This document shows positions 1 through 64,000 of a stretch of 64,000 nucleotides of DNA, piece by piece. Position numbers and translations under genes: made by a program. This DNA comes from Powellomyces hirtus. Lineage: Eukaryota > Chytridiomycota > Chytridiomycetes > Spizellomycetales > Powellomycetaceae. The notes below the pieces were generated by a model. It saw only the letters and a program-made list of their open reading frames with translations, searched no databases and was not told the DNA's origin. The number at the start of each line of letters is the position of its first letter. The stretch's first letter is position 1. Where the stretch lies: positions 930,001 through 994,000 of the forward strand of contig JAHLKG010000009.1 in the NCBI GenBank assembly GCA_025526995.1, written 5' to 3'.

Positions 1-1060
1 CGTACACGACGTCTGCCTTCAGGACATAATTGTGACCCTTTTCCATCGGCAGCATTTCGTAGGGAATGCCATGGTTAAAACACAAGGCATCGCCGGGCGT
101 CGGGGCAAAGTCAATGTGCTGGGTAGGGTCGGGCGATAGGAACCGCACAACACCTCCCTTGATGTCGTCCTCTCCTTTACTGAAAAATATCAGCAGCGTC
201 AACTCGCTCCGCAGCCCATCGGCAGTCACCCGCGGGGTATCGGTATGCTTTGCCATTCCCTGGCCCAAGTCGTATCGGGTGACAATTGGACCTTGCGCCA
301 CGCCAACCAACGGACGATTCTCGAACGTCGGCGGCAAGTATTGCTTCAGATAGTCGTAGAAGGAGTCCTGGAGTTCAGAGTCTGAAATTGCCATGGTCCA
401 AAGGGCTTCTCCAGCAGCCAGATCCACCTCATTTGTTCCATAGTGCATCGTTGGTAAAGTCCTCGCCAAAACCTCGGCCGACGTATAAGCTACGATGCGC
501 GCTTCCGTATTCCAGGCCTGGCTGATGTGTCGAAGTATCGGGTCTTTGATGGGTAGCCCGAATGATGACAGGTCGATGCGAGTCATGCATGTAGGACCCT
601 TTTGGCCTTCTGGAATCGCTTTGTCGATCCAATTCGGTACACAGACTCCCAGACGAGCAGAGGGGCTTGCGTTCTTTGCGAAAGCAATGGGTGGTGGCGG
701 GCGGATCGGATTGGCACTCTTTGCAAAAGCAATCGGGGGTGGTGCATAGTTGGTACTGTTGCAAGGAGTGGACGATGGGACAGTGTCGCAGGAGAAGACA
801 GAAGAAGTGCTGTGGTTGGCCAGTGGTTGCGGGGGCGGGTCTATCCAGTAGCGCTCGTCAATGGTCGATCCCAATGGCAGCAGAGGATGCGTTGGGTCCT
901 GCAGGTACCCTATTTTGACGAAGCAAGCCCCGCAAAGGTCCATGTCTCTGCAGCTCCCGCACTTCAGACGGGTGCCTAGGACCTTGCCCTGCTGACAAAG
1001 ATCGCAAATTGAGAGAACATAACGGAAATTCTGCATGTGCGTGGTGTTAAACTCTCGCAT
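1..1060 (-). CDS. ZZ-type zinc finger / 2OG-Fe(II) oxygenase fusion, 3' end off the left edge
   Basis: One open exon runs from ATG at 1060 to the window edge (about 353 codons seen). A TGA lies in frame four codons upstream of the ATG, which fixes the start. The N-terminus (about residues 20-55) carries the cysteine pattern CDLC...CGSC...DLCGAC, typical of a ZZ zinc finger. A proline-rich linker follows, holding a 15-codon tandem duplication (PPPIAFAK twice). The last ~130 residues match a prolyl-4-hydroxylase-like 2-oxoglutarate/Fe(II) dioxygenase: HTD supplies the HxD iron ligands, CFNHG the distal His, and YVLKADVVY the basic 2OG-binding position (Lys here, often Arg). The family hydroxylates protein or small-molecule substrates; the substrate is unknown. 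The ZZ finger suggests recruitment to a protein partner (inference). Confidence 0.72.
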   Translation of the reverse strand, partial: MREFNTTHMQNFRYVLSICDLCQQGKVLGTRLKCGSCRDMDLCGACFVKIGYLQDPTHPLLPLGSTIDERYWIDPPPQPLANHSTSSVFSCDTVPSSTPCNSTNYAPPPIAFAKSANPIRPPPPIAFAKNASPSARLGVCVPNWIDKAIPEGQKGPTCMTRIDLSSFGLPIKDPILRHISQAWNTEARIVAYTSAEVLARTLPTMHYGTNEVDLAAGEALWTMAISDSELQDSFYDYLKQYLPPTFENRPLVGVAQGPIVTRYDLGQGMAKHTDTPRVTADGLRSELTLLIFFSKGEDDIKGGVVRFLSPDPTQHIDFAPTPGDALCFNHGIPYEMLPMEKGHNYVLKADVVY

Positions 1061-2168
1061 GACCTGGGGTCAACGACGAAGGACTGTCTGCCGTGCTGAG
1101 AGTCGGAGTGGTTAGGCGTTTCCTAGGACTTGGCAGCAGTAAAACACTCCCCACAGAGCTTGAAAATGGATAGTTTACACCGTTCTGCGGCGAATTCGCG
1201 GAGACTTCGGAGGGCGCAGTTGCGCCACACTTCGCTCGTTGGCACGCTCAAGGGCCAAAAACGACAACGGGTTTAAGCCAGCCGTAAATTGCCGCTGTTC
1301 TTCCCAAGTGACCCCTCCACCACGCGCGGTATGCATCCCCACATCGTAGTCTACCATGGGAATCTCCAGAGATCCATCACTTCAATGTCCAACGATAAAC
1401 GGCATTTGCATGCGTTTTGACACATGAACTTCATAAACCTCTCCAGGTTCCACCGCCTGTGAAAAGATTCTATCGAAACGTTGGTGCGATCTGTGCCGTC
1501 GATAGGTTTTGAATGGAGGTCGTAGTGTTGTGTGGCTCGGTACCTAAGAAGTCCATAGAATTCTGCCCCAGCTTCGGCATGCAGAGAATGCCTGACCGAT
1601 GACTGCTTGCGGCGATGACTGCGTGCGGCATATTTGGAATGGCGCTCGTATATTGTTTGCCTTCGGCACCCATGGAGCCTTGTGAGGGGCCCGGGCCGGG
1701 AGAGGCCTTTTTATTGTCCCCTGAGTGCTGTTTGGGGTTTGGTGGGGCATGATCAGCGCTTTTTCGTGTGCCTCTAACACACCGCCCGTAACAAGATCTC
1801 CGTGGAACCTCACCTTTTACCACTTAACTGACATACACTATTTGTTCACACAACGATTGTAGGTTTCTCAAGCTTTAAATGTATCATTCCTAACTTGTAT
1901 GTAGACGCAAGGGTCACACGGTCGACTACTGCGTGCTCCCTTCTGTAAAACAAGGCTTGTGCGAAAGTCATTCTTCATCTTATGAACCGGAAGAATAATA
2001 AGTCCGTCTTGCATGTTGAGTTTCGAGAGAGGAGTTGGACAAGGAGAATGCTTTTGTGTATTAAAATGACGCTGTGTCATCATAATAGCCATTGAGTATG
2101 CACAAAGTGTCCGAAATCTTTGGCGAAATGTGCTTTGCATACGCCCGCCGTCAACTTCGGATTTTCCT
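1061..2168. other. Intergenic, no confident gene
   Basis: About 1.1 kb between two minus-strand genes. The only candidate is a 60-codon minus-strand ORF at 1175-1357, which could also read as a 3' exon after an AG just upstream. Its composition is protein-like, but I recognise no family. Two overlapping minus-strand ORFs at 1470-1823 have no convincing features. Confidence 0.3.
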
Positions 2169-3711
2169 CTATAGTTTTGGGAACACTGCTTTCCGCTTGC
2201 CGAGATTTGCCGCAATCGCAATCTGCAGATCCTGGGTGACACAAAACACCCACAGGAAGATATTGTGTCAAACATCCGGGGGCAGGGTAGTCTGCAAGTG
2301 ATCTGCATGCCAGGGGTATTCCACTGACCTGCGTGTTCGTCATGGCCGAGTTCCAAACCCCGACATAGTTGAGCCCGTCAGCAACGGAATGGTCGCGCGA
2401 ATAGTTGAGGATGTGTTTGACGCCAAGGGTGACGACGGGAGATTTGGAGGCGATTTCGGTTGCGGTCGCGAGGGCGGCGGCCATGAGCTCGGTCCTTGGT
2501 ACGACTTTGCTAACAAGCCCGTGCTGCAGCGCTTCGGATGCAGGGAAGCGGCGGCCGGTGAATGCTAGTTCGCGCATCCAACTGTCGTTGCCCACTGTCA
2601 AGAAGAGAAAATGTGAGAAAGAGACACATAGAGACGGACAGTGCCTGTTACAAAGCCTGCGCTTTGACAGCTGATTGGTGACTCTGTTTCAGCGTCCCCT
2701 CCAGTTCCGCCATCCGACTTGCTGCCGTTTTGCAAACATCAACCACCTCCCATTCAAGGCATGGCGAAATTTCTGATCCAGTGCGCGATTCACTTTCACT
2801 GGCTCCTGCACTTCCCCTTCCAATCCATCTTTGAACATACCAACTTTGGGCATTCTTTGTAGTGTACCTGTTGACATAAATTCACAAGCGAGGTGAGCAA
2901 AGCTTGGAAGGAGGGAGGAGAAGGCACTGCTGCCAATGATGACAACAAGCATGCATGGAGTAGAATCCCACTAACCAACATCAGCGACCAATCCAATATC
3001 CACCTCCTTGATTGAAAACGAGGCATCGTTGGCAGCATAGCGGATATCGCACGCGGTCATGAGATCAATGCCTATAGGAACATTTACGAATCGTTGATTG
3101 CCCGCGACACCTCCTCCATCGTCTGTTCTAACATTGTTGTCTGACCTGCACCAATGCATGCGCCATGCACGGCTACAATCACCGCGCGTCCACATTCCTC
3201 AATCGCCGTGAACGAGGCTTGCATGGCGTTGACCAGCGAAAGAAACCCAATCGCTTTGCGTGCAGGATCCTGGGCTTCTCCGATAAGTGATCCCGTAAAG
3301 TCCTTCACTAACATGCGAAAAAGAAATCAGCAGACGTTAGAAACAACATTGATGAGTGACCGTTGTTGTTCTTTGATGGCAAAACATACAGTCTAGTCCA
3401 GCGGTGAAGTGTTTGCCCTCGCCGCCCGAGATGACCACCGCGCGGACGTTCGTGTCTTCACGGACGGTTTCAAAAACTTTACGGAACTCAACCCAAAACC
3501 TAACGAATCGCAAAAGAAGTACGAACAAGATCGTTGTGAGCTCCGTGGCCCGAGGCGTTTGCTGGGAGCTGTCCTAACCACTAGTCATAACGTACGCCTT
3601 GTTCATAGAGTTGAGGTCGCTCGGCCGGTGCAATTCAACATGCAGAACAGCGGGGGCGGGGAAGGACAGGCGCACTGTATTCAGGGCGCCGTACGCAGCT
3701 GTGTCGGACAT
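2169..3711 (-). CDS. ECH1: Delta3,5-Delta2,4-dienoyl-CoA isomerase (crotonase family)
   Basis: Seven exons can be joined by consensus GT-AG sites: 3711-3596, 3499-3390, 3307-3146, 3071-2976, 2867-2841, 2594-2329 and 2231-2169, giving 279 residues. The order of motifs follows ECH1: NSMNKAFW, AVVISGGEGKHFTAGLD, VAVHGACIGAG, TACDIRYAANDASF, KEVDIGLVADVG, then LNYSRDHSVADGLNY. The oxyanion-hole region (GKHFTAGLD, HGACIGAG) and the acidic residues of KEVDIGLVAD are present. The enzyme shifts double bonds during beta-oxidation of unsaturated fatty acids with odd-numbered double bonds. The protein ends in PKL, a plausible weak PTS1, and I see no mitochondrial presequence, so a peroxisomal location is likely (inference). 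One exon is only 27 bases long. Confidence 0.9.
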
Positions 3712-4025
3712 TATTGCAGGTATGTACACGGGATGTGGTTTGGGTTGAGCTTTGGATAAGGACAGGCGGTATTCAACCGAGCGAGAAGGTCACGCATGCG
3801 CCTCTATGCGCGTGTCATTTAATACATGTGGCGCATGTGGCGAGGGTGAATGAAGGCTCTTGCGGTATCGATATGACACCCATGAGCCATTATGCTCACC
3901 AATCAGCGCTGCTGGAGCTTTCCGATGCAAAATATTGAAAGCTGTCTCTCGATACGTTTATTTATTCCAATTACATATCAATTCAGGGATTTGCCAAGGG
4001 AAACGACAAACAAAAAAGAAGAGGA
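3712..4025. other. Intergenic between ECH1 start and GPATCH1 stop
   Basis: The 5' flank of ECH1 and 3' flank of GPATCH1 share this space. It has the T-rich or A-rich composition expected of flanks. No ORF or RNA gene is recognised. Confidence 0.4.
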
Positions 4026-7000
4026 CTACATGAAATCAGCAGCCGAAGGCCTGGCGCGTGTCCTTGTAGATGAAGACTCATTCTCGTCTGATTCATCCAG
4101 TATGTGGCGTGTTGATGATGGTGGTGGTAGTGGTTTTTCTCTTGTTGTTGGTGCTGGAGGGGAAGGCGCCCCAAACGTTTCCGCCCGACGGTCGGAGGCC
4201 GTGTAAGGACTTTCGAAGGCTAACAATGATGGCGGACGAGGGCTCCGATCTCCATCTGCATCCATGTGCCGTGAGGATCGGGAAAGCGCTTTCGGAGGCG
4301 GTACTGCATCCTGTTGTACGTGATGCTGAGGCAGCTTCACCACGGGTTTCTCCAACCACACCTCCTCCTCCTCCTCATCCGAGTACACGCGCCGTTTGTT
4401 CTTGGAGCTTGACGTATGGCGGCGTCGTTTCCTATCCCTTTCCTTTACCTTCTCCTTATCAGTTCTCTCCGCCACATCTCGTTTCCGTTTCACCCTGCGT
4501 TCGTCATCGTCACTAGTAATGTCACGCGCATCTTTTTTGTGTTTTTTTCGCTTCTTGCGGTCCTTGTCGTCTTTCCGTGATGATGATGGTAATGGCGAGG
4601 CTGTGGTTGGAGGCAAGGGAAGGGGAAGTGTTTCGTCATCGCTGTCCCGAGTGCGCTTTTTAGTGGATTCTGATCGCGATGGTAGTAGTGGGAGGGGTGG
4701 GACGGAAGGTTCATTGGAATCGACGAAAACGGACTGCTTAGATTGAGAGGGTGTGGCTACTGCTGGGATGGGTAACGATTCCTGGCGGGGCGGATTTGGC
4801 TCATTATCCAAAGCCGCACCATCAATATCCAAGGCACCTTGCAGTGATGAGCTCGGCGCAACCACAGAACTACCAGGCGGGGTTGCAGCAGCCACCTCCG
4901 CTGGTGGTTTGACGGCTTTTCCGCGGTCTTCCTTTTTTCTGAAGACGGGGCGGAATATAGGTGGAGGAAGTTTTTCGCGTGCAGGGGGTGGTAATGACGG
5001 TGATGATAGTGGTGATGCTTTGGACTGGACGAGAGGCGGGACGTGAGGTTCTGCCGCCGGTCGCTGCGATTGCGGCAAAGGTAACGGCGTTGTGTTTACA
5101 TCCTCTTCATCGCTATCACTCTCGTCCTCGTCCGAATCGGCAAAAATGGCTTTGAAAATGTCCATGGCAGGGCGCTCCGGGACCTCGTCCGGAAGTCCAT
5201 CGTCGGGCTCCTCTTCCTGTTTTATGGATGTGGTGGTGGTGTTCTTCAACTGCACCGACACCGCATCGCGGGTCAAGGTCTCCTTCGCGCCGCCATCCGT
5301 AATCTCGTCCGCCACACTATCGGGAGCAGCTTTCAGGATCCCCTGGGCCACGAGTCGATCCCGCTCGTGGAAGAGATCGTTCATGGCGCGTTTATTCAGT
5401 GCTTCCTTCTCATACCGTTTCTCTTCGTCAATGCGAGACTGTTCACGCGCATCCTCGTCATCTTCACCTCCGCCCTTCTTTTTCTGCTTAGCATACGGGT
5501 CGGCAACATTGAAGCGTTTGCAGAGCAGTTTCTCGGGGCGCCATTCGGTGCGGGTGCGGGTGAGGGCGCCGTACATGTTCATCTGGGCGGCTCCGTTCTG
5601 CACGTCGGTTTTGGCCGATGGTGCGTTGTAGTTGGTGTCGGTTGGTTGCGAAGCGGAGGTGAAACGCGAGGCCATCATGGAAGAGAGGGGTTTGAAAATT
5701 TGCGCAGCTTTGGAGAATTCGAGTTTCTCGTGCGCGATGTCTTGCCGAGTAAGATGCTGCAAAGTCCGATAAGAGATTAGATTATTTGCCTGAGAGGTCC
5801 ATCACGTTAAAGAAGCACCACCACCGACCTTGGGATTGGCGGCATATTCCGCAGCTAATCCAGCCTTCACTTCCAAGAACCTGCGATACCGCTGCTGCTT
5901 GGGCATATCGTTTCCAAAGGGCATGAACCCCTTCAAAGCCGCCAAAGCCGTATCTTTGTCCACTTTGGGTCCCGCATCTTTCGGCGCCGTCTTGTCTTCA
6001 TTGGATCCCGCCACCGCCGAATTCCCGCGAGTTCTGGCAGCCTTGTCGATGAACTCCTGCAGCCTGTCCTGCTCTTTGATGGGAAGGAACGAGAATACGG
6101 ATCGCTGAGGTGCTTTCAGCGCTTCTTCGCCAAGAATATCGCGCCGCATGTCGGCTGTCAACTGGGATTGCTCGTGCTGTTGTGCTTGGCGAGATGGGTG
6201 GATACGCGAGTCGACGTGTGAAGGTGTCGAGCCAGCGGGAAGGGGTGCCGCCGCAAAGTCATGCATGGGCACAAAGGCCGCTGGGAGTTCAGGCGGAGCA
6301 TACCTGTTCGGAATGGTTCAGCAAATGGATTGTCGTCGTCAATGTTGAAGGCATGCCATTAGATGCTCACCACTTTGGCTCCGGCATTGCGGTTTTAGCC
6401 AGGGTAAAGCCCTCCAAAGGAGGACGCCCATCATGGCAAATGCTGATCGTCAGATCGAATCCTGTGATGTGCTAGAACAGCCGCAAAGGAGTGTGAGCGC
6501 CGGCGCATGCAAGAGTGTTCGTCAACGAGTGTTACCCGATCTTTTGTCCTCAATGTACTCTGCTGACGCGAGGCTCCGCCATCAAACTTCCGTTTGAGCA
6601 TAGGTCGGTCTTCATCATCGTCGATGATCATGTCGTAACTCGCCATGCCAGATCCATACACATCCAGGTCCTCATCCTCGTCTTCGAAGACGCCAACGCC
6701 AAAGCCACCTGCACGACAAAAGGATACCGCATCAGGAATTTGCACTCGCAAGCGTCTCCAGGTCCTCGGACCGCACCTTTCCCTGGTTTCGCGGCCGATT
6801 GCGGCTCATTCTTCCCAGTTGTTTGGGACTGAGAACCTGATGTGAGGAGTAAGAGATGTCTTTATAATTTTCACGAATGAGCAGAAAGCGAAGCCGCTTA
6901 TCAGTGACAGTGAGGAGTGTGGAGAGATCCACTTGGAGAGGAAGGGGAGAGGTGTTTATGGGGCGGATGTACTCACCACGGCCGGCGAATTCTGGAGCAT

Positions 7001-7896
7001 GATGGAACGGGTTGTAACCAAGTCCGAAGCTGTCGGTCTTGGGTTTCAGCAAGTCGATTGAAATGTCTCTGGGAGCAAACGTGTGATTTGCCGCATGTAT
7101 GTCCTCGACTCCTGTTTCGCGTGAAGCAGATATGGGACATCAGCGCGGGGACAGGTTATGGGAAGAATGTTGTTCCACGGATGAATACGCGTACCGTTCT
7201 TCGCCTTCCGCTTCGCGCGCGGACCAACACCGTGTCCTTCCCTCCATCCCATCTGGCGCAACAATTTGATACCAATGGGGTCTTTTGCCGGCCCAATCAA
7301 GTCCTCTACCAGTTTTCCTGCGACAGCACCCAAGGCGTTCTGACTATCCCCGCCGGCGGCGCTTACTGCTGCGCGTTTCCGGGCCAGCTCTTTCGCAGTG
7401 CCGCCAACAATGTCATAGTCCTCGGTCGCGGCAATCTTTTGTCCGTCGCCGATCGCTTCCAGGTCTTCTTCATCCATGAAATCCTCCGGCTTTGCGGCAC
7501 TTGCAGGATTGTAACGCGAGCTTCTACTGGACACAAACTGCGAAGGAGCCCATCCTATTCCGATACATCAAGCAATGTCAGCACATATTCATTATTCAAA
7601 GCAACCGTAAGCAACATGCACAGAAATGACACACCCTCTTTAGATCCAACTGAGTTGAAATACCCAGCCGAAAACCCGCCGGTGAAAGCACCATGGAACC
7701 GCTTCCGCCCCTGTTCGTCACGCGGCTCCTGCATATGAACAGGCAGATACTTGTTGCGCTCCTTTGCTTTCACATCCAACGGATCCTCGGGCTGTTCTGT
7801 ACCAAAGGTCACGAATGTGTGCTGCGACGACCGCCCAGAGCGCAAGTCACTGTTGCCGCCGCCGCCTTCATCTCGCCCGGTCCGCCGACTCCCCAT
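4026..7896 (-). CDS. GPATCH1: G-patch domain protein, GPATCH1/TGH-like splicing factor
   Basis: Eight exons joined in frame give about 1,087 residues: 7896-7635, 7554-7195, 7111-6977, 6836-6777, 6708-6559, 6461-6371, 6303-5829 and 5756-4026. The N-terminus has the family block [20 protein letters not shown] followed by [10 protein letters not shown] and [12 protein letters not shown]-patch lies near residue 190 ([19 protein letters not shown]). Downstream come FAPRDI, GFGVG plus acidic residues, [27 protein letters not shown] and KRFNVADPY, then [14 protein letters not shown]. The C-terminal third is Lys/Arg/Ser-rich and low complexity, as in nuclear RNA-processing factors. The family acts in spliceosomal C complex/mRNA and small-RNA processing. 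The small exon 6836-6777 is the least certain. The gene is divergent from SERF with 304 bases between starts. Confidence 0.88.
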
Positions 7897-8200
7897 TTTT
7901 TCACGCCGCGTCTGTCTGTATGTCTCTCCTGATGTGTTCCTTTCTCTGTGTCTGATGTGGTGTAATACGGGTTCCCTATACTTGGTCGAATTGAGGAGAT
8001 CTGCCTAATGTCGCATGTGAACTGCCAGGAAAACCCAGCTGCGACCTGGATAGATGTAGCCTCTTTGTGACAAGTCGCGTTGGGAAAGCTCAGAGCACCA
8101 AAAAACGCTCACCCCCCCACCCCCCCCATTTCGCAGTCTTTTTCTAACTCACGTCCACAGACCACACATCTCCCGACACAACCAGTCAGTTGATGCAACC
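7897..8200. promoter_or_regulatory. Shared divergent promoter of GPATCH1 (-) and SERF (+)
   Basis: The 304 bases between two opposite start codons must hold both promoters. It contains two C-runs separated by one A (about 8112-8130) and CT-rich tracts. I see no clear TATA box. Function is inferred only from position. Confidence 0.4.
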
Positions 8201-8568
8201 ATGGCCCGTAAGGAACCGCCTGAAAGTGCTCTGTTAGGTAGAAAGTTCTAGCGACGGAATTGACTCATTTCATGTCCTCTTTTTGTAAACAATAGGAGGA
8301 AATCAAAGAGACTTGGCTCGGGCGAAGAATGCCAAGAAGGAAGATGGCAAGGGAGTGCGGAAGGACAACATGACCCATGCTCAGCGAAAAGAACAGTAAG
8401 TGCCCGATAAGAGTTTTGGAGAGAGGAAACTCCGTGCATCCTGCTCATGCCTGTCTGTTGCTATTCTAAAGCGATGCGAAAGTCCTGCAGGAGAAACAGG
8501 CAGCAAAAGCTGCTGCGAAAGCTGCCGCGGAAGCAGCGGGAGGAGGAGCCCCAGGCGTGAAGAAATAA
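8201..8568 (+). CDS. SERF: SERF/4F5 family small protein
   Basis: A 67-residue protein comes from three exons: 8201-8207 (only 7 bases), 8296-8395 and 8472-8568. It begins MARGNQRDLARAKNAKK, the hallmark start of the 4F5/SERF family, and continues with a charged Lys/Ala-rich helix. Donor GTAAGG at 8208 and acceptor AATAG before 8296 are needed to join Met-Ala-Arg to the conserved GNQRD. SERF proteins are small, disordered, nucleic-acid-binding factors that modify amyloid aggregation. An AATAAA polyadenylation-type hexamer at 8564-8569 overlaps the TAA stop codon. The exons are too short to appear in ordinary ORF scans. Confidence 0.85.
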
Positions 8569-9354
8569 AGACTGGAGCGTTTGTGTCCTTGCCCTCTCGT
8601 TCTGGCGCTGGCTCGGGGCTGCCTCCCGCAATCGCCCTTCCGGGAACGCCGTGTACGGAAGTGGGCTGAGTCTGATGGCTCGCCGTGAGATTCGCGGATG
8701 CCACAAAACTGTTACGTATCTGAATGATAATTTATATTGCACATGTCTTTACTGTCTTTTCCCCTTTCACTTGAATGTCTGGGAACCTCGATCATCCAGT
8801 TCACCGTATCCGAGGCACTAAATGGACTGAGGTCTCGGCCTCCGAGTCACCGTGCAGGACTTGTCCAACAGATCTCTATGCGCACTTCAGTAACCGTTAA
8901 TCGTCCGACATTCCCAAAGGAGAGGAAGAGAGAATGTGCGAAACGACATACGTAAAATGTATATATATAAAACTCTATGAATGGGAGATGAAAATCCGGC
9001 CCGCCTTGAAAGCGGGGAAGGGGTGATGGGGGAGTGTACAAAACAAAGTGTTCAGGCATTGCAATGGGGTAAGGGGCAAGCGGACAGGGTGATGACTAGA
9101 TGCAAGGGGGTTGTACATACTTTCGATGTGACGACGGTATGAATGCGCGTATGCGCAGTGATGACAGGGTCGCTCCGTGGCGGGGCGGGAGACATGAGAC
9201 GGGCCGTTGGTTGCATCGCTAGAGGCTGGCTGTTCGCACACATTTTAATGACGGTGGAAGTAGCGAGTTTGCATGCGCAGGTGTTGGGATGTCTTTTGAT
9301 CAGAGGCGTGTGTTGACAGTTGACATTCTGGAATTGACCTGCATGTGAATTTGC
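8569..9354. other. Intergenic between convergent SERF and membrane-protein genes
   Basis: About 790 bases. There is an A/T patch with TATATATATA near 8957 and otherwise mixed composition. Short ORFs on both strands look random. No RNA gene is seen. Confidence 0.35.
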
Positions 9355-11095
9355 TCAGTCCAGTTCGATTCGTGGGCGCGAAATGCCTGGTGCTTCTTCA
9401 ACGTCGTTCTTCCGTCGTCTGGCTTGCACTGAAAATTGATGCTTGACATTAGCACAGCCAACAACAGAGAAGGAACTCTCATCAACATACCCATCTCTCG
9501 AAGACCAGAATCGAAGCCCTTGAGGCACATCACAGCATTGACCATCGTCATAACGTTCAGCAAAAGCTGGACAGCAGCTGTGAGAAAATGAGGTATGTGA
9601 GCTTTTAGTTCTCCATCAAGGAATGAGGGATGGTGTTTGACTTCATACCGAACGATTTGAGCCAGATCTCTGTGACCTTGAGTTCGTCCTTGAGGGCGGT
9701 TTGCGATGCCACGATTACGTAGACCACGGCAATAATGTTTCCCATAATCAAAGCAAAGAAAGCGTACATGCACGATCGATTAGCGTACTGGATGGCAAAC
9801 CACCCGCACGCGTAGTACGAGGCTGCAACAGCAGCGAGAATGATCATCGGAGGTAGCCAGAACTCGGACTGAGCCGTGATGCTATCTGGCGGGTCGCTTG
9901 GATTCTGCTGGTTGACAGAGGCCTTAAATTTCTCCTCATCGCGGGCCATTTTGGCAATTTTGTTCAAAACCATAGCGACGACGATTTGCAGCACAATGCC
10001 GAAGCTGAAATAGAGATTGACCTTGAGAAACAATATGAACAAATGGACGTGGCGGAGTAACCCTAAAATCGAAACGCAATCACGTTTAGTTTTGAAAATA
10101 CAGGAAGGATCTCGAGGGTCAAACATCGACTCACGCTTCTTGACCAAACTGGCGCCCTGTTGTTGAAAGATGTGCCAACCGTACTCGCGGTAAACTTTGT
10201 ACGCAAGGAAACACGAGGCCGCCGCCATGACAAACATGACACCAATGACGGCGTAACCAAAGATGGTCGCGGTGTGCAGATGATTATTAGCATGGTCCAC
10301 ATTGGCCAGCATCGTTGCTGCTGAGAATTTAGCTGCTTCCCCCCGGGGTCCCCACCGGGATCCAGGCATCCATTTTAGATCAACAGTGTCGCATTCTGGA
10401 TAATCCCGAACCCAGACATCGAAACGATCCCGAATTGTGTTTGGCCAGCCCTCTTGAATAGCTTTCCGGTAAAGGTCGTTGCAAACTCCCAACGGCTTCA
10501 GTTGATATACTTGTACAACAGAGTATCCAAAGCATGCAACGTTGAATACAGCTACAGCTATCGTTTGCATGGTATTCTTGTGGATGTACTGAATGCAAAA
10601 CAAAGGAGTGCGAGCAGTTAGAACGTGCAGGGAAAGAACTATCGTTCCCAGCATGTCACTCCGCTTTACTCGAACGCAATACCAAGCTTTCCGCACGCGA
10701 CACCCATTATCAAACCGGTTCCCACCGAGTTACAAGGTACTCACCGCTTCACAAGTCAACGCAGCCTGGAAAAGCATTCCCAATACAAACAGACCAAAGT
10801 AAACCATGACAAAGATCAAGTTGCCTCGCCGATCAAACGCATCTTGCAGATATTCACGAACATGTGCGATGATGACGGCCTCCAGGGAAATGACAATGAC
10901 GGCCGCGACGATGGAAAGACCGACGGCGAGCTGCGGCCAGCTGCACTCGGATACACGGCTAAAGAAACCCATTTTTCGTGGCGGTGGCGGCGAGGCTGCA
11001 GTTGAAGTCGTTGTGGTTGTTGTGGTTGTGGTGTGAGTGCGTGGTGGTTTTGAATGGGAAGCAGAATGAGCCAGCGGGGCTGTCTGTGGCGGCAT
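9355..11095 (-). CDS. Multi-pass membrane protein, uncharacterised
   Basis: Five exons (11095-10745, 10588-10135, 10062-9649, 9577-9491, 9428-9355) join cleanly to 459 residues. A shorter start at Met 42 (about 10972, beginning MGFFSRV) would give 418 residues and removes a Thr-run/proline-rich leader. I count seven or eight hydrophobic spans: two in exon 1, one at the start of exon 2 and one late in it, one starting exon 3, two more in exon 3, and one in exon 4. An extramembrane loop between spans 3 and 4 has two cysteines (GVCNDLY, PECDTVD) that could pair. The tail is basic then acidic and ends RPRIELD. I do not recognise the family well enough to name a function. It is divergent from PEX11. 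Confidence 0.75.
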
Positions 11096-11719
11096 AGCGG
11101 CCGAGAATGGGTTGCAGTGAGTTGAGGCGACAGCGGTGGAGATGCAGGCGCAGCAATTGGTGTGTCTGTCTCTCCACCTTCCTCGATGTAACTTCTCAGG
11201 TGGGTGGACGACGGCGAGGAGGAGGAGGTCTGAGGGAAGGACCTTGCAAGTGGCAGATGGGGGTCTTTCAGGTGTTCCTGTTCGATAGTCGTCAAAACCG
11301 TAGTAAGTATGGTAAGCCAGGGGGAAATGTTTTATCAGATCATAAGACGAAACGCCCTTTTTGCGCTTCCGTGTAGTGCGTGTTTCTGGGGACTTGCATA
11401 TTGGGATGGATTGAGGGTGGATTCAAGGATTCGAGGATTCGAGGAGGATGGGATGGGAACAGGGCCGCCAAACTCGAACAAACAAAACAAACAACTTGAC
11501 CGACAAAACTCTTCCAAATCTGCTGCGGCGCTTGTCGTACATGGTCGCACACCGTCGTACACAGTTATACAGAGGCTCATGCTGCATCTAGGGTGGACGG
11601 AACGATTCGGATGTGGTTGCTGCGCACAATTCCCATCGGTTAAATCTTGTGGCTGCGTGCGTGCGTGAGCAGTGCTCCTCCCCCGTTGCTCATCGTTCCA
11701 AAAGACCTTTGCTCACATC
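11096..11719. promoter_or_regulatory. Divergent promoter region of membrane protein (-) and PEX11 (+)
   Basis: About 620 bases separate the two start codons. A small tandem of AGGATTCG units occurs at about 11425-11445. No recognised ORF or RNA gene lies here. Promoter role is inferred from the divergent layout. Confidence 0.35.
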
Positions 11720-13190
11720 ATGAACGGAATTGTCTCAACCCAGCTGCACGAGCACACCGTCAAGTACCTCGCAACCTCTGTGGGCATGTATTCTTTCTTG
11801 TCTGCACATCGCGTCTTGTATTTCAGTCACGGCATTCTAACCTCCCCATCTCTTGTCTTTTGACAGGTCGTGATCGTATCCACAGGTACAAATAACCGAT
11901 TATTTCGGGTGCCAATGGAGAGAATCAAGACGCTGACCTGAGATTTTCATCCTGTTTCTCTGCGCGTCGTTCCGGCAGATTTGTCCAATACTTCTGTCGT
12001 TTCCTTGTGTGGCATGGACAGAAGCATGGCTACGAAAAGGACACGCTTGCCCGTCTTAGCAACCTCATGAGTTCCCTCGGCCAGACTAGAAAACGTAAGC
12101 TTCATGCGGATGTGAAGATGTGAGGTAGAGGACGATGACGAGAAAGGAGGCAGGAGCGTACCCTAAGACGATGGCTGCTTGTGGCGTGAAGAACAGAGTG
12201 CACGGTTGATGATGTGTGCCAGAATGCTGGCGAGTGAAAGAAATGAACCCCCCGGCTGTGAAAGGCGCTCATCCGAGCGTCGGTGCCCATGATCTAATCC
12301 AGAAAGCCTCGATTGATTGGAGAACATGATCATGCCTGTTCTTGGGCAACCGTAGTGCATTGCTGTTCTTTGGATCATTTGCCCTGTAATTTTTGGACCC
12401 AAGGAGGTTCTGCATTCTCACCATTCTGTCTCCCAATAGTCATGCGAATTGGACGTCAGATCGAGTTCGCGCGCACCATACAGAAGGCTGCGCTCTTAAA
12501 GGACGACGTTGCACGAATCACCCTTACCGTCAAGCAGGTGTTCCTTGCCATCTGGCTCATGCACGACTCGTGCCAATGGGTATGATTTTGCCCCCCTTTG
12601 CCCTCACATGATGCGTTGGACATGCATCATCGAACATCTTTCATTTCCAGGCCAACACCGCTGGTGTTGTCAAGTTTGACAACATCAAAGAAATCTCGAG
12701 ACGTGGACAAAAGGCGTGGCTGGTTGCCTTGATCGCGTCCCTTCTCGGAAACGTGCACAAGCTTCGTCTAAACGGTCAACGCATCGAACAGGAGACCAAA
12801 CTTGCCCGTGCCGCTGCCGGCAAGGGCGGCGACGCCGCGTCTGCAGCTATGGCCATAAAGAGCTTGCGCGCGTAAGTAGCTTGTACCCCCCAAGTGTTCT
12901 CTTGACGAACATAGAGTTTATCGTCTGACATTGAACATGTATAGTGAGCGCTCCAAGATCACCGTGGCCACCGTGCAGGACTCGTTGGACATGCTCATCC
13001 CCGCTTCCGGCCTCGAGATTGTCAAGATCGAGACTGGCATTGTGGGCTTGATTGGCGCGTTCACCTCTGTTCTCGGAGCTGGTAAGTGGACGCTGGAAAT
13101 GCGTCAGTTTTGGCGCTCCTTCCTGAATACTGACTATCATTTGTGCGTCTTCACGCGCTTACAGTCACCCACTGGAACAGCTTGAAGTAG
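11720..13190 (+). CDS. PEX11: Peroxisomal membrane protein PEX11
   Basis: Seven exons give 240 residues, the usual PEX11 length: 11720-11783, 11867-11885, 11979-12094, 12440-12579, 12651-12871, 12945-13081 and 13165-13190. The start MNGIVSTQLHEHTVKYLATSVG and the following GRDRIHRFVQYFCRFLVW match the PEX11 amphipathic N-terminal region. Later blocks include LMRIGRQIEFA, IWLMHDSCQW, FDNIKEISRRGQKAWL and a hydrophobic C-terminal GIVGLIGAFTSVLGA. PEX11 inserts into the peroxisomal membrane and promotes elongation and division. Two oddities: exon 2 is 19 bases, and intron 1 must start with GC (GCATGT) to keep the family sequence. Intron 3 is 345 bases, much longer than its neighbours. Confidence 0.92.
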
Positions 13191-13874
13191 AGCCTCAACC
13201 GCTACCTCGCGCGGTAGTCTTCGTCATGATACCTCATGTTGCTGGACCCGAAATCATGCTTTTGTATATCACAATGGATTTGTTGAAAACCCGGACTTGG
13301 CCTATCTGCATTTTACAACGCCATGCCGTTTCCTGAGACTCTCGCGTAGAGCAACAAAGCCCACCATCACCCCGGGAACTTCAGCCCTTGCGAGCGGTCG
13401 GTGGGATAGAGAGTTTCGCAGAAGTCCTCGATTTCTTTCCGGAAGATGAGGACGACGGATTCAGGCGAAGCCATACTTGCTCAAGAGTGATGAGGGTTGT
13501 GTCGGGTCGAACTTCGTATTCTTGCGCAGAATGTCCTGCAAAGCTGCGGCGCTCGCGGCTTCCTGCTTCTGCTGATCGTAGATTGGTTGCGAGGAGCTTT
13601 GGGGCATTGCGTCGGGGAAGCGGTGGCGGCAATGGGGGGGCCAGTGCTGGGTGTCTATATCTAAGCACACAAAAATATCAGCACTGCGTCCCCAAGCGAG
13701 CGTACGGCAATACCGGTAAGCGCAGGGGTGGCGATCAAATCAACTTCCTACTTGTGTTCTTTGATTCGAACCATTCATAAAGTTGAAGTGAGCGTCAGAT
13801 CGTTCGAAACGGTCGAGTTAGCGCACATCATCGCAACGGCCATACTATAGAAACATGTTGAACACCTAGATGGG
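13191..13874. other. Mostly intergenic; 3' flank of PEX11 with one small candidate ORF
   Basis: Apart from the 48-codon minus-strand candidate listed separately, I see no gene. C/G-rich stretches near 13615-13655 and short random ORFs account for the rest. Confidence 0.3.
13461..13607 (-). CDS. Possible 48-residue protein or 3' exon
   Basis: A minus-strand ORF from ATG 13607 to TGA 13461 encodes a hydrophilic, Ala/Gln-rich helix-like peptide with the ending SLLSKYGFA. Composition is more protein-like than the overlapping frames, and the frame stays open upstream to an AG acceptor-like site near 13650. It could be the last exon of a small gene whose 5' part I cannot place. No family recognised. 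Confidence 0.3.
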   Translation of the reverse strand: MPQSSSQPIYDQQKQEAASAAALQDILRKNTKFDPTQPSSLLSKYGFA

Positions 13875-14622
13875 ATGGGTCCGCGATGGCAGTTCTCTGC
13901 TTGCTTAACGGTAGAGAGAGCGACTCTATGGACGAATGCGCTTCAGAACCCCGAAAGGGAGATACGCAAGGATATTTTGCCACGTCTCCGTCCTACCGCC
14001 CATTTGTTTGCATTGCAACTATTGATGAGACCAAAAGCCATAAAGGGTGCCATACTAGTCCCCCACCTAACGCCCAACAGACAGAACGCAAGACTGGAGT
14101 CCCAGAGTGCGGAGAGGGTTCTCAAATGGACACACGACCAACCCTGCAGCGGTGATCGACAAGAGATTGTATACATCATCAACGCAACCAATAACGTACA
14201 GCAAGTTAAAAGGCTTTTACACAAGTACCCAACGCTGATCTACTGGCGCGAATGCTGCTTGGACAGCGAACGGACAGACTACTGCATTGTCAGCCTACCG
14301 TACGAGGCTGGGATGTCACGATTGAATAGTAACACGGCTTTTCATACGGCCATCACGCAAGACGATCGACACCTCCTCACTGCGATTCATCAAGGGGAAC
14401 TTCTTTGAGATGGAACCAGATATCGTATCTGCTCGTCGGTTTGCGAATGAGCCGGTCAGTCCAAGATACATTTGGAAAAGTGCCCTACTCTATCTTGACT
14501 TGTTCAATAGAGCCGAGTTCCGGCTGACCTCACGATATCAGAGGTCGGCTGTCCTCGAAACATTAGCGGAGCTGGGATGCCCGGGTGTAGTGTGTGCGCC
14601 TCATGTGTGTGAGACGCTGTAG
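13875..14622 (+). pseudogene. Pair of overlapping open frames, possible broken gene
   Basis: A 177-codon frame (13875-14408) is followed, shifted by one frame, by another ending at 14622. The second frame is already open across the first stop (reading ...KGNFFEMEPD...). This looks like one reading frame broken by an indel. Parts of the first frame (VQQVKRLLHKYP, NTAFHTAITQDDRHLL) faintly resemble ankyrin repeats, but not well enough to call. It sits beside a retroelement fossil in a gene-poor stretch. Confidence 0.25.
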
Positions 14623-14916
14623 AACATAGAACATGCCAGACATACCTTATCATCAATCACTGCCTGTTGCTATTTGTCGTCCACTGGAAGTTATGATAGA
14701 GAAGATATAGCATCACATTCATCGCATCCTATTCTACCCATCCTGCTATCTTTGCTACGCGCAGCACTATGACTAGGCATCCCACAATGGTCCACCCGTA
14801 TCCGGTTTCCACGTCTTCGCCACGACCACATCTCGCCGTCTAATTCGCTTCGCATGCTCTCGCGCTTTTACCCATTCCTCTGCTTCTTGCCGAGCGATCT
14901 GGTGGGCTATGCATTT

Positions 14917-15281
14917 GACGTTGAGGTCTACTTCCCAAAGACGAAGAGTGAATCTACAGCAAAATTCATTCGCTACGTTGATAGTCAAACTCACAAGAGG
15001 GTTCGACGCCTCCATTTCTATCGAGGGCGGGAATTCGTCAATCACGACCTGAAGGAGTTCTTTCACACAAAGGAATCTGGTATGAGCTTACCGCTGCAAA
15101 TTCCCCACAGTCGAACAGTGTTGCTGAACGGTTTAATCTTACCCTTTTCAACACCATACGCTCTCCCGAGCACTCATACAGCATCCCGAAACAGCTCTGG
15201 ACTGAGCTCGTGGCCCGTACAATCTGGTGTTTGCATCGATGCCCTGGCACGGCCAACGCCTTGGAAGCTAACCAATGGTGA
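14917..15281 (+). mobile_element. Ty1/copia retrotransposon integrase fossil, frameshifted
   Basis: The + strand encodes the central part of a copia-type integrase in two frames. Frame one gives VYFPKTKSES, FIRYVDSQTHKRVRRL and GREFVNHDLKEFF. From 15081 a second frame gives YELTAANSPQSN, VAERFNLTLFNTIRS and PKQLWTELVAR, and ends at a TGA at 15279. These are the family's KTKSEA, RGGEFVNKELKEF, ELTAPYSPQQNG and VAERxNRTL blocks. The change in frame and the loss of the preceding gag/protease and following RT parts mark it as dead. I see no LTRs. The 294 bases before it (14623-14916) show nothing I can name. Confidence 0.75.
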
Positions 15282-16047
15282 AGCATCTGTCTGTCATTAA
15301 TGGTATCGAGATGATGGAACTCGGCTCGCTCCAAAAACTAGAGAGAACGCCTCCTCACATCCACTCTTTAGTGTTCCTACATATACCGTTAAATATCCTC
15401 AGATAAAGCTAGAGTACACCGATTGAGCATGCGCACAGATGAAAGCTGTTCTGCTGTTGAGGCTTCAGCCTTATTTTTGTGCAAAGTTCGGTAATTCAAA
15501 CTCTTCTGCATAATCTTCCCACTTCTGTACACCTATCGACAAACAAAGAAATTGATCATTCTACCACTCTGGCAGGTAAGGAGATCATCATTCAATAATA
15601 TCGAAAGAGAGTTCCCAAAATACTTTCGCATTGTTGAACTTTGGCGGCAAGTCGTTGTTGTGCTGCTCGGTGGGTGGGGCAAATAGTTGCATCCGGGAAC
15701 TGGGGCAACCTGAGAGTCAGAGGTTGTCAACCGCGTTGTGGGTACCTGATATCAACCCACGGCATTCTTTGGCCCTCATCGGAGCAGGTCCGACAATCCA
15801 TGATTTATCAACACCAAGTAGAATACCGTAGATTAAATGATATCGATAGCGAGGGACTCTATCATGGGGTTGTGCAGGATCGGTTTTTGGGTTCTTGTGC
15901 TACGCAATTGCTTACGAACGCAGCGTGCCGAAACTCCGCTTGCCAGCGGGCTGGGACAGGTAAAAAGTTTGCACCTCGGGATTAGAACAGCGCACAATTG
16001 TTAAGACAATAGAATAGCCCACTGTAACTGACGCAGCGATTCGCAAA
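15282..16047. other. Intergenic, upstream of the redox fusion gene
   Basis: About 770 bases with no recognised coding or RNA gene. Short ORFs near 15641-15985 have no family resemblance. The stretch probably holds decayed transposon DNA plus the promoter of the following gene (inference). Confidence 0.3.
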
Positions 16048-19000
16048 ATGGTGTGGACGAGCAGGGACTTGTCATTTTCAGTCCTAGCATACATTGGTGT
16101 GTTCGCGGCGGTCGTTCAAGGTCTATGTCCTTTCTAAGGCAACGAGGGAGTTCCCAAGAACGCAGCGAATCTTTGGCAATTCCCAAGTGCGAGCCATTCT
16201 TCTCTTGGCGCTCGGTCAAGACAAAACCTTCATAAGCGGGATGTGGAGACTGTGCAAACCCTCGATGGGACGTACAACAACTTGAAGGATCCGAAATTAG
16301 ATCACACAAATGGAGCCTTTTATATCAGGCGACATCCGGCAATGTATGCACCAAATACTGAATCAGGTATGTGGAGGGTGGAAAGTATGTCTGAGAAGCA
16401 GGTTTCTCCATTATCTCATCGTCCTGATTGTGTTGTCCAGAGCCCGGTGGTACTGCCCGTCCCAATGCTCGCAAAGTTTCGACCGATGTCTTCGGCTTCA
16501 ATCCGTACACTTACACCGACAAAGCAGCCTCGGATATGCTTCCATTATGGGGCCTATATCTGCACATTGACATTACCGGTCCTTTACGGAACGAGTCGGA
16601 TCCATTCCCGATTCGCGTTCCCCAGAACGACTCTGTGTTCGACCCAACAGGGAGAAACAACGTGACGATCCCGCTTATAAGATCGCAGTATACATCAGTG
16701 AATCCGAATACCGGGAAGGTTGAGCGCACGTTTCTGAATGGCTGTTCGAGCGTCATAGACGCCAGTGGGTTGTATGGTCAGGGCCATGAAAACTATGATC
16801 CGCGCAAGGGCGAAGCTGGACTGTTGAAATCGGAGTTTTATCCTGGGCTTGGTGAAGCACCGCCACTTATCGGCGGCAAATTTGGCTTTCCCTTTGATGT
16901 AGTGAACCTCGTACCGGTAGGGAACACAAGACATGAATTTGGAAGAGAAGTACACGCTGATCAGTTGCTTGCCCATTCTAGCATCTCACTGTCCAATTTA
17001 TCCTTCTCCTCCGCGAGCATAACCGACGAGCAAGGCTTATCCTCGCTGCCAACCCCACTTGGGACGATGAACAGATCTTTCAGAAAGCCCGTAGAATGGT
17101 CATCGCGTTGGTACAACGCATCACCATGAACTACTACTTTTCCATGCGTCTCGGGAAAGCACCACCTCCCTATACGGGCTACGATCCCACCGTCAACCTC
17201 GGCATCGATCTCGCCTTCAATATCGTTGGGTTACGATACGGTCACAGCACCATCAACTCGATGATATACCGCATGGATGAAAAGGGCCACCCACATCGCA
17301 AGGGGCATTTAATTTTGGAAGAAGTGTTTTTGGAGAACAACGTCGCGACATTACTTGAAGACGGAATCGAGTCCATCATTCGCGGGTTTTCTACCCAGCC
17401 CGAGCAGAAAGCGGATGCGCGTTACGTGCCGGTTGTAAGAGAAAGCATGCCGCTTGCTACGCTCCCTGAAAGATACGATCTCGTCGCCATCAGCATTCAA
17501 AGGTAAGAGCCCGGTCAACGAAACACCAAAGCCGGATGGAGGCACAATGGCACATCAGCAGCACTCTAACCTTGTTGCTCTGGATCTGTTAAGAGGACGC
17601 GAAGTAGGCCTAGCAGACTATAACACCCTACGGAAAGCGTACAACCTGACGGCTGTCACCAGCTGGAGTGAAATCTCGAGCGACATGAAGGTCATAAATG
17701 CATGGCCAAACTGTATCCGGACATGAACAATGTCGATGCGTATGTTGGTAAAGACCCTGCTCATTTCCTTGGTGGCCTTGGACATGTTGAATACTAGATT
17801 GAATCACCATGTCCCCCTATATTTCACTTTCCCAGGTGCCATCGTAGAAAATCAGGAAAATGGTTCCTCGCTGGGCCCATTATCGACGGCAATCTTGGAA
17901 GAGCAGCTGCTCCGACTCCGCAACGGCGACCGCTTCTGGTACGAGAACCCGGGGATTCTGACATCCGAAGAGATGCTTGAAATCAAAATGGATGGGAACT
18001 GGGGTATGCTGGTGAAGCACAACACCAACATTACGGTGTTCCCCGAGAATCCATTTGCGATCAGCATTCCAGACTATACACTCGGTGCTGCCGAGTTGGA
18101 GGACACTGCTTCTGCCTGAGAAGGCAACTCGGTCACGATACCGGATATTATGAAGCTGTCGTGGGAAATTGTGGATGCCAATATCCGCTTCGTGGTGGAG
18201 ACAAACAGCGAGCGATGGGTCGGCTTTGGCTTTGGCAAGGATATGTTGCCAGCTGATATCATGTTGTTCAGACACGACTCTGAGAGCGGTGATTGGATTT
18301 GTCAGGACTCGTATAGGTATAAATACTGTGCGTGAAATATCGCACACCAAGCCCGCACGCATGTCCTAAACATTTAGTGTGGGGAAATCTGTCTTTTCTG
18401 CGCATCAGCAAGGACCTCGCGGTACCTCAGCCAGACACTGCATACGGAGGCACCAACGACGCACAGTCCTTCTCTGTGCTGACTTCCAAAACCTACACGC
18501 ACAGCTTCACAGTAACACGGGCGAAGAACACAGGGGACAGTCATGACGTTGCAATCACCGATATGGACATGCCGATGATTTTTGCCGCTGGCTCATCCAT
18601 CACTCCGGGCTATCACGGCGCGCTGAGCCGGGCGCATGCGGTCGTCAATTTTGTCACAGGGGCGGTGACGGTGCCTGATTCTACAACCAAACGCTTGTTC
18701 AAACTGAATATCTTTCACGGGTAAGCCCCTGCCTGGGTTGAGTGTTGTAAAACCGACTACCATTGACTCGGTCTGGTTTAGTGTGACAATGTATGCTGGG
18801 TTCGGTTTTATTTATCCAGGTGAGGCATTCTCATGAACGTTCAAGAAATCATTGATCGGCCACTGACTGCCATTACAACTCTGCAGTTGGTATTTATATT
18901 GCGCGCTACTGGAAAAACGGAGGGAGCTGGGTTGCGTACCACGCAGTGCTAATGACTGCTGTGACTACCGAGGTGAGCGGCGACTGGATCTGTCGTTCGG

Positions 19001-21460
19001 GAGCGCCTCGTCCCAAATACCGAACCCCCTTTGTCATTTCTAGATCCTATTTGCAGCCGTCCTGGGCGTTGTCGGGAGTCTTGGCCACATCGGGGCACCG
19101 CACACTCGATTCTTGGACTTTCCTTGACCTGTTTGGTTATAATTGTGACTTGGCTGGGAAGGTTCAGTAGCAACTGGGACACCCCCTTGACCATCAAGTA
19201 TAGTCGCTACATACGCCTGTGCCACTGGACGCTTGGCTACTCCGCATATTTCATTGGCCTTTTCCAGGGGTATCTTGGGGTGACCGATATTTCACGCGGG
19301 ACTACAGTGGGATGTAAGCGTTTTGCGTTCTGTTTGTTCGGATGTCGTGGCTGTATGTTGACACATGCATTTACTTTCATGCTTTATCAGGGCTTCGATG
19401 GCTCTACATCCTGAGCGTAGCCGTGACCCCCTTAACCCTACTGCTCCTTGCTTGGCGAAACAACCACCAGGCAAAAGTAAACGAAGCAAACGGCGATAAC
19501 AGCAAAAGCACGTGCAAACAGAACGACACACTGCCCAAATTCGACTGGCATGAGGTTCACGACCGGGTCGAGGCGGGAGAAAAACTGTTCGTCGTCAAAA
19601 ACATCGTTTGTGCGTATCCCCTGCTGATGGCCTTCGACTTGTCTGCAAGAGACCTTTGCGTAATTTTGATAAATCTTGACTCTGTTTAGATGATGCGACG
19701 CCATTTCTCCAGAAACACCCTGGAGGAAGCAAACTTCTGAGCAACGTAGTGGGATTGGACGCAACGTACGTCTTCTACGGAAGGAGGCCGGTCAAGGGCG
19801 CAAAAGGAGGCAAACGCAAAGAAAACGAAGCGGCAAGTCCCATCTATCACGCGCATTCCCGACTGGCAATGTCCTTGCTGTTAAAACTCGCAGTCGCAGT
19901 GCTGGTCAGCGTCCGAAACGACTTTAACGACAACGACGACACAGATGCAGAAGAGGTCGACACAAACAACATTCTGAAAAGCAGCGTCATGCTCGACCAC
20001 TCGGATGTTGAGGCCTCTGCAGGGGCGAAAGGGATAGGGCAGCAGCTGCGTGGAATCTCGCGCGACCATCTTCAAAAAACGTCATTTAAACCGCGGACCG
20101 TCACAACTGCCCTCTCCGAGCTCGCATTTCGAGAGTACGAGGTCGCGACGCGGACGTGCGCCTCATCCACCGAGTCGCGTCGTCCTACTTTCAAAATCTC
20201 GTTTGACTTGCATCAAGCAGCAAACCTTGGCGATACGAGTCGTGCGCAACCAGTTGGCCGCAAGACTAACCTTGCGCAACTCGATATGTCGCCAGCGGAA
20301 GTTTTCATCGTTCCTGGGCAATGCGTGATTGTCCAGTACATCACTGATCAGGGGGAAGTCGTCACGCGGCAATACACTCCCTACAAATCACGCAATGTTG
20401 GCACCATCGACCTATACATTAAAATGACGGACGGGATGATGACGCGACATTTGAGAGAATGCAAAAGCCTTCGAACTCGAGGTCCCATCCAGCACGCACC
20501 CGATGCACTGAATCCCGCACGAAGAAACGGATGCTGGGGCTCGATTGGAATGATAGCCGGCGGATCAGGACTGACGCCTATGCTTTTGATCATAGACTAC
20601 CATCTCCGTTTCGCACCGCGAGGACCCGGAAGCGTGCGGCCAAACCTCAGTATGGCGCTGTTGAACATCAACCACTCGGACGTGGACGTGTTTGCCCAGG
20701 AGGACTTGAAGATTGCAGAACAGCGCTCGCAAGGCACGTTGACGATAACGAATCTGTATCACAATCTGGTTGGGCCAGGAACCTACAAGGGCCAAGTAGG
20801 CCGCGTCACCGCCGATCTGCTGAAAAAGGTTCTCCCGTCCAGCTCGACCACCGCAGCCTCCGGACCTGCCGCCACGGCTCTGAGCCCGACGATGGTGGGG
20901 GACAAGATCACCAGAATTCAGTCGCTGCAGATGGCAGCCGGTAGCGACGGTGGGAAGGGTATGGGCAGGAAACGCACCAGCGGGAGCGGCAGCGGCACAA
21001 GTGAAATGGGGTTCGCGGCGTCGCACAGGAGCAGCGTTGCATTGTTGCCAAAGACGCAGCAGCAGTCGCCAGCCGCGCAACGCAATATGGGTTACAGCGA
21101 GGTGAATCAGAACGTGAGTAAAGCATTTATTGACAGCCCGCTAGTCTCTGGAGCGAGCAGCCCCGGATCGTCTTCACCCGCCCCAAAGCACAATTACGCA
21201 CGTCGCGCCTTCGAGAGATTGTTGCCCGAAACTGGGAGCGAGACGGAAGACAGTTCGGACGATAACAATGAACCAGCTAAGAAAGCCACTGCGATTTTTG
21301 TTTGTGGGTGAGTTGCATCAGCTTTGCCCCGAGATCCCATATACAAAGTACATATAAATCTAACACACTAATTCATTTTAGCCCGCCTCCAATGCAAGCC
21401 GCAGTCCTTGAACTACTGCTATCCCTTAATTACGCCCCTGAGTCTATCATCATTCTGTAA
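16048..21460 (+). CDS. Haem peroxidase-DOMON-cytochrome b561-cytochrome b5-b5 reductase fusion
   Basis: Inferred exons are 16048-16120, 16166-16366, 16441-16949, 16982-17502, 17594-17747, 17836-18084, 18124-18316, 18409-18720, 18782-18819, 18887-18972, 19044-19313, 19391-19609, 19690-21307 and 21382-21460, about 1,507 residues. Residues 1-24 form a signal peptide. To ~570: animal-type haem peroxidase (distal LWGLYLHIDITGP, LLLREHNRRA, proximal GLRYGHS, IQRGREVGL, RNGDRFWYEN). ~570-735: DOMON (KLSWEI, WVGFGFGKDM, ADIMLF). ~735-900: b561-like core with histidines in FHGVTMY, YHAVLM, AHSILGL and CHWTLGYS. ~915-975: cytochrome b5 (KHPGG). ~1090-1507: FAD/NAD module (TRQYTPYKS, GMIAGGSGLTPM, VCGPPPM). 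As given, exons 5 and 11 each lack one base; introns of 32 and 39 bases are needed, the second removing an in-frame TGA (18117). Either assembly errors or a damaged allele. Confidence 0.78.
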
Positions 21461-22311
21461 ATTCCTTAGGGAGTTTCATTTCAAGCTTAAGAACTCGCAC
21501 TGAAATAAACTGACCGCTTCGATCTTCAGTGGTGCCTTGTTTCCCTTTTAACTCTCCTTCAACGTTAGTTTGTTCTTCTCGCATCAATGGTGCGCTGTGC
21601 AGGTGGAAACGCGTCATTTCGATGCCTCTCGAGGTATGGTATTACAGTCTCGTGCTCGACGAGAAAAAGTGAGCACATATTCATATGAAGACAATCGGAG
21701 GGAGGCTTGGCAGGAACAGTCGGAGGGCTCGGAAGCGTGACCTGGTTTCTTGCATGCTTTCATCTCGCGCATTTTCAGAAGAGCGGCCATGAACACCGTA
21801 AGAAATGAAGTCGGACACGTCGTAACTTAGCGATTTGTTTTATGCAGATCTTTTGCAGGCAAACCGATTGCCAGATGCACTCATATGAACACGTTTACCG
21901 CACATACCCATTTAGCCGTTCAAGGAAACAAAAAAAAACATCTTTGTGTTCATCCAGCCTCGAAAATAACTGTAGCTGAGGCATTTTGGCGAAAAGCCGT
22001 CTAGTAGCTCAGGGCTTACGCCAAATGTCACCACAGCCGGTTTCGTAGCCATCTATCTGAAGCTTCATTTAGGCCAAAATGGTCTGCATCCCGAACAACC
22101 AGTTCTCATTGACGACATTTGCAGATCCTGATTAGGCACATCCTTTACTCGCTCATGGCACATGATCCAGTGTTGGTGCTAACAAGTGCCAGTCCCTATC
22201 AAAGTGTTGAAAAGACGGAGCGGTTCTTCGGCAGTTCCTTTCAGCCAGAACGCGAGGCTCCCGCACCTGACCCTGCAAAATGTCTCCGAACTGCCAGAAC
22301 CCCAACACAAT
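21461..22311. other. Intergenic
   Basis: About 850 bases including a poly-A run near 21930. Open frames on both strands are short or overlap the next gene. No RNA gene recognised. Confidence 0.35.
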
Positions 22312-23557
22312 ATGTTTTCTCGCAACACACTGTTCCGTCGAACCGTCTCTATAAAGCTGAACTGCGGCATCGGCGTTGCAAGAGCTCTACTGACAACAAC
22401 AGTATTGCCTCGAGTTGCGCCTTGTCATCGCGTTTCATTGCAGACGCGTCCCCAACAGCAGAGCAACATGAGCATTACGAATACTACGTCTTCGACAGGC
22501 ATCTCGCCCTTAGAGAAGGTGGCCGAGGATATATGGCTCAGTAAAGCTTCTAAACATGTACTGCCAAAGATCTCTCCTTCCATCGCGCTAGTCATCATCT
22601 TCGGTGAGTACCCTTCCCCCCCCCCCCCCCCCCCGTTACTCCAGTATTTCAAGTCGTCGTATATGCTCACAGAAGACGATCCCTGCTTTCTGTTCTGGTT
22701 CCAGGCTGGATGGGTGGTGACGTACGGCACCTTCGGAAGTATGCTGAGTTTTACGAGGAAAAAAATGTGGATGTGCTGATTGTGGGGTCGCGCGGGAAAC
22801 ACTTTTTCCAACCACCAAAGGCCGTTTACGAGCAGTTGGCACCAGTTGCGTCTATATTAGCTGAGCATGGAGTCGTCGAAAGCAGAACTGGTCCCTCGAA
22901 CTCGGCTGGGGTTGTGAAGCAACGCGCAGCCTTCGTTCACGTTTTTTCTGATGGAGGGTCGAGAATGCTCAAGTATTCTACAGACATGTTGCGCGACGTT
23001 CATGGTCAACGCCTCAGGACAGCAGGGATTGTGTTCGGTATGTTTGTGTCTGTCTTTTACCTGGTTACCCTATGGGCGCCTGTTGCTAACATCTATCTTT
23101 TGGTTGCTTGCCAGATTCCTGTCCCGGTCGGTTTACAGTTGCTACGGCCGTACGAGCTTTCACAGCATCTATTCACAGCAAGATTGCACGCCCAATTGCC
23201 GTGGGCTTGCTGTTCATGTTCTTTTCTGCGGCACGTCTGTTTCATATTGTCACCTTCACCCCTGACAGACACGATGCGACCAGGAAAGCGCTGCTGGAAT
23301 CCAATCGATTCGGGGTCCAAGAGCAGAAGGAACATCCGCCTCCGCGACATTACCACTATTCGGAAAGCGACCAGCTGATCACTTTTGACGCAGTGGAACA
23401 ACATGCCAGAGATGCCAGTATCCTCGGCGCAGATGTAACAACCAAGAAATGGAACAACACGCCTCACGTGCGGCACATGCAGGCAGACCCGGATGCGTAT
23501 TGGCATGATGTTGAGAAAGTTCTCAACAAAGGTACCGAATATGTCACCAAGTCCTAG
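22312..23557 (+). CDS. TMEM53/DUF829 (PaxU-like) alpha/beta-hydrolase-fold protein
   Basis: Three exons (22312-22603, 22705-23037, 23115-23557) give about 355 residues. Family motifs are present in order: FGWMGGDVRHLRKY, then VHVFSDGGSRML (the serine elbow-like region), VFDSCPG, a hydrophobic segment VGLLFMFFSAARLF, and near the end HVRHMQADPDAYW with its His. TMEM53-type proteins are hydrolase-fold membrane proteins; fungal PaxU relatives occur in indole-diterpene clusters, but no such cluster is seen here. The start is ambiguous: ATG 22312 gives an Arg-rich, acid-poor leader like a mitochondrial presequence, while ATG 22468 (MSITNTT) gives a shorter protein. Intron 1 begins with a normal donor and then 19 consecutive C. 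Confidence 0.82.
22616..22634 (+). repeat. 19-base C homopolymer in intron 1 of the TMEM53-like gene
   Basis: A run of 19 C starts 12 bases after the donor GTGAGT of intron 1. It resembles the longer C-run at 28258-28280, which also follows a donor-like GTAAGC. Confidence 0.9.
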
Positions 23558-24629
23558 ATACCGCTGCTTTAGCTTTGGATGACGCCGCTCGGAACCCACA
23601 AAGTATCCGATGTCGGTGCAGTCGTGAGAACTCTGATAGACTGTAGCTTGCCCTTGGATTGATTTGCCCAATATATCTGCCTTTCTAGTTTGTCTTTGTC
23701 TGGGAAATCAGCGACCCTAACCCTGCACGTGACTCGAACTCTTTATGAAACGCGTCATCCCCCCCTTGCTGGCCCACGTAAGCAGACACAGCGACGCGAT
23801 CGATCGCAATAAGCCGCACGTCTCTCCTTCCCTCCCTTCCCTTTTGCATTTTGTTTTTCATTTCACACAATGTTTCATGTTAATAAACCACATTTGACCG
23901 CATCCGCTAACCCCATGCTTTACATCATACCCCATTCCTACTTGCATGCAATGAATGACAAAGGCACAGGACAGAGAAACAGATGAAACAGTCGCGTTCT
24001 CAATTCCCCCCCCCGGATGTCCAACGCGGTTCAGCGGTCAGGCAATCAGTCAGCAGTCAGTCAGTCACTGGGCTGGGATGACTTGTGCAACTTGCCCCCT
24101 CGTCCCCTTTTTCACCCTTCCTGTGGTACCAAATGGATGGGACCCCCCTCCAGCCTACATTCAGCCTTGCCTCACAAAGCGGAGGTCGCAGAAAGTAGAC
24201 AAGGCCAAGGCAAGGAAAGGCAAAGGGGGGCGGCTCGTTGGTTGGTTGATTGGATGGGTGGCGGGAATCAGAACTCGAGCTGCTCAAGTGAGAGTGACCT
24301 GACTTTGACGGGGGCTTTTGACTGCAGGCCGTGATATTACTTCTCTCTTAATCCAACAGTCTTTCTGACGAAATTCCAACATATCCATTCATCGTTGCTG
24401 GTGATCATCGTCTTTCTTGTTTGCCGGTCAAGATCTGGTCGACGTTCGCTTCGGGCTGTCTGACATCCAGACTCCATCCAGGCCCCGCGGCCGGAATCCT
24501 GCGAGAAAACACCAAAAAGAAACAAGCGGCGCCTCAGATATACAAAACTAGAAACTACACATTCGGATCCGACCACCAACACAAAACAACAACAATCGCC
24601 TCTGCCACCGCCTTCGAGGATCCAAAGAG
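23558..24629. other. Intergenic, promoter of the subtilase gene in its right part
   Basis: About 1.07 kb. It holds an imperfect CAGT-repeat patch at about 24036-24066, a C-run near 24006 and purine-rich tracts. ORFs here are low-complexity and overlap in several frames. No gene or RNA is recognised. Confidence 0.35.
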
Positions 24630-26214
24630 ATGCGAATATTGCTCTCATTGCTCGCCTTCGCGGCAGCATCAACTGCTCAAGCCGCCAAAGTCAGCAGCAG
24701 CAACGGCGAGGACAGCTCCCCCGTTCCGGCGTTTTGGGCAGCAAGCCCGGCACTTATGGCATGGCTGCCAACGGGCCACGCCGGTGTCTCTTCGAAAGCA
24801 GACAAGGTCGATGGAGCTCTTAAAGAATGGAGCATCGTGATGCTGAAACCAAAACTGACCGACCAGCAGTACGAAGCGCACTATCTTTGGCTCAACAAAA
24901 CTCTCCAAACCAATCCCGCCGCAAAGGGAGGCCGCCTGCATTGTGTGTTCGAAACCGGTTACGCGGGTCACTTCACCCAAGAAATTGCAACTCTCATTCA
25001 AACACAACCAGAGGTTTCACTGGTTGAAGAGGATCGCCTGTTGAAGGTCACTGCTCCAGGACCTCTGGACTGGGGACTTGACCGTTTGGATCAGCAAGCG
25101 TTACCCGTCGATGGTCTATACAACGCCAAAGGACCCTTAGGGTGAGTCTGTCGCTCTCAGGATCCTTTGCTCAAGAGGGTTTTCTCATGACTTTCATCGT
25201 TATGAACCTTTTAGAGCTGGAGTCGACGTCTACATCCTTGACTCTGGCCTGCTCACCAACCACTCAGAGTTTACGCCACAAGGCCGCGCCAAAGTTGGTA
25301 TTTCGTTCTCGGGAGATGCGGGAGCCGATCCTGTCGGACACGGCACACACGTCGCCGGTACAGTGGGGGGTACGAATGTCGGAGTTGCCCCCAACGCAAC
25401 CTTGATCGCCGTGAAAGTCATCGACAACGATGGTAGCGGTCCGGCGTCCAACGTCATCATGGGCCTCGAATGGGTGGTGCGATCGGCAAAACGCTCAGGA
25501 CGCCCAAGCGTGGTCAACATGTCTATCGGCGGGCCGCGAAGCGCCGCCCTGGATATGGCCGTGCTGGGCGCCATTCGCAACGGCATCACAATCGTAGCAG
25601 CCGCTGGAAACGATGGAGCCGATGCTTGCAACGACAGTCCCGCCAACCTCGCGCGCGTCATCACTGTTGCAGCATCAACATCAGCCGATTCCCGCGCCTC
25701 ATTCTCAAATTTTGGAACATGCGTGACCATGTTTGCGCCTGGCCTTCGCATCCGCAGCGCCTGGAGCTCGGCGGCTGATGCGTTCAACATTCTCGACGGG
25801 ACTAGCATGGCCAGCCCGCACATTGCCGGCGCTGCAGCCATCGCACTGTCGCAAAACCCGCGCCTCACACCTGCAGAGGTCCAAACTGCGATTTTCAATG
25901 CTGGTGTAGACGGCAGGCTTACCGGGCTGCGTCCAGGTGATCCCAACAGACTGCTCAATTTGGAGGCGTTCTTCAATTCCGGGGACAAGACTGGATTTAC
26001 CGGTGCGACAAGTTTGCCAGGAGCTTCCGTGGCAGCACCCGCCCCAGCCAGTCCCGTCCGAACCTCGGGCACCACGAATCCTACCAACGCGCAAACCGCC
26101 ACAGCTCAGCCGGCTTCTAGAATACCATCCAGTGCGGGTCCGCAGTTGTCTGACCCTCGCTTCTGCCTCCCCTTGGCAGGCGTTGCCACATTCGCATTTT
26201 GGACGTTATTCTGA
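24630..26214 (+). CDS. Secreted subtilisin-like serine protease (proteinase K/cerevisin type)
   Basis: Two exons (24630-25141 and 25215-26214) encode 503 residues. It has a signal peptide (MRILLSLLAFAAASTAQA), an inhibitor I9-type propeptide (EWSIVMLKPKLT ... VSLVEEDR) and a peptidase S8 domain. The catalytic triad is visible: Asp in YILDSG (about residue 180), His in GHGTHVAGT (about 213) and Ser in GTSMASPH. The oxyanion Asn is in AAGNDG. After the domain comes a Pro/Ala/Thr-rich tail ending in a hydrophobic stretch (LAGVATFAFWTLF), which could be a GPI-anchor signal or membrane anchor (inference). It would act outside the cell or at its surface. A polyadenylation-type AATAAA lies about 50 bases after the stop. 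Confidence 0.93.
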
Positions 26215-26745
26215 AACCTTCACCAGCTCACTTCTGTTACCATTTTTGTTGTTTATATTTTGAAATAAACTGTACATAGACCATCTCCATAAATGCTGCA
26301 ACTGATGTTAAACCCACAGCGCGAGGCACACACAAAACCGGGCAGCAACGAGCGCTTCCTCTAACGAGAATGGAAAATGGTAGAGTTCCGCACTTGCGGC
26401 TCTCCCAATGAGCCGCCCGCCGTTGAGTCAAACGCATACAAGCTTTCCTTTCCGCTGAGCGCGGAGCTTACCTTCCTTTGCTTGAGTATAGATGCTGGTA
26501 GTTTGTAGATGGTATTCTACACACTCGGCGAACGTCCACGGAAATATCTTCATCGCTGACGGGCGGCTGGCAAGCCACACGCGAGTCGCAAGCAAAGATG
26601 TGACGGTGCACGCGAGGCAACTCTCGTCTCCTGTGACGAGCTCCACCTAAAGAAACATACCTCTCTGAAATCGACCAAATATAATTAAACTCCTCCGTAT
26701 CTCGTATCTGCAACATCATACCATCACATATACAGGCCATAAATA
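26215..26745. other. Intergenic between subtilase and RING ligase genes
   Basis: About 530 bases: 3' flank of the protease and 5' flank of the next gene, both on the + strand. Minus-strand ORFs here have no recognisable features. Confidence 0.4.
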
Positions 26746-27738
26746 ATGGCCGAACCACCAGCAACAGCAGCCGCAGCATTCCAAGAACATTCAGCGCCGA
26801 CCGCAGTCGCTTCTTCCTTGCCCGAAGCGAATGCAGGCCTTCGGCTCCGAGTCAACTCTACCAGTCCCGCTGAGCCACCAACACCCACGACGACAACACC
26901 GGTAACCCCTGCATCCACCTCGACACCAACCTCGCCCAACAAACCAGCTGGAGCTTCTGGGAGCACGAGCTTAGATAAACCCGAGGAAGAGGAGGGCAAT
27001 GAGTTTGAATGCAACATATGTCTGGAGACGGCGTCAAATCCTGTATGTTTGGAGAAAGCCGAATGTCGAGTACTAGCGGGCTGCTGACCCACTGAATACA
27101 GATCCTGACACTCTGTGGTCATTTGTATTGCTGGCCCTGCTTACACTACTGGATGGAATCACGCTCGCCTTTTGCAAAAGCGTGTCCGGTATGCAAAGCG
27201 CGGGTCGAAAAAGACAAGCTCGTACCAATATATGCTGCCGGCCGAAAGAATGATCCCAGGTAAATACTTACCACTATCAAAAAGCTGTGTTGCTGAGTCT
27301 CTTTTTGACGCAAGCCATGACTCTCAGGCAACAAGCTGTCCCGGAGAGACCACGTGCCGAGGCTCCTCCCACCGTCACCCGCAACGGGCCATGGGACGCG
27401 TTCCGATTTCCTGGGGGTGCAATACATGGAAACGGTGTTGCATTTGGGTTCGGTGTGTTTCCCCAACTGTTTGGCGCGCAGACGGTACGTGTGTATCACA
27501 ATCAAGGGAGTGGTGCGGATGTGCAGCATGCTGACCATCATCGATCAGACTATCGGTGCACATAGGACGGTATGGACTGGTACGCGACCGACAAACATGC
27601 AGCAGCAGGCATTCATATCAAGAGCTTTTATGATGACTGGAATTCTGGTCATGCTGGTATGTTTGAGGTTGATTCATCTGGCTCAGCGTCTTGTGATTTT
27701 CATTCGCTTCTCAATTAAAGGCAATACTTCTTTATTGA
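26746..27738 (+). CDS. ER membrane RING-type E3 ubiquitin ligase, RNF5/RNF185 (RMA1) family
   Basis: Five exons (26746-27042, 27102-27259, 27328-27484, 27549-27656, 27721-27738) give 245 residues. An acidic, Pro/Thr-rich N-terminus leads to a C3HC4 RING finger at about residues 85-135: FECNICLE, LTLCGHLYCWPCLHYW, ACPVCKA. Then come VEKDKLVPIYAAGR, a Pro/Gly/Phe-rich region (PFGF-like FGFGVFPQLFG), and a C-terminal anchor helix after QQQAFISRAFMM. The last exon is only 18 bases (Ala-Ile-Leu-Leu-Tyr-stop), completing the membrane helix. These ligases ubiquitinate misfolded membrane proteins at the ER (ERAD). The domain order and tail anchor match RNF185/RNF5 well. Confidence 0.9.
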
Positions 27739-28433
27739 CGATAAACGCGAATCCGTTCATGGAATTCCGGACGTCTTCGCCATGAATTCCGGAGGTCTTC
27801 GTTGACTTGGGAGCACATGGTAACAAAGACACCAAGATTGATTAGACCAGAATGCTATCTTTTCCCGCGTTGCCTTATCCCGCGTAAGAAACGTGCATGC
27901 GGCAGACCTCCTGGCAAACAACTACCAAAAAACGTAGTGGACCGAGCGGGGACGGTAGATTCGATCGGCAGACATAGGGATCGCGAGATCGTTTTCTGTC
28001 TTGCCTTAGCTTTGACCAGTCAACATTGTATATGAGACAATTTGGAATCAGCTGAGATGGAAAACTATTCAAGATCAAGGGAGCTTCTGAATTGTGATAT
28101 CTTGTTAAATATGTATGATACAATGGTGCATTTTGCTTTTTGTTCGTACAATTGATGTTGGTGCTACCCAGTTACCTTTACAGTAGTTGACAGAACATTT
28201 TAACAGGAGGCTTAGGAATGGCAGCGCTCCGAATGGTGTCACTGTCAATGGTAAGCGCCCCCCCCCCCCCCCCCCCCCCCACCTCTGCTGGTCCACCAAA
28301 CGTCGCAGCGGAGCCCACCATCTTCCACAGAGTGGCACGACTGACCCACTTTGCTATATATTGCTCGTTATCTAGCCTTCCGCCCTCACCTTCATACACT
28401 TGCTGTCTTCATTCACAACTCTACGCGGCGCTC
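27739..28433. other. Intergenic, including a 5'-leader-like segment with poly-C
   Basis: About 700 bases. It starts with a near-perfect tandem of about 21 bases (27759-27801, unit ATGGAATTCCGGACGTCTTC). Near its end, a short open segment (ATG 28218) reaches a donor-like GTAAGC at 28251 followed by 23 C. This may be a 5'-UTR exon and intron of the VMS1 gene (inference). No separate gene seen. Confidence 0.35.
28258..28280 (+). repeat. 23-base C homopolymer
   Basis: A continuous run of 23 C just after a donor-like GTAAGCG, upstream of the VMS1 start codon. Counted directly from the sequence; true length may differ because homopolymers are error-prone. Confidence 0.9.
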
Positions 28434-30334
28434 ATGGCTGAAACGACCACAGGACCGCGGCGTGATCTGCCAAAACCTTTACCCCTCTTCGAAAGCGAAT
28501 TCAGTAAACTTTTATCCACAGTAACAAAATCCGCGACAATAACGGTGGATTCTGCGGTTCCACAACCAAATTCGCACAAAAGCGACAATGAAGTAGCAAC
28601 GACCACATCCTGCGGGGCGTGTGGAGTGAAGTTTGTGACTGCGGTCGACATGCGAGCGCATTTCAAGAGCGATTGGCATCGATACAACATCAAACGAAAG
28701 CTGCAGGAAAAGCCGCCTGTATCTGAAGATGTCTTTGACGAGCTGGCGGAAGTGAGCAGTATCGAGGCAAGCGACTCCGAAGACGATGACAATGCCGGTG
28801 CGGAGTCGAAGGGCCCCGACGTTCTGCAGAGAGAGTCAGGCTCACCGTTTCTGCTGCTACCACTGGGCAGCGACCGAATGGCGTTAAGAGTTTACAGAGA
28901 GCTTGTGACGGGAAAAAAAAGAGACGAGCTGGAAACATCTGACGTGGTCAAACGCCTGCAAGATCATGTTAGTCCAAAGAAAGGGGCCCACTGGACATTG
29001 CTCATGTTGGCAGCAGGACATTTCGCTGGAATCGTCATCGACTGCAAGAGTGGAAAAACTGTGGCACACAAGACGTTTCACCGTTACACTACTCGGCGGA
29101 AACAGGGTGGAGCTCAGAACGCCTCAGATGCCGCGAAAGGTGTGGCAAACAGCGCGGGTTCCACACTGAGACGCTACAACGAGCAGGCACTAAAGGTATG
29201 TTGCACGTCCTAGGGACTGCTCATCTACCACCGACAGAGTCGAATGGTTCATTCTGATGTCTTTGGTTGCTGCTTCAATAGGAGGAGATTCGCGATCTTT
29301 TGACCTCGTGGAAAACGTTCCTTGACGAAAGCCAACTGATCTTCATCCGCGTCGCTCCTATCAACCGAAGAGCGCTCTACTACGACGGAAGTCCGTTGGA
29401 CTCCCTAGGCGATCGAATTCGTTCCTTTCCCTTCACAACACGTCGACCTACATTGGGGGAGCTAAATAGATGCTTCAAAGAGCTAACGACTGCGTATCTG
29501 ACGAAACTGGAAGAACTTCGGGCCCCCCCAGAACCGAAAGCATCAAATCCCAAACCATCCGAGAAGAAGCCTGATTCCAGTACGACATCGCTGGCCAAGG
29601 AGCCTGCTGTTCCAGTTCTGGAGCCGGAACTGGCGAAACTGGTGGATTTCTGCAAGAGGGGGAAAGCAGATCTTATCCTATCGTTTCTCCAATCCAACGA
29701 AAGCATTGACGTGAACAAGGATCTTACAGATGCGTTCGGGACCAGTTTCCTGCACGTAGCAGCAAGCAACGACCAACCCGAAGCAGTAGATGCCTTGTTG
29801 TCCGCCGGAGCGGATCCGACCAAGGGCACTGAAAAGAAGAACCAAAGACCTTACGACGTTGCTTCCAGCAAAGAAACACGCGATTCCTTCAGACGATTCG
29901 TTGCCAAGAAACCTGACTTGTGGGACTGGAAAGCCGCGCATGTTCCTGGTCCTCTCACACCGGAAATGGAACAACAGCAAAAGGACAAGGACAGAGAGAA
30001 GAAGAAGAAACAAAAGGAGAAGCAAAAGGCCTACAACGCTGCCAAGGCCGCGGCGACTCCGCCTCCAGAACCGGAGGCGCCCGCCGTTTCCAGCGCGTCC
30101 AAAAAGGCAGCCTTCAGCAAATTGACCAAGACAGAACGAGAAGCCGTAGGAATGACTCCGGAGCGTCGAGCGGCCTTGGATCGAGAGAAACGGGCTTTGG
30201 CCGCCGAAGCCCGGATACGGGGGAGGATGAACCAGTGCGCTGCGTGTGGGAAGTCATTGCTCAACGTGACACCATTCGAAAAGTTTATGTTCCGATATTG
30301 CTCCATTTTCTGTGTGCAGGTAAAGTCTTGGTAG
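28434..30334 (+). CDS. VMS1: VMS1/ANKZF1 peptidyl-tRNA endonuclease of ribosome quality control
   Basis: Two exons (28434-29195, 29282-30334) give about 604 residues. A C2H2 zinc finger (CGACGVKF...HFKSDWH) lies near residue 60. The VLRF1/eRF1-like domain follows, with the catalytic-loop motif RRKQGGAQNAS (key Gln near 225) and AGSTLRRYNEQ. After the intron come one or two ankyrin repeats (FGTSFLHVAASNDQPEAVDALL), a long Lys/Glu-rich coiled coil, and a C-terminal cysteine pair CAACGK. VMS1 releases nascent chains from stalled 60S subunits by cutting peptidyl-tRNA and works with Cdc48 and mitochondria. The stop at 30332 reads straight through a donor-like CAG/GTAAAG; a further 3' exon is possible, but none is convincing. 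Confidence 0.92.
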
Positions 30335-30641
30335 ACCGACAACAACTGTTTACAATCGCCGTTAGCTCACAGATACGTTCAGTCCCATCAGATATTACAT
30401 CAAACATAATAGATCGCTTCCAAAACATGTTTCCGCGCATACCAAATAGGATAGTCCACCTTGCGCGACGAACCCTTGCATTACTACACAAGCATTCAAT
30501 CTCACTGCAACAACTGTTTTTTCTATTTTTGGATCAAAATCATTATTAAATACATTCGTGCACCATTTCAGTCTATGTACATGGTGGCTTCCAGTTGAGT
30601 TAGGCTCTTCGCCCCTCTAAAGTCTTGTACAAAGTAAGTTC
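30335..30641. other. Short intergenic region between convergent VMS1 and dynein genes
   Basis: About 300 A/T-rich bases holding the 3' ends of two convergent genes. No ORF of interest. Confidence 0.5.
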
Positions 30642-33600
30642 TCAAGTCAACGATGCCAAAGCGGCGGCGCCTCTCTTGACAAAAAAGTCCTGATCGTGCT
30701 GTCCGGTCTTGAGCTCCATTGCGATGACAAAGGACGGACGTTCTCTGGATGAAGCAGAACGGGAAGAGGGTGAGTATATGGTACAATGCTTCATAGTTTC
30801 CGCTGAACGCATCAACAAAGTTTACCTCGTGCCAGATCGGATCGGGTAGTAATACAGAGGACACGCATAAACGCCTTTAGTGGTCTTCTTTTTGCTGTCG
30901 ACCGGTTTGAAGTGTATTGGCGGTAACGGAGTGATCAGTTCCATTGGGCGAGGCTCACTCAAGCAGTTATTCTTCCTGTCCCAACTGGCGCCCTCCAGAT
31001 ACAGATTTTTGATGTACACGCCTTCTTTAGGGCCCGATTGGACGTGGGAATCGTCTTCTAGTTGCAGCACTGAGAATTCCCAGGACAGCACGTCAATAGC
31101 GATGTTGTTTTTGCGCGCGGCGGTTTGCAGCACGGCGGTCAGGAACCCGGTGGGGAAGGTGAAGGCACCCAACCAGTATAGTTTTGGCTCATTCCTGATG
31201 CAACATTCATCCAGAACCATGTTAGCTTTGGGTCACCGGGTTGTGGGATGTAGTACGGGTTAGGGGTTAGGGTTAGGGTTATACGTACCCTTTCGCCCAC
31301 TCTGCAAAGAATTCTACACGCAAGGTCAGATCTCTCGTCCAGGCTGCGAGTGCTTTCAGTGACCCATACGCCTTGCCCCACTGTGGGGGCACTTTGCCCT
31401 CAAAGATGTATGTGAACGTCTCTTCGAGCTCTGGGGACATGACGACGATTCCCTTGATCCCATTCTGCAGATCCGCGAGCGATTTCTGGATCTTGGCAAG
31501 CAGGTCGTTGTACCTGCTGATTTCTTGCAGGAGGACAACGTTGGTTGGGGACAGGTCGTGCTGAACCATTTTGTACGTCGCGGCGTAGTCGATGAGTTCA
31601 GGGAGTTTGCGAAGGATGTCGCTGGCGACAGCAAACACCTTGTCTTCTCGGCTGGCGCCGGGTCCTGCGGTGATTTGCGGTTGAAGGGAGAGTAGGCTTT
31701 GGAGCATATTGCCGGACTCCCGAATCTGACTAGCGATGTCGGCGTTGGGGTGTTGACCAAACACTTCCGGTTTGTCGAACGCAGGGAGTGAAGCAACATA
31801 ATCCCTTGTAGCTTGCAGTTCCATGACATCAGGGATGTGGTATTGCGGCAAAGTCGATACTTTGTACTGCGAAGTAGTCACTGCTTCTTCACAGAACAGG
31901 GTATTGATGTAACTCCGCAGGACACGCCGGTCCCAGTCGTCGGTGATGCGGCCTCCATAATTGGCTTCAGCGATGAGGTATTTGAGTGCATCCCATGGCG
32001 TGTCGGCGTACTCATCCAGCAATACGACCATGAGGTTTTCGCAGATGTCGAAATCAGAGTCGTTGAAGTCGGCGGTCACGTTCCATCCCAACGTCAAGAA
32101 CTTTTTGCGCTCCAACAGGACACTGTGGAAGAAGCACAGCGAGAAGAGGAGTTTCTTGTACACCTCGGGCTTTGTGCATTTGGCAAAGCTCTCTTCTGTA
32201 AAGCTCGCATATAGTCGCGCCAAGTTGGCTTTGACGCCTTTGGGCGGCTCGGTGGTCATTTTGATGCCGCTCTGCAAAATGGAGATGGGGAATTCCGGGT
32301 GCGGGCTACTGGAGAGCCACAAGCGGAAATCAGCGTGCGGCCGCTCCAAGGGCAGTCCTTCAATGATTTTGTCCAATGTTGGCATCCAGCTGATGGACAA
32401 GTGACAGTTGGCGAGGAAAACCCAGTTTCCGTCTCGGACTCCCTCCTGGATAAGTTTGGTCGCTTTGGGAGCCTGGCCTTGACCCAGGGACAGGTAGTTG
32501 AAGCGCCCGCCCATGCCTTGCTTTTGAGCGAGCGTCATCAGGTTGGACGTTGGATCCATCCCCGGGGAGAGAACGAAGATGAGAGGCGTTCTTGGTGAAG
32601 AGTCGGACAGAATGTCGGCGACGTCCAGCATTGGGGGTTCCACAAACTTCTGTCCAAGGTTCGCAACGACAAACTTGCCAGCGCAGAAGATGAGTCGATC
32701 CGCGCGCAAAGAGCGGACAATAAGCATCCGCTGCAGATCGTTGAGCTTGTTTTCCCATTCTCCGGGCAGTGGGATCTCTTCTGGCTCACTGCTCAAGAAC
32801 CACGCTTTCCATTCCCGCTCGCTCTGTTCCAGCGAGCTGACCAGACCCGAGAAAGCCGGCACTGCATCCAGTTCGGTAATATCGTCCCATGCACTTTCGT
32901 TGACCCATTCCGAGTACGGATTCGGCAGCTGGCGGTCTCGATCGAGCACTTGACCGCCCCGAAGCAAGAAGTCGTACTCCTCCTTGGCCAGTTTGCCCGC
33001 AGCGGCCATGATTTTGATCGTCATCTGGAACACGAACAGGAGTTTGTGAGATTCAAAGAGTCCGCGACAAGTGTTCTTGAACACTGCGTAGGTGTGGTAG
33101 TCGTTCAGATTCCCAATCCGCTCCAAAAGATCTTCTGCACGCTTGCTCTTGCTGATGGATTTGTCAAACAGCTCCGTGTAGGCGTCCAGGGAGAACTGGT
33201 ACATTGGATCTACGGTTGCGAGGTCGTTAAGAACAAAGTAGAGGATGGAAGCTCGTTGAGCACATGGTCGGTAGCATTCTCGAGCTGAATCAATTCTCTT
33301 TTCGGTTTCTTCACTGACTACCAGCTGCTGCGTGACTTGCTCGGCGGTTGTCTTGGAGGATTGGAGAGTCAGAACCAGCTTTTCGTCATCCAGGAGGGAC
33401 CCCTGCGCGGTGCTGAGCAGATGCAGGATCTCATCTTCCAAATCTGCCAGTTTCTTTTTGGCGGCAGCTACGTTGACTACCAAACGGCTCTTTTGCTCCT
33501 CGAGCTCCGGCTTCTCGCGCCTGACGACGATTCCAAGCAACTGATCCTCAAGACCCGTCTCCTTGACGGCAAAGTTGACAATCGTGGCTTTGGCGAAGAC

Positions 33601-36600
33601 TTCTGGGGAGTAATGTGGGTTCGCTAGCTTGGTGGTGATGTAGAAGCGGAATTCTGGGTTGTATTCGATTTCCTTCTCCCCGAGCTTCATGGTCAATTGA
33701 CCGCCCTTCTTGATGACCGACTTGTTGAGAATAGGGTCGAGGGCGGCATCAATAACTTCCAGAATTCCTTGCAAAATGACAGGCTTGCCATACTGGATCG
33801 CGTTCTCAAGCGTCCGCATAAAGTCAGTCTGCTTCAGATCAATGATTTTCAGATCTCGTCCGCCCTCCATGTTCTTGATCCATTTGTTGGCTTGGCCTTG
33901 CGGGTCGACCATGATGGGCCATCTTCGTCCTCGAGTCACAATGATGCCGTTTTCTGCGGAAAATGCATCGCTAGGCAATCCTTGCATGTTCCACTCTCTA
34001 ATATCCGTTGGCTTTCCAATAAAGGTGTCGAAGGAGAAGCCTGGCGAGAACGGAATTTCCAGCGTTTTGATTTGGGTCAACCAAACTGATCCTACGAGGT
34101 GTTGTCGGTAGTTACTCGGGAAAGGACCAGCGTAGGATAAGGAAGCAGCTGCAAGCAAGCAGTCACCGGGCAGGTAGGTCATTGCCTCTTCGTAGTCTTT
34201 GATGCTCTTTTCCCATCGATCGCGTTCGCCGGCCAAACCCGAAACCAGCTGCTCGGCTCTTTGCAGTTTCAGTTCCGTCTGCTCTGAGTCTTGCCGGAGC
34301 TTTTCCTTTAGTGCCACCTTTTCATCGTATTGGTTTTTGAGTTCGACTAGCTTGTCCTGGATTTCCTGCAGCTTTGCCTTCGCCTCTCTCATGGATTTCT
34401 GTTTCTTCTCCAACGTCTCCTGCGCAACCCTAAGCTTCTCACGCTTTGGCGCCACCTGTCGGAAAATGGTACCGTATGTCTCCATGGCCCTTACCCACAT
34501 ACACAACGATTTGGCAGCACCAGATACGCGTCCAACGACATCTGGCTGGAAGTTCTCATCCGCGCAGTATTGGGAGACTCGTTTGAGAATTTTGTCGGAA
34601 ATGTTATCCTTGTCAAAGCCCATGAGCTGTTTGATGAAGTAAGGATTTCCTAGCTGTCGCTTTGCCTCGTCCCATGTGGGCTCAGACTTTTTGAGAACCA
34701 TCACCGCTTCCATAACCTTTTCAACAAGCGGTGGAGGCTTTCCATAGGATCGGATTTCATTGAGATCCTTTTTGTTCAAACCCTCCAGGGCTTTCATTGC
34801 GGCGTTCAGAGCGGGCAGCGCTTGGTCCAAATCCGCCTGTGCAGCATCAGCAACCGCTCGCACTTCCTCCTCTTCGGCCTCCAGTTTCTCGGCTTTTGTC
34901 GCAACGCTTTTCGCTTGCTCATCAGCTTCGCGCTTCTGCTGCACGATAACGACCAAGTAATCCTCGCACTGTTTTTGAAATTGTGCAACCTGCGTTTTGG
35001 CCACTTCGAGCTCCACGGATATCTTCTCGACATTCAATCGTGTGTCGTCAAGCTTGCTCAGACCGTTACGCAGCTTGGCCGCGGCTTCTCCAATTTGCTT
35101 TCTCTTCTCACGAAGGAGCTCGAGGTAGCCCGTCACAAGCTCCAGATAATTGATGGGTGTCACGTAGTTGTAACGCTTCAGTTCTGAAATCATCTTTGCG
35201 GACGTCTGCACAACGGATGTGTGGACTGACACAAAGACTTGTGAAACAGCTTTCCTCACGTTATCTCCACCGACATCTGTGTTCTCCAAGTACTTGCTTC
35301 CAACCTCCAACAGAGCATCTTCAGGCCACTCTGAGAACCAGTCGATGGTGGTACAGTTGATCAAAGCTGGGAACATTCGCAGTCTGTTTCTGAACGGATC
35401 GCCTACGGGGCTCATGCACATCACAACGTGCAGGTTGTTGCGGACTCGCTCTATGAACCATGAATAAGCCGCGTCGGGGCTGTCAAGATTGCGCTCGCCT
35501 TTTGCTGAGGTTTGCAATGTATTTCGGATATCGGCCATTTCCTCGGGAGGGAAGAGATTTGGGACCTTGCCAAGCCTCAGATGTTAGTATGCATGAGATT
35601 CCAGACAAGCAGGACAATGCCCTCACCTCTCCACTGCTGAGGATGTTGCTGAGATCCTCCAAGAACGTATCCGAGATAATCTGCTGATCCGTGATCAGGA
35701 ACGCCGTAGGCTTACCATCCACTCCAGCCATTCTATAGATGGTTTTGAGATCTTCACGAAAATCTGCGTGCCTGTAATGTTTAGAAATCTTGATCTGGAA
35801 AATGGTTGTCTCGACTGTGAAGGCTGCCAGGCGAGCAAGGGACTGCCGGCCGCTTCCACCAACTCCAATTAGCAGCACATTTCCGGCTGGCTGCCGCAGG
35901 ATGCGAGTGATTCTACAAATGTGCTCCACCGCATCACGGAACAGCACCAAGTCTGCTTGTACGAAACCCGGCTCTTGATTGTATTCTGCCAGCTTCTCCT
36001 CCATGAACTTCTTGAGTGTGTCTATCTGTGGAACCTCTTCGTAAATTGGATCCGTCCCTGGGTCGCGCATAAAATCAACAAAGATCGGGATTCGCTTGTC
36101 AGGGCAAAGCTGTTTCAGAGACGCCGAGAAGTGCGCTACAAGTTTATCGTCCACCAGTTTGCTGAAGTATGACCGATCTTCTTTGTCTACCAGTCGATCA
36201 TGAAACACGCGGAAGACTTCATGCACCCAGAGCTTCTCGAACGATTCACGCGAGTCGTAAAACTCCCGATTGGCACGCAGCAGGCCTTGAAAGACCCGGG
36301 AGATGTCTCGAAGATTGAAAAGGTAGTGGATCTTGGCGGGCGTGGGCAACAAATGGCCGACAATGGTGTGATAAATCTCCATCGTGGCCTGCGTAATGAT
36401 GTCCCCGAGGGGTTTCACCTCTTCCTCAAAGTCCTGCAGCTTCTGATTGATGATGGTGCCGAAAATGCGCTTGATGGAGGATTCAGTCGGGAAAGTCATG
36501 TTAACCACCGTGAACCGCGACTGAACTCTCGGGCTCAGGACGTTTCTGCCTCCTCCAGGAGGACCCATCGCTGCAACGAGAAGGATATCGTTCATGAACT

Positions 36601-39600
36601 TGGGGGTCTGCTTTTGACGATCGTAAGCAAAGCCATAGTCCATCCACTGACGAAGGAATTCCAATGGCGGCTGAGAACCAAATGTATCCTTCATTGGCAT
36701 GTTGAGATCATCGATGAAGGTTATCAAATGCTTTCCGCCAGTTGGAACGTAAGTGTTCTTTGTTCGCTTCTCCAGTTTTCCTTCGATAATAGTCTGCAGG
36801 CCGTTGGAGGAGGTCCGAGCCGACAAGTTCACCAGAAGCACGTTGCTCGTATCTTGATTGAAGAGAACGCTCTGAAGCAATGACGTTTTGCCAGTTCCCA
36901 CTTCGCCGACCATGAGAACCGGGCTGCGCTTGTTGATGAGAGATCTGACGATGAACTCGTTACGAATCGTGTCAACAGTTGGCACAAAGATCTTGTAGAA
37001 AGGAGTCGTGGGATTATATCGCCATCCGCTTGGCAGCTTGTCTTCCCAGGGCGCCCAGCCCTTGTTCTGCTTATCTACGTAATACTCGTAGACGGTGTCT
37101 TTGCTGGGGAACTGTCCCTCAATCTCGCGGAGGAACATGTCGAAGCGTTTTCGACTGTCATCCGTGAGCGATCCACCCAACGCCCAAATCACTGAAAACA
37201 GGAACCAGAGCTCAATCATTCTGCTATAGCTATCACCGTCTTTGGGATCGACTCCATTCTCCGCGGTTGCCACAGAGTCGAACAAGATGCAAAATGACCG
37301 GATCGCACAGATCTCAGGCACGCGGATGAGCTCCTCACAAGCCTTTCGGAATTCCAGCGTCTGCGGGACGTACTTGTCAACAAGCCTCTTCAGAATCTCC
37401 GCGGATTCTTTTTCGGTTCGCTCTTGCATCCACGAGTCCAGGAAGGGGCGCCAACTGAGATCTTCGTAGTCCATGTAAATCATTCCGGCCCGACTAACTG
37501 TCGCTGGTGATGCCGTTGAGAGATCGTCCACTTCGAAGAGAAGAGACACTTGTTCCACCAGTGCGATACGCTCTCCGTTGATGAGGGTGAGCACCTTGTT
37601 GTCGTCCAACAGTGTGTTCATTGATTCAATCCACAGTGTGTCAACTGGCCCATCCAGAATGATCCACTTTAGTTCGGGCTTTTCGTCATTACAAGCCGTT
37701 CTCATGATACTCGACAGCACTCCGTCTGTCCACTCGTTCGTGCTGATGTTATTTTCGCCATAGAGCTCCCCAAGACTCAATGCCTTTGGATTGAGCGCGA
37801 ATGTCTTAACCGCCTGATACTTTTCCGAGTTTGTTTTCGCCAGCTTGGTACTAGTTGCTTGGAGCAGCTTCCACACCGTAGACTTTCCGGATCCGGTGGC
37901 CCCTACAATCATAACTCCGTGACGAGTGAGCTTTGTCTCGTAAAGCTGAATAACCTTAGTGATGATAGTTTCCAGGCATTGAAGGTTTCGCGCTTTCATT
38001 TCCTCGATGAGACAGGTGCGGAACTCTGTGTAGTCCACTGCGGGCGCTTCCACACCAGGAAACAAGTCAGACAAAATTCCCATGAAAAGAGGAACATCCC
38101 AAGCAGTCAGTTTCGGAACGTTGTTGTCCCTCATCGAGAGGTATACAACCACATCGTCTGCTACACTCATGTCCTCTCGCTTGCGTGTGCCAGCTCCACG
38201 AAGCGCGGAGGTCATGGCCCGAAGTCCAAAGTCGTAGTGATCTTGCTTAGACAGTTGCTGAATGGACAGCTTGTACAGTGTGTCGACTTTCTTGGAGAGT
38301 ACACGGGTGTTTGAGAAGCCCTCTGCAAACAGCATAATCTCGGCAATGAGTCCACTGTCGGGCACCATCATAGACACGGGTCGGAACAGCGACTTCAAGT
38401 TGTCCGGGAGTTCTGTCCGTCCCGCATAACCCGGGTTCATGGTGATGAAGATCCCACATGCCGTATTCAGACGGATCTCCTGACCCTCAAAGACGAACGT
38501 CTTTGCATTTCGGGCAATCGCCGACAAGATGGAAGAAATCTGCAACGCAACGACACTGAGAACTTCAATGTTGATACGGTTGAACTCATCAAAACATCCC
38601 CAAGCTCCAGTTTGCGACAGTCCAGAGAACATTCTTCCAATAGATTTGTAGTCCATATCTTCTGAGCAATTTTGGACGATGACGTATTTGCCCAAGCTTT
38701 TACCAAGATCCTTGACAGTCTCTGTCTTGCCCGTTCCAGCGGGCCCTTGTGGACTGCCACCACGATGGAGATGAAGAGCGGTCGTCAGCGTCATATAGCA
38801 TCGGTCTGTCAGCGGCGTGATGACCAATCTTCCACTGTTTCCGAGGTACTCGTAACCATATCTGAACTGGGTGTTGATCTGGCGAATGAAGCAGTCCTCG
38901 TCGTCTTTGGCTTCCTTTTCCCAATAGAACCGCATTTGACTCAACCAGTCAAAGTCGTTAACGTCGCTGACATTGGACTTGATCATTTTGTCAATGACAT
39001 CGCGTGAATGCACTTCAATCGTAATCAGCGCAATCAGTTTCTTGCGCTCGACTTTGTTCAATGGGGCCTTCACCAGATCAGCAAGCTTCTTTAAACGAAT
39101 GATCTGTCTTTTCTTCTGGTCTCTCATGGAGTGTTTGTCCCCTTTCTCTATATCCTGTAGAGCTTTGGTGCAATCCATGGTCCACGTCATCAAACCAGCA
39201 GTGATGAGAAGCTGACCGGGCCAATCCTTCAACCATTTGTCCATCTTTGCTTTCTTCATTGCCATAAGAGTGCCCATGAGCAGTCGACGAAGCGTGACTC
39301 GCATAGCAGACTCCACATCAGTAAGCCAACCCTCGACAGGACCTGGAGACCAGATATCAGCGACTGGACCCTGTTGAATGAATGGTCCAAACCTACCTTC
39401 AAGAGCAACTGGGGTGCTAAATGGCACGTACTCCCCATCACCAGAATGCATTCCAATGGCCTCAATATGCCGCCGGGTGTCGGTACCAACGACCATTAAC
39501 TCCAACTTGTTGATTCCATCGAAACACTTCTTCAGATGCGGCTGCACTGCGTTAGGATCCTTGGCTTGTCCCAAAATCTCAAGCAAATCATCGTTGGAGA

Positions 39601-42600
39601 GGAAGTAAAATCGCGGGAACGCCTGTCGCTTGGTCTCCAAGTACATATCCAATGATTTCTGGATCTTCTCAAGCTTGACGTTCATATCGGTGAGTTTTTC
39701 CAAAAGCTCTGGTTGGTGGGTAGCTTTCAGCACATTCTTATCCTCCATCATGCGGTTGATAATCGCTTTCCATGTGTTGTTGACACCATCAAACACAGCC
39801 GACTCTTTGGGCAGCTGCTTCCTGATATCTTCTGCTCCCACGAAAATATTCTCCAAGTACATCCACTGTCTCTGTACCTGCAGCAACATCTCGATGACCT
39901 CCATGATGCGAGAGAGCGTGCGCTCCCAGTGATCCACTTGACCCTCAAATGCAACAAAGAACTTGGAAGCTTTCATTGAGGAGAGCGTCACTTGGTTGTC
40001 TTCAAGAAGCTCGAAGATAGAATCAGTGCTTCTGAGTTTGGAGTATCCTCTGTCCTCCTTGTAAGGAATGATATCCAGATCCAACAGGTTCCACGCATCA
40101 GTAATTGCCTGGAGTCCTTGTTCGATGGATAGTTCTTTTGTGGCTGCCGCAGACAGGGTTGCGATGGATTCAGCATACTGATCCAGACCCATGTCGAGAA
40201 TCTTTTCCAACGTAAAGTCGGCCCCAGCAGGATCAAAGGTTTTTCCGACTTCTTCCATCAGCTCGGACCAATGTCGCTCACGCAGAGCAGGATTTTTCAT
40301 GTCCTGGAACAGCGGTAAAGTTCTCCTTGTGTGCTGTACGCGATCCCGGAGATTGAGGAACACGTCCCACTCCTTCATCTCCTTGCCCATTTTGTTCAAT
40401 CTCTTTAAGAGACCTTGCACAGATTCGTCAATCTCGGCCGCATCCAAAGTCAGGAACGGGCGTGTGCGCCATTTCTCGTACATGACAGTCCATTCTTGGT
40501 AGAGCTGCCAGATTTGACCAAGAAGGTCCAAAGAGTTGCACATAACCTCGAGATCCTTTGATGGTGGTTGATCCAGTTGGAAAACCCCAAGTCCTTTCTT
40601 CAAGTTCTTCTCGTTGTTGACCGCTCCTTGTACCATATTGCGGTATTCAGCAATTGATTTCAGAGCTTTATCAACCCCAAAGCTAGCCTGAAAAGGTCCC
40701 TTGGTGAGGAAATCCTCACGAATAGCAGCAGAGGACTTCGCAAAGTCGTCGACGGAAGTCAGGAGGTCGGCCTTGAATTTAGCTTTCGAATCCTGCAACG
40801 CCTTTTCTCCCTCAATGATGGTTTGCTGGAATGCTTGCCATTTCACAGGCAAGCTCTCAAGTAGCGCCTTCTCATCATCCTTGATTTGCACTTCATATTT
40901 TTCAAGAATCTCGTACTGTTCATGGATAGGACGGAACTGTGTCTCGATTGCCGGGATGTTAGCTTGCAGCTGCTGGAGCATGGTGAGGCTATCTCCCAAT
41001 TGATCGAGAGTCCGGGGCGGTGCGCGGAGTTTCTCGGTCTTCTCAGCAAACATCTTGTGCAAGTTACTGAGCTCCGTGCTCGCATTGGTATTGAGTAGTG
41101 TGGTGAGTTTGTTCTGCCACGCGTTGCAATGGCTGACGAGGGCATGTTTCAGGAGCGAGCAATCCAAACGGGCAAAATTGATATTTGTGAGAGTTTCTTC
41201 TTTCTGCGTGTTGTTGGCGACCTCGTTGTAACGGTTGATGTCCGCATCGAAGGTGGAGAGGGCTGGCTTCAGTTTCGCGTAACGACGGATGAAAGCGTCC
41301 TTGTTGATTTCCCAAATCTCGCGGTACGAGTCCCAGGTGCGGAGGTACTGCTGGCATTTGACAGCATTATTCGACATGCCGTTCTGAATGCTGACGAAAA
41401 TCTTGAGGATATCGTCTTCGTTAGCGATGATATCGTAGAACCGCGGCTTTGAGACTGCCGTGTCTGGCGCCAAGATCTCGCCGAGACGCGGGACCACCTC
41501 TAGGGTTGAGATCATTTCTCGCGCGACCTTGTTGACTGTCTCCTCGAGGTTGTTCAAGGTGGGGTTGAACTCTACGCGTTGATTCTCAAGGGTAATGTTG
41601 ACTTTGAACAGCGGTTGCACTTCCACCCCTCCATCGCGACTTTTGCCCTCCCCATTGATAGCTTTGTTGATCTCTTGCAAGGATCTTTTGACGGAAGTTC
41701 GCAAAGCTTCTTCCACCATAGCATCAATTTTGTCAATATAGCGTATCCAGTGGCCATACACCTCCTTTCCGTCGTTTCGGAATGCGTCGTAGGTGGTGTG
41801 CAAAGTGTTCCGAATGTTTTCGTGTACAGCGATAAGTTTCTCTCGTATGATATTGCGGTACCTGTCCTGCGCTTTCTCAAAGTCTTGGAGCTCGTAGATC
41901 TTCTTGCTCTCAATGTTCCAGAGCAGAGAGTCCGCGATGAGCTTGCAGTTGCGCCGGAGGCGGGTGTTGGACTCAATAAAGTCCGATACTGTCTTCTGTA
42001 CGTCCTGTGAGTGTCGCCGACATTCTTTTACAAAATAGTCAGTGATGCCTTTAGACGCCCACGTGAGGTTTAGCAACCCAGGATTGATCTTGCGATCAAG
42101 GAAACGAATTCGCTCTTTGAACAAAAGATGTTCCTCCGGTGATAAGGTCTCCATGATGCTGTTGTAGTCACGTACAACAAGCAAGACATTTTCTCGCAGA
42201 ATCCTCAGTTCTTCACGCTTGCTGTAGATTTCCTGTATAGCAAACGGCACATCCATCTTCAGCTTCTGCCAATATGTGATTTCAGCAAACAAGCGAAGCA
42301 GCTGCTTGTCAAACTTCATCTCCAGCAATCCTTGTCCTCGGCGGGCCATCAAAGTATTCTCGAGTCTGTCGCTCAAATCTGTCTGCAGACCAGCTACCCA
42401 GTCGGCGTGTGTTCGCGAGACGTAATCTTCAAGAGCACCAACGAGCGGCTCATACTGGCTTTTAGCCTCATCCGACAAGAGGGTATGCGGCAGATAGTAC
42501 GCATTTTGCAAAATGCTCATGGAATACGTTATTCTGCGAAGCAAAGACCGTGCCCAATACGCTGATCCAGATTCATCGGGATGCGAGCGAAGAATCTCTG

Positions 42601-44646
42601 GAGTTTTCCGGTGCGACTCGAACTCTGCTTTGACAGCATTCAGTTCCTGTAAAAACAGTATGTAGATATCTGCAGTCTTTTTTTCTACTGTTCGCTTGAT
42701 AGCCTCGCGTTTGGCAAGGTGGTGGAAGATCTCCAGCAGTTCGACACTGGTTTCCACTGTAGTGGCACCTTCAAACGCGGATGTGATTGTGTTTTGCATC
42801 ATCACTTCCAAATCTTTGATGCCCTGCTTAAAGTTGTTGTAATCGTCATGCCACCGCGTTGCCTTTACATCCAGAATGTATTTTCGGATACCCCATAGTG
42901 TTGCGAGCTGCTTTTCGAATGCAACCTCGATGTCCTCGAGGCTAGAAGATCTCGTTAGTGCAAGTTGCGATGTAAATGACTTGTCCTGACTCACCTCTTG
43001 CCAATTTCCAGCCCTTTTGAGCCGCCAAAGAACGGAATGGGTGCTTTCTCCCCACCGTTCAATTTCCTCGCAAACTGAATCTGCCCCTCACAGACCTCGA
43101 GCAAGTCTCGACATCGCTGAACAAAAGCATCGATCTGCGCAAAGATGCTACTCTCATCAAAATCCCATCTTCCCTTGGAAAACTTGGCAATATGGTGGCA
43201 CGTCCGTTTATAGATTGCCTTCCATGACTCTCCACAGTTGATGCTTTCTTGTAGGTTCATCATACTGGACTGCACATCACCGTGGAAGATCCCGTCCAAG
43301 GAAATTTTCGCGCCACATCGACGAATGATCTCATTGCTTACTTTCCGCAATAGACTCGTTAGCCGTTCTTTCGTATTGTAGTAGTTTGAGTTCGCCCAGA
43401 TCAAGCGGATGCAGTTAAGCAACCGTGGAAGGATGGCGGGAATACTTTTTGGTTCCGTGTTTGCCAGAATTTCGCAAGGATCTGTCAGCGTCGAGAGGAA
43501 CTTGAGATTTTCCTGTGCTTGCATGGTGCCTTCCTGTATCAGGTTCACCAGTCGTACGAATTGTTCGAGATAGGAAGACTTGGCCATATCTAATATCTTT
43601 AGAATTTGTTGAACATCTGCGCGATTCAGCTGATCGCTGATTCCCGACAAATCCTCGCATCTACTTCTCCAAAACTGGATTTCCTCGATGGGTCCAGAAT
43701 TCTCCGTGGTTTCAGATGCGTGTTGATTGTTGACCACCTCCTTGATTTGCCGCGTCCAATGTATAACCAGGGATTCCAACCTCTGCACAACATCTTTTGC
43801 CTTTGCGCAAGCATCCGGATTGGACAGATCTTCTCTCGGGACGTACAGCACGGTATGTCCCTTCAACTGAAATGCCGTGTCGGTCAATAGCGCCATGAAT
43901 TTATGCAGTTGGTTGCTGAATTCCTTGCGCGCACTTTCGGGCCATCGCTTATTGTCAACGAACATGGGAGCATATACACCTTGCATGACCCGTAGCAAGC
44001 TGTCCATTGTGGGACCAGTTACGGCGCCATACTGGATTTTCTGTTCAAAATTAGCGTCGGTAATGGGCTCCTCCCCGCCTCTTGTTGTGCGAATGAAGTA
44101 CATGAGCTCGGTAATGTTGTCGGTGGGTAAAGATAACTGCACCGTAAGTAATGGAGGATGAACGCTTGCATCCATGTACATCAAAAGTTTCTTGGCGTCC
44201 GAATTGGTCAGAAACTCTGTCACGGTCGCTGTGTGTTGTTCCGTCCACTGGTCCTCCGTGTATCCCGCAAGGGTTATGACTCTTCGCACGCGAGCCAGAA
44301 GAACCTTTTGATCGGGAGCATTTGATGGTGGGTCGACTGGCTCCTCCAGGTCCTTGCCTAATACAGACTGTTCGACAGCCTGCTGTCGTGCCTGCTCAGC
44401 GTCTCCGGCCATCCGCTCTTGTCCCAACACCCCAGCTGATGCACCGGCCTCATCTCCCGACGGTGCAATATCCTCCTTTGGCGGACCCACTGTTGTTGCC
44501 GCTTCGCCATTGTCTGTTACGGTTGCGTCTGCGCCCACGGGGTTGTCTGCGACTTTTGATTTTCCTTTCGGAGTTTTCGAGCGTCCGGCCGAACCAATTC
44601 TGGACGAGCTCTGAGACGACCGACCTTTGCTTTTTGTGTCAGTCAT
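30642..44646 (-). CDS. DNAH2: Axonemal dynein heavy chain, DNAH2-like (inner arm f/I1)
   Basis: Five exons (44646-42995, 42941-35627, 35565-31289, 31194-30826, 30744-30642) join in frame to about 4,571 residues with only four introns of 53-94 bases. The order is an N-terminal tail with DHC_N1/N2 regions (to ~1,900), then AAA modules. P-loops are GPAGTGKT (AAA1, ~1950), GATGSGKST (AAA2, ~2235), GEVGTGKTS (AAA3, ~2565) and GVGGSGRQS (AAA4, ~2915). The coiled-coil stalk and microtubule-binding region follow, then a C-terminal domain with KLYWLGAFTFPTGF, YLEGASWDRKN and CPLYYYP. The tail transition DVKATRWHDDY and the C-terminus resemble DNAH2 (I1 beta). The subtype is from memory of the family; dynein identity is certain. 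It powers flagellar beating, so the organism makes motile cells. The Lys/Ser-rich first 60 residues are low complexity. Confidence 0.93.
31257..31281 (+). repeat. Interstitial telomere-like (TTAGGG)n array in a dynein intron
   Basis: Four GGGTTA units, one with an extra G, lie in the 94-base intron between exons 31289 and 31194. On the transcribed strand they read as CCCTAA repeats, so each unit also carries the branch-site consensus CTAAC. TTAGGG is the telomere repeat of most fungi. Confidence 0.9.
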
Positions 44647-44829
44647 GACAGTTTGCTGGAGGATCCTGCCTACCAGGTAGAGATGATATATGCTCTATAC
44701 GTGTAAATAGTTTCAGCTCGTCAGAACGACCGTAAACGCGCGACGCGTGGGTAAGCATATCCGCGCGGAGCTTGCTGCGCAGTGCAATAGTGCTGTAGCG
44801 AGGGTAGCTGCTGCCTTCCAAATCACAAT

Positions 44830-44901
44830 GGCCTGGTGGCGCAATGGCAGCGTGTTGGACTTCGAATCCAGAGGTTGCGGGTTCGAGACCCGTCCGGGTC
44901 G
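44830..44901 (+). tRNA. tRNA-Arg (anticodon TCG)
   Basis: A 72-base cloverleaf folds by eye. The acceptor arms GGCCTGG and CCGGGTC pair with two G-T wobbles. The anticodon stem TTGGA/TCCAG encloses the loop CTTCGAA, giving anticodon TCG (reads CGA, Arg). The T arm is GCGGG-TTCGAGA-CCCGT. Discriminator base G is followed by TTTT, a Pol III terminator. CCA is not encoded and there is no intron. It sits between the dynein start (-) and the PaiB-like gene (+). Confidence 0.9.
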
Positions 44902-45056
44902 TTTTGCTTTTCTTTTTCTTGCAACTAACATCGAGATGACTCATGTGGCGCGGGGTTGCTTCACACCTTCCCGCTCCTGGCTCCCTTTTCCCCTTCAATG
45001 CGGTATTCTCAACAGGATCTGCCCATCGCACAACCTGCTTCCGCTCGTACTCGTAG

Positions 45057-45692
45057 ATGTGGATTCCCAGACCTTTCCGTCAAGATGACCCGATGGTCAT
45101 TTGCGAACATATTGAAAAAAACTCCTTTGGCCTGTTGACGGCACTGCTGCCAGGTGACTCGGTCCCGACCGCGGTGCATTTGCCTTTCCTGGTGGCACAA
45201 GCAGTCGACGCTCAGGATACGGCAACCTTTTTACTCGAAACGCATCTAGCTGCGGCCAACCCTCTTGCAAAGCTTCCTGAAGACCACCCTGTTCTAGTCG
45301 TTTTTGCTGGGCCGCACGCGTACATTTCTCCGTCAAGCTACAGCGATAAAACAAAGTCGGTTCCGACTTGGAACTACACCTCTGTGCATGTGCAAGGAAG
45401 ATTGAAGCGCGTGAGTTTAACGAGCCAGAGCGCAGGGGCTTTCATGCGGAGGCTGATTGCAAAATACGATCCGGACTGGGTGCCTGTGCATGATGACGTT
45501 GTGAGTCCACAGTACAAGGACGCAATGATGAAAGGGATCGTAGTGTGGAACATTATCGTAAACAAGGTGGAGGCCCAGTGGAAATTGAGTCAGAACAAAT
45601 CGGCGGCCGAAGTCAATGCCATTGCAGCAAGACTGCGGGAGGGCGGAAATCCGGACGTTGCCGCGCTGATGGTGGATCATACCATGAGATAG
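45057..45692 (+). CDS. PaiB-family FMN-binding protein
   Basis: A single exon encodes 211 residues. It matches the PaiB family from end to end: start MWIPRPFRQDDPM (bacterial M[YW]xPxxFxxDD), HLPFLV, NPLAKLPEDHPVLVVFAGPHAYISPS, the motif VPTWNYTSVHVQG, a C-terminal IVVWNIIVNKVEAQWKLSQN, and a final disordered-free helix. PaiB proteins have a split-barrel FMN-binding fold; in bacilli PaiB is a negative regulator of sporulation and protease genes, while in fungi the role is not established and a flavin-linked function is likely. It has no intron, unlike most neighbours, and belongs to a mostly bacterial family, which is compatible with ancient transfer (inference). Confidence 0.9.
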   Translation: MWIPRPFRQDDPMVICEHIEKNSFGLLTALLPGDSVPTAVHLPFLVAQAVDAQDTATFLLETHLAAANPLAKLPEDHPVLVVFAGPHAYISPSSYSDKTKSVPTWNYTSVHVQGRLKRVSLTSQSAGAFMRRLIAKYDPDWVPVHDDVVSPQYKDAMMKGIVVWNIIVNKVEAQWKLSQNKSAAEVNAIAARLREGGNPDVAALMVDHTMR

Positions 45693-46186
45693 GATGAGGG
45701 GGCAGTGCTCTTTCTCGCCGAAGGTTGGGCATTTCTCCCTGTACATAAATTTCCATTGAATAGCAAAAGGAAGCGATCCCGTAGAATTTCTAGACATTCT
45801 TCAATAGAAGGCTTTGTCATACACAAGAGACTACCGACGTTGCTTTCGAAAAGCTGGCCACAATAGCTACTACTGAACGCACTACCGGATGCAGTACATA
45901 CAGTAATAGTTGTTCGGAATCGAATAACTTTCACCAGAGATCATGACAGGCGTTGACGCCAAGGCCGTGTCTGCTATTTCACCTGTTTGCCACCACACGC
46001 TATGCATACGTTTGCTGGTTCTCTACCCAGGCAAGAAACCTATTATCTGCAATGTGCGTTTCCCGTATGTCAACATATTTAGAAGTACAGGGGGAAGTGG
46101 GGGGGGGGGGGGCAGATGATCATATGTACCTGGCCCTTTCATCGACGCAACGCACATGCGGTGAAGGGATCGGAAGAGGATTTGAG
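45693..46186. other. Intergenic between convergent PaiB-like and RasGEF genes
   Basis: About 490 bases with the two 3' flanks and a 14-base G run at 46099-46112. No gene recognised. Confidence 0.4.
46099..46112 (+). repeat. 14-base G homopolymer
   Basis: Continuous G run downstream of the RasGEF stop codon; it is a C-run on the RasGEF sense strand. Confidence 0.85.
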
Positions 46187-48772
46187 TTATCGTAAAGAGC
46201 TTAGCCGTCGCCGCAATTCATCATCCGCTGTGTTGCTATCATTTGGCGCAGCAGATGTCTCGCCGTCGTCCAATTCTGTGACTGTTCCAGCCACGTTAGA
46301 AGGCAACGAAACGCCAGATCGTGATATCTCATCTTGCACCGAAGGCCCCCCATCATCTGCAGTGTTGGTATCATTTGGAGGAACAGGTGTCTCACCGCCG
46401 TCCGATTCCGGGACGGTCTGAACCACGTCAGAATCCAGCGGAACGCCAGAGTGTGGTATCTCTTCTGATTCTTCGATGATAGGTGCCACATCAGGCCGTG
46501 GCAGATCGTTTTGCGCAGGGGAGTCAGAGTCGTCGAGAGTGTCAGATTTAACATGTTCGGAAGCCTTGGTTTCGTGTTCTAGTGGTTCTGTGACATTGCT
46601 TTCCATATTGCTGCCCGGGAATGGCTCGTTCAAAGAGCCGAGATAGTTATCCATGTAGTCGTACCCCGCTTCCGGAATAGGCTTTTCAGCGGTTTGCGAT
46701 TCAGACATCACTTCGTCGGATGGCTGCACCCGTTCTTCAGCAGGTGTAAATCCCGTTTGGACATTCTGCGCAGTATGATCCACGATTTCCTCCGATTCAT
46801 CGCAAGGGGATCTCATGCGCACGTCGTGTTCTTTCAAATCTGAACTTACAGCTTCATCTCGCGGAGGGAAGATGTGCAAGTCCGCAAACGTTGTTGGCAA
46901 ATGATCATCGTCTCCACCAGCTATAACTTGCGGGATAGCAGGCAGATCTGCCAGCATCGCTAGAATGCTGTTATCGCCGCCATCGTCGTCGTCGTCAGAC
47001 TGATGTGACTTAGCGGTATTGCCGGCGTCAATCGCAACATCCTGCGGCAAGTTTGAGCTCCCAAGAATGTCTGAAACGAAGAGTTCTGCAGCCCGAAGAG
47101 CAGCCGAGTCTTCAGCCGCCTTCTCGGCTTTCTGCGCGTCGATCGTGCTCTGGAGGACAGCAGCTGCGTATTTCTCAGCAAGTTCGGCATATTCGGCTGG
47201 AAGAGTTTCCCCCCGTCTCAACTCCTCACACTCAGTACTCCGGCCCCAAAGTTCCATTCGGCTCCAGTAAACACGAGTCACAAGCCAATGGCCAAGTCCA
47301 CGGTTTCCAACTCCCAGAGAGCAAAGATCATCTGGAACCTTTTCCGACGATTCATGGCTGATGTGGTGGGACGCAGCGGCCTTGCCAGCTTTCCCAAGCC
47401 CCGGATCCGGCCTCCCAACCCCTTGGCAAAGAGCAATCGTAGACAGAACCTCTTCCAGGGATCTGGTGCCGATCGCGGACAGCATGACTTCTCCGTTGTC
47501 GCCTTTCATTCCGGCGGAATACGCATTGTGCAAATCTTCTATGTCCAAGATGAAGGGTTCAAGATAGGGAATAGCTACCAACACGCCCCCACCTGCATAA
47601 TGGTACTGCAAGATTTGCGCTATAAGTTCAAGATGATCGCGACCAGTATTGTTCCCCACCGCGGCTTCCAGATCACGTAGTGTTTCCCTGCTCTTGGCCG
47701 GCAACGTGTCCCAGGTCTTCTGTAAGCGTCGAACCTCGGGTGACGAGAACGCTCGCAATATCGCACAAAGACCATTTACATCGCGATACTGATAGAATAT
47801 GAGATGCGCAACGGATACCAATAGTGCAAGAATAAATGCTCTGGCAGCGCCCGAGTCTTCTTCGGAAGTGCCTAGGGCTCCATCTAGAATAGCGTGAATG
47901 AAGATGCGCTCCAAATACAAGTGAAAGTCCAGGCAGGCCTTCACGCTCTCCCCGATTTGAGAGGCGCGGCGGCCCAGGTCTTGCCGCACATTCACTTTCG
48001 CGAACAAACTGGCGTCCACAATCGCAATTTGCCGCGCGAGATCCTCAGGTCGCCACTTAGATAACGGGACGGCTGCAACCAATTCTGTCAATTCCTGCAA
48101 CTCCTGTACTTTGGACCGCTCAATTCGAACATCCTCTAACAGACGTCGCAGCTTTCCCAGGTCCGGAGTCGTCGGCCCGTTCTGGGCAGCCTCGTAGCGT
48201 GCTTCTGCCTTCCGCAGTTCGTGGGCATGCTTCCATTGTTGTTGTGTAACTGGTGAAATTGGGATGGAGGGAACCTCCTCGGGAAATGGAGGGACAAAAG
48301 GAGTGCTGGCCCTTTCGCTCCCGGGCTGTAGCGTTGAGGCAGCTGGGGCAGAACGCGGCGTTGATGTCGTCAAGATACTGCGAGCTTTGACGATTTCTTC
48401 CGCTCTTGTAATACATTGATGTGACAGACGCAGTAATTCCGTAAACCCGTCTGGTTTTGAGGTGATGTCTTCTCGAGTCCAAGTTGTTCCACTGACAAGT
48501 CTGACCAGCGCGGCATTGGCGGCACGAATGTAAGTATTGTATGAGTCTCTGAACTTTCCTTGGGCGTACAGGGCTGCAGCGCTGGAGTGCAAGCTGTTTA
48601 CTAAATCCATGAAATGCCGTTCCGAAAACTTGACGTACTGTGTAAAGGTCCTCTCGGTTGGTGTCAGCTGAAAGTGGAGAAGTTGGGAAACGGAATGGAA
48701 TGTCGCGGACGTGACGTTGCTTCTTCTGAGGCAGGCGCGCGAAGGTTGCGATTTCGAGAGTTTTATCGACAA
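46187..48772 (-). CDS. RasGEF-domain protein with acidic repeat tail
   Basis: One long ORF of 861 codons. Residues ~55-110 form a helical region (SSAAALYAQGKFRDSYNTYIRA) resembling an MIT/TPR-like module. A RasGEF catalytic domain spans roughly 245-430: LARQIAIVDASLF, ACLDFHLYLERIF, AARAFILALLVSVAHLIFYQYRD, LCAILRAFSSPEVRRLQKTWDTL and AIPYLEPFILDIEDLHN. This domain exchanges GDP for GTP on Ras/Rap-type GTPases. The C-terminal ~250 residues are acidic, Ser/Pro-rich and likely disordered, ending in a duplicated 44-codon unit. The start is uncertain: ATG 48772 is the ORF's first Met, but an upstream exon or the internal Met of HFMDLVNSL are alternatives. Its start lies only about 100 bases from RPN12's on the other strand. 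Confidence 0.82.
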   Translation of the reverse strand: MSIKLSKSQPSRACLRRSNVTSATFHSVSQLLHFQLTPTERTFTQYVKFSERHFMDLVNSLHSSAAALYAQGKFRDSYNTYIRAANAALVRLVSGTTWTREDITSKPDGFTELLRLSHQCITRAEEIVKARSILTTSTPRSAPAASTLQPGSERASTPFVPPFPEEVPSIPISPVTQQQWKHAHELRKAEARYEAAQNGPTTPDLGKLRRLLEDVRIERSKVQELQELTELVAAVPLSKWRPEDLARQIAIVDASLFAKVNVRQDLGRRASQIGESVKACLDFHLYLERIFIHAILDGALGTSEEDSGAARAFILALLVSVAHLIFYQYRDVNGLCAILRAFSSPEVRRLQKTWDTLPAKSRETLRDLEAAVGNNTGRDHLELIAQILQYHYAGGGVLVAIPYLEPFILDIEDLHNAYSAGMKGDNGEVMLSAIGTRSLEEVLSTIALCQGVGRPDPGLGKAGKAAASHHISHESSEKVPDDLCSLGVGNRGLGHWLVTRVYWSRMELWGRSTECEELRRGETLPAEYAELAEKYAAAVLQSTIDAQKAEKAAEDSAALRAAELFVSDILGSSNLPQDVAIDAGNTAKSHQSDDDDDGGDNSILAMLADLPAIPQVIAGGDDDHLPTTFADLHIFPPRDEAVSSDLKEHDVRMRSPCDESEEIVDHTAQNVQTGFTPAEERVQPSDEVMSESQTAEKPIPEAGYDYMDNYLGSLNEPFPGSNMESNVTEPLEHETKASEHVKSDTLDDSDSPAQNDLPRPDVAPIIEESEEIPHSGVPLDSDVVQTVPESDGGETPVPPNDTNTADDGGPSVQDEISRSGVSLPSNVAGTVTELDDGETSAAPNDSNTADDELRRRLSSLR
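46219..46462 (-). repeat. 132-base tandem duplication in the RasGEF C-terminal tail
   Basis: Segments starting at 46219 and 46351 align with a period of 132 bases (44 codons). Shared peptides are SGVxLxS, ETxxxPND and NTADD. Copies differ at about a third of positions, so the duplication is not recent. Confidence 0.75.
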
Positions 48773-48874
48773 CCATCTTGCCCAGTACCCTCCAACAGTT
48801 ACTCCGACGATCCACCACCCAATACCCGCACACCCGAAGACACCTTTGACTTCTCACACAGATAATAACACAGG

Positions 48875-50079
48875 ATGGCCACCGGAACGCTCAAGGAGGG
48901 TAAGGATCAGTCCGCGGCTGCTTCGGCAACGAATTCCGCGTCTCATTTGCTGACGGGGTCTCCATTCTATTGCCAGCTTTCGCGCTGTACGAACTGCTAA
49001 AGAAGGAGTTCAACAACCCAAAGGGTGATCTCACGAAATGCGGTCAATACCTCGCCAAACTGAAGGTAATGAACATCTATTCGACCAGACTGTCTCATCG
49101 GAATGATCGCAAGAGTGCACGGTGGCCTCAGCAATAAGACGCATTCACACACTTGCTGCCAACTCTGTACAGGTGTATTTGACTGAGCTTTCGTTTCTTC
49201 TGCCCGGGGACCGTGCTGCGAGTCCCGAGGAGTTGCTGCTTGCGCGTACGTGTTTCCATGAACGAATATGGTTGGAAAACCTCGATCGAGAAAGCGAAAC
49301 GCGTGTCTAAACTGTACTTGTAACGTAGGCCAAGTTCTGGAGACTGGAGCTCAATGGAGCATTCGTGTGAAGGACATACCATCATTCGAACGCTACATCT
49401 CACAGCTGAAGACCTACTATAATGACTACAGGTAGAAGCCTCATCGACTTGACCATCGCAGCTTCCGCGTAGCTGACAATTTTTCATCTCCTTCAGCGCA
49501 ACACTACCGGCATCAGAAAGCATGTACCCTCTGCTGGGACTCAATCTGCTCCGTCTGCTTGCACAGAACCGCATCTCAGAATTCCACACGGAGCTCGAAC
49601 TCATCAACCCGGATCTGCTGAATGACAACATCTACATCAAACACCCGATCCAGATCGAGCAATGCCTGATGGAAGGCAGTTACAACAAAGTCTGGCATTC
49701 GCGGGCCAACATTCCTGCTCCCGAGTACGCATTTTTCGTAGACATTCTTGTGGGAACCATCCGAGACGAGATTGCGAGCTGCAGCGAAAAGGCGTATGAC
49801 AGTTTACCCCTCCCTGACGCTGCAACACTTCTGTACTTCAAGACCGAGGGAGAATTGGTCACATTTGCCAATGAGGTAAGGCCCTAGTGAATAGCCTCAG
49901 TGATACATGTGCATAGCATTAACACTATGTTCTACCTACATTAGCGTGGCTGGAAAATCAACTCGCAAGACAAGAAGATATACTTTGGCGAAACAAACAC
50001 AGACAACACAGACATTCCCGCTGAGAATGTCATTCACCAAACCTTGGAGTACGCGCGCGAATTGGAACGCATTGTATAA
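48875..50079 (+). CDS. RPN12: 26S proteasome regulatory subunit RPN12 (PSMD8)
   Basis: Six exons (48875-48899, 48977-49065, 49173-49245, 49329-49431, 49497-49875, 49945-50079) give 267 residues, the usual RPN12 size. Diagnostic stretches are [88 protein letters not shown] and [20 protein letters not shown]. The C-terminal half is the PCI/CSN8-like winged helix ending [13 protein letters not shown]12 is a lid subunit whose incorporation completes the proteasome lid. All joins use consensus GT-AG sites. It is convergent with the PPR gene. Confidence 0.96.
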
Positions 50080-50257
50080 AGGCACGAGCAGTGGCGAGCT
50101 AAATGCATTACGTACATAAACTATCACAATTCAGAGCACTTGAGGGGTTATATTTGAGTAGCAACAAAAAGAACTAAGCTTTACGTGATGCATGTGGGAA
50201 GGATGGGATTGATGGAAACGCGAAATCGGCACAAATGAGTATACGACGAAAAAAGAT

Positions 50258-52045
50258 CTACAGCCTATCTACAATCGTCTTTGCGCCGATCCGTTTCAAA
50301 GCATTGGCGAAATGAGTGTGTTTCGAATTTGGCACAAATCCAACGTCCGCTGCCATGGTCGCAAGATTTCTGATAGTCTTTTCGTCATCGCCACACGCCT
50401 TGATGGCAGCGTTGTAGACCGCTGCATCGGGGACGTACCCGCTGGCGTCCATCGCGTCCACTGCTTTCTCTGCAGCAAGTTTGTCGCCTTTGTTGGCGTA
50501 TCCTTCAATCAGGGCCAGATGAGCAGCTGGGAGGGTTCGGGTGCCGCTTTCTTTCACAGCTTCCATGATTTGTTCTGCGCTTTCCATGTCGCCCAGGGAC
50601 ACATGGGCGACCACTGCAAAGCTGTGGGCGTTACGGTTCGGACTAGCGGACGGGAGGAACTCTGTTCCCAACATTTTGTAAATGCTGAGCGCCGCAACCG
50701 CGTTTCTGATATGCGGGTCGACGACCAGAGCTTCCATGAGTCCGACCACAACGTCTTGGTGCGTGTCGGCCTTGATGCCGGAGATCCTCAACATGTCTTT
50801 GAGGTAGGCGGGGTGTTTGTCAGCAATGTCTTTGGCAAGGGGTGCTAGCATGGGTGTGGAGAGTGCCACGTCATGGACCGGGTTGTTGAGGGCTTGTCCA
50901 AGCATTCGCCACGCAAGATCCATTTGGCCGACGTGAGCGTAGGCGCCAATCATGGCTGCATACATGGAGCTCGAGAAGCGGAATCCTTTGACAAGTTCCT
51001 TCTTGTGGAGGAACCGGATGGCGCCGGCAATGTCACCCTGCTTTCCGTGGGCTTGTATCAGGTAAGCGTAGGCATCAGCCGTGGCCTCGACGCCAGCCTC
51101 GCGCATGCGGCGGTAGAAATCGACGGCGTCACCGACGTTGCCCCTGACAGTGTGGACGCGGATCATTGCGGTGTAGGCGGCCGAGCGTTGTGGGAGGTTG
51201 CGGCTCTTCAGTTCGTTGAAGTATTTGAAGGCGCTGGAGATGAGACCCTTGGCCGCGAATCCGTCGATGAGGGCCTCGAGGATAGCGGGTGTTGCCTGTG
51301 TACCTGACTCGAGCATCTTTTGGTATGTGACGAGTGCTTGGTCCATCGCTCCTTTGCTCGCAAAACCTTTGATGACGGCGGCAAAGTTTTCCGCAGATGC
51401 GTTGGCTGACCGTTCCAGCAGGCGGGCAGCGGCTTCTGGCAGATCTGCCTCCGAAAGTACATATATCAAAGCATCAAATGTGTCCTGCTTCAGTTTGGCG
51501 TCAACGTCGACGCCGGCACTCAGAACGGCGTTTGCCTCGCGGACCGCAACGCTGATGCGTCCTCTCTTTCCATTAAGGCGGACTAGGGCGGGCTGTACTC
51601 CAAGAGGGATCTTTCGGTCGATGTCGCTAAAGCAATCGATGACCGATTGAAACAGTATTCCAATATCCTTGGCGGTCTGTTCTACGTCAGGCGCAGCGGC
51701 CATATTCAGGACTGTGATAATATCGCTCTCGGGAAGGGCGGCACACCTTTTAAGGTCGAGTGTACATAATCTGAACGCTTTTGCAACGGCGGGGTAATTG
51801 TTGAGGGCAATAGCATTTCGGAGAATGATGAACGGGTCGGCTGCAGGGTTGTCGAATGGAAAGGGGTCGCTTATGGTTGTTGACTCCAGCTGTCGAGAGG
51901 CACGGTTTACTCGGCGGTGGGCGGCGGTGGACATTGACCGTGGGGAACATCCTGCCGCACAAGCCGGCTGGAGAGGGCGAACAGCAAGCATTGAAGCCGC
52001 CGAGCGTACTCTTGCGAGCAAGATCCCTCTTGTTAGCAAAGACAT
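50258..52045 (-). CDS. Mitochondrial pentatricopeptide-repeat (PPR) protein
   Basis: A single-exon ORF of 595 codons. The N-terminus (MSLLTRGILLARVRSAASML..., Arg/Ala-rich without acids) looks like a mitochondrial presequence. From about residue 180 there are helical repeats with PPR signatures: NFAAVIKGFASKGAMDQAL, YQKMLESG, AYTAMIRVHTVRGNVGDAV, YAYLIQAHGKQGDI, MYAAMIGAYAHVGQMDLA, LALIEGYANKGDKLAAEKA and VYNAAIKACG. PPR proteins bind organellar RNA and control its processing or translation; the target is unknown. Its start lies 231 bases from RanGAP's opposite start, so the two share a promoter region. Confidence 0.88.
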   Translation of the reverse strand: MSLLTRGILLARVRSAASMLAVRPLQPACAAGCSPRSMSTAAHRRVNRASRQLESTTISDPFPFDNPAADPFIILRNAIALNNYPAVAKAFRLCTLDLKRCAALPESDIITVLNMAAAPDVEQTAKDIGILFQSVIDCFSDIDRKIPLGVQPALVRLNGKRGRISVAVREANAVLSAGVDVDAKLKQDTFDALIYVLSEADLPEAAARLLERSANASAENFAAVIKGFASKGAMDQALVTYQKMLESGTQATPAILEALIDGFAAKGLISSAFKYFNELKSRNLPQRSAAYTAMIRVHTVRGNVGDAVDFYRRMREAGVEATADAYAYLIQAHGKQGDIAGAIRFLHKKELVKGFRFSSSMYAAMIGAYAHVGQMDLAWRMLGQALNNPVHDVALSTPMLAPLAKDIADKHPAYLKDMLRISGIKADTHQDVVVGLMEALVVDPHIRNAVAALSIYKMLGTEFLPSASPNRNAHSFAVVAHVSLGDMESAEQIMEAVKESGTRTLPAAHLALIEGYANKGDKLAAEKAVDAMDASGYVPDAAVYNAAIKACGDDEKTIRNLATMAADVGFVPNSKHTHFANALKRIGAKTIVDRL

Positions 52046-52276
52046 GCCTGCTTGTTATCAGGGCAATGGAGGTTCAGTTTTCGACGGGTTTAACCAACAA
52101 CCAACGGACGAAAGTCGCGCTTCGGTTTACACAGTAACCAACAAGAGCTTTATGAACAGTGACATAGTCACCCGTTGTTAGGCTGTCCCACAACTGAACT
52201 GCAGACTTCGGTGGTTGACTGATTTCGTTGCTCAAGATCCCCATAACCAACTGAACGCCAACAACAACAAATAATA

Positions 52277-53515
52277 ATGACAAACGTCACCAGGAGCGAT
52301 GCCGGCGTCGTATTCTCAATCGAAGGAAAGACCTTGAAGTTGGACACCGCTGACGATGTAAAAGTATACACAGACGAGATCGCCGCCACGGAAGGCTTAA
52401 CGGAAATCCGCTTGAGTGGAAATACTTTTGGCGTGGAAGCTGGCAGAGCGATTGCTGCTGCACTAAAGGGACAATACTCGCTTAAGGTAGGGCAGTGTTT
52501 GGAAATTCAAAAAGAACATAAATTTGACACTCCGTTAATCTTGCAGATCGCCAGTCTAAGCGACATGTTCACAAGCCGTCTGCGAAATGAGATTCCGCTT
52601 GTATTAGAGGCATTGGTGGAAGCCCTTGAGGACAAAAAGACTCTCGTTGAACTGGACCTGTCAGACAACGCCTTTGGACCTGCCGGTGCCGAACCATTGC
52701 AGCGACTGCTAATCAACAATCGCTACATTCAAATATTGCGACTGTATAATAACGGTCTCGGCATTGAGGGCGCACGGTTGGTCTCAGAGGCTCTTGTGAG
52801 GTCGGCAGAGAAAAGTAAAGAGGAAGGCCGCAAGTCGTGCTTAAAGGTTATTTACATCGGACGCAACCGAATGGAAAGCCCCGGTGTGATGCATCTGTGC
52901 AAAGCATTCCGCGCTCACTCGGGATCCCTCCTCGAAGTTCGCATGCCACAAAACAGCATCCGACCAGAGGGAATTGCTGCTCTGATGGAAGCTCTGTCGG
53001 AATGCAAAAACCTGGAACACCTCGACGTACAGGACAACACGTTCACGGAGAAGGGTTCGGCCGGCCTCGCGAATGTGGTGGACGGCTGGAAGAACTTGAA
53101 AGCGCTGCACATTGGCGACTGTTTGCTCGGCGCTGAGGGAAGCAAGCTGGTCTTGACCGCATTAACGAAGGGTAACACGGCGCTAGAGAAGCTGCACCTT
53201 GCTTTCAACGAAATCGATACAGACGGCGCGGCGCTGGTCCCCGAACTGCTGCTCAACAAAAAGTCAATTCTACTCCTTGAGCTGAACGGCAATGCTTTCG
53301 ACCCGGAAGGAGACTCTGTGCGGGACATAAAACGAGTCCTGCTGGAACATGGCAACGAGGGCGCTCTGGATGAACTGGACGAGATGGAGTGGGACGAGGA
53401 GGAGGAGCAGTCTGAGGAGGAGTCTGAAAATGATGACGAGAAGGCCACTGCAGCGGACGAAGATGACGATGAGATCAACAAGCTCACTGCAGCCACCGCT
53501 AAACTGAACGTATAG
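52277..53515 (+). CDS. Ran GTPase-activating protein (RanGAP/Rna1)
   Basis: An LRR protein of about 392-412 residues. LRR units follow the RanGAP consensus: LTEIRLSGNTFGVEAGRAIA, LVELDLSDNAFGPAGAEPL, ILRLYNNGLGIEGARLV, LEHLDVQDNTFTEKGS, LEKLHLAFNEIDTDGA. The DMFTSRLRNEIP segment matches the site of the catalytic Arg (DIFTGR in fission yeast Rna1). The C-terminus is strongly acidic (WDEEEEQSEEESENDDE), as in cytosolic RanGAPs. RanGAP stimulates GTP hydrolysis by Ran outside the nucleus and so sets the transport gradient. A likely 60-base intron (52487-52546) contains no stop and stays in frame, so both spliced (392) and unspliced (412) proteins are possible; the spliced form restores the family sequence. 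Confidence 0.92.
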   Translation: MTNVTRSDAGVVFSIEGKTLKLDTADDVKVYTDEIAATEGLTEIRLSGNTFGVEAGRAIAAALKGQYSLKVGQCLEIQKEHKFDTPLILQIASLSDMFTSRLRNEIPLVLEALVEALEDKKTLVELDLSDNAFGPAGAEPLQRLLINNRYIQILRLYNNGLGIEGARLVSEALVRSAEKSKEEGRKSCLKVIYIGRNRMESPGVMHLCKAFRAHSGSLLEVRMPQNSIRPEGIAALMEALSECKNLEHLDVQDNTFTEKGSAGLANVVDGWKNLKALHIGDCLLGAEGSKLVLTALTKGNTALEKLHLAFNEIDTDGAALVPELLLNKKSILLLELNGNAFDPEGDSVRDIKRVLLEHGNEGALDELDEMEWDEEEEQSEEESENDDEKATAADEDDDEINKLTAATAKLNV

Positions 53516-54327
53516 TTGATGAACTGGTGAATGCGGTGATGTCCCAGCCGTATTTTTGTATATTTAGTCTGGGTTCTGTACACGTGTGACACTTGTCCCA
53601 CAACTGGAATAGATGTTGGAAAGCCGGTGATTGAAATACTCTAGATAGGGATTGTACACGTTTTCTATTAATTGATTTCCTTTGAGGATGTTACATTCTT
53701 GATGACGTCCTTTCATCCTTCACAAAGCCCTCTACGCCCTTCAGATCTCGCACGTGTTTGGAAATTAACGGATGAAATGCTTGCACGTGCACCAGTGGAT
53801 AGAATGTAGTGGAATTCAGCGAGGAAATGAACGAGCGGAGTATGAAATTAGAAATGCATCAAACGGAGCATAGATCTAGCAAGCAACCGCCAAACCCACG
53901 GGATATGAATTATCCAGTTCGGATACCAGCCAATTAAATGAATGGAACGAATGGCCATTCGCGTTTGCATTCGACTATCCGATGATTCATCAGAGATAAT
54001 TATAGATCTCTGGCCAATCAAACAAACAGTCATCTTTGCCCTTCCAAAATTAGACCCTTCCGCCATCAGGGCCCATCGATAAACACGCCCAATTTAGGCT
54101 TTGGGATCTGAAATAGGATCAACAACAACTAAAAAAAAAACATTAACATCGCACATGCAAAAAAGAAATGACGAACGTGCAAAGAGGAAAAAGAATCCAA
54201 AGGATTTAAAAGCGAAGGGTCGGACTGTTCCTTCCTCCCTCTCATAATCTCAACACACAAACGTTTACAAACACACCAACAAAACACAATACACCTCAAC
54301 TCAGCTCACACAAACACAACAGCAAAA
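53516..54327. other. Intergenic; promoter with CCAAT boxes upstream of the microprotein
   Basis: About 810 bases. CCAAT motifs occur near 53930 and 54013. The last ~90 bases are an A/C-rich, G-poor leader of the kind seen in fungal 5' UTRs. No ORF of note. Confidence 0.4.
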
Positions 54328-54489
54328 ATGTTTCCTCGTGCTACATTCTTTCGTCGCTTCATTTCCACAAAGCCCTCCACTGTCGCCGCGCAACCGATGA
54401 CAATAATACAACGGACCAAGCCCTGGCAGCTCGTCACTGCCGGCACAGCCATCGTGGTCGGCATGCAAGTCGCCAGCGAGATGCACTAA
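54328..54489 (+). CDS. 53-residue predicted mitochondrial membrane microprotein
   Basis: An ORF of 54 codons in a strong start context (AAAAATG) follows an A/C-rich leader. The first ~20 residues (MFPRATFFRRFISTKPS) form a classic mitochondrial presequence: Arg/Ser/Phe-rich and free of acids. A hydrophobic helix after KPWQLVTAGTAIVVG could span the inner membrane. It resembles small respiratory-complex or translocase accessory subunits in plan, but I cannot assign it to one. Isolated between RanGAP and a DEAD-box gene. Confidence 0.6.
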   Translation: MFPRATFFRRFISTKPSTVAAQPMTIIQRTKPWQLVTAGTAIVVGMQVASEMH

Positions 54490-55028
54490 GACACGACACA
54501 CGACGCAAATCGATCCTCTTACATACCCTTCTCCATCCTCGCATCCGACGTTCAGAAACCTACTCGCATCAGGCCAAGTTAGAGCGACCTTCCTCGTTCT
54601 GGTGAAATTTCACCCAGACGGCCAGTTTCCCTGCCCCAGCGGCTCTCAACTCGATGCTTGCTCCAAATTGCAGAGAGTCTGTTGCATGCCGATATAATTC
54701 AAATTAAACTATCTATAAATCAATAAATCCTTAAGCATTCTCTATTCCATTTGCCTCTCTCCGACGTTGTTGGCTCTTTGTGTTGCCCCACACAGAAGGT
54801 CATTTGGCTGCTGCACCTTCGTTTGCTGGCACGTGAGCTGCCTTCGTGACTCGATTTTCTTGTTGCCATGGCACCCTCAGGCGCTCGATTTCCGACTTTC
54901 CCGTTTCCTTTTTTTTTTTTTGGCTTTTCTCAATAGAAGATGATTGATTGTCGTAAGGGCACATACCTCCTGTTGGGATTTGGTATTCTATGAGATAATT
55001 CTGACCTGTGCGACGACACTTTGGAATC
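54490..55028. other. Intergenic
   Basis: About 540 bases. A 13-14 base T run lies near 54909-54921 and an AATAAA near 54722 suggests the microprotein's polyadenylation region. No gene recognised. Confidence 0.4.
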
Positions 55029-57173
55029 ATGCTATCCAAGCGCCTGCTCCCATGCCATGCGGCGCTCCGACCACGGTCATTTGCACAAACTGAACTATTC
55101 GCGTCCTGGGGTGCCTGCACCTGGGCGAAGCCATGCTCCGCGAATGCCTCTCTCACCTCCACCCGGTCACCACAACGAACAATACTTACATTGACAGCGG
55201 ACCGAAGAGCGGGAAAAGCAGGGTCGGGAGCGCTAACACCGGCAGAATGGGCTGAGCGAAAACGTCATGATAGAGAGCTTGACGACGACACGAGGGATCC
55301 ATCTTTGACTGTAGGGGAGTCAGTTGAAGAGAAAGTGAATGTGGGTTCCAAAACCGGGCTTCTCGACGAAGACCTCACTTTTGGCAAACTTGGAGTGCCC
55401 CCCGCAATCGAGCGAGCACTCCAAGACGTCTTTGGCGCCACGGTTCCTTCCGAGTCGCAACGTGCGCTCCTCCCAGCTGCTCTGAGTCACACCGATGTGT
55501 TCTTGAAAGATGTCACTGGCTCTGGCAAGTCGCTGGGTCTAGTCACTGCCGTGTTGAGCAAGCCGCATCCCATGCTACACGTGGAGGTACCGGCGACGAA
55601 GAAAGGATCGCGATCTGCGGACGGCTCGAGCACATCATCTTCATCTCGGGCGACGAAGCTACACACGGAGCGGTATCTGACAACTTTGATCATGGTACCC
55701 ACGCGAGAACTCGCCGTGCAACTCACAACATGGATTCGAGATCTGTCACCAAACGTGTTGTCAAAGGATCATGCCAAACTGGTGCAGTGTGTCATCAACG
55801 GCGTGGAAGAGGATGTGCAGTATGATCTTTTGAAGTCATGCACGCCGCGGATCCTTATAGGAACACCCGTGCGTCTCCTTGCGCTGTATAATCGACGTGC
55901 CTTCGATGCATCTCGACTGCAGTTGCTGGTTCTCGATGAAGTTGACAGACTGGTAACAGCGCAAGATCGCTACGCGACTGTCACGTCCAGATTCAAGAAG
56001 GCAGTGCATCCTCTCGCCGGGGAACTACTGCTTGACAAGCTGGTGAAAGAACGTAAAGCCGCCATGAAAGGCGCCATGCAGCCGCTCGGAGGGTCCAAAC
56101 CTGGCGGTGGACGGGTAGCCATCAAGCAAGTCCGTCTGCCTCCGTCGGCCAAGCGCATGCAGGTCATCGCGTGCTCAGCGACCCTTAACAACCCGCTGCG
56201 CAGACAGCTCACGCATCACAAGAGTTACATGAAGGATCCGGTCATGCTTGACATGAAGGGGACCACGAAATCGCCGGATACCCTCACACACCGATGCATC
56301 GTGTTTGACCTTCATGGGAATGCGCATAGTCTGCAGCAACCTGACACGGACTTCGCCTCGATTTCTTCATCGACGCATTTCTCCCCAAAATCATCTATAT
56401 TACGTTCATCATCTGCTTCGCCGCAAACAGTATCATCACTATCACCACCACCACCGTCTCCGTCATCGTCGCCATCGTCATCGTCTTCATCTCATGCAGC
56501 ATCCGGAGGAGCAGCACCATCCGAACATGCCCTCGCGGATGCTTCAGAAGAAATCCTTCAATACGTTGCCCGCATATGTCACTCGGAGAAAGTCCAACGT
56601 GGGCTTGTCTTTGTGCACTCGTCGGTTTCCCAAACAGACGTTACGGATCAATTGACGTCGCTCGGCCTCAGGGCAGCAAAACTCATGAACTTTGTCGACT
56701 ATGAAGGTCACACAATCGGCGGCGGTGCCGTCTCTGACAAGCAGAGCAGTTCGAGTCTGGCCTCCACAACGACTGGTGCACCGGTACCATCACAGCTTTC
56801 ACAATCATCACACAATCTTGAAACAACAGTCGTCGGCCCCGATGGAGGGGTACGCCCCAGCGGAGACGTGTACGACCCATACGACATCCCAAGCAATTCC
56901 CACGAACTGCCGCGTCCGTTTGCCTCGTTCCAATCTGGCCGGCGCAACATCGTTGTGATGAACGAGTATGAAGCCCGTGGATTGGATTTGCCAGACGTAT
57001 CCCATGTCTTTATTCTTGGCCCGCCGTCTTCGCCGGCCAGTTACGTACATATGGCAGGCCGGGCGGGACGGTACGGCAAACCGGGACATGCTATCACCTT
57101 GATTGGCGGCAGTCGTTATGAGCAGAGGGTGTTGGGTTTGTATCATCTGTTGCGAATCAAGCTTCAGCAATAG
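55029..57173 (+). CDS. Mitochondrial DEAD-box-type RNA helicase (MRH4-like)
   Basis: A single-exon ORF. The chosen start (55029, MLSKRLLPCHAALRPRSFAQ) gives a mitochondrial-like leader and 714 residues; ATG 55008 adds seven. Helicase motifs in order: DVTGSGKS (motif I, Ser in place of Thr), PTRELAVQL (Ia), GTPVRLL (Ib), VLDEVDRL (II, DEVD rather than DEAD), SATLN (III), then LVFVHSSVSQTDV (IV), EARGLDLPDVSHV (V) and HMAGRAGR (VI). A Ser/Pro/His-rich insert of about 90 residues separates the two RecA domains and a second acidic insert precedes motif V. MRH4-type enzymes help assemble the mitochondrial large ribosomal subunit. Placement in that subfamily is tentative. Confidence 0.8.
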   Translation: MLSKRLLPCHAALRPRSFAQTELFASWGACTWAKPCSANASLTSTRSPQRTILTLTADRRAGKAGSGALTPAEWAERKRHDRELDDDTRDPSLTVGESVEEKVNVGSKTGLLDEDLTFGKLGVPPAIERALQDVFGATVPSESQRALLPAALSHTDVFLKDVTGSGKSLGLVTAVLSKPHPMLHVEVPATKKGSRSADGSSTSSSSRATKLHTERYLTTLIMVPTRELAVQLTTWIRDLSPNVLSKDHAKLVQCVINGVEEDVQYDLLKSCTPRILIGTPVRLLALYNRRAFDASRLQLLVLDEVDRLVTAQDRYATVTSRFKKAVHPLAGELLLDKLVKERKAAMKGAMQPLGGSKPGGGRVAIKQVRLPPSAKRMQVIACSATLNNPLRRQLTHHKSYMKDPVMLDMKGTTKSPDTLTHRCIVFDLHGNAHSLQQPDTDFASISSSTHFSPKSSILRSSSASPQTVSSLSPPPPSPSSSPSSSSSSHAASGGAAPSEHALADASEEILQYVARICHSEKVQRGLVFVHSSVSQTDVTDQLTSLGLRAAKLMNFVDYEGHTIGGGAVSDKQSSSSLASTTTGAPVPSQLSQSSHNLETTVVGPDGGVRPSGDVYDPYDIPSNSHELPRPFASFQSGRRNIVVMNEYEARGLDLPDVSHVFILGPPSSPASYVHMAGRAGRYGKPGHAITLIGGSRYEQRVLGLYHLLRIKLQQ

Positions 57174-57602
57174 ACTTAAAGCTTGTAGCTAGCTTGCAGG
57201 AGTGGAGGTAGAGCTCTCTGCTATTATCTGAAGATGCGGTGCAGCTTTTGAGCGTAGAATTCCGCTTGCTGTCAAGATTCCCCCTATCACTGTCCGCATT
57301 ATGCCAGAATGAAGCCAGTGAGACACTGTCCACAAGAACTTGTTGAATATCTAAATTATTGGTGCCAGCCACTGCGAATGTGTTATTAAGCGTGCTTCTT
57401 GTTGCTGGGCTCTGTGAAGACTGGTCTTTGAAGGGGTGGTCGTTTAGAAGTATTGAGAAAAGGCACGGTACCGTAAAACGCTTTTGCATCGAGACCGAGC
57501 TCCGACGATTACACATTCCCAAAAAAACGCGCCGAATATTCCGACCTTCTTGTGGCTTTCCTGAAATCTCGATTTACTCCGACCTGTCTAAAAATAAGTG
57601 TC
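57174..57602. other. Intergenic, ERV1 promoter
   Basis: About 430 bases between two + strand genes. No ORF or RNA gene stands out; the upstream in-frame extension of ERV1 (from 57552) lacks family features. Confidence 0.4.
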
Positions 57603-58232
57603 ATGTCAGCTCCCGAGCAAGTCCAGCAGCAACCCAGCGTCGAACCCCCTGCCGCCACCACCACGCAGGACGCACGAGCAAAGCAGCCAAAACGGTCCAA
57701 CAAGGCCAAGGGATGCGGCGTGTGTTCCGACTTCAAGACGCTGCGACGAAAACCGGTCGCCGAAGTGTTCAGTAAAGCATCCACGGACGCCGCCGCCGCC
57801 ATGTCGTCCACATCTCTATCATCAAAGGCTTCCTCTCCTTCTTCCTCGCCGTCCTCCTCTCCATATCAACCCTTCCCGTGCCCGCCCGACTCTTCGACAC
57901 TCGGGTCCTCGACATGGACATTTCTCCATACAATGGCCGCCTACTACCCCGAGACGCCGTCGCCCGCCGAACAGCTGTCAATGCGCAACTTTATCTCCGC
58001 ACTGACGAGATTCTACCCGTGTGGGTACTGCGCAGACCATCTGACGACGGAAGTGATTCGCAACCCGCCAACGGTGCAGAACAACCGCGCGCTGAGCACA
58101 TGGTTCTGTGAGGTCCATAACGAGGTGAATCAACGGCAGGGAAAACCGAAATTTGATTGTTCAAAGGTCTTTGAGCGGTGGAGGGATGGGGCGCCGGGAA
58201 ACGACTGCTTCCCAGACCTGGCGGAAGCGTGA
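57603..58232 (+). CDS. ERV1: ERV1/ALR FAD-dependent sulfhydryl oxidase
   Basis: A single-exon protein of 209 residues. An N-terminal CGVC pair (after KAKG) matches the shuttle disulfide region of Erv1. A Ser-rich linker follows. The FAD-binding domain has GSSTWTFLHTMAAYYPETPS, the active-site YPCGYC, STWFCEVHNEVNQRQGKPKF and a further Cys in DCSKVFERW. Erv1 reoxidises Mia40 in the mitochondrial intermembrane space and passes electrons to cytochrome c. The last Cys, near the end (NDCFPDL), completes the structural set. The start at 57603 (MSAPEQV) is preferred over 57552. The gene is convergent with NAF1, with 162 bases between stops. Confidence 0.92.
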   Translation: MSAPEQVQQQPSVEPPAATTTQDARAKQPKRSNKAKGCGVCSDFKTLRRKPVAEVFSKASTDAAAAMSSTSLSSKASSPSSSPSSSPYQPFPCPPDSSTLGSSTWTFLHTMAAYYPETPSPAEQLSMRNFISALTRFYPCGYCADHLTTEVIRNPPTVQNNRALSTWFCEVHNEVNQRQGKPKFDCSKVFERWRDGAPGNDCFPDLAEA

Positions 58233-58394
58233 AGGATGGGGGAATTAGAGAAACCTGAGAAAATGTTAAGTTAGACCAGAATCAAGTCTCAGCGAAGATT
58301 CGCAGACGTGACATGAATGTGGGCATTCGAATTTGATAAATACTATATATTATGCAGATTATAGATTACATATATGCAACAAGATGGATGCTAT

Positions 58395-60785
58395 TTACAT
58401 TGATAGATCTCGCTGCTGCTGCTGCCCCTGCTGCTCCTGCTGAGAAGATGGTGGCGGCGGTTGCAGTGCGTTTTGTGCTGATGACCCCGCTGGAGGCTGA
58501 TTTGACATGGACGGCGTGTACCGATATTGTTGCTGTTGCTGTTGCTGAAATGCCTGCGTCTGCATGACTCCCTGCATAAGTCCCATCATTCCCGCCAGAT
58601 CGAACCCACCAGGCGCACCACCCTGCTGCGACGCAGAGTTGAACTGACCCTGAGGTTGGCCCTGTTGCTGCTGCTGAAGGATGTTGAACGCTGCCATTGC
58701 GACTTGCGCGGGAGAGTATCCACCTTGTGGTTGGAAACTGCCTGGCGCCTGTTGCTGGAATCCTGGGAACGATTGTTGCTGTTGCGGTGGGTAGAACTGC
58801 TGCTGTTGGTGTCCGTATGGTTGATTGTAATGTGGCTGTTGCGGTTGTCGGGGAGGGTAATCGTTTGATCTCTGTTGCTGATACGGTTGATGTTGCTGCG
58901 AACCGGACCAGCTGCCACCACGAGTGGCATTGGGTCCACCTCGACCACGGGTGTAACCACTACCCCGTCCTGAGTTGGCGTATTGTCCGTTCCCACCATC
59001 GTGCACATGTCTGTTTGGCTGCGGAACCCTTTCGCTCATGTGATAGGCGCCGCCTCGTCCACCGCGATCGGATCCTCCACGACCTCCACGTCCGGCGCCA
59101 CGTCCGTTTTGTCCGCGGAAGGATCCTCGACCTGCGGCATTATGCTGCGGTCGCCCATTCAGCAGGTACTCGGCGCTATCGGCGAGTTGGTCGGGTAGAT
59201 CATCATGTACGACATCATCGTCATCGCCATCGTCGGCAGCTCGTTTTCGTTTCCGCGCAAGCTTCCTTTGCCGCCTGTACTCCATCTCCTTCTCATCATC
59301 CGAGAACTCGAGCTCGTCAGCCGAAATCTCCTCGTCATTAATGTTGCTCGCATCGCTGCCTTTCATGGCTTTCAACACTCGTGTGAACACCACCTTTTCC
59401 AATCCGGGTGCGCGCGGTACAAACACATTTGTTCCCAAGGGCAGTTCCAGCGCGGCAATTTCAGCTGCCGTGTTGAATCTGACGCTGTAAAATGGTCGTG
59501 TGACGGGGCCAAATGTCTCAAAGATCTTCCCGATGGGTTTTCGCTCTTCCGTCACAAGCACAGTGTCGGCGTCTAGGGCACGTTCCGGGTCCACATCTGC
59601 CGGAGTTTGGATGATGAGGATGTCATTAACTGTCGAGTGGATCTTGCCGATGGGGACGATGGGTGCGTTGGCGGGGATTGGCTCAGTAACAGGGTTGACG
59701 GGTGGGAGTGTCGCGACCTCGTTTTTCGTCCGCAGACTTTGCGGGTTGTCGGCCGGGTCTTCAGGATTTGCGTCAATGGATTGTAGCAGTCTTTCGCGTT
59801 GTGCAAATGTCAGCCTTGGAGCGTTCACTTCGGAGTCGGAGTCGGAGTCGGAGGAATCGGAGTCACTGAACTCAAAGTCACTCTTAGTGGCGTCATCGGC
59901 GTCTGTCTTTGTCCCTTCCTTCTCCTCTTTTTTGATCTCAACGTCCACATTTGTGATTGTCTCAATATTAACCAGACTTTCCTCCACTTTGATCTCGCCC
60001 GGCGCAGATGTGGAACCCATTGCATCTAAGCTCTCTTTAACTTCCACCGTCACAGCGGCTGTGGTCACTTGACCCAATGAGCCAACCGCAGGTCCAGACT
60101 CCAATATCATTTGAAATTCAGTCTTCTCGTCCGTGTCCTGGAGCTGCCCTTCTTCGTCACTGATATCCTCCAGCTGCGCCTCCCCATCGCCGGTGTTCGC
60201 ATCAGCCGATTCAGCATCAGCAGGCCCAGATGCCGGTTTGATGTTCACTTCCTTCTCCTCACGCACCTCCGCTATGGCGGTGTTCTTCTCCTCCACGTCG
60301 TCGAGTTGCCCTTCCTCGTCGCTGATATCCTCTAGGTTTGCAGCTGCATTGTCGATGGCGGTCCTCGCCATCAGCTCGACCTTGACGATTTCTTCCACCG
60401 GAGCTTCCCTCTTGAGCACAAATTCTCCGTCTTTCATCTCTGGCAATGGCAGCTCGACCTTGACACTGTCTTCCACCAGAGCTTCCCTCTTGAGCATCGG
60501 TTCTTCGCCTTGCGAAAAGGGCAGCGATTCGTGGTACTGCTCAATGTCATGGTAGTCGGCTGAGATGTTTTCCACCGAGGGACGGGTGTCCACCACGAAC
60601 AGCGGGTCACCTCGTGTTTCCTCGGAGTCCCTTGTTGATGGTGAGTCGGCGACAGCGGGGGAATGGGCTGTTTGTGGAACAACTGGTGTGACTGCAGAGG
60701 CAGGTAATGCGTCGCTGTTGGTGGCATCAAGGCCTTCGCCTCCTGAATTGACTACAGAGGAAAGAATTTTGTCTATCCAGTTCAT
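58395..60785 (-). CDS. NAF1: H/ACA RNP assembly factor NAF1
   Basis: An ORF of 796 codons from MNWIDKIL at 60785. The N-terminal half is acidic, with a duplicated LKREAxVEexVKVEL unit and a duplicated LEDISDEEGQL unit. A Gar1/Naf1 beta-barrel domain lies at about 375-480: PIGKIHSTVNDILIIQTP, EERKPIGKIFETFGPVTRPF, YSVRFNT, LELPLGTNVFVP. An acidic and KRKR-rich segment, an RGG/GRG domain and a long Gln/Pro-rich tail follow. NAF1 binds dyskerin and the nascent H/ACA RNA in the nucleus and is replaced by GAR1. The ORF continues upstream to 60890, but MNWIDK is preferred. The poly-Gln tail explains the dense overlapping frames on the other strand. Confidence 0.93.
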   Translation of the reverse strand: MNWIDKILSSVVNSGGEGLDATNSDALPASAVTPVVPQTAHSPAVADSPSTRDSEETRGDPLFVVDTRPSVENISADYHDIEQYHESLPFSQGEEPMLKREALVEDSVKVELPLPEMKDGEFVLKREAPVEEIVKVELMARTAIDNAAANLEDISDEEGQLDDVEEKNTAIAEVREEKEVNIKPASGPADAESADANTGDGEAQLEDISDEEGQLQDTDEKTEFQMILESGPAVGSLGQVTTAAVTVEVKESLDAMGSTSAPGEIKVEESLVNIETITNVDVEIKKEEKEGTKTDADDATKSDFEFSDSDSSDSDSDSEVNAPRLTFAQRERLLQSIDANPEDPADNPQSLRTKNEVATLPPVNPVTEPIPANAPIVPIGKIHSTVNDILIIQTPADVDPERALDADTVLVTEERKPIGKIFETFGPVTRPFYSVRFNTAAEIAALELPLGTNVFVPRAPGLEKVVFTRVLKAMKGSDASNINDEEISADELEFSDDEKEMEYRRQRKLARKRKRAADDGDDDDVVHDDLPDQLADSAEYLLNGRPQHNAAGRGSFRGQNGRGAGRGGRGGSDRGGRGGAYHMSERVPQPNRHVHDGGNGQYANSGRGSGYTRGRGGPNATRGGSWSGSQQHQPYQQQRSNDYPPRQPQQPHYNQPYGHQQQQFYPPQQQQSFPGFQQQAPGSFQPQGGYSPAQVAMAAFNILQQQQQGQPQGQFNSASQQGGAPGGFDLAGMMGLMQGVMQTQAFQQQQQQQYRYTPSMSNQPPAGSSAQNALQPPPPSSQQEQQGQQQQRDLSM

Positions 60786-61098
60786 GATCCCGCTTCTGTG
60801 ATCAAAGTGAAGTATCCGAGAGCAAGCAGCTGCAAAACAAAAAGAAAAAAGAAAACAGGTTGAGTGACAAACTAATACCAAGTTTCGCACTCTCGGCGTC
60901 GGTCACGTGCAAGAAGCATTTCTGATGCCGTCAGCAGCCATGCCGTAGGGCCGATACCGGTATACCGTCGAGCATAAGACATGTTGTGAAATGTACAGTT
61001 GGTTAAGACGGCTATGCTTTGACAGTGACAAAATAAACAAGATGTCTACTCAAATGTTGCTACAGATTGGAGATTGAGCCGCTATCCGTAAGGAGATG
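60786..61098. other. Intergenic between two minus-strand genes
   Basis: About 310 bases: NAF1 5' flank and RCC1-like gene 3' flank. No gene recognised. Confidence 0.4.
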
Positions 61099-63020
61099 CT
61101 AGATTGCTTTCATGTAGACCCCACTGATGCCTTCGCCCAGCACCAATTTCTGCTCGCCCTTCACCTTCCGCTCCTTTCCATTCCGTTCGCGCACGGAAAC
61201 GCGTCCCACCGGCGCAAGCTGCAGCCGGCCGTCCGCTTGTGCGCCCTTTTGCGAGTACGCAAGAGGTCGAGGGTGGAGAGGGACTGGGCTGTTGCTCTTC
61301 TTGTGGTCGTTCCTAGCGAGTTGCCCCGAACGGTTCCCGCCCCACAAGAATACATCGTATCCAAACAGGTGATTGCTCTCACCAGCTTTGGACCTGCCCC
61401 ACGGCCACCACGACGAGGCCGGTGGTGCACCGCCCGTGACCGCATTGTTCAGCACCGCACCGCAATGAGATCCCGACGGTGCCACGACCAGTTCCTTGAC
61501 ACGGATGGGACGCACCGCTTTCGCTGCATCGTCCCATTCTGTCAGCCCACTAAGGGTTTTCACGCGGACGGGCCCGGACGTCATGTGGGCGTAGGACGCA
61601 TTGCCCAGCTGGCCATTGAGTCCCGTTCCGCAGGCGAGTACGTCGGTTGCGGCGGGCCGGTCGATGCAGAATAGGGAGGTGTTTCCGCCCGCGGCAATGT
61701 GCGTACAGGAGGCGTCGAGCGGTTTGGATGTGTTCTGCGCAAGGGTCCAAAACATGTTTAGCTCGGTAGGGGAGGGAACGGAGGTGATGCTGGCTTCGCT
61801 GGCCAGTTGCTGTTAACGGGAAATCACGATGAGTGAGCCCACGAAGTCCTTGTCAATGCATCAGGCTGATGGTCGCCACTTACCCCAAAGGAATTAGATC
61901 CAAACCCATAGGCACGCCCATCTGTTGTCCGCACAATCGTGTGATTATCTCCACAGGCTGTCTCAGCCACTTTAACGTCTTTGAGCGCCTCCACTACCTT
62001 CCAAACATTGCCTTCAACCTGGCCCGCGCCATGTCCCAACTGTCCCCATGCATTTCCGCTTTCGTCCGCCGACAGACTGAGTATCTGTCCGTGGTCAGTG
62101 AGAGCAACGGCATGATGAGCTCCAGCCGAGAGACGCATGATACGTTCCGACCAACGAAGCGTTGACGGGGATGGAAGTTTGGTAATGCTGTGTTCAGTCG
62201 CAGGTGAAGTCAATGAGTTCCATGAGCTGGCAGTGGCGGATGGAGCTGTCGATGTGCTATTGTTGAGGTTGTCAATGCAATACGTGTCACCGTTCTTGCA
62301 AAGCGCGTACACTTTGGTGTCGGTGCACGCAATCTGGACAAAATCCTTCCCTTTGACAGTTACATAGAGAACAGCGGTGGCCTCGACCTGTGGAGCCGAC
62401 GAGCTGCGGCGGGAGCTCGGTGCCGTTGGCGCGGGGGTTTTCCACTGCACTAGGTCCCCGTCTTCAGTCACTGCCGCGGCGTGGTGACGACTCAGAACCA
62501 CGTCTCGCAGCACCTTTCCATCAAACACTTCTGGGATTACGACCCCATCGGATCCGGTTGAATTGTTATTGTTGCCCCAAATGTACAGCCCGGGAAAGGA
62601 ACGAGCATCGGATATTTGGCTTTCAGGAACAGTCTCTGCGTTAAATTCTTCTTCCGCCTCTGCCTCCAGCACCGTCTCCGCCGCCGCTTCGGCGTGAACG
62701 GCGATGGCATAATATGTGACCCCGACACCGGCGCCGATGACAAACGTTAAAAGCCGTAGTTTGGAGTCGTAGCTAGAGCCTAAGATCATACATATGTATT
62801 TCATTAGTTGAGGCTGAAACCGGACAACCTTCAAGACTGAGCACGCACCAGAGTAGGGGTGAGGCGACGACGGGACAGCGGAAGGGCGGATGGTTCTGCC
62901 ATGCGGAACGGTTCGTGGAGGCGGTGGAGGTGGAGCAGAGAAGGGCGGATGCGTTGAATGTATGGACCTGATCTGTCTTACGACCCTTGCTCTTTGTGTG
63001 GTCACTGAGCGGATCATCAT
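61099..63020 (-). CDS. Mitochondrial RCC1-repeat protein (FMP25/RCC1L-like)
   Basis: Three exons (63020-62849, 62779-61884, 61809-61099) give about 592 residues. The N-terminus (MMIRSVTTQRARVVRQIRSI) is a strong mitochondrial presequence, followed by a transmembrane segment (LLTFVIGAGVGVTYYAIAV). RCC1/ATS1 repeats follow: GLYIWGNNNNSTG, VVLSRHHAAAVTEDGDLVQW, ACGDNHTIVRTTDGRAYGFG, LACGTGLNGQLGNASY and VFLWGGNRSGQLARND. The layout matches yeast Fmp25, an inner-membrane RCC1 protein needed for complex III assembly; RCC1L is a relative in animals. It is divergent from CGR1 with 268 bases between starts. Confidence 0.85.
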
Positions 63021-63288
63021 TATTGTGTTGAAAAAAACCGTGCGGACAAAAAGTGGAATATTTTTGACGCGAAAGCACAAGAGGACCGACAGCGCGTTGT
63101 GGAGTGTTACTATTGTAGTCACGTGCGTTCCAACACCCAAATCGTGTTTCCCTGTCCTTTTTCATTTGTTTCTTTTTGTCGTGAGAGTTTGTTCTTTGCT
63201 GAAATTTACAGAAAGGGTCCGAGTTACAGGCAGCCGGGCGTACTTGAAGACCGCGGCCACCCATACATACACGCAGAGCAAAAATCAC
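63021..63288. promoter_or_regulatory. Shared divergent promoter of the RCC1-like gene (-) and CGR1 (+)
   Basis: 268 bases between opposite starts. T-rich stretches at about 63160-63195 may serve CGR1. Role inferred from position only. Confidence 0.4.
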
Positions 63289-63828
63289 ATGGCCGACACA
63301 CAAGCCGCTGTCCCAGCGGAATCGACTTCAGCAGCTCCTTCAACGGCAAAACCCGGCGTTGACCATAGCGTGCGTGGCAAACCGGTATCGGGCAAAGTAT
63401 GGAAGACACAGCAAACGAAGCGACACACGTCGATGAAGCCACGGATGTTGCAACAAGGTGATGATTGCGCCTCCTTCCCGCCAATGTAGTATCAGAGGAT
63501 GCTGGAAGCTAATGCTGCCCTTGTTCAACCTAGGCTGGGACAAACAAATGGAAGAACGCAAACGCCAACAAATTGTCAAAACTATCGAGAATGAGCTGAA
63601 GGAGCAGACCGCAGCCGCCAAACAGAAGAAGCGCGAGGCAGAGAAGGAGCGGCTGAAGCGGAAAGAGGAGAATGAGCGCAAGGGAGAGGTTGTGCAGAAG
63701 GTAATATTGACATTGCACACACGCTTGGTCCTATGCAACCCACGCTGAGATAGGATTTTCTACAGGTTTCTGCAGCGAAACTGAAACGCATGAAGAAGAA
63801 ACAACTTCGGCAAATACGGAAGGCTTAA
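63289..63828 (+). CDS. CGR1: CGR1 rRNA-processing protein
   Basis: Three exons (63289-63457, 63534-63700, 63766-63828) give 132 residues. The family signature is clear: VSGKVWKTQQTKRHTSM, then a highly charged helix GWDKQMEERKRQQIVKTIEN, KEQTAAAKQKKREAEKERLK, RKEENERKGEVVQ, and the end KLKRMKKKQLRQIRKA. CGR1 (CCDC86 in animals) is nucleolar and needed for pre-rRNA processing and 60S assembly. The stop is at 63826-63828. The last 170 bases of the window are its A/T-rich 3' flank. Confidence 0.95.
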
Positions 63829-64000
63829 AGCTCCGAGTGGTTCATGCCTTGCCTGCTCCCGCCTTTTCCGATCATTTCCTTCTGTGCATATTTTTATTAT
63901 TTATTTAGTCTCTGTCAGGCATCAAGGTGCTTTCTTTCTGCTTTGTTGAAGATATGATGATGAGAGTCCTTTGCTGTCGGGTCAAGCTTTCCGGATTTGA

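Follow-up and report, generated by a model that had tools for sequence, protein, structure and literature searches.

The peroxidase-cyclooxygenase superfamily (PF03098) includes Dictyostelium PoxA (6erc), 8s6c, lactoperoxidase and myeloperoxidase, soluble or secreted proteins that are not known to have an electron wire attached. DUOX carries, on one chain, an N-terminal haem-peroxidase-family domain on the secreted side, a membrane haem core and a cytosolic FAD/NAD reductase. Its core is of the NOX/ferric-reductase type, it has EF hands, it lacks DOMON, b561 and b5 modules (P0024), and its peroxidase domain can be degenerate. CYBDOM proteins (DOMON-b561; plant HYP1/CRR) transport electrons outward through a b561 core that adjoins the Met-His pair of a DOMON domain. 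In the excerpt of PMC10784544, HYP1 takes its electrons from ascorbate in the cytosol, and the activity of CYBDOM proteins is ferric and cupric reduction. Fungal linoleate diol synthases have a PF03098 domain fused to a P450 as a second redox module (PMC4420034, excerpt), in place of a membrane wire; DOMON, cytochrome b5 and chytrid have no match in that excerpt. The excerpt of PMC3591440 places DOMON on some ferric reductases and peroxidase on DUOX, never combined, and in that of PMC8027222 peroxidase and DOMON belong to two separate genes.

We analyzed a locus of the chytrid Powellomyces hirtus, at 16,048-21,460 on the + strand of the window (the whole 64,000-nucleotide stretch of DNA analyzed). 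Its sequence assigns the locus to a family of predicted single-chain membrane proteins in which a secreted peroxidase-type domain is followed by DOMON, a b561 core of five helices and, in the cytosol, a b5-FAD-NAD reductase. Like DUOX, the fusion has an N-terminal PF03098 domain, a predicted membrane haem core and a predicted cytosolic reductase on one chain. As in CYBDOM proteins, a b561 core with four histidines comes after DOMON, and the DOMON domain carries a putative counterpart of the HYP1 Met-His pair. It differs from CYBDOM proteins in having its own b5-FAD-NAD reductase and an extra outside peroxidase-type domain.

Gene structure and the case for a single chain

The predicted splice model runs from an ATG at 16048 to a stop codon ending at 21460, with 12 exons (4573 bases in sum) and 11 introns of 61-92 nt. 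Exon 1 (16048-16366) encodes a signal-peptide-like start and the first peroxidase block (VQTLDGTYNN). The peroxidase continues through exon 2 (16441-16916; Pfam An_peroxidase 5.9e-14) and its core lies in exon 3 (16982-17502; An_peroxidase 7.4e-39), which encodes REHN and, within LRYGHST, the proximal histidine, and which was matched at E 2e-37 in a genome scan. Exon 4 (17594-17747) adds GREVGLADYN through LYPDMNNVDAY. Exon 5 (17836-18316) holds both the peroxidase end (RNGDRFWYEN) and the first half of DOMON (Pfam DOMON 2.8e-9), and exon 6 (18409-18720) encodes the second half with the presumed haem-ligand histidine (GYHGAL). On its own this second half (18407-18721) had no Pfam DOMON match, despite 72% identity to the paralog C5.

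The b561 membrane core follows in exons 7-9 (18782-18819, 18887-18972 and 19044-19313). Its Pfam Cytochrom_B561 score is 21.8 bits (2.5e-4) against a cut-off of 23, and alignment places all four b561 histidines in the window copy. Exon 10 (19391-19609) encodes the last membrane helix and the start of cytochrome b5. Exon 11 (19690-21307), open for 538 codons, encodes b5 (HPGG; Cyt-b5 1.3e-4, 22.4 bits, cut-off 23.7) and the FAD (RQYTP; FAD_binding_6 1.9e-7) and NAD (GGSGLTPM; NAD_binding_1 6.9e-6) parts of the reductase. Exon 12 (21382-21460) supplies the CGPPPM end and the stop. The exon model and the Pfam matches on window stretches bear out the modules, order, strand and ends proposed by the sequence-only reading, including its b561-like core with four histidines. 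All 11 modelled introns are GT-AG. The reading frame is broken, which that reading missed.

We found three further fusion loci in the P. hirtus genome (C5 at 1.42 Mb, C16 at 0.14 Mb and C6 at 0.79 Mb), all stop-free in their spliced models. A wire with no peroxidase is also present, at C1:345k. A locus on C21 was rejected as an extra fusion: its domain is alpha-dioxygenase-like by eye, and a DOMON match is absent there.

The fusion might instead be two neighbouring genes, one for the peroxidase and one for DOMON-b561-b5-reductase, split near 18,117, where the window copy does have a TGA. In both C5 and C16, however, a single exon runs from the last part of the peroxidase into DOMON, which contradicts such a split for the family, and by eye no signal-peptide-like start lies directly past 18,117 in the window. 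Relatives in several phyla are single proteins, where two separate genes throughout would have spoken for a split. We therefore regard two genes as extremely improbable. The shared exon in C5 and C16 and the single-protein relatives support one polypeptide, as had been claimed.

Database searches found the same domain order in other Chytridiomycota, as the sequence-only reading had suggested looking for, and beyond them in Blastocladiomycota, a glomeromycete and algae; the matches include an assembled transcript. Each protein search took its words from residues 1-500 of the query and scored ~8000 candidates, so that absence among the matches says little. Among the papers listed, no open-access title or abstract start describes this order, in agreement with the sequence-only reading, to which no described protein of this order was known. 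The sequences themselves are already public, and the entries among the matches listed bear generic names such as 'heme peroxidase' and 'hypothetical protein'.

Damage in the window copy

In this assembly, the window copy has four lesions in its modelled exons and no reading frame that stays open through them. There is an in-frame TAA in exon 1 (16135-16137), which aligns to the D of GCPFDNGA in the C5 paralog, and a TGA in the linker encoded by exon 5 (18117-18119). Exon 4, with 154 nt, is out of phase with its counterparts in C5 (161 nt) and C16 (158 nt), both 2 mod 3, which gives a frameshift near 17,700. A second frameshift lies near 19,100, inside b561, as exon 9 has 270 nt and both paralogs have 268.

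We asked whether splicing within set ranges could remove these lesions. Intron lengths were judged against those of 49 introns predicted in the intact paralogs (56-103 nt, none GC-AG); one of the 49 lengths (78, at the C6 exon 8 acceptor) is erroneous, and the minimum remains 56. The TAA can be escaped by several GT-AG introns of at least 56 nt, e.g., 16097-16165. For the TGA, there are GC-AG introns that end at 18155 and span 66-69 nt; GT-AG introns that remove it also cut the conserved FPENPF block. The sole GT-AG remedies for the exon 4 shift cut conserved blocks, and for exon 9 no GT-AG intron of paralog-like length in the ranges searched repairs the frame.

These results bear on whether the window gene works, with its stops and frameshifts being assembly errors, strain alleles or sequences that are spliced out. 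The gene has well-preserved splice sites and blocks of protein sequence, both stops have the escapes just described, and its end branch is short (0.014, for a row that comprises the open stretches and omits the damaged places). In contrast, there are four lesions in the 4573 exon bases of the window copy and none in the models of the three paralogs, and the GC-AG type needed for the TGA is absent among paralog introns. In addition, the gene model of P. hirtus strain CBS80983 (P0012, 869 aa) skips the stretches that hold all four lesion places. We consider a working gene unlikely, contrary to what had been assumed from the letters. The window copy is probably a decaying gene of the class described below as B.

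Two classes of peroxidase-type domain

We distinguished two classes among the fusions. Class A retains the full peroxidase site (distal Gln and His, catalytic Arg and proximal His) and is represented in this genome by one intact locus, C6 (P0028). In this genome, class B comprises the window copy and the intact paralogs C5 and C16. It has lost the distal Gln, the distal His and the catalytic Arg, and has gained a His one residue earlier, so that its distal side is altered relative to the superfamily; in the window, exon 2 reads WGLYLHIDIT where WGQFxDHDxT is normal. Gln was found in 0/19 and Arg in 0/18 class B proteins. The count for the distal His (0/19) holds by definition, as its absence and the shifted His are the defining marks of the class. 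The proximal His is kept in 19/19, the proximal Asn in 15/19 and the Ca-site Asp/Glu in 19/19. The site residues of catalytic PF03098 peroxidases are thus present in C6/P0028 and missing from class B. The view that the outside domain is an ordinary peroxidase is not supported for the window copy, because its class has lost the distal His, Gln and Arg.

The class A GDxRxxE block sits on a 19-nt microexon. At this place class B has introns of 82, 64 and 65 nt, the last of which is the window intron at 16917-16981, and the motif is missing in the window. A hidden class B microexon was rejected because these introns are too short for two introns of at least 56 nt, as in the P. hirtus genome, plus an exon. 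A 32-nt 'intron' that would save GNTRHE as the GDxR motif was likewise refuted, by a stop in the C5 stretch and by the donor CCG|GTAGG, which C5, C16 and the window have in common at this place.

Class B is a derived class, with class A as its sister. Some fusions fall outside both (Entrophospora P0019, Allomyces P0146 and P0147, Tribonema P0151), and the proximal His column deviates in P0146, P0147 and P0151. P0145 is marked as class A in the peroxidase tree, yet its alignment has the class B motif.

We compared the domain with DUOX. The fold-search matches listed were peroxidases, and the PDB ranking was 8s6c (2e-77), PoxA (6.4e-53) and DUOX1 (6e-45). In a quick peroxidase tree, two DUOX rows, one of them partial, fell outside the fusions, which grouped with a support of 88 (SH-aLRT only); P0137, which has no DOMON in its Pfam list, sits within this group. 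Neither the tree nor the ranking bears out the idea, suggested by motifs, that the peroxidase is nearest to DUOX. At E 0.01, P0001, P0028, P0019 and P0065 had no Pfam EF-hand family, and none of the four had a DUOX-type NOX/ferric reductase core (PF01794) with its FAD/NAD domains above cut-off. The likeness to DUOX is probably convergent, because the DUOX rows lie outside the fusions, and the proposal of a DUOX-like layout built from other parts gains support.

The proposed wire and its possible role

Across 57 proteins, the residues presumed to bind the haems of the wire (Met and His of DOMON, the four b561 histidines and the b5 pair) are nearly invariant. This set includes P0042, P0067, P0081, P0114 and P0145, with no listed DOMON, and P0149, with no listed peroxidase; smaller alignments of 34 rows omit the fusions that diverge most. 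The presumed DOMON ligand His (GYHGAL) is present in 56/56 relatives with letters there. Pfam at E 0.01 found DOMON, Cyt-b5, FAD_binding_6 and NAD_binding_1 in P0001, P0028, P0019 and P0065; among these four, NAD_binding_6 appeared below cut-off in P0028 and P0065 only. The b561 model scored above cut-off in P0019, is listed for P0014, P0048 and others, and had no match in P0001 or P0028 at E 0.01. We use the name b561 for the latter two because they have the four histidines and relatives that match Pfam b561.

Our results are most consistent with an NAD(P)H-driven wire to an outside peroxidase-type haem, with altered chemistry in class B and decay of the window copy (probability roughly 0.6). 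Peroxidase and DOMON would lie outside and b5 and reductase inside, as the sequence-only reading had it. Electrons would pass from NAD(P)H to FAD, the b5 haem, two b561 haems, the DOMON haem and the outside peroxidase-type iron. With its canonical site, class A would be an extracellular peroxidase fuelled by NAD(P)H. As the H2O2-splitting residues are lost in class B and the proximal His and wire are kept, its domain would most likely act as an electron-driven haem site of different chemistry, reducing O2 or metals, or as a relay.

In a bolder and less probable version, class B would be an extracellular haem enzyme of a new type. Its H2O2 site would have been dismantled, as Gln, the distal His and the GDxRxxE block were lost, and then rebuilt around the new His. 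Cytosolic NAD(P)H electrons, passing through a flavin and four haems, would drive it in place of outside H2O2. On the surface of zoosporic fungal cells it would reduce or activate organic substrates, metals or O2. By convergence, such an enzyme would be the counterpart of both DUOX and the CDH-LPMO pair.

The outside domain might also be non-catalytic, chiefly in class B. The proteins would then be CYBDOM-type ferric/cupric reductases, and the added peroxidase-like domain would serve in folding, in binding or in regulation. The lost Gln, distal His and Arg of class B and the peroxidase-free wire in the same genome are in keeping with this. However, the proximal His, proximal Asn and Ca-site residues that class B keeps go beyond the needs of a bare scaffold, and class A preserves the full site; we consider this reading somewhat unlikely.

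We judge a DUOX-like oxidase distinctly unlikely. Here the wire would yield superoxide or H2O2 outside, the class A domain would use it to cross-link wall or cuticle material, and no electrons would enter the peroxidase haem. The genome has separate genes at C1:868k and C4:304k that we take to be NOX-like by their motifs. The wire is b561-b5 and not a NOX core, and the activity in the CYBDOM excerpt (PMC10784544) is metal reduction. The placement of a DOMON step between membrane and peroxidase favours electron delivery to the outside haem.

If an NAD(P)H-driven wire to the outside haem is correct, evolution has at least twice connected a peroxidase-type haem outside the cell with NAD(P)H in the cytosol, from different parts: NOX in animals and DOMON-b561-b5 here. 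Classes A and B, with a complete and a changed site on the same wire in one genome, would be a natural experiment, and comparing the intact paralogs could tell a terminal enzyme from a relay for the outside haem. The family spans zoosporic fungi and some algae and has been little noticed under the generic names of the matches listed.

A peroxidase-wire fusion at four loci

We found that the fusion architecture is real. We searched the genome of P. hirtus (29.26 Mb, 60 contigs), which taxonomy look-up places among the chytrids in the order Spizellomycetales. Matches to the haem peroxidase domain PF03098 occur at at least five loci, and four of these carry the fusion: one in the window (bases 930,001-994,000 of contig C9) and three paralogs named here for their contigs, C5, C16 and C6. 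At the fifth (L010, C21:609-611k), we noted a WIQFQVHDW motif and, by eye, an alpha-dioxygenase-like domain.

The predicted gene in the window (16,048-21,460, forward strand) has 12 exons and 11 introns of 61-92 nt. It encodes, in order, a signal-like start, the haem peroxidase (PF03098), DOMON, a b561-like membrane core, cytochrome b5 and an FAD/NAD reductase. The gene model and Pfam matches bear out this set and order of modules, as proposed in the sequence-only reading, with b561 and b5 scoring slightly below the Pfam cut-offs. The mostly consensus splice sites of that reading also held (11/11 modelled introns are GT-AG). An open stretch directly upstream (14773-15300) resembles a retroelement integrase remnant by eye and has no Pfam match; the adjoining gene at 22707-23554 is a DUF829 (TMEM53-like) gene (Pfam, 5.4e-24).

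The spliced models of C5 (13 exons, 1500 aa) and C16 (16 exons, 1411 aa) are stop-free, as is a model of C6 without its first exon. The C6 paralog matches a deposited P. hirtus protein of 1421 aa with 100% identity. The peroxidase end shares one exon with DOMON in C5 and with the first part of DOMON in C16, and is separated from DOMON by an intron in C6. We call fusions with a full peroxidase site (C6) class A, and those that have lost the distal Gln/His and the catalytic Arg and kept the proximal His (window) class B. In the class A gene, a 19-nt exon (L011:2018-2036) codes for the catalytic DLRANE block. Losing this exon would take away the catalytic Arg, a residue that class B lacks.

Lesions in the window copy

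The window copy is broken in the present assembly. Relative to C5, there is an in-frame TAA in exon 1 (16135) and a TGA in exon 5 (18117), both on the forward strand. On the same strand, frame is lost in exon 4 near 17,700 (154 nt versus 161 and 158 nt in C5 and C16) and in exon 9 near 19,100 (270 nt versus 268 nt in both paralogs). We asked which introns could bypass these lesions, using as a yardstick the 49 predicted GT-AG introns of the three intact paralogs (56-103 nt; one C6 acceptor is misplaced). Within the ranges searched, the TAA is skippable by GT-AG introns of ordinary length and the TGA by GC-AG introns of 66-69 nt. The exon 4 shift could be bypassed solely by introns that cut into conserved blocks, and no GT-AG intron of at least 56 nt within those ranges bypasses the exon 9 shift. 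P0012 (869 aa), the gene model of the ortholog in another strain, P. hirtus CBS80983, omits the stretches holding all four lesion places.

The lesions may be assembly errors. Outside them the window copy is well kept, with 63% identity to C5 (1025 shared positions) and 84% to P0012 (703 positions). Because the remaining sequence is so well preserved, the decay, if real, looks recent.

Presumed ligands, topology and proposed working

The set of presumed cofactor ligands is near-complete across the family. We aligned 34 chosen members, leaving out the most divergent. The proximal His, the DOMON Met and His and two b561 His were each present in 34/34, the remaining b561 His in 33/33 and 32/32, and the b5 pair in 32/33 and 28/29. 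A fuller count of 57 members, including C5 and C16, gave 53/56 for the proximal His (exceptions P0146, P0147 and P0151), 55/55 and 56/56 for the DOMON Met and His, 56/56, 54/54, 56/56 and 54/55 for the four b561 His, and 55/56 and 51/52 for the b5 pair.

In the plant CYBDOM protein HYP1 (PMC10784544), a DOMON Met-His pair is modelled as haem ligands, and electrons pass from cytosolic ascorbate to ferric and cupric ions outside. The conserved Met and His of the family are presumably the same pair. An AlphaFold model of one fusion protein (P0071) has five long helices after DOMON. With DOMON outside, this would put the b5-reductase end on the cytosolic side.

We infer electron flow, haem content and substrates as follows. 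Most likely, NAD(P)H would reduce FAD, and the electrons would then move through b5 and two b561 haems to the DOMON haem, finally reaching the iron of the outside domain. For class A, they could reduce oxidised peroxidase intermediates, making the protein an NAD(P)H-fuelled extracellular peroxidase. Ordinary H2O2 heterolysis is unlikely in class B because the Arg and distal His are missing. Class B keeps the haem-holding side and the wire (DOMON-b561-b5-reductase), and its outside domain is probably an electron-driven haem site of different chemistry, or a relay.

Related genes, distribution and novelty

Wires that lack a peroxidase also occur in this genome, so the fusion (peroxidase plus wire) can be likened to DUOX (peroxidase plus NOX). 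One such wire (C1:345k; L020:2817-5741, reverse strand) is a single open frame of 975 aa with a signal-like start, DOMON, b561, b5, an FAD domain and a C-terminal CGPPG end; DOMON and b5 are slightly below their cut-offs. Its FAD domain is separated from the C-terminal part by an SH3 domain at residues 793-839 (Pfam, 2.9e-8), which brings to mind SH3 regulation of NOX. A second peroxidase-less DOMON-b561-reductase gene (C5:483k; L021, about 3561-6985) has introns and, by eye, an SH3-like stretch. A DOMON-b561 gene (C18:432k; L022:3607-4960) lacks the reductase by eye. P. hirtus also has genes that we take to be NOX-like.

The sequence-only reading had suggested a search of other chytrid proteomes, and the same architecture was found in several chytrid genera. 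We scored as fusions the database proteins whose precomputed Pfam domains include An_peroxidase as well as DOMON: 17/27 matches to the C5 protein, 30 of the best 120 of 2015 matches to the C6 protein, and 7/11 matches to the C6 wire half. Sources by record name, with groups looked up, were the chytrid Polychytrium, the Blastocladiomycota Sorochytrium, Paraphysoderma and Allomyces, the glomeromycete Entrophospora, the green alga Cymbomonas, the brown alga Discosporangium and the xanthophyte Tribonema. Further chytrid sources were Geranomyces, Thoreauomyces, Spizellomyces, Borealophlyctis, Obelidium, Chytriomyces, Cladochytrium, Boothiomyces and others. P0065 (1341 aa), an assembled transcript going by its name, has all modules; P0068, P0071 and P0082 are shorter, and their listed domains are solely peroxidase, DOMON and b561.

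The fusion proteins are already public under generic names, and we found no description of the architecture in the open-access literature searched. The closest text (PMC3591440) deals with DOMON-bearing ferric reductases separately from the peroxidase of DUOX. The modules are known, and their order is undescribed as far as searched; the family includes the derived class B with its altered active site. Three related proteins of the alga Tribonema minus (P0149, P0150 and P0151), one without a listed peroxidase domain, could serve to trace whether the fusion was gained or lost.
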